Notes under the pieces: model-generated | The model's database searches: none | Seen by the model: the letters and a program-made list of their open reading frames with translations, nothing else | What the model was told of the DNA's origin: nothing | In this document: in pieces, positions 1 through 38,930 of the stretch | Position numbering within the stretch: the stretch's first letter is position 1 | Layout: the number at the start of each line of letters is the position of its first letter | Position numbers and translations under genes: made by a program | Assembly (NCBI GenBank): GCA_947632365.1 | Contig: CANROZ010000003.1 | Span: forward strand, 1-38,930 | Source of the DNA: an uncultured Oscillospiraceae bacterium | Lineage (GTDB): Bacteria; Bacillota; Clostridia; Oscillospirales; Oscillospiraceae | Length of the DNA stretch: 38,930 bases | Reading direction: 5' to 3'

Positions 1-502
1 GTACATATCTGTGGCCGCATTTTTGACACTCGTAGTATCCGGCCTTCTGCTCAATGCCCACCGCGATAAAAGCGACTATGAAGATCATCGCGAGAGCAAA
101 CGCGATCAGCAAGCCCCTTAACCACGCGGGCATTGCCACAAACGACGCCACAAACACCATGACCAGCCCGGCAAGGACAGCCGGAATGATGATCCAGTAT
201 TCCATCCTCAGCATCTGCCGGTTCTTTTCCTCGATCTGGCGCTTCATAGCCAGTAGATTTTCCTCTGCCCGTTTGTCATAGGATTCTGCCATGATCTTTT
301 CGCCCGACAGGAGTTCGTTGACATTGATTTTCAGAAGATCGCACAGCTCCAGCATGATCCCCGAATCGGGCATGGATCTTCCCGTCTCCCACTTTGATAC
401 AGCCCGGTCGCTGATGCCGAGTTTCTCGGCAAGGACTGCCTGGGTCATACCCTGTTCTTTTCTGCACATCGCTATGAATCTTCCGATTTTGATCTGGTCC
501 AC
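1..502 (-). CDS. XRE-family HTH regulator with membrane segments and zinc ribbon (3' end outside window)
   Basis: The reading frame starts at a GTG (500-502) 8 bases after a GGAGG and runs off the left edge, so about 167 residues are visible. Residues 1-65 form a Cro/C1-type helix-turn-helix (motifs MTQAVLAEKLGISDRAVSKWE and MPDSGIMLELCDLL). A charged, probably coiled linker (about 75-100) follows, then two hydrophobic stretches (about 103-123 and 129-147). The last visible part, YYECQKCGHRYV, looks like the first half of a zinc ribbon. This XRE-TM-TM-ribbon layout is common in Clostridia and suggests a membrane-tethered regulator; its signal and targets are unknown. An overlapping ATG at 502-504 is in another frame and soon stops, so the GTG is preferred. 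Confidence 0.85.
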   Translation of the reverse strand, partial: MDQIKIGRFIAMCRKEQGMTQAVLAEKLGISDRAVSKWETGRSMPDSGIMLELCDLLKINVNELLSGEKIMAESYDKRAEENLLAMKRQIEEKNRQMLRMEYWIIIPAVLAGLVMVFVASFVAMPAWLRGLLIAFALAMIFIVAFIAVGIEQKAGYYECQKCGHRYV

Positions 503-653
503 ATCGGGCACCTCCTTTCATGGCCTGAGCATAGCAGAAATAGCCGCAGAGGAACACGAACCGACGGTTGACTTTTGCTTGTTCTACCGCAGATCGAGAG
601 CTTATCAGGCGTAATCAGATTCCGATATACCGCGCAAGCGGGTCCCGCAGGGC

Positions 654-687
654 GAAAAAAGGAGACGCTTTCCGGCAGAGCGTCTCC
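654..687 (-). terminator. Rho-independent terminator of the transporter gene
   Basis: Perfect 9-bp stem (661-669 with 679-687, GGAGACGCT) with a 9-base loop. Read on the minus strand it is followed by six T residues (655-660). It lies just after the stop of the EamA-type transporter at 706. Confidence 0.85.
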
Positions 688-705
688 CATGTCGTTTTCG
701 TGACC

Positions 706-1629
706 TCACACGTCGCCTGTCAGGCCGTCGGAAAGGCCCAGCAGCACGATGCCGATCACCGCCAGGGCGATCATCAAGTAGTGCTTCCAGCTGAGTTTTT
801 CCTTCAAAAACAGGCGGCTCCAGATCACCGAGGCCAGGCAGTAGCCGGAGATGATGGGGGCGGACATGGCCACGTGCTCGGAGTCGGCCAGAGCGTAGAT
901 GTAGGCCAGCTGGCCCGCGGTCTCGAAGCAGGCGCCCACATACTTGGGGGTCTCCTGGCGCAGGGTGAACCGCTCGTGCTTTATCATCAGGACGACAAAG
1001 CACACCGCCGCCGCGGCCAGGAAGGTGAGCTCATAGGCCACGTTGGCGCTGTCCTCGTCCAGTGTCTCCAGCACCAGGCTGTCGGCAAAGGTGCCCGCCG
1101 CGTCCAGCACGCAGTAGAGCACGGGCAGCAATATGGCGATGAAGCTCTTGGCGTATTTATAATTGGAGATGCTCTGCCGGGCGGCCCGGGCCTCGTCGTC
1201 CTCGTGCATGTCCACGAAGCCCAGGCCCACCACGCCCACGCACACCAGCGCCGTGGCACCAAGCTGGAGCCCGGAGATGGAGCCCAGCCCCGCCGTGGCC
1301 AGGGTGATGATGGCCACCAGTGCCCCGGAGGAGTTGCAGATGGGGCTGGAGACGGAAAGCTCTATGTACCGCAGCCCCAGGTAGCCCAGGGTCATGGAGA
1401 GGATGTACAGCAGGCTCACGGGCAGATACACCAATATGGTGTACATGTCGATGGCCACGCCCTGGACGAACACCTCCACGGCGGCGTGAATGCCCATGAC
1501 CACGCCAACCGCCACCACCATTTTCAGGTGGGCGGTCTTGTCCGACTGGTCGCGGCAGCCGATCTTGGAAAACAGATCGGAGCCGCTCCAGCACAGCAGC
1601 GCGACGACGGAAAGCCAGAACCAACCCAT
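706..1629 (-). CDS. EamA/DMT-superfamily membrane transporter
   Basis: This 307-residue protein is hydrophobic throughout, with about ten predicted membrane segments arranged as two five-helix halves, the usual EamA drug/metabolite transporter build. The start MGWFWLSVVALLCWSGSDLFSK and the C-terminal half containing SAPIISGYCLASVIWSRLFLKEKLSWKH fit the family. The central loop rich in Asp/Glu (about residues 145-155) is probably cytoplasmic. The substrate cannot be told. The gene begins 3 bases after the stop of the upstream PLP enzyme, with an AAGGGGA ribosome site inside that gene's end, so the two are surely co-transcribed. Export or uptake of an amino-acid-like compound related to the lyase is a reasonable inference only. 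Confidence 0.85.
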   Translation of the reverse strand: MGWFWLSVVALLCWSGSDLFSKIGCRDQSDKTAHLKMVVAVGVVMGIHAAVEVFVQGVAIDMYTILVYLPVSLLYILSMTLGYLGLRYIELSVSSPICNSSGALVAIITLATAGLGSISGLQLGATALVCVGVVGLGFVDMHEDDEARAARQSISNYKYAKSFIAILLPVLYCVLDAAGTFADSLVLETLDEDSANVAYELTFLAAAAVCFVVLMIKHERFTLRQETPKYVGACFETAGQLAYIYALADSEHVAMSAPIISGYCLASVIWSRLFLKEKLSWKHYLMIALAVIGIVLLGLSDGLTGDV

Positions 1630-1632
1630 ATC

Positions 1633-2916
1633 TTATATCCCCTTCAGGTCCACCAGACCTCTTTCGTATAGTTTTTGCAGGCTCATCAGGATGCCCGTCT
1701 TGGCGTGGTACCAGGTGAGCCCGCCCTGGAAATAGACGGCGTAGGGCGGCCGGATGGGGCCGTCGGCGGAGAGCTCGATGGAGGAGCCCTGCACGAAAGC
1801 GCCCGCCGCCATGATCACGTCGCTGTCATAGCCCGGCATGGGCCAGGGCACCGGGGTCACGTGGCTGTCCACCGGAGCGGCGGCCTGGATGCCCAGACAG
1901 AAGGCCTCCATCCGCTCCGCCGAGCCCAGGGTCACCGCCTGGATGATGTCGTGCCGGGGCTCTGTGGCGTTGGGCACACAGGCAAAGCCCAGCTTTTCGT
2001 ACACGTTGGCGGCGAAGATGGCGCCCTTCAGCGCCCCGGCCGTCACCGTGGGGGCCAGGAAAAAGCCCTGGTACATGGCCGGGAGCTGGCCCAGATTGGC
2101 GCCCACCTCCTTGCCGAGGCCCGGGGCGGTGAGCCGCCGGGCGCAGGCTTCCACACAGGCCGCAGTGCCGCAGATATAGCCTCCCGCGGCGGCCAGGCCC
2201 CCGCCGGGGTTTTTGATGAGCGAGCCCACGATCATATCCGCCCCCACGTCCGAGGGCTCGGTGCGCTCCACGAACTCGCCGTAGCAGTTGTCCACCATGC
2301 ACAGAACGTCCGGCTTCACGCTCTTGCAAAAGGCGATGAGCGCGCCGATCTGCTCCACGGAGAAGCTGGGGCGGGTGGCGTAGCCCTTGGAGCGCTGGAT
2401 GGTGATGAGCTTCGTCTTCGGTCCGATGGCGGCGCGGATGGCGTCGTAGTCAAAGGTGCTGTCGGGTTTCAGGTCCGCCTGGCGATAGGTGACGCCGTAC
2501 TCTGCCAGAGAGCCGGGGGAGGGGCGGATGCCGATGACCTCCTCCAGGGTGTCATAGGGTGCGCCCACGGGGGAGAGGAGCTCGTCCCCCGGGCGGAGAT
2601 TGGCGCTCAGCGCCAAGGCCAGGGCGTGGGTGCCGCAGGTGATCTGGGGCCGGACCAGCGCTGCTTCGGTGTGGAAGCAGGCGGCGTACACCGCCTCCAG
2701 GGTCTCCCGGCCCAGGTCGTTGTAGCCGTAGCCCGTGCTGGTGGAAAAGCAGGCTCCGCTGACCTGATTTTTCTGCATGGCCAGCAGCACCTTAGCCTGG
2801 TTATACTCCGCCGTCTCGTCGATGGCGTCGAACCGCTCCCGCAGCCCCGCCAGCACCGACTGGCCGTATCCATATACCTCCCGGCTGAGGCCGAGAGACG
2901 CGTATATCTCGTCCAT
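1633..2916 (-). CDS. Methionine gamma-lyase-family PLP enzyme (YnbB / 'aluminium resistance' type)
   Basis: A 427-residue fold-type I PLP protein of the family often annotated as aluminium-resistance protein YnbB (Met_gamma_lyase, PF06838). Visible family marks are the STGYGYND motif near the N terminus, CGTHALALAL, the MVDNCYGEFVE segment carrying the PLP-nitrogen Asp, and the Schiff-base lysine in MIVGSLIKNPGGGLA. Length matches the family. An upstream in-frame ATG exists 12 codons earlier, but the ATG at 2916 follows GGAGAG at good spacing and matches the usual N terminus. In vivo substrate is not settled for this family; carbon-sulfur lyase activity is expected from homology. It heads a two-gene operon with the transporter downstream. 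Confidence 0.9.
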   Translation of the reverse strand: MDEIYASLGLSREVYGYGQSVLAGLRERFDAIDETAEYNQAKVLLAMQKNQVSGACFSTSTGYGYNDLGRETLEAVYAACFHTEAALVRPQITCGTHALALALSANLRPGDELLSPVGAPYDTLEEVIGIRPSPGSLAEYGVTYRQADLKPDSTFDYDAIRAAIGPKTKLITIQRSKGYATRPSFSVEQIGALIAFCKSVKPDVLCMVDNCYGEFVERTEPSDVGADMIVGSLIKNPGGGLAAAGGYICGTAACVEACARRLTAPGLGKEVGANLGQLPAMYQGFFLAPTVTAGALKGAIFAANVYEKLGFACVPNATEPRHDIIQAVTLGSAERMEAFCLGIQAAAPVDSHVTPVPWPMPGYDSDVIMAAGAFVQGSSIELSADGPIRPPYAVYFQGGLTWYHAKTGILMSLQKLYERGLVDLKGI

Positions 2917-2942
2917 GATAAGCTCTCCTTTGCACTGGGAAT

Positions 2943-2971
2943 AACTTATCATCTGCCGCCGCTCCTGTCAA
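2943..2971 (-). promoter_or_regulatory. Probable sigma-A promoter of the lyase-transporter operon
   Basis: On the minus strand a perfect TTGACA (-35, 2966-2971) is followed 17 bases later by TAAGTT (-10, 2943-2948). The -10 box is weak, but the spacing and the position about 30 bases before the lyase start support a promoter. Confidence 0.5.
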
Positions 2972-2997
2972 GGAAAACCGGGCGCTGCCGCGCCCGG
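2972..2997 (-). terminator. Rho-independent terminator of spoIIID
   Basis: Perfect 8-bp GC stem (CCGGGCGC at 2978-2985, GCGCCCGG at 2990-2997) with a four-base loop. On the minus strand it is followed by TTTTCC. It sits directly after the spoIIID stop codon at 3004. Confidence 0.75.
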
Positions 2998-3003
2998 TCG
3001 TCT

Positions 3004-3258
3004 TCATCCGCCTTTGTATTTCCGACGGGTGGCCTCGCCGCCCCGCAGATGCCGCTCTGCCTTGTTCAGTTCCAGCACGGCCCTGGCCTGGGTGTACAGC
3101 GGCCGATCCACCCGCCGCAGCCGCTCCGTCAGGTCCTTGTGCACTGTGGACTTACTGATACGAAAATGCTGGGCGGCGTCCCGAACGGTGGCGTTGTTCT
3201 CCACGATGTAGAGGGCTAAGTCCCGTGCCCGCTGTTCGATGTCCTCTCGCAAACACAT
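3004..3258 (-). CDS. spoIIID: Sporulation transcription regulator SpoIIID
   Basis: An 84-residue protein with the SpoIIID signature: an N-terminal helix set (DIEQRARDLALYIVENNATVRDAA), the helix-turn-helix FRISKSTVHKDLTERL and the conserved C-terminal KAERHLRGGEATRRKYK. Known SpoIIID proteins are 80-95 residues and act in the mother cell as DNA-binding regulators of sigma-E and sigma-K genes. An upstream extension of the frame (to 3348) has no family support, so the start is placed at the ATG at 3258. A TTG two codons further in would have better spacing to the GGGAG and cannot be excluded. The gene is monocistronic, with its own terminator, and marks the organism as a spore former. Confidence 0.95.
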   Translation of the reverse strand: MCLREDIEQRARDLALYIVENNATVRDAAQHFRISKSTVHKDLTERLRRVDRPLYTQARAVLELNKAERHLRGGEATRRKYKGG

Positions 3259-3260
3259 CA

Positions 3261-3300
3261 CTCCCGTTGCCTTACCTTGCCACAGTGTATGCAACGGGAG
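3261..3300 (-). promoter_or_regulatory. Perfect 10-bp inverted repeat and possible sigma-E -10 box before spoIIID
   Basis: CTCCCGTTGC (3261-3270) and GCAACGGGAG (3291-3300) are perfect inverted repeats 20 bases apart, and the start-proximal arm contains the GGGAG ribosome site of spoIIID. Between them, on the minus strand, CATACACT (3284-3291) resembles the known sigma-E -10 consensus CATACAmT. I see no good sigma-E -35 box. If transcription begins just after this -10, the distal arm is not in the RNA and the repeat would act as a DNA operator. If it begins further upstream, a hairpin could hide the ribosome site. Confidence 0.45.
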
Positions 3301-3372
3301 CGCTGGGTTAGAACAGGCAGCAGAGCGGCGTGCCGGGATCAACACCAAGCTGCGGAAGTTCGCGGGTGGTTT

Positions 3373-3588
3373 TTATCTATTCGTCCTGTCATCCGGTGAA
3401 TACGCCACGACGCCAGACAGTGGGCAGTTTAACGTCTGACACAGGGCTTCCAGGGTGTTGGTGGACACAGATTCCCCCGCCTTCAATCGGCGGATGGTAG
3501 AGCTGCTGATGCCGCCTTTGACCTGCAGCGTGTAGGTGGTCGCGCCGCATTTTTCCATCGTCTCCCAAAGAGGTGCGTAAGAGATCAT
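3373..3588 (-). CDS. Small Cro/C1-type (XRE) helix-turn-helix regulator
   Basis: A 71-residue protein that is almost only a DNA-binding domain. MISYAPLWETMEKCGATTYTL is followed by the recognition part GGISSSTIRRLKAGESVSTNTLEALCQTL and a short tail ending VVAYSPDDRTNR. This is the compact HTH_26-like family frequent in Clostridia and their mobile elements. It has no ligand domain, so regulation would be by abundance or partner proteins. It is divergent from the recombinase gene, and the operator-like dyads at 3624-3668 lie between the two. Autoregulation and control of the recombinase are inferred from that arrangement. Confidence 0.85.
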   Translation of the reverse strand: MISYAPLWETMEKCGATTYTLQVKGGISSSTIRRLKAGESVSTNTLEALCQTLNCPLSGVVAYSPDDRTNR

Positions 3589-3623
3589 AGCCCCCAGCCC
3601 TTCCCGCTTGTGATGTCTCCATT

Positions 3624-3668
3624 ATTGCCTATAGTGGGTGTATAGTGTTATAGGCAATATTGCCCATA
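3624..3668. promoter_or_regulatory. Three iterated half-sites between the XRE gene and the recombinase
   Basis: ATTGCCTATA (3624-3633) has an exact inverted copy TATAGGCAAT (3649-3658), which is directly abutted by ATTGCCCATA (3659-3668, one mismatch). The outer pair leaves TTGCCT and TATAGG 18 bases apart on both strands, so the same DNA could serve as a weak promoter in either direction. The symmetry suggests an operator for the neighbouring XRE protein or a binding region of the recombinase. The surrounding stretch, 3589-3822, is AT-richer than the rest of the window and holds no convincing gene. Confidence 0.55.
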
Positions 3669-3763
3669 CAGAGGAGAGGGTACCCGCGCAAAAATGCTCC
3701 TTATCGGTCAAAGTACCGAACAAGGAGCAGAATGGCAAAGTTTTTAAAAGCAAAGAAAAAAGG

Positions 3764-3788
3764 TTTAGTGCGATCAAGGTTTCTTCTA
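3764..3788 (+). repeat. Left inverted repeat flanking the serine recombinase
   Basis: The 25 bases 3764-3788 match the reverse complement of 4455-4481 in two exact blocks (12 and 13 bases), interrupted only by two extra bases in the right copy. The repeat lies 35 bases before the recombinase start codon. Size (25-27 bp), pairing and placement are like the recombination sites of DNA invertases. The CAAGGTTT-like half resembles, from memory, one half of hix-type sites. Confidence 0.8.
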
Positions 3789-3822
3789 AACTAATCGATA
3801 TCATGGATTTGGAGGGAACGAT

Positions 3823-4457
3823 ATGAGCGGATTATATGGTATGTTCGTGTTTCCAGCAGGGACCAGAATACGGATCGCCAGCAGATCGCGATGCATGAGT
3901 ATGGCGTGGCCGACGAGAACATTTTTATGGATAAGCAGTCCGGCAAGGACTTTGATCGGCCCGCCTATCGCCGCCTCATCCGAAGGCTGAAGCCGGACGA
4001 CACCCTGGTCATCAAGAGCATTGACCGACTGGGCCGCAATTATGAGGAGATATTGGAGCAGTGGCGGCTTCTGACCAAGAACAAGCGCGTGGAGATCGTG
4101 GTGCTGGACATGCCGCTGCTGGATACGAGGCGGGGCCGCGATCTGACGGGGACGCTCATCGCGGACATCGTGCTGCAGCTTTTGAGCTATGTGGCCCAGA
4201 CAGAACGGGAGTTCATCCGGCAGCGACAGGCCGAGGGGATCGCCGCGGCGAAAGCCCGGGGCGTCCGGTTCGGACGGCGGCCCATGGAGCGTCCGGCGGC
4301 GTATGAAGCGGTCTGCCGCGACTGGGAACAGGGGCTGCTTACGGCCAGAAAAGCGGCGGAACGTCTTGGCGTGGCGCACAAGACGTTCCTGAAATGGGCA
4401 TCAAAAGATGGTAATGGGGGAAAAAGTAGAACTTTGTCCCCGGCCGAGATCACATAG
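3823..4457 (+). pseudogene. Small serine recombinase (resolvase/invertase family), frameshifted near the 5' end
   Basis: The ATG at 3823 follows GGAGGG and encodes MSGLYG, after which the frame shifts at about 3840. The next frame continues with YVRVSSRDQNTDRQQ, the catalytic-serine motif of serine recombinases. One missing base explains this; bridging it gives 211 residues, the normal size. Other family marks are SIDRLGRNYEEILEQW (active-site arginines), TEREFIRQRQAEGIAAAKARG (long dimer helix) and a C-terminal helix-turn-helix LTARKAAERLGVAHKTFLKW. Without bridging, only an internal ATG at 3891 gives an open frame of 188 residues that lacks the catalytic serine. Either the gene is recently inactivated or the base is a sequence error. 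Inverted repeats bracket it. Confidence 0.85.
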
Positions 4458-4481
4458 AAGAAACCTTGTGATCGCACTAAA
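4455..4481 (-). repeat. Right inverted repeat flanking the serine recombinase
   Basis: These 27 bases are the inverted partner of 3764-3788, with two extra bases (4469-4470) between the matching blocks of 14 and 11 as aligned here. The recombinase stop codon TAG lies inside the repeat (4455-4457). The 124 bases that follow, to 4605, are AT-rich, contain two near-identical 11-12 base direct repeats (from 4496 and from 4521) and hold no gene. A promoter there is possible but I cannot name convincing boxes. Confidence 0.8.
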
Positions 4482-4605
4482 TAATGACGAAATTATAGCA
4501 AATGGTCGATAAAAACACAATAGCAAATTGGTTCCTAATCTCTACTTTAGTTCCCGAACATCGTCCGGGGAGGACGGTATGGTAGCCAATGAATAGTGAG
4601 AGATA

Positions 4606-5577
4606 GTGGACATGATGAATGCTGATCTGGTCGGCCAGCGCTTCGGGATGCTGACAGTGCTGGAGGATTCCGGGCTACGGACAGGCGGCGTCATCCGTTG
4701 GCGCTGTCAATGTGACTGTGGCGGCGAGACGCTGGCGACCCGCAGACAGCTGGAGAGCGGCAACGCGACAAGCTGTGGCTGCGTGCCGAAACAATACGCC
4801 TCCAAAGGGCAGGCGGAGGACCTGACTGGTCGGCGCTTTGGGATGTTGACCGTTTTGCACCGCGCAGAAAACGATAAAAACGGCAAGGTGCGTTGGCGGT
4901 GTAGATGCAGCTGCGGTAGCGAGGTGGTCGTGCGGGCAAATGCTCTCAAAAGCGGCCACGCCCAAAGCTGCGGATGCAAAAGACACGGTGCTGCGTACAA
5001 CAGACACGATCTGACGGGGCGGCGGTTCGGCAGGCTGACGGTGTTATACCATGTCAGCAGGGCGGACCGCGTGAAAAGCAGCTATTGGCACTGCCGCTGT
5101 GACTGCGGGAAAGAGCTGGACGTCCACACGGGGAGCCTTCTGCGGGGCCTGACCCAGAGCTGCGGCTGCTGGAACCGGGCGCAGAGCGGGAAGATGCATG
5201 ACCATCTGCACTATCAGGACGATACTTGTCTGGAGGTCCTCCGGCGCTCCTGTGTGGACACAGGCAGGAACAAGTCCGGTTTCCGGGGCCTTTTTCAGCT
5301 GCCCGATGGCAAATACCGGGCGTCCATCACCTTCCAGGGAAAGCATTATGACCTTGGCCACTATACTTCTTTCGATCGTGCCGTGCAGGCGCGGCTGGAT
5401 GCGGAGGATGTCCTCCATCAGGGCTATATCGCGGCTTACGCGGCCTATGAGAAAAGGGCGGAGGCAGACCCGGCCTGGTCGGCGGCCAACCCGTTTTTCT
5501 ATCAGGTGCAGCGGACGGACGGAGAGTTTATCGTCAATACCAATGCCTGGTATGAAGACGCCGCCAGTCGAACATGA
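4606..5577 (+). CDS. AP2-domain protein with three zinc-finger-like CxC...SCGC repeats
   Basis: The 323-residue product has three tandem copies of one module (residues about 8-59, 72-124, 135-188). Each starts with a GxRFGxLTVL strand, then WRCxCxCG and an ending SCGC, so each carries cysteines suited to bind a metal. An AP2-like DNA-binding domain follows at about 222-272 (NKSGFRGLFQLPDGKYRASI, then HYDLGHYTSFDRAVQARLDAE). Such modules occur in phage and mobile-element proteins, often beside HNH nucleases, but no nuclease motif is visible here. The start is uncertain: GTG at 4606 or ATG at 4612 or 4615, with no strong ribosome site. A DNA-binding role is likely; control of the downstream polymer genes or a relation to the recombinase is conjecture. 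Confidence 0.8.
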   Translation: MDMMNADLVGQRFGMLTVLEDSGLRTGGVIRWRCQCDCGGETLATRRQLESGNATSCGCVPKQYASKGQAEDLTGRRFGMLTVLHRAENDKNGKVRWRCRCSCGSEVVVRANALKSGHAQSCGCKRHGAAYNRHDLTGRRFGRLTVLYHVSRADRVKSSYWHCRCDCGKELDVHTGSLLRGLTQSCGCWNRAQSGKMHDHLHYQDDTCLEVLRRSCVDTGRNKSGFRGLFQLPDGKYRASITFQGKHYDLGHYTSFDRAVQARLDAEDVLHQGYIAAYAAYEKRAEADPAWSAANPFFYQVQRTDGEFIVNTNAWYEDAASRT

Positions 5578-5622
5578 ACGACAGTCGAAATGGGGAGGAC
5601 AGATATATCCCCTCCAGCGAAA

Positions 5623-5644
5623 GAGGATGGCTTCGGTCGTCCTC
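5623..5644 (+). promoter_or_regulatory. UUCG-capped hairpin upstream of the surface-polymer genes
   Basis: GAGGATGGC (5623-5631) and GTCGTCCTC (5636-5644) pair over nine positions, allowing two G-U pairs, around a TTCG tetraloop. No T run follows, so it is not a classical terminator. It stands in the 122-base gap before the first glycerophosphotransferase and may be a leader structure or mRNA stabiliser. Confidence 0.4.
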
Positions 5645-5699
5645 TGCGTGAAGATGTGCAAAACAGGACCTGGATCAGGATACATAGGAAAACGATAAT

Positions 5700-6887
5700 A
5701 TGAGATTCTTTGGTACCCGCGTGGGACGGGCGGCAAAGCGCATGATCATCGTGTGTGTGCAGTGCTGTCTGAAACTTTTTTATTTTCTGCCGATAAATGA
5801 CCGACGGATATTGTTCTGTTCTTTTGGCGGCGATCAGTATTCCGACAATCCCAGGCGTATGAATGAGTACCTTGCGGCGCACGGCGGGCAGGCGCTGGAG
5901 TTTGTATGGGGATTCAAAGATCCAAAGAAGTATCGGGACGTGCCCGGCATCAAGGCGGTCCGGTACTATTCGCCCCGTTGGTTCTATCATGCGCTGACCG
6001 CCGCTGTAGTCATCACAAATATAGGCTTCACCAGGATCACGCCCAAGAGGAGAGGGCAGTTTTTCCTGAATACTTGGCATGGCGGCGGCGCCTACAAGCG
6101 GATCGGGCCGGAGATATTTGAGCGCAGTGAGGCAGAGTGCCGCTCGCAGCACAAAAATGAGCAAAAGACAGACCTGTACCTGACCAGCTCCGAGTACTTC
6201 ACCCATTTCGCGCTGCGGCAGGACATGGGCTATCGGGGAGAGGTCCTGAACAGCGGCATGCCCCGGAACGACATTTTCTTTTCCGCCGAGCAGATCACCC
6301 GGGCCTCCCAAAAGGTGCGGCAGGCGCTGGGCCTCAAAGGATATGTTGTCCTCTATGCGCCGACGTTCCGAGGTGCGACCGATCGAGGCTACAAGATCGA
6401 TTACCGTTTCCCCTACGGGCAGGCGCTGGATGGGCTGCGGGAGCGGTTCGGGGAGACGGTCACGATCCTGAAACGGGCGCATCATAGATGCGTGATGATT
6501 GACAGCTCTCCGGAAGAGGTGATGGACGTGTCCGACTGGCCGGATATGCAGGAGCTGCTGTGCGCGGCGGACATGCTCATCACGGATTACTCCTCCAGCA
6601 TGTGGGACTTCGCGCTGCTGGGGCGGCCTTGTCTGCTGTATCAAAATGATCTGGAGGCCTATGAGCGGGAGCGGGGCATCTGCATATCGGTGGAGCAGTG
6701 GCCCGGCATCTCCTGCCGGAGCGACAGTGAGCTACTGGACGCGATCCGGACGTTGGATGAGAGGGCCTGCGCAGAGAGGGCCAGAGAACATCTGCGGACC
6801 TACGGGTCCTATGAGACGGGAACAGCCACAGAGCAGGCTTGCCAACGGGTCATGGCCCATATCGAAGGCCGACTGGCCAAGTCGTAG
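5700..6887 (+). CDS. CDP-glycerol glycerophosphotransferase family protein (first copy)
   Basis: A 395-residue TagB/TagF-type polymerase or primase that transfers glycerol- or ribitol-phosphate from a CDP-activated donor. Family motifs in order are NTWHGGGAYKRIG (the catalytic-His region, WHG), SSEYFTHFALRQDMGY, GMPRNDIFF, VLYAPTFRG, and the donor-binding ADMLITDYSSSMWDFALLGRPCLLY. The N terminus has a hydrophobic, basic stretch (residues 12-30) that would bind the membrane surface, as in wall-teichoic-acid enzymes. The start ATG has AGGA ten bases before it. It opens a run of six closely spaced genes through the exporter at 12709. Whether it primes or elongates is unknown. Confidence 0.9.
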   Translation: MRFFGTRVGRAAKRMIIVCVQCCLKLFYFLPINDRRILFCSFGGDQYSDNPRRMNEYLAAHGGQALEFVWGFKDPKKYRDVPGIKAVRYYSPRWFYHALTAAVVITNIGFTRITPKRRGQFFLNTWHGGGAYKRIGPEIFERSEAECRSQHKNEQKTDLYLTSSEYFTHFALRQDMGYRGEVLNSGMPRNDIFFSAEQITRASQKVRQALGLKGYVVLYAPTFRGATDRGYKIDYRFPYGQALDGLRERFGETVTILKRAHHRCVMIDSSPEEVMDVSDWPDMQELLCAADMLITDYSSSMWDFALLGRPCLLYQNDLEAYERERGICISVEQWPGISCRSDSELLDAIRTLDERACAERAREHLRTYGSYETGTATEQACQRVMAHIEGRLAKS

Positions 6888-6917
6888 AGGACGGCCATAG
6901 AGCCGGGCATAGAGAGC

Positions 6918-7673
6918 ATGGAAAATATAGCGATCATTTTTGCCGGAGGGACCGGCGAGCGGATGGGGGACAACACCGTCCCCAAGCAATTTCTCACCGT
7001 AGAGGGCAAACCAGTTTTGGTCTATACGCTGGAGCCGTTCCAGCGTCATGAGGAAATCGACGGGATCATCCTGGTGGCGCTGCGGGAGTGGCTCGACTAC
7101 TGCCATGAGATGATTGTCTCCTGGCGTCTGGACAAGGTGCTGGCGGTGGTGCCAGGGGGCGTGAGCAGCCAGGAGTCCATTCGGCTGGGGCTGGAGGCCG
7201 TGCAGGCGCTCTGCGGGGAGGACGTTGTGACGCTGATCCACGACGGGGTGCGTCCGCTGATCGATAGCGGGACCATCACCCGCTGTATACGCAGTGTGAA
7301 GCAATACGGCTCGGCGGTCACGGTATCGCCGCAGATGGAGACGGTCCTGTACGGAGAGACTGCGGATGGGCCGTGCCGGATCATCGAACGGGACAGGTGC
7401 CAGGTGGCCCGGGCGCCCCAGTGCTTTTATCTGCGGGATATCCTGGCGGCCCACCGCAGGGCCATGCTCGACCATCGGCTTCGGTTCATCGACTCTGCCA
7501 GCCTGATGCAGTATTACGGATACGCGCTCCATTCGGTCCGGGGGCCGATGGAGAACATCAAGATCACCACAGCCCTGGACTTTCAGGTGTTTTGCGCCAT
7601 TGTGACAGCCGGGGGGGTACAGCGTTGGATATCGAGGGATGAAGGAGAGGAAATGCCGGACCATGATCCCTGA
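6918..7673 (+). CDS. IspD/TarI-family cytidylyltransferase, probably pentitol-phosphate specific
   Basis: A 251-residue nucleotidyltransferase with the CTP-binding loop AGGTGERMGDN, the PKQF motif, and HDGVRPL in the middle, all typical of IspD/TarI/IspF-like enzymes. Its place between two CDP-polyol phosphotransferase genes argues for TarI activity (CTP plus ribitol-5-phosphate or a related polyol phosphate to the CDP-polyol) instead of the isoprenoid IspD role. The C-terminal 30 residues, after ITTALDFQVF, are longer than in compact TarI proteins. Its last 11 bases overlap the next gene. Confidence 0.85.
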   Translation: MENIAIIFAGGTGERMGDNTVPKQFLTVEGKPVLVYTLEPFQRHEEIDGIILVALREWLDYCHEMIVSWRLDKVLAVVPGGVSSQESIRLGLEAVQALCGEDVVTLIHDGVRPLIDSGTITRCIRSVKQYGSAVTVSPQMETVLYGETADGPCRIIERDRCQVARAPQCFYLRDILAAHRRAMLDHRLRFIDSASLMQYYGYALHSVRGPMENIKITTALDFQVFCAIVTAGGVQRWISRDEGEEMPDHDP

Positions 7674-8724
7674 GAGCGACTATGAATGCATCTGCTCGGC
7701 AGATCATATCCCGTGGGAGAGGCTGCGGGAAAAGACTATATTGATCACCGGGGCCACGGGCCTGATCGGCTCCACGCTGACGGGCGCGCTGCTGTACGCC
7801 AATGAGAAACGGCAGCTGGGGATGACGGTCCTGGCTCTGGTACGGGACGAGGACCGGGCCAGGCAGCGGTTCGCCGGACTGCCCGTGTCCGCCGCGCCGC
7901 TGCGCTTTGCCGTGGGGACGGTGGAACAGCCTCCGGTCATAGACGGACCGATCGACTTTATCATACATGCCGCAGCCCAGACTGCCAGCGAGGCCTTCGT
8001 CCGCCATCCGGCGGAGACGATCCGCGCCGCAGTGCTGGGCACGCTTCGCATTCTGGAGCTGGCACGGGAAAAGAGATCAGAAGGTTTTCTGTTTACCTCC
8101 AGTATGGAGGTATACGGCCATCCGCCCAGAGGCCACAAGGTGACAGAGACGGATGTGTGCGCTCTCTCGCCCCTTGACATCCGGAACAGCTATCCCGTCA
8201 GTAAATTGCAGTGCGAGAGCCTGTGCTGCGCCTATGCCGCCGAATACGGTGTCCCGGCGGTGATCCTCCGCCTGACCCAGACCTTCGGCCCGGGGGTCCA
8301 CCCTGACGACGGCCGCATTTTCGCGGAGTTTGGCCGCTGTATCCGGGAGAAGCGGGACATCGTCCTGCACACCCCGGGCGAGACGGAGCGCAGTTATCTA
8401 TACACGGCTGATGCAGCCACGGCCATCCTGACGGCGCTGCTCAAAGGGCAGCCAGGCCAGGCCTACAACGCCGCGGATGAGAGCACTTATTGCTCCATCG
8501 CCGATATGGCGCGAAAGGTGGCAGCTGCCAACGGGATCGGTCTGCGGTTCGAGCTGGAGAATGAGGCGGAGCGCGGCTATCCCGAGCCTGTCTATATGGA
8601 TCTGGACGCCTCTCGCCTGCGGTCGTTGGGATGGCATGTCGGGGGGGTAGAGCAACAGTTGGATCCATTGCTCTGGATGTATGACCGCATGATCGCCCAT
8701 ATGGCCCCTGCGGGGAAGGGCTGA
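7663..8724 (+). CDS. NAD-dependent epimerase/dehydratase (extended SDR)
   Basis: A 353-residue Rossmann enzyme. The cofactor loop is TILITGATGLIGSTL, the middle has HAAAQTAS, TSSMEVYG and the catalytic YPVSK of the YxxxK motif, and the C-terminal half carries the substrate domain (RLTQTFGPGVHPDDGR, YLYTADAATAIL). It belongs to the UDP-sugar epimerase/decarboxylase branch, yet it stands next to a cytidylyltransferase, so a CDP- or nucleotide-linked polyol or sugar is a plausible substrate. It occupies the place where classical ribitol loci have the TarJ alcohol dehydrogenase. ATG 7663 was preferred because AGGAGAGG lies upstream; ATG 7639 would add eight residues. Confidence 0.85.
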   Translation: MIPESDYECICSADHIPWERLREKTILITGATGLIGSTLTGALLYANEKRQLGMTVLALVRDEDRARQRFAGLPVSAAPLRFAVGTVEQPPVIDGPIDFIIHAAAQTASEAFVRHPAETIRAAVLGTLRILELAREKRSEGFLFTSSMEVYGHPPRGHKVTETDVCALSPLDIRNSYPVSKLQCESLCCAYAAEYGVPAVILRLTQTFGPGVHPDDGRIFAEFGRCIREKRDIVLHTPGETERSYLYTADAATAILTALLKGQPGQAYNAADESTYCSIADMARKVAAANGIGLRFELENEAERGYPEPVYMDLDASRLRSLGWHVGGVEQQLDPLLWMYDRMIAHMAPAGKG

Positions 8725-8755
8725 GCACCTCTGTGCGGCGGAAAGGTATATCGAT

Positions 8756-9643
8756 ATGAATATCCCTAAAAGATTGAAACAGACAAAACTGGCCGAACGG
8801 CTGAAAGTGTCCTGGTTTTACAAGGACTACAGACGCCTGAAATGGTGTTTTCAATATGGACCCAGCAGGATAAAGTATCTTTTGCCGGGCCGTCTCTGGG
8901 TGGACAAGGTGGACGTGTGCATCACAACCAAATGCAACATGCGGTGCGACGGCTGCGATCATCTCATACCGTATTACAAAGAGCCCGCCCATCTTGATAA
9001 AGATCGAGTCATCGCGTCCATACGAAAGCTGGACGAGGCGTCTGACCGGATATTCCACCTGAACATATTGGGCGGCGAACCCTTTCTGGACCCAGACCTG
9101 AAATACATTTTGGAGGCTGTGCCCTCAGAAAAGTGCGACGTTGTCCAGATCGTGACAAACGCCACCATCATCCCCAGCGACCCGGAGCTGATCGACGTGA
9201 TGCGCAGGAAAAAGGTCGTTGTGCTGATGAGCGGGTATTCGCAGACGGAAAGATCGCGCAGTGCGTTCATTGAGATGCTGACGCGGGAGGGCGTGGCCTA
9301 TCACGTCTACTATCCCGTTTGGACCGATTTCGGCGCGCCGCAGGATTATCACCACGACCAAAAGGAATTGAAGCGGCAGTTCTTTGCCTGCAAGGAATCC
9401 TGTCATAATCTGCGGGACGGGAAACTGTATGCCTGCTTTCGCAATTCCCACGGCTCCGCCCTGGGGCTTGTGCCCTGTGGGGAGGATGAATATGTCGATC
9501 TGCTCAACAACAGCACTGCGGAGAACCGGAAGCAGCTGCGTCGGCTGATATGGCGGCACAGGCCGCTTCTGGCGTGTCAGTACTGCCTTCGTGGAACGGC
9601 GGATAATGTTGGGATTGTCCGCGGAAAACAACTGAAGAAGTGA
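8756..9643 (+). CDS. Radical SAM enzyme of the surface-polymer locus
   Basis: A 295-residue protein with the radical SAM cluster motif CITTKCNMRCDGC (CxxxCxxxxC variant spacing, about residues 58-70), LGGEPFLDPDL for SAM binding and IVTNATI. Near the C terminus are further cysteines (FACKESCHNLRDGKLYACFR and CQYCLRG), which may hold an auxiliary iron-sulfur cluster as in SPASM-like proteins. The first 50 residues are basic and aromatic, suggesting membrane contact. Radical SAM enzymes are not part of textbook teichoic-acid pathways, so this one probably modifies a sugar, polyol or amino substituent of the polymer precursor. The precise reaction is not known. Confidence 0.85.
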   Translation: MNIPKRLKQTKLAERLKVSWFYKDYRRLKWCFQYGPSRIKYLLPGRLWVDKVDVCITTKCNMRCDGCDHLIPYYKEPAHLDKDRVIASIRKLDEASDRIFHLNILGGEPFLDPDLKYILEAVPSEKCDVVQIVTNATIIPSDPELIDVMRRKKVVVLMSGYSQTERSRSAFIEMLTREGVAYHVYYPVWTDFGAPQDYHHDQKELKRQFFACKESCHNLRDGKLYACFRNSHGSALGLVPCGEDEYVDLLNNSTAENRKQLRRLIWRHRPLLACQYCLRGTADNVGIVRGKQLKK

Positions 9644-9653
9644 CCGTAATATC

Positions 9654-10943
9654 ATGAAAGATAGATGGAGAGACCACTTGCCTCCCGCGATCCGCAGGCC
9701 GCTGGGCAGGATAAAGGCGCTGCTGTTCAGCGTTCCGATGCGCATACTGTATCCCTTGTTTGCCCGCCGCCCTATCCAGGCCGACAAGATCGTGTTCGAC
9801 AACTACCTGGGCAGAGGCTACGGCTGCAATCCCAAGTATGTGGTCCAAAAACTGATCGAGCTGGGAGCGGATGGGTATGATCTTGTCTGGCTCGTCTCCC
9901 GGGAGCATATGGAGCACAGCGAACTGCCGCCACAGGTGCGGCCTGTGCGGCATGGCTCTCTGCGGTCGTATTACGAATATGCCACCGCACAGGTCTGGGT
10001 CAGCAACTATCCTAAGATGCTTTTCGTGAGAAACGGCTTGAAAAAGCGGACCGGACAGATTTTTATCCAGACGTGTCACGGCTCCCTGGGTATCAAGAAG
10101 ATCGACGGAGACGTATCGCTGTTCACGCGAAATAAGAGATGGCTCCGGGCGGCGATCGCTGCCTCAGAGATGACGGACTGGTGGATATCGAACAGTGCTT
10201 TTGAAAACAACGTCTATAAGAGCGCCTTTTGGGGCGTCACAGACGAAAAGATACTGCTATACGGCCACCCCCGCAACGATATCTTCTTTGACGATCAGAT
10301 GATGGTACATGCCCGGCAAAAAGTGGACGAGCGCTACGGGACGGGCGGAAAAAAGTTGCTTCTATATGCCCCCACGTTCCGTAACAAAGTCGTGAGAGGC
10401 CGCAGCAGGATCGAGCAGCGGCGGGAGGTTTTCGGACTCAACTATCCAGAACTGCTGGCGCATATGCAAGGGCGCTTCGGCGGCGAATGGACAGTGCTGG
10501 TGCGGCTGCATCCCCAGATAGCGGATATGGTGGAGGAGATCATCCCTCCGATGCCGAATGTGATCGACGCCACCGCCTACATGGACATGCAGGAGCTGCT
10601 GGCGGCGGCGGACTGCCTTATCACCGACTACTCCAGCTGCGCCTTCGACTTTGTGCTGACCCGGCGGCCCGTATTCCTGTATGCCACGGATATCCAGGAA
10701 TTTGACACGTCGAGAGGCTTCTATTATCCACTGACGTCCACGCCGTTCCCGTTGGCTCAGAATAACGCGGAGCTGCAGAGCAATATCGACGCCTTTGATG
10801 AGGCGGCGTATCTGCAAAAGGTCGAGGCATTTTTGGTTGAAAAGGGCTGCATAGAGGACGGCCACGCCAGCGCGCGGGTGGCGGCTCTGATCGAGAGGAT
10901 AACGGAGAAAGGTGCCTTTCGGTCGCCGGACGGTAAGCAATAG
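9654..10943 (+). CDS. CDP-glycerol glycerophosphotransferase family protein (second copy)
   Basis: A 429-residue relative of the gene at 5700, with QTCHGSLGIKKIDGDVS (catalytic-His loop), SNSAFENNVYKSAF, YGHPRNDIFF, LLYAPTFRN, VRLHPQI (second histidine, as in TagF) and AADCLITDYSSCAFDFVLTRRPVFLY. The sequence is clearly divergent from the first copy, so the two enzymes likely do different steps (for example primer addition and chain extension, or two donors). It begins 10 bases after the radical SAM stop, showing an operon. Confidence 0.9.
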   Translation: MKDRWRDHLPPAIRRPLGRIKALLFSVPMRILYPLFARRPIQADKIVFDNYLGRGYGCNPKYVVQKLIELGADGYDLVWLVSREHMEHSELPPQVRPVRHGSLRSYYEYATAQVWVSNYPKMLFVRNGLKKRTGQIFIQTCHGSLGIKKIDGDVSLFTRNKRWLRAAIAASEMTDWWISNSAFENNVYKSAFWGVTDEKILLYGHPRNDIFFDDQMMVHARQKVDERYGTGGKKLLLYAPTFRNKVVRGRSRIEQRREVFGLNYPELLAHMQGRFGGEWTVLVRLHPQIADMVEEIIPPMPNVIDATAYMDMQELLAAADCLITDYSSCAFDFVLTRRPVFLYATDIQEFDTSRGFYYPLTSTPFPLAQNNAELQSNIDAFDEAAYLQKVEAFLVEKGCIEDGHASARVAALIERITEKGAFRSPDGKQ

Positions 10944-10972
10944 CGAAGGTCTGCCCGTACAGGATAAGAACG

Positions 10973-12709
10973 ATGATGTTGAAGGATATTTTTTCACTCA
11001 TAGGCCCCAAACGAAGAAACCAGATGCTGGCGCTGATCCCTGCCATGCTGCTGGCCTCCCTGCTGGAGATAGCGGGACTGACGATGGTGGTGTCGGTCTG
11101 CGCTGCCCTGGCGGACAGCGCATGGGTGGGGGGAAACCCGGTCATGGTGTGGCTGCGCGGCGCGCTGCATATAGGCTCGGAGACGTCGATGACAACGGTG
11201 ATCCTCCTAGCGCTGATCGCGCTCTATGCCTTCAAGCTGTTCTATCTGGCCTGGGAAAACTACATGGTGGCGAGGTTCGTCCGCATCACCCGGCATGAGG
11301 TGTCTTGCCGCCTGTGCCAACGCATCGTTCACAGCCCGTATCCCTTTTTTACCCGGCACAGCACAGCGGAGCTGCAAAACCTGCTGGGGCAGGATACGAC
11401 CCAGTTCACCAATGGGCTCAACGCATATATGCAGATATTCATGGAGGCCCTGGTCGTGCTGGGGATGGGCATCTGTCTTATGCTGATCGACCCGGCCATG
11501 ACGCTGTGTTTGACCGCCGGGATCGCCTCCCTGACGGTGTTGATCCGCGTGATCCTTATGCGGCCGATACGCAGCGCCTCCCAGCGGCAGCGGGACGCGA
11601 ACCGCAGACGTTGGAAATGGCTGCACCACATCGTGGGCGGCATCAAGGACATCAAGACCGGACGCCATGAGGACTATTTCGCGGGGCACTTTGCCGAGGC
11701 CAGCGAGGAGTGCGCCCGCTCCGATTATCTGCGGCAGTTCTGGACCAAGCTGCCCACATTGTTCATCGAGAGCGTCATGGTGCTCACCGTGCTGCTGTAT
11801 ATCCTTTTCTTCGTGCGGGCCGGGAAACAGCTGCTGGATCATCTGCCCAGCCTCTCCGCCCTGGCGTGGACGGCGGTGCGCCTTTTGCCGGCATGCAGCC
11901 GGATCAATACCAGTCTGACGGCGATCAACTATTCCAAGCCCTCCGTGGAGGCGATCTGCCGCATGATGGAGGAGACGTCGGCCCAGGAGGCGGGGGCGCG
12001 CTCTCCCCAGACGGACGTGGCCATCCGGGAGGGCATCGCCCTGCGGCGGGTATCCTATTGCTACGAGGGCAGGCCGGACCCCGTACTGTGGGACGTGGAT
12101 ATGGAGATAGCGGCGGGAACGTCGGTGGGCGTCATCGGCCCGTCCGGCGCGGGAAAGACCACGCTGCTGGACGTGCTTTTGGGGCTGCTGGTGCCGGAGC
12201 GGGGCGAGGTGCTCATCGACGGGATACCCATTGACCAGTGCGCGGAGAGCTATCTGCAAAGGGTGGCCTACGTGCCCCAGGACACGTTTTTGCTGGACGA
12301 CACCATCCGCAGCAATGTGGCCCTGGGGGAGGAGCCTGGCGAGACGGACGACGGCCGCGTGTGGGCGGCCCTGGAGCAGGCCGATCTGGCCCAGATGGTC
12401 CGGAGACTTCCCGAAGGCCTGGACACATATGTGGGCGAGCGCGGCATTCGGCTCTCCGGCGGCGAGCGGCAGCGCTTAGGCCTGGCCCGGGCCATGTATC
12501 AGGACCCGGCTCTGATCGTGTTTGACGAGGCGACCTCCTCCCTGGACCTGGAGACGGAGGCCGCTGTGCTGCGGTCCATCTTCCGTCTGCAGAGAAAAAA
12601 GACGCTCATCATCGTCTCCCACCGCCTGTCGGCGATCGAGCACTGCGACGTGGTATACCGCGTCCAGGACGGAACGGTGCGGCGGGAAAAGCCGGAGCCG
12701 GGATCGTAA
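10973..12709 (+). CDS. ABC exporter, membrane and ATPase domains fused (glycan flippase type)
   Basis: A 578-residue half-transporter of the MsbA/PglK build. Six membrane segments lie within residues 15-310, followed by the nucleotide-binding domain: Walker A GPSGAGKTT (about 389-397), Q-loop VAYVPQDTFLLDD, signature LSGGERQRLGLARAM and Walker B ALIVFDEATSSLD, then the His-switch VSHRLSA. It would act as a homodimer. As last gene of the polymer operon it probably flips or exports the lipid-linked polymer or its precursor; classical teichoic acids use a two-protein TagGH exporter instead. Start is ATG 10973, with a second ATG directly after it. Confidence 0.9.
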   Translation: MMLKDIFSLIGPKRRNQMLALIPAMLLASLLEIAGLTMVVSVCAALADSAWVGGNPVMVWLRGALHIGSETSMTTVILLALIALYAFKLFYLAWENYMVARFVRITRHEVSCRLCQRIVHSPYPFFTRHSTAELQNLLGQDTTQFTNGLNAYMQIFMEALVVLGMGICLMLIDPAMTLCLTAGIASLTVLIRVILMRPIRSASQRQRDANRRRWKWLHHIVGGIKDIKTGRHEDYFAGHFAEASEECARSDYLRQFWTKLPTLFIESVMVLTVLLYILFFVRAGKQLLDHLPSLSALAWTAVRLLPACSRINTSLTAINYSKPSVEAICRMMEETSAQEAGARSPQTDVAIREGIALRRVSYCYEGRPDPVLWDVDMEIAAGTSVGVIGPSGAGKTTLLDVLLGLLVPERGEVLIDGIPIDQCAESYLQRVAYVPQDTFLLDDTIRSNVALGEEPGETDDGRVWAALEQADLAQMVRRLPEGLDTYVGERGIRLSGGERQRLGLARAMYQDPALIVFDEATSSLDLETEAAVLRSIFRLQRKKTLIIVSHRLSAIEHCDVVYRVQDGTVRREKPEPGS

Positions 12710-12713
12710 AGCG

Positions 12714-12756
12714 CCCTCCCCCGCTTTTACAAAAGGGCGGGGAGGGTTTATAATTT
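12714..12756 (+). terminator. Strong terminator closing the surface-polymer operon
   Basis: A long stem (CCCTCCCCCGCTTTT at 12714-12728 with AAAAGGGCGGGGAGGG at 12731-12746, one bulge) is followed by TTTATAATTTT. It begins five bases after the exporter stop. Confidence 0.85.
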
Positions 12757-12794
12757 TCCCAGACCCGGGCGTTTTGCCGGAGGGAAATGGCCGC

Positions 12795-13424
12795 GTGTTC
12801 AAGAGCGTATTCAATGGGGACAACTGGCTGTTCCGGCCCTTTGGCTGGTTGGTGGACGTGGTGGTGCTCAGCGTGATGTGGGTGGTCTGCGCTCTGCTGC
12901 TAGTGCCCTTCGGTGGGGGCACCGCCGCCCCGGATACCGATTTCATCATCTACAACATCCCCCAGCTGGCGGGGTGGCCCTCACTGTGCCCCTGCTGCGG
13001 GAGATGCCGAAAAATCCCCGGGTCATCGGGGTGAAAAACTCCTCCATGCCTGTGCAGGACATCCAGATGTGGCATGACGAGGGGGCCATCGTGTTCAACG
13101 GCCCGGATAAGCAGTTGCTGTCCGGCCTGGCCGCCGGGGCCATCGGCGGCATCGGCGGCACCTACGCCGCCATGCCGGAGCTGTATAACGCCATCTACAG
13201 GCTCTATCACGTCGGAGAGATGGAGAGGGGACGGCGCATCCAGAACGAGTGCTGCCGCATCATCTACAAGGTGTGCGAGGCCAAGGGCAATATGTACGCC
13301 CTGCTGAAGGAGGTCATCCGCCGCCGGGGGCGTCCGGGCCCCGCTGCTGGCCATGGCCCCGGAGGACGGGCCCATCGCCGAAGCGGCCGCCATGATCGAC
13401 GCTGCCATCGCCCAGTACTGCTGA
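12795..13424 (+). pseudogene. Chimeric pseudogene: YesL/DUF624 N-terminus joined to sialic-acid-lyase-type aldolase C-terminus
   Basis: The GTG at 12795 (GGAGGG upstream) opens a frame reading FNGDNWLFRPFGWLVDVVVL, the start of a YesL/DUF624 membrane protein. After about residue 45 the homology changes abruptly to the (beta/alpha)8 aldolase family of N-acetylneuraminate lyase (DFIIYNIPQLAG, then RVIGVKNSS with the Schiff-base-region lysine). A frameshift near 12978 and another near 13330 must be bridged to reach the final part, which ends IDAAIAQYC with TGA at 13422-13424. YesL-family genes often neighbour nanA in sialic-acid operons, so a deletion between adjacent yesL and nanA genes is the simplest explanation. 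No functional product is expected. Confidence 0.8.
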
Positions 13425-13431
13425 GACGGCG

Positions 13432-13472
13432 CAAAAAGAAAAACGGCCCTGGGACCGCAGGTCTCAGGGCCG
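13432..13472 (-). terminator. Terminator pointing to the minus strand, antisense side of the LytTR regulator
   Basis: A 13-bp stem (13444-13456 with 13460-13472, one G-U pair, loop GCA) is followed on the minus strand by TTTTTCTTTTT-like sequence (13433-13443). On the plus strand no T run follows. No minus-strand gene ends nearby, so it would stop transcripts that run through from the kinase gene ending at 14250. Confidence 0.7.
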
Positions 13473-13506
13473 CTGTCTGTGAAAAGCGGCGGGCGCGGAC
13501 GGACGA

Positions 13507-13535
13507 TTGCAAAATCATGTTTGTTTTGCTATAAT
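13507..13535 (+). promoter_or_regulatory. Sigma-A promoter of the LytTR response regulator
   Basis: TTGCAA (13507-13512), a 17-base spacer and a perfect TATAAT (13530-13535), about 30 bases before the GTG start at 13565. Confidence 0.8.
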
Positions 13536-13564
13536 AGGTGCTCCACAGGGAGGAGGGAGATCGG

Positions 13565-14287
13565 GTGTACGATATTGCCATCTGCGACGACGACGTGTCC
13601 TTTGCCGCGTCCTTTCAGGGGCAGCTGTGCCAGCTGCTGGACCAGCGGGACGCGGCGTACCAGGTGCAGGTCTTCTCCGACCCTGACCAGCTCCGCCGGG
13701 CCATAGAGGACGGCCAGCGGTTCGAGCTGCTGTTTCTGGATGTGCTCTTTGCCCAGGCGGAGCGGGGCATCACCCTGGCCGGGTCCCTGCGGGAGGCGGG
13801 CTGCGACGCCGATGTGATCTTCATGTCCTCCGCGCCGGAGTTCGCGGCGGACAGCTTTGACGTGGCGCCGCTGCACTATCTGGTCAAGCCTGTGGCCGAG
13901 GAGAAGCTGGCCGCCGCCCTGGAGCGGTTTCTGGCGAAGAACACCCCCTATCTCGTGCGGTTCAGCACCTACCGGGGCCAGCTGCAGGTCCATCTGGCGG
14001 AGGTGACTTTTTTCGAGGTGTTCGCCCGGGAGATCGTCATCCACAGGGTCAACGGGACAAAAGAATCCTGCGCAGGCACTCTGAAGGAGCTGGAGGAGCA
14101 TCTGCCCGCCCGTGCTTTCGTGCGCCCGCACAGGAGCTATCTTGTGAATCTGGACTACATCACCGAGATCGTCCGCTACCATATCCGGGTCACCACGGGG
14201 GAGACGATCCCCGTGAGCCAAAGACTGTACACCGAGGTGCAGCAGGCCATCATTGACCACGCGGATCGCAGGACGGTGTCGCTTTAG
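13565..14287 (+). CDS. LytTR-family response regulator (AgrA/LytR type)
   Basis: A 240-residue regulator. The receiver domain (residues 1-120) has the acidic pocket ICDDD, phospho-acceptor Asp59 in LLFLDVLF, and the switch SSAP and lysine in YLVKPV. A LytTR DNA-binding domain follows (about 135-238: GQLQVHLAEVTFFEVFAREIVIH, then FVRPHRSYLVNLDYI and IPVSQRLY). The GTG at 13565 has GGAGG upstream and begins with VYDIAICDDD, typical for the family; a longer frame from 13538 lacks support. The last 38 bases overlap the 3' end of the sensor kinase on the other strand, its likely partner. LytTR regulators bind tandem sites upstream of target promoters; targets are unknown. Confidence 0.92.
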   Translation: MYDIAICDDDVSFAASFQGQLCQLLDQRDAAYQVQVFSDPDQLRRAIEDGQRFELLFLDVLFAQAERGITLAGSLREAGCDADVIFMSSAPEFAADSFDVAPLHYLVKPVAEEKLAAALERFLAKNTPYLVRFSTYRGQLQVHLAEVTFFEVFAREIVIHRVNGTKESCAGTLKELEEHLPARAFVRPHRSYLVNLDYITEIVRYHIRVTTGETIPVSQRLYTEVQQAIIDHADRRTVSL

Positions 14288-16199
14288 GGGAGCGCAGGTT
14301 GAAGTTGCTCTTGATGGAGAACTCCCCCGCCGACCGCTCCACCAGCAGCATGCTGCTGTATTTCTCCGCGATCTGGCGCATGGCCTCCAGGCCGTAGCCG
14401 TGCTGGCGGCGCGCCTTTTCTTCCATACTGAGCTCCGCTGTTTCCTGTTCGTCCGGCGCGCTGTTGGCGCAGCCGATGAACAGGAAATTTTCACGCAGCG
14501 CCATTTTCAGCCGGATGAAGCGCCGCCGGGACGGGTCGATCTGCTGGCAGGCGTGCAGGGCGTTTTCCAGCAGGTTCGTCAAAAACACGCTCAGGTCCTC
14601 GTCCGCCATGTCCAGCTCCGCCGGGATCTGCAGGCTGCACTCCACCGCCACGCCCTCTTCCTTGGCCCGGTCCAGATAGGACCCAGCCACGGCGTTGACC
14701 AGGATGTTGGGGCTGTAGCGCGCGGTGGGCAGCCGCTCCAGCGCCCCTGTCACCGAGGCCACATACTCCCGGGCCCGGGCCATATCCCCATCCTCCAACA
14801 GGCCCGCCAGGGCCGTCATGTGGTGGCGCATCTCGTGCTTGGCGGCGTTGGTGGCCTCCTGGGCCTGGAGGATTCGCTGGTAGCTGTCCATGGTCAGGCG
14901 GCTCCGCTCCCGGAGCACGGCCACGGTCCGCCTGTTGTCCATCGTGCGGCGGATGACCTCCGTCACCATCTCGACCACCGAGATGTAGGAGACAACGCCC
15001 TCCACCAGACTGGTGAGAGGATCGTAGTTGCCCATGCTGAGGGTCGTCCAGGCCCCATTGAGATAGCCGCCCAGGCTGCCCCAGCTCCGGATGCGGTCCA
15101 GCAGATAGACGGCGGCGACGATGGCGGCGATGAGGGCGTGGCGGGCCAGGCGCTTTTTCTCCCGGGGGTCCCGCCGGATGCGCTGCGCCACCTCGGCACA
15201 GTACGCCGCGGCCAATGCCGCCAGCACCACCAGCGCCGCGGGCCCGACCTTCACGGCCACGGCAGAGCTGAACATCCGGTAAGACACTACGCCGGTATAG
15301 GCCGTCCAAACCGCGATGAGGCCGCACAGCGGCCACTTCCACCGGGAGTGCAGCCGCAGCGCCAGATAGAGATACAGCGGCGCGGTGTATACGGTGCTCA
15401 GAAAACGCAGGTCGAGATGCTCTGGCAGCACGCTGTAATAGCCGGCGTAGGTGATGTTGGTCTCGTCGAGGAACAGCAACAGGAAGTACAGGCACAGCAG
15501 CAGCGTCCGGTCGTCTCCCTGGCCGTTGTAGACATCCAGCAGGAACACCCCCGCCAGGATCAGGGCCAGCAGCGCGTAGAGGGTCATGGTCACGTTGTAC
15601 CGCACAGAGGTCACCACGGCGTCCGCCGCGACGGCCTCCGGATCGCAGAGAATGGGGTACACGGGCTCCCGGGAGGCCGACCGCTCCGGGAAATAGGTGA
15701 TCACGGTCAGCTCCCGACCGAGGTAGTCCTCGGGGAGGTTGACGTACATGTGCCGCCAGATCGGGCTGCGGCCCAGCTTCAGCTGCTCCCACTGTTCGTT
15801 TCCGGGGCGCACGAAGCCGTCATCCTCCCGGGCCGCCTGGGGAAAATCGGAGTGGAGCGGCGCGTCATCCAAAAACAGCTCCACTCCGCAGTGGAAGGAT
15901 ATCCACTCCAGCTGCGCGTCGGGGATGTCCTCCGTGAGGGTGCGGCGGATGCGCACGGCCTGGGTCTGGGACGGCAGGGAGAGCTCAAACTCGTCCAAAA
16001 AGACGGGCTCGTAGTCCTTCACGCCGTTGTCCGTGAGCAGCTCATACTGCCAGCCGAAGCGCTCGCTGAGGCTGTCCGCCAGGGACAGGATCTTCCGGTC
16101 GGTGTGGCTGAGCAGGGAGAAAATGGTCAGGATGGACGCCGCGGCCGCCAGCAGCGCCGCGATGCCCGCGATATATCGTTTTCTGTGCTCCGCAGCCAT
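14250..16199 (-). CDS. GHKL-type sensor histidine kinase with 7TM-like sensor
   Basis: A 649-residue kinase. A membrane segment (about 10-30) is followed by an external region (about 35-195) resembling the jelly-roll sensor of 7TMR-DISM proteins. Six or seven hydrophobic helices (about 200-400) come next, then a coiled linker and the kinase core. The phospho-accepting His455 lies in KHEMRHHMTAL; the N box is LTNLLENALHAC and the G box HGYGLEAMRQIAEKY. This core is of the AgrC/LytS-like GHKL group that pairs with LytTR regulators, matching the convergent neighbour. Start ATG has AAGGAGG upstream. It is the last gene of the minus-strand run; its stop lies inside the regulator gene. Confidence 0.9.
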   Translation of the reverse strand: MAAEHRKRYIAGIAALLAAAASILTIFSLLSHTDRKILSLADSLSERFGWQYELLTDNGVKDYEPVFLDEFELSLPSQTQAVRIRRTLTEDIPDAQLEWISFHCGVELFLDDAPLHSDFPQAAREDDGFVRPGNEQWEQLKLGRSPIWRHMYVNLPEDYLGRELTVITYFPERSASREPVYPILCDPEAVAADAVVTSVRYNVTMTLYALLALILAGVFLLDVYNGQGDDRTLLLCLYFLLLFLDETNITYAGYYSVLPEHLDLRFLSTVYTAPLYLYLALRLHSRWKWPLCGLIAVWTAYTGVVSYRMFSSAVAVKVGPAALVVLAALAAAYCAEVAQRIRRDPREKKRLARHALIAAIVAAVYLLDRIRSWGSLGGYLNGAWTTLSMGNYDPLTSLVEGVVSYISVVEMVTEVIRRTMDNRRTVAVLRERSRLTMDSYQRILQAQEATNAAKHEMRHHMTALAGLLEDGDMARAREYVASVTGALERLPTARYSPNILVNAVAGSYLDRAKEEGVAVECSLQIPAELDMADEDLSVFLTNLLENALHACQQIDPSRRRFIRLKMALRENFLFIGCANSAPDEQETAELSMEEKARRQHGYGLEAMRQIAEKYSSMLLVERSAGEFSIKSNFNLRSPKATPSCDPRGQ

Positions 16200-16235
16200 G
16201 CCGCGGCGGCCTCCTTTCCTGCCGAGGTCCGGCAG

Positions 16236-17384
16236 TCAGAATACCAGCGTGTCCGTCCGGGGCAGAAGCTCTGCCAGACGGGCCTTACAGTTGTCGATGA
16301 CGGCCTGGCCCGCGTCTGTTTCCAGGCGGCGGCGGCGGAGAGTCCGGCGCAGCAGCCGGGCATAGCCGATGACCTTGGCCTTGGCGGCCACGTCGTCCAG
16401 CCGGGCGGCGTCCTCTGTGCCGAAGTACAGCCGCAGCGTCCGCTCCCAGATGGCCTGGCAGGTCTCGTAGCTGACGCCCAAAAAGGACTCCGCCACGGAG
16501 TGGTCCAGTTCCCCGAAGCCCAGATAGGCCAGGAAGATGGAGGCGAACTCGAACACCGGGTGGCCCATGCACAGGGTGTCCATGTCGATGAGCAGCGCCT
16601 CGCCGTCCTGGAGCATGACGTTTTTGATGTGATAGTCCCCGTGGAGCATGTGGTGATCCTCCGGAACGGCCTGGATGAGAGCGCTGAGCTTTTCGCCCTG
16701 GTCCGCCGGGAGCCACTGCCGCAGGTCGCTGGCCCAGCCCAGGGCCACGGCCTTCATGTCCGGCATATCCCCGGGCCGCACCTCGGTGGCGTGTATCTTT
16801 TTCAGCAGGTCCACATAGATGCCCACGTACTCGTCCAGCTTCTCCGGCGCAGCGGCGATGAGCTTGGCCAAGCTCTTGGCGCTGAGCAGCTCGAACACGG
16901 AGCCGTAGCCGTCGCCCACCTTCACCACGTCGTAGGGGATAGCGGTGGGCACGCCCAGCACGAAGGCCCGGCGGGCCAGCTCCCGCTCCCGGTGGATGTC
17001 CGGCAGGCTGTCCGGGTTCAGATACACCTTGATGATGGTGTCCGGGTCCAGGCGGTACACCTGGCCGTTGGCGCCCCGGCCGATCACCTCGCACCCCTCC
17101 ACGGACAGGCGGCGGTACGCCTTCTCCACCGGGATCATTTCGGTAAAGCCCGTCATCTCCAGTATCTCGTATACCTCCGGGGAGGCGTTGATAAGGCGCA
17201 ACTCCGGCTTGGCCTTCCGCAGCCGGAGGATCACGCGCAGCCCGGCGCTGGATATGTACGTCAGCCGCTCCAGGTCCAGCACCACCGCCGCCTCCGGGGC
17301 CTGCTGCCGCAGGCCGTCCAGCTCCTGTTCCGCCTGGGTGGCGTTGCTGGAGTCGATGTGGCCGATGAGGGCCGCCGTCAGCAC
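16236..17384 (-). CDS. STAS domain fused to aminoglycoside/choline-kinase-like domain (TIGR02172-type)
   Basis: This 382-residue protein joins two modules. Residues 1-95 form a STAS (anti-anti-sigma) domain with YISSAGLRVILRL, where Ser45/Ser46 occupy the phosphorylation region. Residues about 97-375 form a protein-kinase-like phosphotransferase of the APH/choline kinase group: GRGANGQVYRLDPDTIIKVY (ATP loop and lysine), HGDYHIKN (catalytic Asp and Asn, from His248) and LLIDMDT (metal Asp). The STAS part suggests docking to, or phosphorylation by, the HATPase domain of the adjacent SpoIIE-type protein; the kinase substrate is unknown. GTG 17384 is the first usual start, but the STAS homology seems to begin slightly upstream, so a non-standard start is possible. 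Confidence 0.85.
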   Translation of the reverse strand: MLTAALIGHIDSSNATQAEQELDGLRQQAPEAAVVLDLERLTYISSAGLRVILRLRKAKPELRLINASPEVYEILEMTGFTEMIPVEKAYRRLSVEGCEVIGRGANGQVYRLDPDTIIKVYLNPDSLPDIHRERELARRAFVLGVPTAIPYDVVKVGDGYGSVFELLSAKSLAKLIAAAPEKLDEYVGIYVDLLKKIHATEVRPGDMPDMKAVALGWASDLRQWLPADQGEKLSALIQAVPEDHHMLHGDYHIKNVMLQDGEALLIDMDTLCMGHPVFEFASIFLAYLGFGELDHSVAESFLGVSYETCQAIWERTLRLYFGTEDAARLDDVAAKAKVIGYARLLRRTLRRRRLETDAGQAVIDNCKARLAELLPRTDTLVF

Positions 17385-17425
17385 GCCCCGTCCAATTTTC
17401 CCTCTGCTAAACGCATAATGTTACC

Positions 17426-19981
17426 TCACAGCTCCTTGCGGATGGTCAGAATGTTCTGCCCGTCCCTGTATTCGTACTTTACCTCATCCATGATCTGTTT
17501 GACCATGAAGACGCCCAGGCCGCCCACCTGCCGTTCCTCCGCCGAGAGGGTCACGTCCGGGTCCTCCGCGGCCAGCGGGTCGTAGGGTCGTCCCTTGTCG
17601 GTGAAGGTGACGGTCACAGACCGGGGGCTTTCCGCCGCCTCCACCCGCACCGTGGCCTGGCCCGTGTCGGGGGCGTAGGCGTAGTGGGCGATGTTGCCGA
17701 ACAGCTCGTCCACGGCCACGTCGATCTGAGACTGCGCCTTGGGCGGGCAGTCCAGGCGGGCGAGATGTTCGTTCACAAAATCCGTCACCGCCGGGATGTT
17801 CTCGATGCGCGCGTCGACGGTCATCTCGTTGGGGTCCTCCCTGTGGGTCGTCTCCTTGAATTGCAGACCGAGCATGGTGATGTCGTCGAATTGGGGCGCC
17901 CCGCCCACGAAAGCGTCGATGTCCGCCTTCACCGCCGGGAGCAGCGCGCCGGGCGCCGCGTCGGCGTTGGCGTTCAGCACCGCCTCCAGCCGCGCTGCGC
18001 CATACAGCTCGTTGGCGCCGCTGGTGGCCTCCGTCACGCCGTCGGTGTACAAAAACAGCCGATCCCCCGGCTGGAGGATCATGGTCCCCATCCTGTACCG
18101 GGTCCCCTCCATGCCCGCCAGCACGAAGCCGGGCCGTATCTTGTAGGGCTCGTAGGCCCCGTCTCCCCGGCGGATGAAGGGCGCCTCGTGGCCCGCGTTC
18201 ACGAAGTTGAACTGCCCGGTGGTCAGGTCCAGCACCCCCTCGAAGGCGGTGATGAACATCTCCTCGCCGTTGCCCTCGCACAGCAGGCGGTTGACCTCCA
18301 TGAACACCTCCCCCAGGTCCCGGCCCGGGGTGGTGTGGTCCTTGATAAGGGTCTTGCCGATCACCATGAACAGCGCCGCCGGCACGCCCTTGCCGGACAC
18401 GTCCGCCATGACCACGGCCAGATGGGCGTCGTCCACCATGAAGAAGTCGTAGAAGTCGCCGCCCACCTCCTTGGCCGGGGTCATGGAGGCGAAGATGTCG
18501 AACTCCTTCCGGTCCGGGAAGGGCGGGAAGATGCAGGGCAGCATGGAGCTCTGGATGTGCCGGGCGATGTCCAGCTCCGCGCCGATGCGCTCCTTCTCCG
18601 CCGTCACGGTGGTCAGGTCCTGGATGTGGCGGCGCAGGGACGCGGCCATGGTGTTGAAGGTCTTGGCCAGATCGCCGATCTCGTCGTTTTGCTGCACGGC
18701 GGCCTGGTGGTCCAGGTCCCCGCCGCTGATGTGTTCCACGTCCGCACGCAGCGCCAGCAGGGGCTTTGTCAGCCGCCGGGAAAAACCGCCGCTGAACAGC
18801 ACCACCGCCCCCACGATCAGGGCGAATACCAGCAGGGATATGAGCCCGGTGCGCCGGACGCTCTCGTCCATGGTCCCGGCGGTGGCATCGGTCCTGGCGG
18901 TGATGGCGGCCCGGATGTCCTCGGCCGGGGCGGTGACCATATCCGCCGGGACATGGACTGCCAGGGTCCAGTTGGCGGCCTCGATGGGGGCGTAGGCGTA
19001 GTACAGCCCGCCGGAGGTGGGCGTGACGCCCACTTCGCCGCTCATGATGCTGCCGGAGGCCTCATGGGCCAGGCAGGACTGGGACCGGACGTTTTCAAAG
19101 GTGCCGTCGTATTCCATCTGGGGGGAGACGATGATGTAGCCCGCCCCGTCCACCAGAAATCCGTAGGAACCCTCGCCGAAGCTGATGTCCAGCACCGAGC
19201 GGCACAGGTCCTCCACCATCATGTCGATGCACACGACCCCGGCGAAGCGGTCGTCCCCGTCGTAGACGGGCGCGGCGCAGGTGAGCATGAGCCCCCGGCC
19301 GAAGGTGTCCATGTAGGGCACCGTGAAGATGACCCCGCCGGATTCCTTGGCCGCCGCATACCAGGCGGAGTTGGTGTAGTCGAAATAGTCCGGCGTCAGA
19401 TCGGAGCGCTCGTCGTAGTTGATCATGAAGCCGCTCTCGGTGCAGAGATAGATGGACGCGATGTTCTCCGGGTCGTCGGTCATCACGGGCTGCCACATAT
19501 GCACGAGGTTGGCCAGCAGGCGTACCTCGTCCCGGACGGCGCGCTGGTCCACCTTCTCGTCCCGCATCACCAGCTGCATGGTGTAGGTATACTGGCTGGC
19601 CGCGTCCGGGGGCAGCACCTCCTTGGGCACGTAGGCCTCTGGCTCCTCATAGAGCCGCCGGGCATAGAAGGCGAAGTCCCGCACGTGGGCGGCGTAGCGC
19701 TCCAGCTTCTCGTCCACCACGGCGGCCTCGCTCTGCACGCCCTTGTAGAGGTTCTGCTCCATCTGGTCCAGCAGGGCCCCGCCGCTGGCTTCGGCGGCGG
19801 AGCCGCCCAGGTCCTGGCTGTCCCGCAGCACCGTGTCCCGCAGGGCCAGCAGGCTCCCGGCCCACAGGACCCCCGTGAGCACCAGCGCCGCCACACACAG
19901 CACCAGCACCATCCGCTGCACCTGGCGGCGGATGGGTCTGCGTTTTCGATTCTGACTGTCTTTCACGGAACCGTCATTCAA
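17426..19981 (-). CDS. Cache-HAMP-SpoIIE phosphatase with C-terminal RsbW-like ATPase domain
   Basis: An 851-residue membrane signalling protein. Domains: a membrane helix (about 24-45); a double-Cache sensor (about 60-360, with DYTNSAWYAAAKESGGVIFT); a second helix (about 377-397); HAMP; a coiled linker; a SpoIIE/PP2C phosphatase (about 490-690, metal ligands in EVGGDFYDFF, MADVSGKGVPAALF, TDGVTEA, QFDDITML); and an anti-sigma-type HATPase (about 715-848, VDELFGNIAHYAY and GGLGVFMVKQIMD). It thus holds both the phosphatase and the kinase needed to switch STAS proteins. The likely start is a TTG at 19981, overlapping the STAS gene by 8 bases; GTG 19966 is the alternative. Confidence 0.9.
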   Translation of the reverse strand: MNDGSVKDSQNRKRRPIRRQVQRMVLVLCVAALVLTGVLWAGSLLALRDTVLRDSQDLGGSAAEASGGALLDQMEQNLYKGVQSEAAVVDEKLERYAAHVRDFAFYARRLYEEPEAYVPKEVLPPDAASQYTYTMQLVMRDEKVDQRAVRDEVRLLANLVHMWQPVMTDDPENIASIYLCTESGFMINYDERSDLTPDYFDYTNSAWYAAAKESGGVIFTVPYMDTFGRGLMLTCAAPVYDGDDRFAGVVCIDMMVEDLCRSVLDISFGEGSYGFLVDGAGYIIVSPQMEYDGTFENVRSQSCLAHEASGSIMSGEVGVTPTSGGLYYAYAPIEAANWTLAVHVPADMVTAPAEDIRAAITARTDATAGTMDESVRRTGLISLLVFALIVGAVVLFSGGFSRRLTKPLLALRADVEHISGGDLDHQAAVQQNDEIGDLAKTFNTMAASLRRHIQDLTTVTAEKERIGAELDIARHIQSSMLPCIFPPFPDRKEFDIFASMTPAKEVGGDFYDFFMVDDAHLAVVMADVSGKGVPAALFMVIGKTLIKDHTTPGRDLGEVFMEVNRLLCEGNGEEMFITAFEGVLDLTTGQFNFVNAGHEAPFIRRGDGAYEPYKIRPGFVLAGMEGTRYRMGTMILQPGDRLFLYTDGVTEATSGANELYGAARLEAVLNANADAAPGALLPAVKADIDAFVGGAPQFDDITMLGLQFKETTHREDPNEMTVDARIENIPAVTDFVNEHLARLDCPPKAQSQIDVAVDELFGNIAHYAYAPDTGQATVRVEAAESPRSVTVTFTDKGRPYDPLAAEDPDVTLSAEERQVGGLGVFMVKQIMDEVKYEYRDGQNILTIRKEL

Positions 19982-20270
19982 TGGTCAGGATGTCCGCGAA
20001 GCCCGTGACCTCGAAGATATCCATGATGGTCTCGTTCACATTTCGCAAGGTCATGGTCCCCTGGCGGTTCATGGCCTTCTGGGCGCCCAGCAGCACCCGC
20101 AGCCCCGCCGAGGACAGATACTCCAGCTTGGCGAAGTCCAGCGTCAGCGCGGTCACGTCGGGCAGCTCCTGCTTCAGCGTCTGCTCCAGCTGGGGGGCGG
20201 TGGCGGTGTCCAGTCTGCCCTCCAGGGCCAGATCGAGGCGTCCGCCGTCCCGGGTCTTTGTGATGGTCAT
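19974..20270 (-). CDS. STAS-domain anti-sigma factor antagonist
   Basis: A 98-residue single-domain STAS protein, the usual size for SpoIIAA/RsbV relatives. The conserved loop KLEYLSSAGLRVLLGAQKA places Ser53/Ser54 at the phosphorylation site, and the protein ends IFEVTGFADILTIE as typical. AGGAGG precedes the ATG at good spacing. The stop overlaps the start of the SpoIIE/HATPase gene, pointing to translational coupling and to that protein as its regulator. No sigma factor is encoded in the window, so the final output is unknown. Confidence 0.92.
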   Translation of the reverse strand: MTITKTRDGGRLDLALEGRLDTATAPQLEQTLKQELPDVTALTLDFAKLEYLSSAGLRVLLGAQKAMNRQGTMTLRNVNETIMDIFEVTGFADILTIE

Positions 20271-20306
20271 AACAGTTGCTCCTCCTATTGTGAATGATGG
20301 GTCCGC

Positions 20307-21605
20307 TCAGGCCTCCGGCTCGTCCGGCAGGCGCATCCGGGGCACGTGGACGGGGAAGGGGCCGCTCACGGTGCAGTAGATGCCCTCCTGCTCCAACAGG
20401 TCCACGAAGGCGTTCACATAGCGGTCGTCCTCGAACTCCTGCATGAAGCAGTAGTCGAAGTATCCGTTGCAGGTGTTGATCTCGATGCAGATGCCGCTGC
20501 CGTCGGTGGTGACGGAGCAGTGGACCGACTCGATCATGTTGGCCATGCTGCCCCAGTCCGTCCGTCCCACGTAGCTGACCTTGAAGGAGACGGGCCCGGA
20601 GGCGGGCAGGTTCCCGATGCCGGTCCTGGCTCCGGTGACGACGGGCCGCAGCAGGGCGTATCTCTCCGACAACGTCAGGCCCTGCAGCTGCTTTTCCAGC
20701 GCCAGCTGCTTGCGCACTGTGTCCCACACCGCTTCCGGCTGGCTCTGGAGCATCACCATGCCCCGGCTGCATATGGCCAGCTTTTCCATGTCCGCGCCCT
20801 TCAGCCGGGGCGGATAGGCCAGCTCCAGCAGCCGGACCATGCTCTGGTGGGCCAGGGGCGTGCCCAGCACGTCCCGGATGTTGTGGGCCATGCCGCACAC
20901 CACGGGCTCCGTCCTGTCGGGGAAGAGGGTGTGCAGGGCCTTGGCCATGAAGGCGGAGGTGATGGTGGCGGGGCTGCCGTCCTAGGTGCGGGTGTATTTC
21001 ATGAAAGAGGTCTCCCCGATGCGGATATGCCAGCAGCGCTGCGGCCCCACCGGGGTGTGGTCCGTGATGCGCAGCGCGCCGCTCCACCGGGGCGCCATGG
21101 GCTCCTCCGTGTCCGGTATCCCGGCGGGGAAGGGGTCCGCCAGCTCTCCGGCGGGGATATCCTCCCCGGCCAGCCGGACGCCCGCGGGGTCCAGCTGCCG
21201 CCCCTCCGTCTCGCAGAGATAGTAGTACAGCACCGTCTTGATCCAGGGGAAAGCCCCCGCTCCGTCCGTCAGGCCGTGAAAGGCGCCGAACACCACGCTG
21301 GTCCGCTCATAGCTGAGCCCCACCAGGTGGTAGTTGGACGCGGCCGTGTTCAGAGGGGCGGGCTCCGGGCCTTTCACCAGGGTCACGGGCAGGGGATCGT
21401 CCTCAAGCACCAGCTCCTGCCCCCGGACCGCCAGGCGCACGGCGAAATAGGGATACCGCTCCATGGCCCGGTCCAGGGCCCGACGCATGGGCTCCGGCTC
21501 GATGGGGTTTTTCAGCGTCACCCGGACACTGAAGGCGTTGGCAAAGTCCCGGCTGGCCCCGTAAAACATGGCCAGGTCCACCGGGGGCAGCTTCGTTACG
21601 GCCAT
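20307..21605 (-). pseudogene. Condensation/acetyltransferase-like protein interrupted by an in-frame amber codon
   Basis: One continuous frame of 432 codons plus stop is broken at codon 208 by TAG (20982-20984). Homology-like sequence runs on after it in the same frame (DGSPATITSAFMAKALHTLF). The first half has an HGLTDGAGAF motif like the HxxxDG active site of the chloramphenicol-acetyltransferase/condensation superfamily (alcohol acetyltransferase or PapA-like). The second half has the matching NIRDVLGTPLAHQSM and VSYVGRTDWG segments. A single C-to-T change (CAG to TAG) would explain it. Either it is a recent nonsense pseudogene or the base is wrong. It starts one base after the AIM24 stop, within the partner-switching operon. 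Confidence 0.8.
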
Positions 21606-21606
21606 A

Positions 21607-22287
21607 TCAGTTGCTGGTGGCCATGTAGGGGCGCAGCACCCCGGCCACGTTGGACAGCGGCATGGTCTGCAGCCACACGTGGCCCGGCCCGGTGATGGTG
21701 GTGAGGAACAGCCCCTCGCCGCCGAACAGCACGTTCTTCACGCCCTTCACCGTCTGGATGTCCATGGCGCAGCTGGCGTCCATGGCCGCCAGGTGGCCCG
21801 TGTCCACCAATATCTGCTGGCCGGGCTGCAGGTCGTATTCCACCACGTGTCCGTCAAATTCCGCGAAAACGATGCCGCTGCCGGACACCTTCTGGAGGAT
21901 GAAACCCTCGCCGCCGAACAGGCCCGCGCCCAGCTTCTTGTTGAAGTGCACGCTCAGCTGCACCCCGGACTCCCCGGCCAGGAAGGCGCTCTTCTGGAAG
22001 ATCAGCTCCCGGCCCGGGGTGATCTCAAAGGGCTTGATGGAGCCGGGGAAGCTGGAGGCGAAGGCGATCAGGCCCGTACCGCCCTGGGCGGTGTAGATGT
22101 TCTGGAAGATCTTCTCGCCGGCGAACATCCGGCCCAGAGCCTTGCCCACGCCGCCGTTGGAGGAGGTCTCCATATGCATGTTGGGGCTCATCCAGCTCAT
22201 GGAGCCGCCCTCGTTGATCATGCTCTCCCCGTCGTCCAGGTGGCACACCACCACGGGCAGGGTATCGCCCAATATCTCGTACTTCAT
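21607..22287 (-). CDS. AIM24 / TIGR00266-family protein
   Basis: A 226-residue, glycine-rich all-beta protein of the AIM24 (TIGR00266) family. Typical segments are GESMINEGGSMSWMSPN near the start, repeated LFGGEGFIL / LFGGEGLFLTTITGPG strands, and WLQTMPLSN near the end. The function in bacteria is not established; in yeast mitochondria the relative helps membrane organisation. The frame is open further upstream, but the ATG at 22287 begins the family homology and follows GAGG. It is the first gene of the minus-strand partner-switching run, and genes of this family are often seen beside stress or membrane signalling genes. Confidence 0.9.
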   Translation of the reverse strand: MKYEILGDTLPVVVCHLDDGESMINEGGSMSWMSPNMHMETSSNGGVGKALGRMFAGEKIFQNIYTAQGGTGLIAFASSFPGSIKPFEITPGRELIFQKSAFLAGESGVQLSVHFNKKLGAGLFGGEGFILQKVSGSGIVFAEFDGHVVEYDLQPGQQILVDTGHLAAMDASCAMDIQTVKGVKNVLFGGEGLFLTTITGPGHVWLQTMPLSNVAGVLRPYMATSN

Positions 22288-22334
22288 TTGCAATGTCCTC
22301 ACTTTCCGTTCAATAATGGGTCTGCGCTCCCTAC

Positions 22335-22373
22335 AATATAATATTTTTGCAGGAAAAATACAAGTTTCCTGCA
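22335..22373 (-). promoter_or_regulatory. Promoter of the AIM24/partner-switching operon with overlapping operator-like repeat
   Basis: On the minus strand TTGTAT (-35, 22358-22363) and TATATT (-10, 22335-22340) are 17 bases apart. A perfect 9-bp inverted repeat, TGCAGGAAA (22348-22356) and TTTCCTGCA (22365-22373), encloses the -35 box, as an operator would. Confidence 0.6.
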
Positions 22374-22425
22374 CGAAATACCACTCACAGCGCATGAATG
22401 ATGAATATTGGGGGTCGGGAACCTC

Positions 22426-22454
22426 TTTACAACGAGAAGATTTTGCATTAAAAT
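22426..22454 (+). promoter_or_regulatory. Sigma-A promoter of the first hybrid kinase
   Basis: TTTACA (22426-22431), a 17-base spacer and TAAAAT (22449-22454), each one base from consensus, about 50 bases before the start at 22507. It is divergent from the AIM24 operon promoter. Confidence 0.75.
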
Positions 22455-22506
22455 TATGGCTTATGAACGGAGTATAACAGCCTTTGCTGAACGGGGGCAG
22501 AGAGCG

Positions 22507-24603
22507 ATGCACATGAAAATGAGAGCATTTATGCGGCCGCTATGCCTGGCGCTGGCGGTGCTGGCGCTGACCGCGGCCGCCGTGCCCTGCGCCGCCGCGG
22601 AGAGCGGCGGGACCCGGCCGCTATCCCTGACGGAGGAGGAACAGGCCTACGCGGCCTCCTGCGGCACGCTGCGGGTGGGCTATGTGCAGGACCGTGTCCC
22701 GGTGTCCTTCACCGGGGCCGACGGCAGCCTCGCCGGGATATCCCGGTACATACTGGACCGGGTGGCGGCGGTGAGCGGGCTGGACTTTGAGTATGTCCCC
22801 CTGCCCGCCGAGGCGGTCACGTATGACTACCTGCTCCAGGAGAATCTGGCTCTGGTGACCAGCGTGGAGTACAACGAGGCCAACAAAAAGGCCAACGGCA
22901 TCCTCATCAGCGAGCCGTATCTGTCCAGCCGCAAGGTAGTGGTGGCCCGGGGGGATCTCAGCTTTGACCGCAACGCCAGCTTCCGCGCGGCGTTATCCTC
23001 CGGCTCCCAGACCATCCGCACGGTGCTGAACGGTATGTTCCCCAACTTCGAGCTGGTGGATTACGATTCCATCGGCGACTGCTTCGACGCCGTCAGCAAG
23101 GGGGAGGCGGACCTGACGATCCAGAACCAGTTCGTGGTGGAATACTGGATGGCCCGGCCCAAGTATGACGAGCTGCAGGCCATCCCCATGCTGGGACTGA
23201 ACGACCAGCTGTGCTTTTCCGCCGTGGTGGCCATGGACGAGAGAGGCGGCCCCGACCCGGCGGATGGACAGCTGCTCATCGATATCCTGGATAAGGCCAT
23301 CGCCGCCGTCAGCGAGGACGAGGTCAGCGGATATATCATTCAGGCGGTCATGGAGAACCAGTACAGCTTCACTCTGGGCGATTTTCTCTACCGCTACCGC
23401 TTCGCGGTGGTGGCTCTGGGCCTGTCGGCGCTGGTGATCGTGGTGCTGGCGCTGCTGTTGCTCCGGCAGCGGGTGCTCTCTGTGGAGGATCGGGCCAACG
23501 CCAAGGCCAAGGGCGAGTTTCTGTCCACCATGAGCCATGAGATACGCACGCCCCTCAACGGTCTGATCGGGCTGAACTACCTGATGGGCCAGCGGCTGGA
23601 CGACCAGCAGCGGCTGGCGGAGTATCTGCGCCAGTCCTCTGCCACGGCCAAGTATCTGCTGTGCCTGGTGGACGATATCCTGGATATGTCCAAGCTGGAG
23701 GACAACGAGATAGCGCTGGCGAAGGAGCCCATGGACCTGGCGCTGGTGCTGGACACGGTCTGCTCCATCGTCCGCAGCGGCATGACCCAGAAGGGGCTGA
23801 CCTTCACCACGGAGATATCCCTGACCTGCCCCTGGGTGATCGGAGACGAGGCCCGGGTCCAGCAGGTGGTGCTGAACCTTTTGGACAACGCCCGGAAATT
23901 CACCCCCTCCGGCGGATGTGTCACCCTGCGGGCCGTCCAGGACATGCAGCCTTCCGGCATGCTGTTCACCCGGATAGAGGTGTCCGACAACGGGCGGGGC
24001 ATGAGCGAGGAATTTCAAAAGAAGGTGTTCCACTCCTTCGCCCAGGAGCTGGAGACGGTCTCCAAGGGCAACCAGGGCACGGGGCTGGGCCTTCCCATCT
24101 GCCTGCACCTGGCCCGGCTCATGGGGGGCGATCTCAGCTTTACCAGCCAGAAGGACGTGGGCAGCGACTTCGTGTTCACCTTCGCCGCGGCGCCTACGGA
24201 GACCCCTGCGGAGCAGGAGCGGCCCGCGTCGGCCGCCCGGCCCCGGGTGCTGGTGGCGGAGGACAACGACCTGAACGGGGAGATCATGCTGGAGCTGCTG
24301 GGGGACGAGGGGTTCCAGGCCGATCTTGCCAAGGACGGCCGACAGGCCCTGGCGGCCTTCTCCGACTCTCCGGTGGGCACCTACGGTGTGGTGCTCATGG
24401 ACCTGCTCATGCCGGAGATGGACGGCTTTGAGGCCGCCGCGGCCATCCGGGCCCTGGACCGCCCGGACGCCAAGAACGTGCGGATCATCGCCTGCACCGC
24501 CAACTCCTCCGACGAGGACCGGGCCCGTGCCCAGGCCAGCGGGATGGACGGATTCATCACCAAGCCCGTCGATATCGGACAGCTTCTGGAGGTGCTGTCC
24601 TGA
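22507..24603 (+). CDS. Hybrid histidine kinase with periplasmic-binding-protein (SBP_bac_3) sensor
   Basis: About 698 residues. A signal peptide (KMRAFMRPLCLALAVLALTA..) leads to an extracytoplasmic SBP type-3 domain (about 45-290; TLRVGYVQDRVPVSFTG, EADLTIQNQ), as in BvgS-like sensors. One membrane helix (about 297-320) follows, then HisKA with His344 in STMSHEIRTPLNG, HATPase (NLLDNARKF, SDNGRGMS, GTGLGLPI) and one receiver domain with Asp632 (VLMDLLMPEMDG). There is no Hpt domain, so phosphate would leave through a separate Hpt protein such as the one at 29902. The start is ATG 22507 or 22513; an upstream frame extension lacks a ribosome site. Ligand probably an amino acid or similar small molecule. 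Confidence 0.9.
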   Translation: MHMKMRAFMRPLCLALAVLALTAAAVPCAAAESGGTRPLSLTEEEQAYAASCGTLRVGYVQDRVPVSFTGADGSLAGISRYILDRVAAVSGLDFEYVPLPAEAVTYDYLLQENLALVTSVEYNEANKKANGILISEPYLSSRKVVVARGDLSFDRNASFRAALSSGSQTIRTVLNGMFPNFELVDYDSIGDCFDAVSKGEADLTIQNQFVVEYWMARPKYDELQAIPMLGLNDQLCFSAVVAMDERGGPDPADGQLLIDILDKAIAAVSEDEVSGYIIQAVMENQYSFTLGDFLYRYRFAVVALGLSALVIVVLALLLLRQRVLSVEDRANAKAKGEFLSTMSHEIRTPLNGLIGLNYLMGQRLDDQQRLAEYLRQSSATAKYLLCLVDDILDMSKLEDNEIALAKEPMDLALVLDTVCSIVRSGMTQKGLTFTTEISLTCPWVIGDEARVQQVVLNLLDNARKFTPSGGCVTLRAVQDMQPSGMLFTRIEVSDNGRGMSEEFQKKVFHSFAQELETVSKGNQGTGLGLPICLHLARLMGGDLSFTSQKDVGSDFVFTFAAAPTETPAEQERPASAARPRVLVAEDNDLNGEIMLELLGDEGFQADLAKDGRQALAAFSDSPVGTYGVVLMDLLMPEMDGFEAAAAIRALDRPDAKNVRIIACTANSSDEDRARAQASGMDGFITKPVDIGQLLEVLS

Positions 24604-24664
24604 TAGGACGCCCCATCCCTTTCCGGGCGCTGCCCGGCCAAATCGATCCCGAGCGAGGTAGACT

Positions 24665-27616
24665 ATGAAAGTATCGGCAAAAAAAGACAGAAGGACCCTC
24701 CTGCTGGACGCGGTGTTCATCGGGGCCCTTCTCCTTTTTATCATTCTCTCCTTTTTTAAGTTCGTGCGGGACAACGACCGCCGCATCCTGGAGCAGAACG
24801 ACAGCTTCATCCGGGCCGCCACCGAGCAGAAGGCGGAGCGGGTCAACGAGCTGATGAACGTGTCCCTGCGCAATGTGGAGCAGATGGTCCATCTGTACGG
24901 CTCGCTGCTGGATGGGCCCGTGGTGGACACGGCGGTGCTCCAGGACATGGTGGAGCGGTCCAGCTTCGACTATGTGGAGTTCATCTCCGCCGACGGCATC
25001 GACCTGACGGTGGAGGGGCAGACGGCGGACCTGTCGGATCGGGAGTATTTCCGCAACGGCATGGCGGGCATCTCCGGCCGATGCGTGGTCCACAATTCCC
25101 GCATCACCAACGAGACGCTTCTGATCTTTTACGCCCCCTTCTACTATGAGGACGACATCATCGGCGTGCTCAGCGGCATCCTGCGGGAGGGCACGGTGAT
25201 GGACGTGCTGGCCTCCGATTACTTTGATATGCAGGGCAATGCCTATCTGCTGGAGCGGGACGGGAGCATCATCCTCTCCACGGGCGCGGACCTGATCGAG
25301 GGCAATATTTTGCAGATGCTCAGCAGCGGCGACCGTCTGAGCCAGGAGGACCTGCGCAAGCTGGAGGACACGCTGTCCGCGGGCAACGACACGGATTTTG
25401 CCAGCTTCACCTACAACGGCTCCAACGGCACGGGCAACGCCTATGCTATCGCTCTGGACGGCGGCGACTGGGTGCTGGTGCAGAGCTTCCCGTCAGCCGT
25501 GACCAGGGATATGACCCAGCAGGCCCGGGCGGCGGGCATCCAGCTGGAGATGGAGCTGGCGGCGGCGTTTTTGATGTACGTGATCTATCTGCTGGTGAAG
25601 AACATGCTCCAGAAGCGGAAGCTGGAGGACGAGAAGCAGCAGATCAGCCGCATCGTGGACGTGACATCTCAGATATTCACCCGCTTTGCCCTGGTGGACC
25701 TGGAGGAGGACACCTACGAGTACCTGGAGGACAAGCGGAGCGAGGCCGAGGAGCGGGGCCGCTACACGGACCTGGTCCGGTTCTTGGACGAGCGGTACAT
25801 CGGCCTGGCCGAGTGCGGCGAGAAGATGAGCACGCTCATCGCCAAGGACTACGTGCAGGCCCATCTGACCGAGGACGTGCCCTATCTGCAATTCTCCTAC
25901 CAGATCGACATGAAGGGGCGGCACTGGGAGAACATCTATATCCTCTGCCTGGAGCGGGAAAACGGCGTGCCCGTGCGGGTGCTGTACGCCATCCAGGACG
26001 CCACGGCCCTGAAGGAGCGAGAGCTGGCCATCCGCCTGGCCATGAAGGAGGCCTCGGAGGCGGCGGAGGCCGCCAACCGGGCCAAGAGCGATTTTCTGGC
26101 CCGGATGAGCCACGATATCCGCACCCCCATGAACGCCATCATGGGCATGACCGCCGTGGCGGCCATGCATTTGGATGATAAGGAGCGGCTCACCGACTGT
26201 TTGAGCAAGATCACCATCTCCAGCCGCCATCTGCTGGCGCTGATCAACGACGTGCTGGACATGTCCAAGATCGAGAGCGGCAAGGTGACGCTCAGCGAGG
26301 AGCCCTTCGGCCTGGCGGACATGGTGGAGAGCGTGGTGACCATCATCCGCGCCCAGGTGACCGCCAAGCGCCAGGATTTGAAGGTGCACATCGACAGCAT
26401 CCGGCACGAGGCCGTGATCGGCGACGTGCTGCGGTTGCAGCAGGTGTTCGTGAACATATTGGGCAACGCGGTGAAGTTCACCCCGGAGGGGGGCGCCATC
26501 ACCTTCTCCATCCGGGAGTGCCCGTCCCGGGTCCGGGGCATGGGCTGCTATGAGTTCGTGTGCGAGGACACGGGCATCGGCATGGACGAGCAGTTCATCA
26601 AGACCATTTTCGAGCCCTTCAGCCGCTCCAAGGACTCGGTGCGCAAGAACATCGAGGGCACCGGTCTTGGCATGAGCATCACCCGCAGCATCGTGCAGAT
26701 GATGGAGGGGGATATCAAGGTGACCAGCCAGCCCGGCGTGGGCTCCTGCTTCACGGTGCAGCTGCATCTGCGGCTGCAGGACCAGGCGGCGGAGGACGTG
26801 CAGGAGCTGGCGGACCTGCGGGTGCTGGTGGCGGACGACGACCAGGACAGCTGCGTGACCACCTGCGAGATACTGGACAGCATCGGCATGGTCTCTCAGT
26901 GGGTGCTCAGCGGCCGGGAGGCGGTGGAGCGCGCCGTGGCGGCCAACCGGGCCGGAACGGACTTTGCCGCGGTGATCCTGGACTGGAAGATGCCGGACAT
27001 GGACGGCGTGGCAACCGCCCGGGAGATACGCCGCCAGGTGGGGGACCATGTGCCCATCATCATCCTGTCCGCCTACGACTGGTCGGATATTGAGGCCGAG
27101 GCCCGGCAGGCGGGCATCCAGGCTTTCATCGAAAAGCCCCTGTTCCGCTCCCGGCTGGTGTTCGCCCTGAAGTCGGTGCTGGCCCGGGACGAGGCGGCGG
27201 GCGGCCCGGCGCCGGAGCAGGCGCAGCAGGATATCTTCCGGGGCAAGCGGGTGCTGCTGGTGGAGGACAACGAGCTGAACCGGGAGATCGCCCAGGAGCT
27301 GCTGGGCTTCATCGGCGTCGCCGTGGAGCAGGCCGAGGACGGCGCCCAGGCGGTGGCGCTGGTGGAGAAGAATCCGCCCCGGTATTACGATCTCATTTTC
27401 ATGGATATCCAGATGCCTGTGATGAACGGCTACGAGGCGGCCCGGCGCATCCGGGCCATGGACCGGGAGGACATAAAGGACCTGCCCATCATCGCCATGA
27501 CGGCCAATGCCTTCGCCGCCGATATCCAGGACGCCCGGGACGCGGGCATGAACGACCACATCGCCAAGCCCGTGGAGGTGGATAAGCTGCTGGCGGTCAT
27601 GAAGCGGTGGCTGTGA
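24665..27616 (+). CDS. Hybrid histidine kinase, Cache sensor, two receiver domains
   Basis: A 983-residue kinase. Membrane helices at about 12-32 and 293-312 enclose a Cache-type external sensor (SSFDYVEFISADGIDLTVEG, DREYFRNGM). A PAS-like cytoplasmic segment (about 325-450) is followed by HisKA with His482 (ARMSHDIRTPMN), HATPase (NILGNAVKFTP, GTGLGMSITRSIVQ) and two receivers. Receiver 1 has Asp773 (VILDWKMPDMDG) and receiver 2 has Asp914 (IFMDIQMPVMNG), with both pocket lysines present. The 61-base gap after the first kinase has a GAGG ribosome site and no terminator, so the two are probably co-transcribed. A terminator follows its stop. Confidence 0.92.
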   Translation: MKVSAKKDRRTLLLDAVFIGALLLFIILSFFKFVRDNDRRILEQNDSFIRAATEQKAERVNELMNVSLRNVEQMVHLYGSLLDGPVVDTAVLQDMVERSSFDYVEFISADGIDLTVEGQTADLSDREYFRNGMAGISGRCVVHNSRITNETLLIFYAPFYYEDDIIGVLSGILREGTVMDVLASDYFDMQGNAYLLERDGSIILSTGADLIEGNILQMLSSGDRLSQEDLRKLEDTLSAGNDTDFASFTYNGSNGTGNAYAIALDGGDWVLVQSFPSAVTRDMTQQARAAGIQLEMELAAAFLMYVIYLLVKNMLQKRKLEDEKQQISRIVDVTSQIFTRFALVDLEEDTYEYLEDKRSEAEERGRYTDLVRFLDERYIGLAECGEKMSTLIAKDYVQAHLTEDVPYLQFSYQIDMKGRHWENIYILCLERENGVPVRVLYAIQDATALKERELAIRLAMKEASEAAEAANRAKSDFLARMSHDIRTPMNAIMGMTAVAAMHLDDKERLTDCLSKITISSRHLLALINDVLDMSKIESGKVTLSEEPFGLADMVESVVTIIRAQVTAKRQDLKVHIDSIRHEAVIGDVLRLQQVFVNILGNAVKFTPEGGAITFSIRECPSRVRGMGCYEFVCEDTGIGMDEQFIKTIFEPFSRSKDSVRKNIEGTGLGMSITRSIVQMMEGDIKVTSQPGVGSCFTVQLHLRLQDQAAEDVQELADLRVLVADDDQDSCVTTCEILDSIGMVSQWVLSGREAVERAVAANRAGTDFAAVILDWKMPDMDGVATAREIRRQVGDHVPIIILSAYDWSDIEAEARQAGIQAFIEKPLFRSRLVFALKSVLARDEAAGGPAPEQAQQDIFRGKRVLLVEDNELNREIAQELLGFIGVAVEQAEDGAQAVALVEKNPPRYYDLIFMDIQMPVMNGYEAARRIRAMDREDIKDLPIIAMTANAFAADIQDARDAGMNDHIAKPVEVDKLLAVMKRWL

Positions 27617-27637
27617 GCGGCAGGATAGCAGAGCGCT

Positions 27638-27672
27638 GGGGTGCGTCCCGGAGAGGGACGCGCCCCTTTTTT
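27638..27672 (+). terminator. Rho-independent terminator after the second hybrid kinase
   Basis: A 12-bp stem (GGGGTGCGTCCC 27638-27649 with GGGACGCGCCCC 27655-27666, one mismatch read as G-U) and a run of six T (27667-27672), 21 bases after the kinase stop. Confidence 0.9.
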
Positions 27673-27707
27673 CGGGGGGAAACAAGTCGGTTTTTTACAA
27701 CGAACTG

Positions 27708-27736
27708 TTGCGCCGGAGGAGGAGATTTGTTATACT
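27708..27736 (+). promoter_or_regulatory. Promoter of the REC-HD-GYP-GGDEF, Hpt, kinase operon
   Basis: TTGCGC (27708-27713), 17 bases, TATACT (27731-27736), directly after the preceding terminator. The leader of roughly 85 bases contains a short GGGGCG/CGCCCC hairpin (27752-27770 region); I see no cyclic-di-GMP riboswitch core in it. Confidence 0.6.
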
Positions 27737-27825
27737 GAGCACAGTATCGTGGGGCGGTATGGGCGCCCCGCGGTGAGAAACGATTTCAAGCGCGGTACAG
27801 CGTGTGAGACAAGAGGCAGTACAGT

Positions 27826-29883
27826 ATGCAGAAGGGCAATATCCTGATCGTAGACGACTCGGAGATGAACCGCTCCATCCTGGCGGATATGCTGGAGGAT
27901 GAGTACGCGATCCTGGAGGCGGAGGACGGCGTGGAGGCCGTGGAGTGCCTGCGGGAGAGGATCGGCGAGATAGAGCTGGTGCTGCTGGACATCGTGATGC
28001 CGCGGATGGACGGCTTCGGGGTGCTGGCGTCCATGAACCAGAACGGCTGGATCGAGGACGTGCCGGTGATCATGATCTCCTCCGAGAGCGGCTCGGCCCA
28101 GGTGGCCCGGGCCTATGATATGGGCGTCAGCGACTTTATCAGCCGCCCCTTCGACGCGCTGGTGGTCCGCAAGCGGGTGCTCAACACCCTGCTGCTGTAC
28201 GCCAAGCAGAAGCGGCTGATGGCCATGGTGGAGCAGCAGATATCCGAGACCGAGCGCCACAGCAACCTGATGATCGAGATACTCAGCCACATCGTGGAGT
28301 TCCGCAACGGCGAGAGCGGTGCGCACATCATGCATGTGCGGGCGCTGACGGATCTCGTGCTGCGGGCCCTGATGCAAAAGACGGACCGCTACCACCTGAC
28401 CGGGGCGGACGTGTCCCGCATCAGCGTGGGATCGGCCCTGCACGACATCGGCAAGATCGTCATCGACGACCACATCCTCAACAAGCCCGGACGCCTGACG
28501 GCCGAGGAGTTTGAGATCATGAAGACCCACTCCATGCAGGGGGCCAATATGCTGGACGCCCTCACGGCCCACCGGGACGACCCGCTGGTGCGCACGGCCT
28601 ACGAGATATGCCGCTGGCACCACGAGCGCTACGACGGCCGGGGGTATCCCGACGGGCTGGCGGGGGACGACATCCCCATCTCCGCCCAGGTGGTGGCTCT
28701 GGCGGATGTGTATGACGCGCTGACCAGCCCCCGGGTCTACAAGGCGCCCATCCCCCACGAGAAGGCCGTGGAGATGATCCGGGACGGCCAGTGCGGCACC
28801 TTCAACCCGCTGCTGCTGGAGTGCCTGGAGGAGAACGCGGAGAGCATCCGGCAGCTGATGCTCATCGGCGGCGAGGAGGGCATGGCCAAGCGGGAGAGCG
28901 TCAACATCGTCAAGGACACGGTCCGCACCGCCACCAGCGGCGCGGCGGCCTCCGACCGCACTTTGCGGCTGCTGGACAACGAGCGGATGAAGCACAGCTT
29001 CTTCTCCGCCCTGACCAAGGACATCCAGTTCGAGTACACCATCGCCCCGTCCATGCTCACCATGACCGAGTGGAGCGCCAAGACCCTGGGCATCGACGAG
29101 TTCATCCCCGACCCGGCCGACAACGAGAGCCTGCGGGCGGTGCTGGGGGAGGACGGCTGGGACCGTCTGCAGGAGGAGCTGCGCCAGACCACGCCGGAGC
29201 GGCCCAGCGTCAGCTACGACGACCAGCTCACCTACGGCGGCCAGACCCGTTGGCACCGGATCGTGCTGCGGAGCATCTGGTCCGCGGATACGCCGCCCAA
29301 ATTCGAGGGCGCCATGGGCAAGGCCACCGATATCCACGAGACCCACGAGAAGATGGCCGCCCTGGAGAAGAAGGCCACCCGGGACGCCATGACGGGGCTT
29401 CTGAACCGGGCCGCCGCCGTGGAGCGCATCACCGCCCGGATGCGGGAGCGGCCGGACAGCCATTACGCCATGGCGATCTTCGATCTGGACTTTTTCAAGA
29501 TAGCCAACGACCAGTACGGCCACCAGTTCGGCGACCAGGTGCTGAAGACGGTGGCGGATCGGCTGCGCCACAGCGTGCGCGGCTCCGATATCGCCTGCCG
29601 GGCCGGCGGGGACGAGTTTTTGCTGTTTTTGGAGTACAACACGGACATCGAGCGGACCGTGGATCGCATCTTCCATAATCTCTGCGGGTACTACGAGGAC
29701 TATGAGATATCCGTCACCATGGGCGTGGCCCTGGCTTCGGTGGCGGGCCGGAGCTACGAGGAGCTGTTCCGGGCGGCGGACGCGGCGCTGTACGCGGCCA
29801 AGCGGGCCGGAAAGAAACGCTATCACTTTTACGACGAGTCTTTGCGGGATATGCTCTCCGCCATTTCAGACATCGATGAGTAA
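27826..29883 (+). CDS. Response regulator with HD-GYP phosphodiesterase and GGDEF diguanylate cyclase domains
   Basis: A 685-residue bifunctional cyclic-di-GMP protein. Domain 1 is a receiver (about 1-120; ILIVDDSEMN, Asp55 in LVLLDIVMPRMDG). Domain 2 is HD-GYP (about 150-350) with HDIGK at 206-210 and HHERYDGRGYPDG from residue 265, all metal ligands visible. Residues about 390-520 look PAS-like. The last domain is GGDEF (about 525-680) with intact AGGDEF (GGDEF at 594-598) and an RGSD inhibitory-site motif five residues before it. Synthesis and breakdown of c-di-GMP are both expected, switched by receiver phosphorylation. The Hpt gene follows 18 bases later, so it is the natural phosphate donor. 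Confidence 0.92.
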   Translation: MQKGNILIVDDSEMNRSILADMLEDEYAILEAEDGVEAVECLRERIGEIELVLLDIVMPRMDGFGVLASMNQNGWIEDVPVIMISSESGSAQVARAYDMGVSDFISRPFDALVVRKRVLNTLLLYAKQKRLMAMVEQQISETERHSNLMIEILSHIVEFRNGESGAHIMHVRALTDLVLRALMQKTDRYHLTGADVSRISVGSALHDIGKIVIDDHILNKPGRLTAEEFEIMKTHSMQGANMLDALTAHRDDPLVRTAYEICRWHHERYDGRGYPDGLAGDDIPISAQVVALADVYDALTSPRVYKAPIPHEKAVEMIRDGQCGTFNPLLLECLEENAESIRQLMLIGGEEGMAKRESVNIVKDTVRTATSGAAASDRTLRLLDNERMKHSFFSALTKDIQFEYTIAPSMLTMTEWSAKTLGIDEFIPDPADNESLRAVLGEDGWDRLQEELRQTTPERPSVSYDDQLTYGGQTRWHRIVLRSIWSADTPPKFEGAMGKATDIHETHEKMAALEKKATRDAMTGLLNRAAAVERITARMRERPDSHYAMAIFDLDFFKIANDQYGHQFGDQVLKTVADRLRHSVRGSDIACRAGGDEFLLFLEYNTDIERTVDRIFHNLCGYYEDYEISVTMGVALASVAGRSYEELFRAADAALYAAKRAGKKRYHFYDESLRDMLSAISDIDE

Positions 29884-29901
29884 AACGGAAGGAGAATGAC
29901 A

Positions 29902-30300
29902 ATGACTCTGCAGGAAAGCTATAAGGCCATGGGCGCCGATTATGACGAGGTGCTGGGCCGTCTGCGCAGCGAGCGGCTGGTGCAGAAATTCGTGCTGAAG
30001 TTCCTGGACGACCCCAGCTATGAGCTGCTGCTCACCTCTATGGCGGCGGGCAACTGGGAGGACGCCTTCCGGGCCAGCCACACCATGAAGGGCGTGTGCC
30101 AGAACCTGGGCTTCACCCGCCTGGGCAAGTCCAGCAGCGAGCTGACCGAGGCGCTGCGGGCGGGGGATACCGCCACGGCCGCGTCCCTGCTGGACCAGGT
30201 GAAGGCCGATTACGAGCAGACAGCGGGCGCCATCCGGGCCTCCCAGTCCGGACCGGAGCACGAACACCATCCCTTCGTGCGGGTGCCCAGCGGAAAGTAA
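29902..30300 (+). CDS. Free-standing Hpt (histidine phosphotransfer) protein
   Basis: A 132-residue four-helix Hpt protein. The active His60 stands in ASHTMKGVCQNLGFTRLGKSS, a close match to the HxxKGxxxxxG family motif, and the rest is helical with a short charged tail. The ATG at 29902 sits seven bases from GGAG; an ATG six bases earlier is too close to it. It lies between a receiver-c-di-GMP protein and a hybrid kinase, the ideal position for a shuttle that takes phosphate from the receiver domains of the three hybrid kinases, none of which has its own Hpt. Confidence 0.93.
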   Translation: MTLQESYKAMGADYDEVLGRLRSERLVQKFVLKFLDDPSYELLLTSMAAGNWEDAFRASHTMKGVCQNLGFTRLGKSSSELTEALRAGDTATAASLLDQVKADYEQTAGAIRASQSGPEHEHHPFVRVPSGK

Positions 30301-30324
30301 AACGATAAGAAACAGGGTGATGAG

Positions 30325-32931
30325 ATGAAAAAGACCCTGCGCAGAGACGAAAATGTCATCGATACGTTGATCATGATCGTCGTGATCGCCGTGCTGTTCC
30401 TGACGGCCTATGTGATGATCAGCCGCACCATCCGCACCCGGTCCCTGAGCCGGATGGAGGAGGGCGTGAATACCGTCATGGAGGAGATCACCTCCAAGCT
30501 GGCCCGGGACAGCGACATCCTCAACGCCACGGCGGAGATCATCGAGAACACCAGCTTCGACGAGGACGCGGACCGTCTGGACGTGAGCGCGCTGCTGGAC
30601 ACCATGAAGAGCGTGGCGCCCCTGTTCGAGACCATGAACCTGCGGGTGCTGCTGTCGGACGAGCGGGTGGTGACGGCGGACGGGCGGATCACCGACGTGT
30701 CCAATGTGGACAACATCTCCTTCGCGGAGGAGGCGCCCCTGGGGGAGCACGTGTCCAATCGTGTGGAGACAGACAGCGGCGATCTGCTGCGCCATTTCGT
30801 GCCCATCCAGCAGGACGGCCGGACCGTGGCCATGCTGTACGGCGTCACCAGGCTGGCCGATCTGCCCGAGGCGATGAACATCGACAACATCTACAACGGC
30901 ACCGCCAGCGTCTATGTCATCGACACCAGAAATGGCGACTTCATCCTGGACACCTGGCACGACAAGCTGGGCAACATAGGCGAGTTTGCCACGGCCAAGG
31001 ACCCAGACCGGGAGACCAAGGGCGAGCAGAACTGGGACGAGTACGTAGCGGACATCATGGCCCTGAACACCGGGTATGTGGTGTTCCGCACGGACAGCAC
31101 CGACGGCTGGGAGTACATGTACTACGGCCCTGCCGGCGTCAACCAGTGGGCCATTGCCGTGTCCGTGCCGGAGCGGGAGGCCTTTGCCAGCGCCTTCACC
31201 GTGCAGCGGATCGGCCTGGCGATCGGCGTGGTGATGGCGCTGTCGGTGGCCGTGTATTATTCCATCATCCATCGACGGGCCCGGCAGGCCACGGCCGACG
31301 CGGTGGAGCGGGCGGTGCTGGAGGAGAAGCTGAAAAAGGCCGAGGCCGCCGAGCGGGCCAAGACCACCTTCCTCAGCAACATGAGCCACGATATCCGCAC
31401 GCCGATGAACGCCATCATCGGCTTCACCACCCTGGCCCAGACCAATCTGGACAACAAGGCCCGGGTGCAGGAGTACCTGGCCAAGATCCTGTCCTCCGGC
31501 AACCATCTGCTGAGTTTGATCAACGATATCCTGGACATGAGCCGCATCGAGTCGGGCAAGCTGAACATCGAGGAGAAGCCCTGCTCCATCTCCGATATCT
31601 TCCGGGATATGCGCAACATCATCCAGACCCAGATGCAGACCAAGCAGCTGAATTTCTTCATGGATACTATGGATGTGACCGACGAGGACATCTACTGCGA
31701 CAAGCTGCACGTGAATCAGGTGCTGCTGAACCTTCTGTCCAACGCCATCAAATTCACCCCCGCCGGGGGCTCCGTGTCCATGATGGTCTCCCAGAAGCCG
31801 GGGGCGCCCAGCGGCTACGGCTCCTACGAGATACGGGTGAAGGACACGGGCATCGGCATGAGCCCGGAGTTCGCCGAGCACATCTTCGAGCCCTTTGAGC
31901 GGGAGCGCAATTCCACGGTCAGCGGCATCCAGGGCACCGGCCTGGGCATGGCCATCACCAAGAGCATCGTGTCCGCCATGGGCGGCACCATCGAGGTGCA
32001 GACCGAGAAGAACAAGGGCACGGAGTTCATCATCCGGCTGCAGTTCCGTCTCCAGTCCGAGAGCAAGCAGGTGGAGCGGATCAAGGAGCTGACCGGGGTG
32101 CGGGGCCTGGTGGTGGACGACAGTTTTGCCACCTGCGACAGCGTCGCCAAGATGCTCACCCAGATCGGCATGCGGGCCGAGTGGACCATGCACGGCCAAG
32201 AGGCGGTGCTCCGGGCCCGACAGGCCGTGGAGATGGGGGACGAGTTTTACGCCTACATCGTGGACTGGGCCCTGCCCGATCTGAACGGCCTGGAGGTGGC
32301 CCGGCAGATACGGGCCATCGTGGGGGAGAACGTGCCCATCATCATCCTCACCGCCTACGACTGGAGCGGGATCGAGGAGGAGGCCCGGCAGGCGGGCGTC
32401 ACCGCCTTCTGCAACAAGCCCATCTTCATCTCCGAGCTGCGGGACGTGCTGGTCTCGGCGCTGAACAGCACGGAGACGGCCGTTCCCGTGCAGGTGCTGC
32501 CCGACCCGGTGGAGGAGTTGAAGAACAAGCGCATCCTGCTGGTGGAGGACAACGAGCTGAACCGGGAGATCGCCCAGGAGATACTGCTGGAGAGCGGCTT
32601 CGCCGTGGAGACGGCGGAGGACGGCACCGTGGCCGTGGACAAGGTGAGCCATTCCCAGCCCGGGTACTATTCCCTCGTCCTCATGGATATCCAGATGCCC
32701 GTGATGAACGGCTACGAGGCCACCAAGGCCATCCGGGCCCTGCCCGACCCGGCGTTGGCATCCATACCCATCGTGGCCATGACCGCCAACGCCTTCGACG
32801 AGGACCGGAGGCTGGCCCTGGAGTGCGGCATGAACGACCATGTGGCCAAGCCCATCAACGTGAATACCCTCATCCAGGTGCTGGTGTCCCAGCTGGACGG
32901 GGAAAAGGGCGAGAGAGAAAAGACAGAATAA
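30325..32931 (+). CDS. Hybrid histidine kinase, Cache-type sensor, two receiver domains
   Basis: An 868-residue kinase similar in build to that at 24665. Helices at about 11-32 and 293-315 enclose an external sensor of the Cache type (SVYVIDTRNGDFILDTWHD). Then come a coiled coil (VERAVLEEKLKKAEAAERAK), HisKA with His355 (SNMSHDIRTPMNAIIGF), HATPase (NLLSNAIKFTPAGG, KDTGIGMSPEF, GTGLGMAITKSIV), receiver 1 with Asp647 (YIVDWALPDLNG) and receiver 2 with Asp788 (VLMDIQMPVMNG). It starts 24 bases after the Hpt stop, so kinase, Hpt and c-di-GMP protein form one transcription unit, closed by a strong terminator. Confidence 0.93.
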   Translation: MKKTLRRDENVIDTLIMIVVIAVLFLTAYVMISRTIRTRSLSRMEEGVNTVMEEITSKLARDSDILNATAEIIENTSFDEDADRLDVSALLDTMKSVAPLFETMNLRVLLSDERVVTADGRITDVSNVDNISFAEEAPLGEHVSNRVETDSGDLLRHFVPIQQDGRTVAMLYGVTRLADLPEAMNIDNIYNGTASVYVIDTRNGDFILDTWHDKLGNIGEFATAKDPDRETKGEQNWDEYVADIMALNTGYVVFRTDSTDGWEYMYYGPAGVNQWAIAVSVPEREAFASAFTVQRIGLAIGVVMALSVAVYYSIIHRRARQATADAVERAVLEEKLKKAEAAERAKTTFLSNMSHDIRTPMNAIIGFTTLAQTNLDNKARVQEYLAKILSSGNHLLSLINDILDMSRIESGKLNIEEKPCSISDIFRDMRNIIQTQMQTKQLNFFMDTMDVTDEDIYCDKLHVNQVLLNLLSNAIKFTPAGGSVSMMVSQKPGAPSGYGSYEIRVKDTGIGMSPEFAEHIFEPFERERNSTVSGIQGTGLGMAITKSIVSAMGGTIEVQTEKNKGTEFIIRLQFRLQSESKQVERIKELTGVRGLVVDDSFATCDSVAKMLTQIGMRAEWTMHGQEAVLRARQAVEMGDEFYAYIVDWALPDLNGLEVARQIRAIVGENVPIIILTAYDWSGIEEEARQAGVTAFCNKPIFISELRDVLVSALNSTETAVPVQVLPDPVEELKNKRILLVEDNELNREIAQEILLESGFAVETAEDGTVAVDKVSHSQPGYYSLVLMDIQMPVMNGYEATKAIRALPDPALASIPIVAMTANAFDEDRRLALECGMNDHVAKPINVNTLIQVLVSQLDGEKGEREKTE

Positions 32932-32947
32932 AAACAGAACATACAGC

Positions 32948-32983
32948 AAGAGCGCGCTGCACCGCAGCGCGCTCTTATTTTTT
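32948..32983 (+). terminator. Strong terminator of the phosphorelay operon
   Basis: A perfect 13-bp stem (32948-32960 with 32964-32976, AAGAGCGCGCTGC) with a three-base loop, followed by ATTTTTT. It ends just before the convergent biotin ligase stop. Confidence 0.93.
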
Positions 32984-32988
32984 AGCCG

Positions 32989-33768
32989 TCATTCCCCGTC
33001 CAGGGGACGGACGGACACGTCGCCGGAGAACAGGGCCTGCTTCGCGCCGTCAGGAAACCGCACCAGCAGCCGACAGCGCTCGTCGGTGCCAAGCACCAGG
33101 GCCCGGCGGACAAAATCCCCCTGGAAAACGTCCACCTGCCGCCCGGTGAGAAAGCTCCTGGCCCGGTATTCGTCGGCAAAGGACAGGTCCGGCAGCCGCC
33201 CGCATATTTCATACAGCTGCCGCAGCACGGCCGCCGCCAGCGGGGCCCGCCGATCTTCCCCGTCCGCCGGAAATACCGCCCCGGCGATGTCGGTGATGTC
33301 GGGGGGAAAGCCGTCCGCAGGTGGGGAAACGTTGACGCCGATGCCCACCACCACATAGTCCAGGCAGGGCCCGGCCTCCGTCAGGATGCCGCAGACCTTC
33401 CGGCCATTGATGTACACATCGTTGACCCATTTGATCCGGGCCCGGTCCGCGCCCAGCTCCTCCAGAGCCCGACACACCGCCACCGCCGCCGCGGGGGTGA
33501 GGAGAGACACGTCCTCCGGGGCCAGCTCTGGCCGGAGCAGCACGCTCATATAAAGGCCCGTGCCGCCGGGGGAGAAGAAGCTGCGGCCCAGACGGCCCCG
33601 GCCCTGGGTCTGCTCCAGGGCGATGAGCGCGTGCCAGGCGGGGAGAGCGTCGGCCCGTTCCTTCAGGTCGCGGTTGGTGGAGGGGCAGACGGGCACCGTC
33701 TCCAGGGAGATGGACGCCGCCTGGGGACCCAGGGCCTCCCGGACGGCGTCGGCGAAGGATTCAGCCAT
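32989..33768 (-). CDS. birA: Biotin--[acetyl-CoA-carboxylase/carrier] ligase, no HTH domain
   Basis: A 259-residue biotin protein ligase. Visible motifs are PSTNRDLKERA, ALEQTQGRGRLGRSFFSPGGTGLYMSVLL (the GRGRxGR biotinyl-AMP loop), IKWVNDVYINGRKVCGILTE (KWPND-like, catalytic lysine) and VGIGVNVSPP, followed by the small C-terminal beta-barrel. The N-terminal winged helix of repressor-type BirA is missing, so it is a ligase only. It overlaps the hydrogenase-like gene by 8 bases, and is divergent from the biotin-dependent decarboxylase operon whose carrier protein (Lys97) is the obvious target. Confidence 0.92.
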   Translation of the reverse strand: MAESFADAVREALGPQAASISLETVPVCPSTNRDLKERADALPAWHALIALEQTQGRGRLGRSFFSPGGTGLYMSVLLRPELAPEDVSLLTPAAAVAVCRALEELGADRARIKWVNDVYINGRKVCGILTEAGPCLDYVVVGIGVNVSPPADGFPPDITDIAGAVFPADGEDRRAPLAAAVLRQLYEICGRLPDLSFADEYRARSFLTGRQVDVFQGDFVRRALVLGTDERCRLLVRFPDGAKQALFSGDVSVRPLDGE

Positions 33769-35218
33769 GGGCCCTGTGCATGGGCACGGCGTCCGCGCCC
33801 ATGGTCTTCAGGTTCTCCAGCACGCCCCGCTTGTCCGCCTGAGCCAGCATGTCGTCCCGGAATTTTTTGCCCTCGGCCACGGTCATGTTCTTGCTGGGAC
33901 CGCCCACACAGCCGCCCTCGCAGACCATGCCCTCGACAAAATCCGCCGGGAGCTTTCCCGCCTTCATGAGCAGCAGGGCTTTCTTGCACTCCGCGGCGCC
34001 GTTGCACTTCATCACCTCGGGCTTTATATCCAGGCCCCGCTCCTCGAAGCAGCGGACCACCGCCGCGGCCACGCCGCCGCCGTTGCCGAAGCGCTTGCCG
34101 TAGATGCTGCTCTGCTGCTTGTCGATGGGCTCCGGCTCCAGCTCGATGTCCTTGCCGTACATCAGCGAGCGGATCTCCCCGTAGGTGAGCACATAGTCCG
34201 CGTTGCCCTCGATGCCGTGGATGTTGATCTCGCTCTTTTTGGCGATGCAGGGGCCCACGAACACCGTCACCGTGTAGGGGTCCAGCTGCTTCAAGTAGCG
34301 GCTCACCGCGCACATGGGGCTGACGGTGGTGGACATGTGCTCGGCCAGCTCCGGATAGTGGAGGTTTATCATATTCACGAAGGCAGGGCAGCAGGAGGTG
34401 GTCATCTTTTTGCCGTCTTTGTAGGCCTCGGCCCACTCCTCGGCCTCGGCGGCGGCGGTCATGTCGCCCCCCAGGCCCACCTCGATCATGTCGGCGAAGC
34501 CCGCCTTTTTCAGGGCGGTGCGCCAGCTGGACATGGTGATGCCCGGGCCGAACTGACCCTCGGTGGCCGGGGCCAGCATGGCCACCACCTTCTTGCCCGC
34601 CTTGATCTCGTTGATGACGTTCACCACGGAGGCCCGGGTGCCGATGGCACCGAAGGGGCAGTTGTGGATGCAGATGCCGCAGCGGATGCACTTGTCCTCG
34701 TCGATCCGGCAGATGCCGTACTCGTCGTAGGTGATGGCGTCCACGGGGCAGACCTTCTTGCAGGGCCGCTCCAGGTGGGCGATAGCGTTGTAGGGGCAGG
34801 CGGCGGCGCACTTGCCGCACTCCCGGCACTTGTTGGGGTCTATGTAGGAGCGGTTGGGGCCCATGGAGATGGCGTCGAACTGACAGGAGTTCTGGCAGGC
34901 CTTGCCCACGCACTTGCGGCAGTTGTCCGTGACGATGTAGGAGGCGATAGGGCACTCCTCGCAGGCCGCGTTGATGACCTGGACCATGTTGTTGGACCGC
35001 TGGTCCGTGGGGCTGAGCCCCTCCGCCAGGCGGACCCGCTGGCGGATGATCTCCCGCTCCTTATAGATGCAGCAGCGGAACTGGGCCTGGGGGCCGGGGA
35101 TGAGGCGATAGGGTATCTGATCCCGCTCCTGGTCCAGCCTGCCCAGCCAGGCCAGGCGGCATACCTCCCGCATGACCTCGTGTTTTACCTGTGCGATGGC
35201 CTCGTCGTTGGTGACCAT
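33761..35218 (-). CDS. [FeFe]-hydrogenase-like iron-sulfur protein (possibly group B)
   Basis: A 485-residue protein. The N-terminal half holds many cysteines, including ferredoxin repeats CRECGKCAAACP..., CKKVCPVDAI and CIRCGICIHNCPFGAI, for several [4Fe-4S] clusters. The C-terminal half is the hydrogenase H-cluster domain: TTSCCPAF (motif L1, usually ending W), GPCIAKKSE (L2, usually MPC) and EGMVCEGGCVGGP (L3). All four H-cluster cysteines appear present, while the Met-to-Gly and Trp-to-Phe changes fit, from memory, group B instead of the prototypical group A. Start is ATG 35218 (AAGGAGG upstream), not the ATG eight codons earlier. Hydrogen production, uptake or sensing cannot be told apart. 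Confidence 0.85.
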   Translation of the reverse strand: MVTNDEAIAQVKHEVMREVCRLAWLGRLDQERDQIPYRLIPGPQAQFRCCIYKEREIIRQRVRLAEGLSPTDQRSNNMVQVINAACEECPIASYIVTDNCRKCVGKACQNSCQFDAISMGPNRSYIDPNKCRECGKCAAACPYNAIAHLERPCKKVCPVDAITYDEYGICRIDEDKCIRCGICIHNCPFGAIGTRASVVNVINEIKAGKKVVAMLAPATEGQFGPGITMSSWRTALKKAGFADMIEVGLGGDMTAAAEAEEWAEAYKDGKKMTTSCCPAFVNMINLHYPELAEHMSTTVSPMCAVSRYLKQLDPYTVTVFVGPCIAKKSEINIHGIEGNADYVLTYGEIRSLMYGKDIELEPEPIDKQQSSIYGKRFGNGGGVAAAVVRCFEERGLDIKPEVMKCNGAAECKKALLLMKAGKLPADFVEGMVCEGGCVGGPSKNMTVAEGKKFRDDMLAQADKRGVLENLKTMGADAVPMHRAHG

Positions 35219-35266
35219 ATCCTGTCCTCCTTGGGAACGCATTTTTCAATATTTTTCAATAAGCGT

Positions 35267-35295
35267 ATTATAACTGCGATCGGCCCAAAATGCAA
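35267..35295 (-). promoter_or_regulatory. Promoter of the hydrogenase-like/birA operon
   Basis: On the minus strand a perfect TATAAT (35267-35272) lies 17 bases after TTGCAT (35290-35295). Between it and the gene is a tandem TATTGAAAAA repeat (about 35241-35262), AT-rich, which may be a regulator site. Confidence 0.7.
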
Positions 35296-35343
35296 TCCGT
35301 TCCTTCGCCGGAAAAGTTCCTGTCCGGCCGGAGCAAAAACCTC

Positions 35344-35372
35344 TGGAAAAACGCGGGGAAATGGCGTAGAAT
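35344..35372 (+). promoter_or_regulatory. Promoter of the decarboxylase operon
   Basis: TGGAAA (35344-35349), 17-base spacer, TAGAAT (35367-35372), about 50 bases before the ATG at 35424. It is divergent from the hydrogenase promoter about 70 bases away, so shared control is possible. Confidence 0.55.
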
Positions 35373-35423
35373 AGACCCATCACTTCCCGCGGCGTCTGCC
35401 GCGACAGACAGGAGGCTGACAGT

Positions 35424-36803
35424 ATGCAGAAAGTCCAATTCGTAGAGACCGTGCTGCGGGACGCCAACCAGTCGCTGATGGCGACCCGGCTGCCCTACGA
35501 CAAGTTCGAGCCCATCCTGGAGACCATGGACAAGGCGGGCTACTATGCCGTGGAGTGCTGGGGCGGCGCCACCTTCGACGTGTGCCTGCGGTACCTGAAC
35601 GAGGACCCCTGGGAGCGGCTGCGGAAGATACGGGCCAAGATGCCCAACACCAAGCTGCAAATGCTGCTCCGGGGCCAGAACATCCTGGGCTACAAGCACT
35701 ATCCCGACGACGTGGTGCGCAAGTTCGTGCAGCACGCGGTGAAAAACGGCATCGATATCATCCGCATCTTCGACGCCCTCAACGACCCGGACAACCTGAA
35801 GGTGGCCATCGAGGAGACGGTCAAGTGCGGGGCGGTGGCCTCCGGGGCCATCAGCTACACCACCTCCCCTGTGCATACCCTGGAAAATTACGTGAAGCTG
35901 GTCAAAGAGCTGAAGGCCATGGGCTGCTCCACCATCTGCATCAAGGACATGGCGGGCATCATGGGGCCCAAGGAGGCCTACGATCTGGTGAGCGCCATCA
36001 AGGACGCGGTGGACCTCCCGGTGGACGTGCACACCCACTGCACCACGGGCCTGGCCTTCATGACGCTTTTGAAATCCGTGGAAGCCGGGGCGGATATCAT
36101 CGACACCGCCACGCCGCCCTTCTCCGGCGGCACCAGCCAGGCCTCCACCGACACCCTGGCCTACGCCCTGCGGCAGCTGGGCTATGCGGTGGACCTGGAC
36201 GACGCCGTGCTCAAGGCGGTGGCGGACTACTTCAAACCCGTCCGGGACGGCTTCATCGCCGACGGCACTCTCATGCCCAAATCCATGGCCACGGATACCC
36301 AGTGCCTGACCTACCAGGTGCCCGGGGGGATGCTGTCCAACCTCCTCAGCCAGCTGAAGACCATGAACGCCCTGGACCGCCTAGACGAGGCGCTGGCGGA
36401 GACGCCCCGGGTGCGCAAGGACCTGGGCTATCCGCCCCTGGTGACCCCCACCAGCCAGATGGTGGGCGTGCAGGCGGTGACGAACGTGCTCCAGGGGGAG
36501 CGGTACAAGAAGGTCTCCAACGAGGTGAAGGCCTATTGCCGCGGCGAATACGGCCACACCCCCGCCCCCATCGACCCGGCGGTGCAGAAGCTGATACTGG
36601 GAGATGAAAAGCCCCTCGAGGGCCGCTACGCCGATACCCTGGCGCCCGCCTTTGAAAAGACCAAGGCGGAGCTGGGGGACAAGGCCCGCTCCGACGAGGA
36701 CGTGCTCAGCTACATCGCCTTCCCCCAGCTGGCGGAGACGTTCTTCGCCGACCGTCAGGCGGCGGAGGAGAAGGTGGTCAAATACACCTTCGAGGAAATG
36801 TGA
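35424..36803 (+). CDS. oadA: Oxaloacetate decarboxylase alpha subunit / carboxyltransferase
   Basis: A 459-residue carboxyltransferase (TIM barrel of the HMGL-like/PYC-OADA family) that moves CO2 between oxaloacetate (or a related keto acid) and carrier-bound biotin. Motifs: ETVLRDANQSLMATR, VECWGGATFDVCLRYLNEDPW, LLRGQNILGY, the metal and carbamyl-lysine region CIKDMAG (Lys174) and VDVHTHCTTG (His203, His205). The biotin domain usually fused in enterobacterial OadA is absent and is encoded separately downstream. The first motif reads DANQS where most homologues have DAHQS. A good AGGAGG precedes the start. Confidence 0.93.
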   Translation: MQKVQFVETVLRDANQSLMATRLPYDKFEPILETMDKAGYYAVECWGGATFDVCLRYLNEDPWERLRKIRAKMPNTKLQMLLRGQNILGYKHYPDDVVRKFVQHAVKNGIDIIRIFDALNDPDNLKVAIEETVKCGAVASGAISYTTSPVHTLENYVKLVKELKAMGCSTICIKDMAGIMGPKEAYDLVSAIKDAVDLPVDVHTHCTTGLAFMTLLKSVEAGADIIDTATPPFSGGTSQASTDTLAYALRQLGYAVDLDDAVLKAVADYFKPVRDGFIADGTLMPKSMATDTQCLTYQVPGGMLSNLLSQLKTMNALDRLDEALAETPRVRKDLGYPPLVTPTSQMVGVQAVTNVLQGERYKKVSNEVKAYCRGEYGHTPAPIDPAVQKLILGDEKPLEGRYADTLAPAFEKTKAELGDKARSDEDVLSYIAFPQLAETFFADRQAAEEKVVKYTFEEM

Positions 36804-36816
36804 GGAGGCGCGTCGG

Positions 36817-37170
36817 ATGAGGAGCATATCCATGTTGGAGCACCCCGGCGTGGGCACGGGGGCCCTGATCGCCGTCATGGGCTATGCGGTGGTGTTTTTC
36901 GGCATCGTGCTGCTTTTGGTGGTGGTGACGGTCCTGGGGAAGGTCATGCTGAGCCGGAAGAAGGAGCAGACGCCCGCTCCGGCCCCCGCCCCTGCGGCCG
37001 CGCCGGGACCGGAGGCAAAGCCTGTGGCCAAGGGCACGGCGGGGGAGCTGAAACTCTATGACACCGACCCCCGGGACGCGGCGCTCATCATGGCCATCAC
37101 GGCCCATAAGCTGGGAAAGCCCATCAATGAACTGCGGTTCCGCTCGATAAGGGAGGTCAAGGAGAAATGA
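36817..37170 (+). CDS. Decarboxylase gamma subunit (OadG/MmdD type)
   Basis: A 117-residue protein with one membrane helix (about 20-42: AVMGYAVVFFGIVLLLVVVTV), an Ala/Pro-rich linker (about 50-67) and a conserved C-terminal segment DTDPRDAALIMAITAHKLG. This is the build of the gamma subunit that anchors and assembles sodium-pumping decarboxylases. Start ATG follows GAGGAGG; the longer open frame from 36604 is a shadow inside oadA. Its stop overlaps the start of the biotin carrier gene by 4 bases. Confidence 0.88.
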   Translation: MRSISMLEHPGVGTGALIAVMGYAVVFFGIVLLLVVVTVLGKVMLSRKKEQTPAPAPAPAAAPGPEAKPVAKGTAGELKLYDTDPRDAALIMAITAHKLGKPINELRFRSIREVKEK

Positions 37171-37562
37171 AATATAAAGTCACATTGAACGGCAGGACCT
37201 ACGAGGTGGAGGTGGACGAGGACAAGGCCATGCTGGTGGACGAGTATGAGGCATACGCCCCGGCGCCCGCGGAGGCCCCCGCCCCTGTGGCGGCGGCCCC
37301 GGCAGAGGCGCCCGCCCCTGCGGCCGCCCCGGCCCAGACGGTGGCGGCGGGGGAGAAGGTCCTGTCCCCCATGCCCGGCAACATCCTGAAGATACTGGTC
37401 AGCCAGGGCCAGCAGGTCCAGGAGGGCCAGGTGCTCATGGTCCTGGAGGCCATGAAGATGGAAAATGAGATCGTCGCCCCCAAGGCGGGCGCCGTGGCCC
37501 AGATACTGGTGAGCAAGGGCGCCGTGGTGGAGACCGGGGCGGTCCTGGCCGTGATCGGGTAA
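37167..37562 (+). CDS. Biotin carboxyl carrier protein of the decarboxylase
   Basis: A 131-residue protein. A short N-terminal strand segment (KYKVTLNGRTYEVEVDED) leads through a long Ala/Pro/Glu linker (about 30-60) to a biotinyl domain. Lys97 in LEAMKMENEI is the biotinylation site, and the flanking VLSPMPGNILKILV and GQQVQEGQVL are typical. The flexible linker lets biotin swing between the carboxyltransferase and the membrane beta subunit. It overlaps the gamma gene and is followed 12 bases later by the beta gene. Confidence 0.95.
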   Translation: MKYKVTLNGRTYEVEVDEDKAMLVDEYEAYAPAPAEAPAPVAAAPAEAPAPAAAPAQTVAAGEKVLSPMPGNILKILVSQGQQVQEGQVLMVLEAMKMENEIVAPKAGAVAQILVSKGAVVETGAVLAVIG

Positions 37563-37574
37563 GGAGGGGCTGGT

Positions 37575-38801
37575 ATGAACATACTGGATACCCTGGGCAA
37601 GCTGGCCTCCGAGTCCGGCTTCGCGGGGTTTCTGGCGGCGGGCGGCTGGAAGAACCTCATCATGATCGCCATCGCCTGTGTGCTCCTGTACCTGGGCATC
37701 GGCAAAAAATTCGAGCCGCTGTTGCTGGTGGGCATCGCCTTCGGGTGCCTGTTGACCAACCTGCCCGGGGCGGGGATGTACCACCTGGACATGTGGGACG
37801 CCTATGTGGCCGGGACTCCCTACACCACCGCGGCGGGGGAGGTCATCGAGCACATCACCTTCACCAACATCATCCACGAGGGCGGGCTTTTGGATATCTT
37901 CTATATCGGCGTGAAGGCGGGGGTGTATCCCTCCCTCATCTTCCTGGGGGTGGGGGCCATGACGGACTTCGGACCGCTGCTGGCCTACCCCAAGAGCCTG
38001 CTGCTGGGCGCGGCGGCCCAGCTGGGTGTGTTCGTGGCCTTCTTCGGGGCCATCCTGCTGGGCTTCACAGGCCCGGAGGCCGCCTCCATCGGCATCATCG
38101 GCGGGGCGGACGGCCCCACGGCCCTCTTCCTGACCACCATGCTGGCGCCCCATCTGCTGGGGCCCATCGCCATCGCGGCCTATTCCTATATGGCGCTGAT
38201 ACCCCTGATACAGCCGCCCATCATGAAGCTGATGACCACCCCGGCCATGCGGCAGGTGAAGATGGAGCAGCGGCGGGAGGTGTCCAAGACCGAGAAGATC
38301 ATCTTCCCCATCGTGGTGGCGGCCTTCGTGATACTGCTGCTGCCCTCCACCGCGCCGCTGATCGGCTGCCTGATGTTCGGCAACCTGCTGCGGGAGTGCG
38401 GCGTCACCGATCGGCTCAGCGACACCGCCCAGAACGCCCTGATGAACATCGTGACCATCTTCCTGGCCACCTCCGTGGGCGCCACCATGGTGGCGGAGCG
38501 GTTTTTGAGCCTGAACACCATCAAGATCGTGGTGCTGGGGCTGGTGGCCTTCACCATCTCCACCGTGGGCGGTCTGCTGGGCGGCCGGGTGATGTACCGA
38601 CTCAGCGGCGGCAAGATCAATCCGCTGATCGGCTCGGCGGGGGTCTCCGCGGTGCCCATGGCGGCCCGGGTGAGCCAGGACGTGGGCCGGAAATACAACA
38701 AGACCAACTACCTTCTCATGCACGCCATGGGTCCCAACGTGGCGGGCGTGATCGGCTCCGCCATCGCGGCGGGCTTCCTGCTGAGCGTGTTCGGCGGCTG
38801 A
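37575..38801 (+). CDS. oadB: Sodium-translocating decarboxylase beta subunit
   Basis: A 408-residue membrane protein with roughly nine to eleven helices, the subunit that couples decarboxylation of carboxybiotin to Na+ export. Conserved parts are GIAFGCLLTNLPG, GVGAMTDFGPLLAYP, the conserved GIIGGADGPTALFLTT with the ion-binding Asp, and near the end GVSAVPMAARVSQDVGRKYNKTNYLLMHAMGPNVAGVIGSAIAAG. AAGGAGG-like RBS before ATG. It completes an alpha-gamma-carrier-beta operon; oxaloacetate, methylmalonyl-CoA or glutaconyl-CoA specificity depends on the alpha subunit, which looks OadA-like. Confidence 0.95.
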   Translation: MNILDTLGKLASESGFAGFLAAGGWKNLIMIAIACVLLYLGIGKKFEPLLLVGIAFGCLLTNLPGAGMYHLDMWDAYVAGTPYTTAAGEVIEHITFTNIIHEGGLLDIFYIGVKAGVYPSLIFLGVGAMTDFGPLLAYPKSLLLGAAAQLGVFVAFFGAILLGFTGPEAASIGIIGGADGPTALFLTTMLAPHLLGPIAIAAYSYMALIPLIQPPIMKLMTTPAMRQVKMEQRREVSKTEKIIFPIVVAAFVILLLPSTAPLIGCLMFGNLLRECGVTDRLSDTAQNALMNIVTIFLATSVGATMVAERFLSLNTIKIVVLGLVAFTISTVGGLLGGRVMYRLSGGKINPLIGSAGVSAVPMAARVSQDVGRKYNKTNYLLMHAMGPNVAGVIGSAIAAGFLLSVFGG

Positions 38802-38822
38802 AGGGCCGGGCGCATGCTCATA

Positions 38823-38892
38823 CCCGCCGGACGCATCCGCGTCCGGCGGGCGCTTTGCTAGTAGCAAAGGCAACCACTAGCTATGCTAGTGG
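38823..38892. repeat. Three consecutive perfect hairpins after the decarboxylase operon
   Basis: Stem 1: 12 bp (38823-38834 with 38839-38850, CCCGCCGGACGC). Stem 2: 7 bp (CTTTGCT 38852-38858, AGCAAAG 38862-38868). Stem 3: 8 bp (CCACTAGC 38874-38881, GCTAGTGG 38885-38892). The first probably ends the operon transcript although it has no long T run. The others may belong to a dispersed palindromic repeat or a small RNA. Nothing protein-coding is visible from 38802 to the end. Confidence 0.7.
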
Positions 38893-38930
38893 GGAAAAAG
38901 AGCTTTTAGCGAGGAAAGAAGTAGACAAGA

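Follow-up and report, generated by a model that had tools for sequence, protein, structure and literature searches.

An invertible promoter beside a serine recombinase of gut Clostridia, and a possible RNA switch that would read its orientation

Introduction

A gene for a small serine recombinase, bracketed by inverted repeats of 25 and 27 bp and situated upstream of a surface-polymer operon, raises the question of what the repeats do. In a first-pass annotation of the window (the whole stretch of DNA analysed, 38,930 bases) they were taken for the inversion sites of a Hin-like switch that might be locked in one state. The present analysis places the crossover sites elsewhere and suggests an explanation in two layers, a DNA inversion switch and an RNA switch on the recombinase that would read its orientation; the two layers together are given an even chance. 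Invertible promoters are commonly seen as coin flips; a switch of the proposed type, if real, would have feedback and memory, and its bias might be predictable from sequence.

The comparisons draw on genomes of the genus, on named genome contigs (the best 80 of 579 relatives) and on 27 viral contigs. These contain 148 loci with a recombinase match, 129 of them distinct. Matches to the recombinase, some of them weak, are found in 31 of 35 genomes of the genus, a count that includes the window's own, and the nearest named records among the best 80 of the 579 relatives are uncultured Oscillospiraceae and Clostridia from the Lapin series of MAGs. Loci are designated by L and genomes by G numbers.

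The recombinase gene

The recombinase (3822–4457, plus strand) is of the DNA invertase class. Its catalytic domain matches PF00239 (E = 7e-31), and the protein is similar to PHROG 125, a DNA invertase family (E = 1.1e-52). Matches to structure chains include Sin (5.4e-28), DNA invertases (8e-19) and also gamma-delta resolvase. Pfam gives no helix-turn-helix match at the C-terminus, and the alignment with gamma-delta resolvase ends at residue 191 of 211. The score against the Mpi master invertase model NF009949 (47.4 bits) does not reach the curated cut-off of 272.

An open reading frame runs from 3822 to the stop codon at 4455–4457, and the ATG at 3823, which is preceded by a Shine-Dalgarno (SD) sequence GGAGG at 3811–3815 (plus strand), lies one base off this main frame. 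The one-base frameshift reported earlier is thus real as the sequence stands. All four aligned relatives have one additional base in the first ten codons and keep the frame there. The dN/dS ratio is 0.095 against L076 (a G013 contig), 0.084 against G002 and 0.093 against L077, and the 570 nt compared are free of stop codons. With such ratios against three relatives, the frameshift may be either a recent event or an assembly error, a single-base slip in a draft being just as likely. Owing to the frameshift, a working recombinase may be absent from the present assembly. A second, intact copy that might act in trans, as had been envisaged, was not found in the 82%-complete draft genome.

Crossover sites and the invertible segment

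When the regions downstream of the recombinase are set side by side, a conserved promoter that faces the recombinase is seen, flanked by short inverted sites, one within the 3′ end of the recombinase gene and one past the promoter. Local alignment recovers such site pairs at many loci; the pair in the window, where the sites have diverged, is not among them. A search for 26-bp pairs, which required a matching centre, gave 56 of the 129 distinct loci that pass the site-pair filter. This rule was absent from the side-by-side and local-alignment views, and since it is built into the search, the matching centre of the pairs found in this way is not independent evidence. Of the 73 loci outside the filter, 14 have no pair or too short a downstream sequence. 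Some of the 56 pairs are false, e.g., that of L131, where the listed sites differ from those used in the flip test described below, and false pairs add noise to the tests of leader similarity, left/leader match and SD opening.

A site profile was built from 192 oriented sites of relatives, with consensus GGATAAAAAAGTATACTTTTTTATCC. The window's own locus and L037, L038, L076 and L077 were left out, and L039 and L040 (82% identical) were kept. Over the 38,930-base window this profile places site A (4416–4441) first with 22.7 bits and site B (4530–4555) second with 21.1 bits; the next place scores 10.4. The ranking is the firmest result of the analysis. Site A is an imperfect palindrome with its centre at 4428–4429, in the 3′ end of the recombinase gene, and B is its inverted partner, centred at 4542–4543; both are 26-bp dyad-symmetric sites with a matching 2-bp centre. 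Only 16 of the 26 positions are shared by the two sites, and the pair by itself is matched by 1 of 60 simple shuffles. The 25/27-bp repeats, previously proposed as crossover sites, rank 228 (left) and 1302 (right) on the same profile, even as the best among start positions 3755–3789 and 4452–4474, and on these ranks they are rejected in that role. The longest visible repeat around a recombinase is not necessarily the crossover site.

The segment between A and B, 116 bp with both site centres (4428–4543), contains a promoter on the minus strand (4492–4520) that points left, with a −10 sequence TATAAT (4492–4497), a spacer of 17 nt and a −35 sequence TTGTGT (4515–4520). A simple promoter scan omits it because the −35 fits TTGACA at only three of six positions. 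The position of the promoter between inverted sites is the same in relatives. As assembled, it faces away from the polymer operon and is antisense to the recombinase, an orientation termed OFF. A simple scan for intrinsic terminators lists none in the segment. At L051 (G020:C72), where no A/B pair passes the filter, a rightward promoter of the form TTGCAT-17-TATAAT is found just past the recombinase.

The 56 filtered loci comprise 43 in OFF and 13 in the opposite, ON orientation; with a promoter score gap of 2 or more, the numbers are 33 and 8. Opposite-strand matches between relatives fall into three groups (L057 with L091; L144 and L154 with L131; L105 with L158, L114 and L118), and between L057 and L091 the match covers 98 nt at 83%. 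When one member of a pair has its segment flipped from site centre to site centre, the alignment score rises in all three pairs tested among these matches: from 206 to 277 for L091/L057, from 371.5 to 437 for L131/L144 and from 280 to 316.5 for L158/L105. Contigs also tend to end here: in the zone from +500 to +820, 13 ends are found at 90 loci and 1.47 are expected, in a zone picked once contig ends had been seen close to the gene, and with the proviso that paralogue repeats can break contigs as well. The contigs of L076, L092 and L112 end in the core of site A and that of L131 in the core of site B; L076 (contig G013:C80) is the nearest relative.

The locus is thus almost certainly an invertible promoter of known kind, with relatives that carry the segment in both orientations. 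The kind of switch was named correctly in the first-pass annotation, as a Hin-like invertible promoter that precedes a surface-polymer operon, and the location of its sites was not. Both orientations in relatives, which that annotation had suggested looking for, are found for the A/B segment in the three flipped pairs.

The repeat pair

The two repeats, 3764–3788 and 4455–4481 (features on the plus strand), are identical as inverted copies save for two extra bases in the right one, as had been described. The pair scores 21, and the maximum over 200 shuffles is 12.5. In the 1.77-Mb draft genome the repeat pattern has two matches, both of them the pair itself, and a reversed control pattern has none. 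The repeats were said to enclose the recombinase gene, and they do, with the refinement that the right repeat opens with the three bases of the stop codon (4455–4457). The left copy is 35 to 59 nt 5′ of the start codon, in the 5′ leader, where it is presumed to hold a toehold and an anti-SD arm. The right copy is within the invertible segment, downstream of the segment promoter, and would be a putative trigger on the recombinase mRNA of the OFF orientation.

The two-base difference had been read as a sign of a locked switch. At least two gap positions in the left copy recur in own-locus alignments of L037, L039, L055, L106, L146 and L077, and at the remaining loci the left/right difference is none, one or reversed. 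As it recurs at the relatives' own loci, the difference does not represent decay. Moreover, in L096 and L146, both ON and with a strong match, the two copies are direct and not inverted, as expected if the right copy moves with the promoter. Since the right repeat lies inside the segment and the copies are direct in ON loci, the two-base difference says nothing about locking. The pair is kept together with the recombinase in part of the family, and the first-pass reading is not refuted on this count. The repeats probably represent a second layer, a locus-specific sequence present once in the recombinase 5′ leader and once in the segment in this part of the family.

Other roles were considered for this region. 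The left copy as a sigma-70 promoter was dropped, the −35 not being consistent across loci by eye. A mobile cassette was suggested by homology with G002 that ends near the repeats, but the site profile and the flipped relatives account better for the region. Rfam gives one match over 3500–4700, which is below threshold (SscA, 22.3 bits against 60).

Pairing in the recombinase leader

In the leader, an anti-SD arm at 3778–3791 (plus strand) is predicted to pair with the recombinase SD at −13.5 kcal/mol, and the leader fold has a z-score of −2.97. Over 88 loci, leader:SD pairing averages −10.62 kcal/mol within a locus and −8.79 between loci. The reverse complement of the left copy, used as a control, also pairs with the SD in excess, more weakly (−9.32 against −8.75, p = 0.0037), a small excess which indicates that other factors contribute to the signal. 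The anti-SD paired sequences vary by locus (GGTTTCC, GCTTTCTGTA, ACCGCC and GGCTC types), and paired leader and SD sequences change together, e.g., AAGTTTTCTCTA with AGGAGAAAACT in L104 and CGCTTTCTGTAGA with TTACAGGAGGCA in L116. Among substitutions, those compatible with G-U pairing have no clear excess (15 against 10, p = 0.21).

The sequence copied into the segment follows the same locus-by-locus pattern. Read in the promoter direction, the segment leader scores 10.46 against the recombinase leader of its own locus and 7.97 against those of other loci (41 loci), a similarity reached in none of 20,000 permutations; the opposite-direction control gives 7.90 against 7.81 (p = 0.37). The left copy itself differs from locus to locus. 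With composition controlled, its match to the segment leader is significant at p ≤ 0.05 in 16 of the 41 loci and at 0.01 in 11, and in the opposite direction in none. A second set, the 15 loci left by the filter out of 36 new ones, replicates this match in part. Three of the 15 match at p ≤ 0.01 and one does so in the control (L195, which is also among the three); the group test (p = 0.017) is no better than the opposite-direction control (p = 0.010), and the paired comparison gives a Wilcoxon p of 0.86.

The two sets together have 19 significant loci, with an SD identifiable in 18. In 16 of these 18, where 5.4 are expected, the match starts 5′ of the anti-SD arm and has an overlap of at least 5 nt with it; L154 and L065 do not fit, and L151 is without an identified start. 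An earlier version of the test used 20 hand-picked loci, 19 of which fit, and was repeated on every significant locus. Judged by sequence, the duplicated stretch is laid out as a toehold plus a stem.

The complementarity between the 5′ leader and the 3′ end in the window is calculated at −36.4 kcal/mol in OFF, with a two-base bulge, and at −13.4 in ON; it is the anti-SD arm, not the SD itself, to which the OFF 3′ end is complementary. When the 5′ and 3′ parts are joined and folded, the predicted unpaired fraction of the window's SD is 0.66 in OFF and 0.01 in ON. Over 46 of the 56 loci (the others having no identified SD or a site distance above 200), the mean predicted opening is 0.32 in OFF and 0.26 in ON (Wilcoxon p = 2e-4). 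OFF exceeds ON by at least 0.10 in 10 of the 46 and the reverse is seen in one, L154; in three of the ten (L069, L120 and L123) the difference is a loss in ON, with no gain in OFF. Full-length mRNA was folded for nine hand-chosen loci, two of which were controls. The prediction for the window is 0.25 in OFF and 0.01 in ON, and an effect is also found in L100, L146 and L055, and weakly in L096; two of the seven loci (L037 and L056) show none, and the controls are unchanged.

The toehold part of the window's leader is only partly single-stranded in the prediction (mean 0.34 unpaired). A promoter scan upstream of the left copy gives one candidate, at 3608–3635, where 1.5 are expected by chance, and this candidate is not convincing.

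Proposed mechanism

In the mechanism proposed here, the recombinase would exchange sites A and B and flip the 116-bp segment with its one promoter. In the flipped, ON state the promoter would face the AP2/HNH-like gene and then the polymer operon. A hairpin in the recombinase leader would cover the SD by way of the anti-SD arm. In OFF, the 3′ end of the same mRNA, with the 4455–4481 sequence, would be complementary to the arm and to ∼14 nt upstream of it, a possible toehold, and the long 5′/3′ duplex might displace the hairpin and free the SD. In ON, the mRNA 3′ end would hold this sequence in the sense direction, no such pairing would form and the SD would stay covered. The recombinase would be made mainly from OFF, so that OFF-to-ON inversion would be favoured and ON then held. 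That one mRNA spans both ends, refolds and does so with this sign is what we infer from the complementarity and layout.

The RNA layer, i.e., an inversion-gated, toehold-like switch that would make recombinase synthesis depend on promoter orientation, is a hypothesis drawn from sequence comparison and folding, and we consider it about equally probable to be right or wrong. Slightly less probable, a little short of even, is the wider proposal that a natural toehold switch, gated in cis by DNA inversion and giving a memory of orientation, operates as a locus-specific lock and key in a subset of the invertons with serine recombinases in gut Clostridia. If true, this would represent a natural cis-acting toehold-like device and an explanation, open to test, for the uneven balance of ON and OFF in gut Clostridia. 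The OFF majority among the assemblies counts against the RNA model, since the model favours OFF-to-ON inversion. The frameshift, if genuine, would silence the recombinase in this assembly and would also speak against the model here.

Alternative explanations

The strongest alternative, although an unlikely one, keeps the same invertible promoter and regards the repeats as DNA operators for a locus-specific binding protein, in the simplest case the recombinase itself, which would bind close to its own promoter and next to site A, with autoregulation or an accessory site as the function. The locus-specific identity of the two copies would fit a site in co-evolution with the recombinase of its locus, and the missing G-U bias is neutral in this respect. 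In L105, L145 and L158, a site upstream of the recombinase, over a −10-like stretch, has, by eye, the appearance of a crossover site whose centre is 4 nt rather than 2 nt long; this is possibly an autoregulatory operator that binds without recombining, and it would suit such a reading. On the other hand, neither repeat in the window resembles a crossover site (ranks 228 and 1302), and operators do not predict pairing of the leader with the SD of its own gene, nor a copied stretch that goes along with the anti-SD arm when anti-SD sequences differ between loci.

It is rather improbable that the 5′/3′ duplex forms but acts in the opposite direction, keeping the recombinase low in OFF through a block on the mRNA or through RNase III cleavage. 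There is a precedent in icaR, where, as far as the accessible text of the source goes, 5′/3′ pairing hinders translation initiation and creates an RNase III substrate (PMC3868564), and low recombinase in OFF would fit the excess of OFF among assemblies. The 3′ copy in the window is, however, complementary to the anti-SD arm and not to the SD, so that release of the SD is the simplest prediction.

A dead or locked switch, with the recombinase frameshifted, the repeats decayed and function lost, is very improbable. The one-base frameshift, the lack of another copy in the 82%-complete draft and the agreement of A and B at only 16 of 26 positions are what might be expected of it, but the dN/dS of about 0.09 with no stop in the compared 570 nt, the high profile scores kept by both sites and the recurrence of the two-base difference in relatives are not, and a single-base slip in the draft assembly is equally likely.

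Inversion of the whole recombinase gene between the 25/27-bp repeats is scarcely credible: inverted repeats of about fitting size do flank the gene, and the Hin gene sits in its own invertible segment according to the available part of the source (PMC5903667), but A and B form a far better site pair, the copies are direct in the ON loci L096 and L146, and it is at A/B that three pairs of relatives are flipped and contigs break.

Comparison with known systems

The inversion layer has much in common with Hin/Gin invertases and with invertons. A small serine recombinase adjoins a promoter segment with inverted 26-bp sites that have a 2-bp centre, as the hix and gix sites do, and the switch is positioned upstream of a surface-polymer operon. 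Unlike Hin/Gin systems, site A is within the recombinase coding sequence, and there is a presumed RNA lock in the recombinase leader with its key in the invertible segment. Synthetic toehold switches consist of a toehold, a stem that hides the SD and a trigger complementary to toehold and stem; the device proposed here would differ in being natural, in acting in cis and in having its trigger in one DNA orientation only.

Two parts of the proposed RNA layer are already known from other systems, to the extent covered by the accessible parts of the sources. In Escherichia coli, inversion of fimS connects fimE to, or disconnects it from, its Rho-dependent terminator (PMC9993118, PMC5386303). There, too, the recombinase gene adjoins the switch and the 3′ end of its mRNA changes with orientation; fimE differs in encoding a tyrosine recombinase and in being controlled through termination and mRNA stability, not through 5′/3′ pairing that opens an SD. 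In Staphylococcus aureus, the 3′ end of icaR mRNA pairs with its own 5′ leader and sets translation (PMC3868564). The icaR 3′ end is fixed, covers the SD and represses, whereas in the window the 3′ end would be switched by DNA inversion and would cover the anti-SD arm, with predicted activation. No description of inversion-gated pairing of a recombinase mRNA was found in the open-licence literature searched; a key within invertible DNA that opens an SD, as combined here, was not met there.

Downstream genes and left flank

The first gene past the switch (4606–5577, plus strand) encodes repeated WRCxCxCG-like units. It had been called an AP2 DNA-binding protein; its C-terminal part is AP2-like by eye only, the match obtained is to PHROG 374, an HNH endonuclease family (E = 7.5e-62), and no Pfam family exceeds its cut-off. 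Genes with WRCxCxCG-like units are seen by eye after the recombinase in the window, L039 and L040, and two stretches downstream in L038 match the window's gene.

The polymer operon that follows is as previously described and, by protein family, is a surface-polymer operon. It encodes, on the plus strand, two CDP-glycerol glycerophosphotransferase family proteins, a TarF-like one at 5700–6887 (PF04464, E = 1.8e-69; 163.9 bits against the TarF model, below the cut-off of 550) and a second at 9654–10,943 (PF04464, E = 2e-66), an IspD/ribitol-5-phosphate cytidylyltransferase-like protein at 6918–7673 (PF01128, E = 4.9e-36) and an ABC transporter at 10,973–12,709 (PF00005 and PF00664), nearest to PglK and MsbA models with NCBIfam scores below the curated cut-offs. 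A sugar-nucleotide epimerase/dehydratase and a radical SAM protein are also encoded. The same ABC transporter (window positions 10,939–12,677) is found in G002 (L037), ∼6.5 kb downstream of the recombinase start. The stretch between recombinase and transporter there is unlike that of the window, and G002 possibly has the same polymer locus with its cargo replaced.

To the left of the recombinase, 3368–3682 contains a short minus-strand open reading frame that by eye has the look of an XRE-type helix-turn-helix protein. This flank has no match in the G002 stretch, and it is matched beside the recombinase in L036 (G013), L050 (G006) and L039 (G011). L076 shares the flank with the window, and the left flank of L036, the G013 copy, is 93% identical to that of the window over 393 nt.
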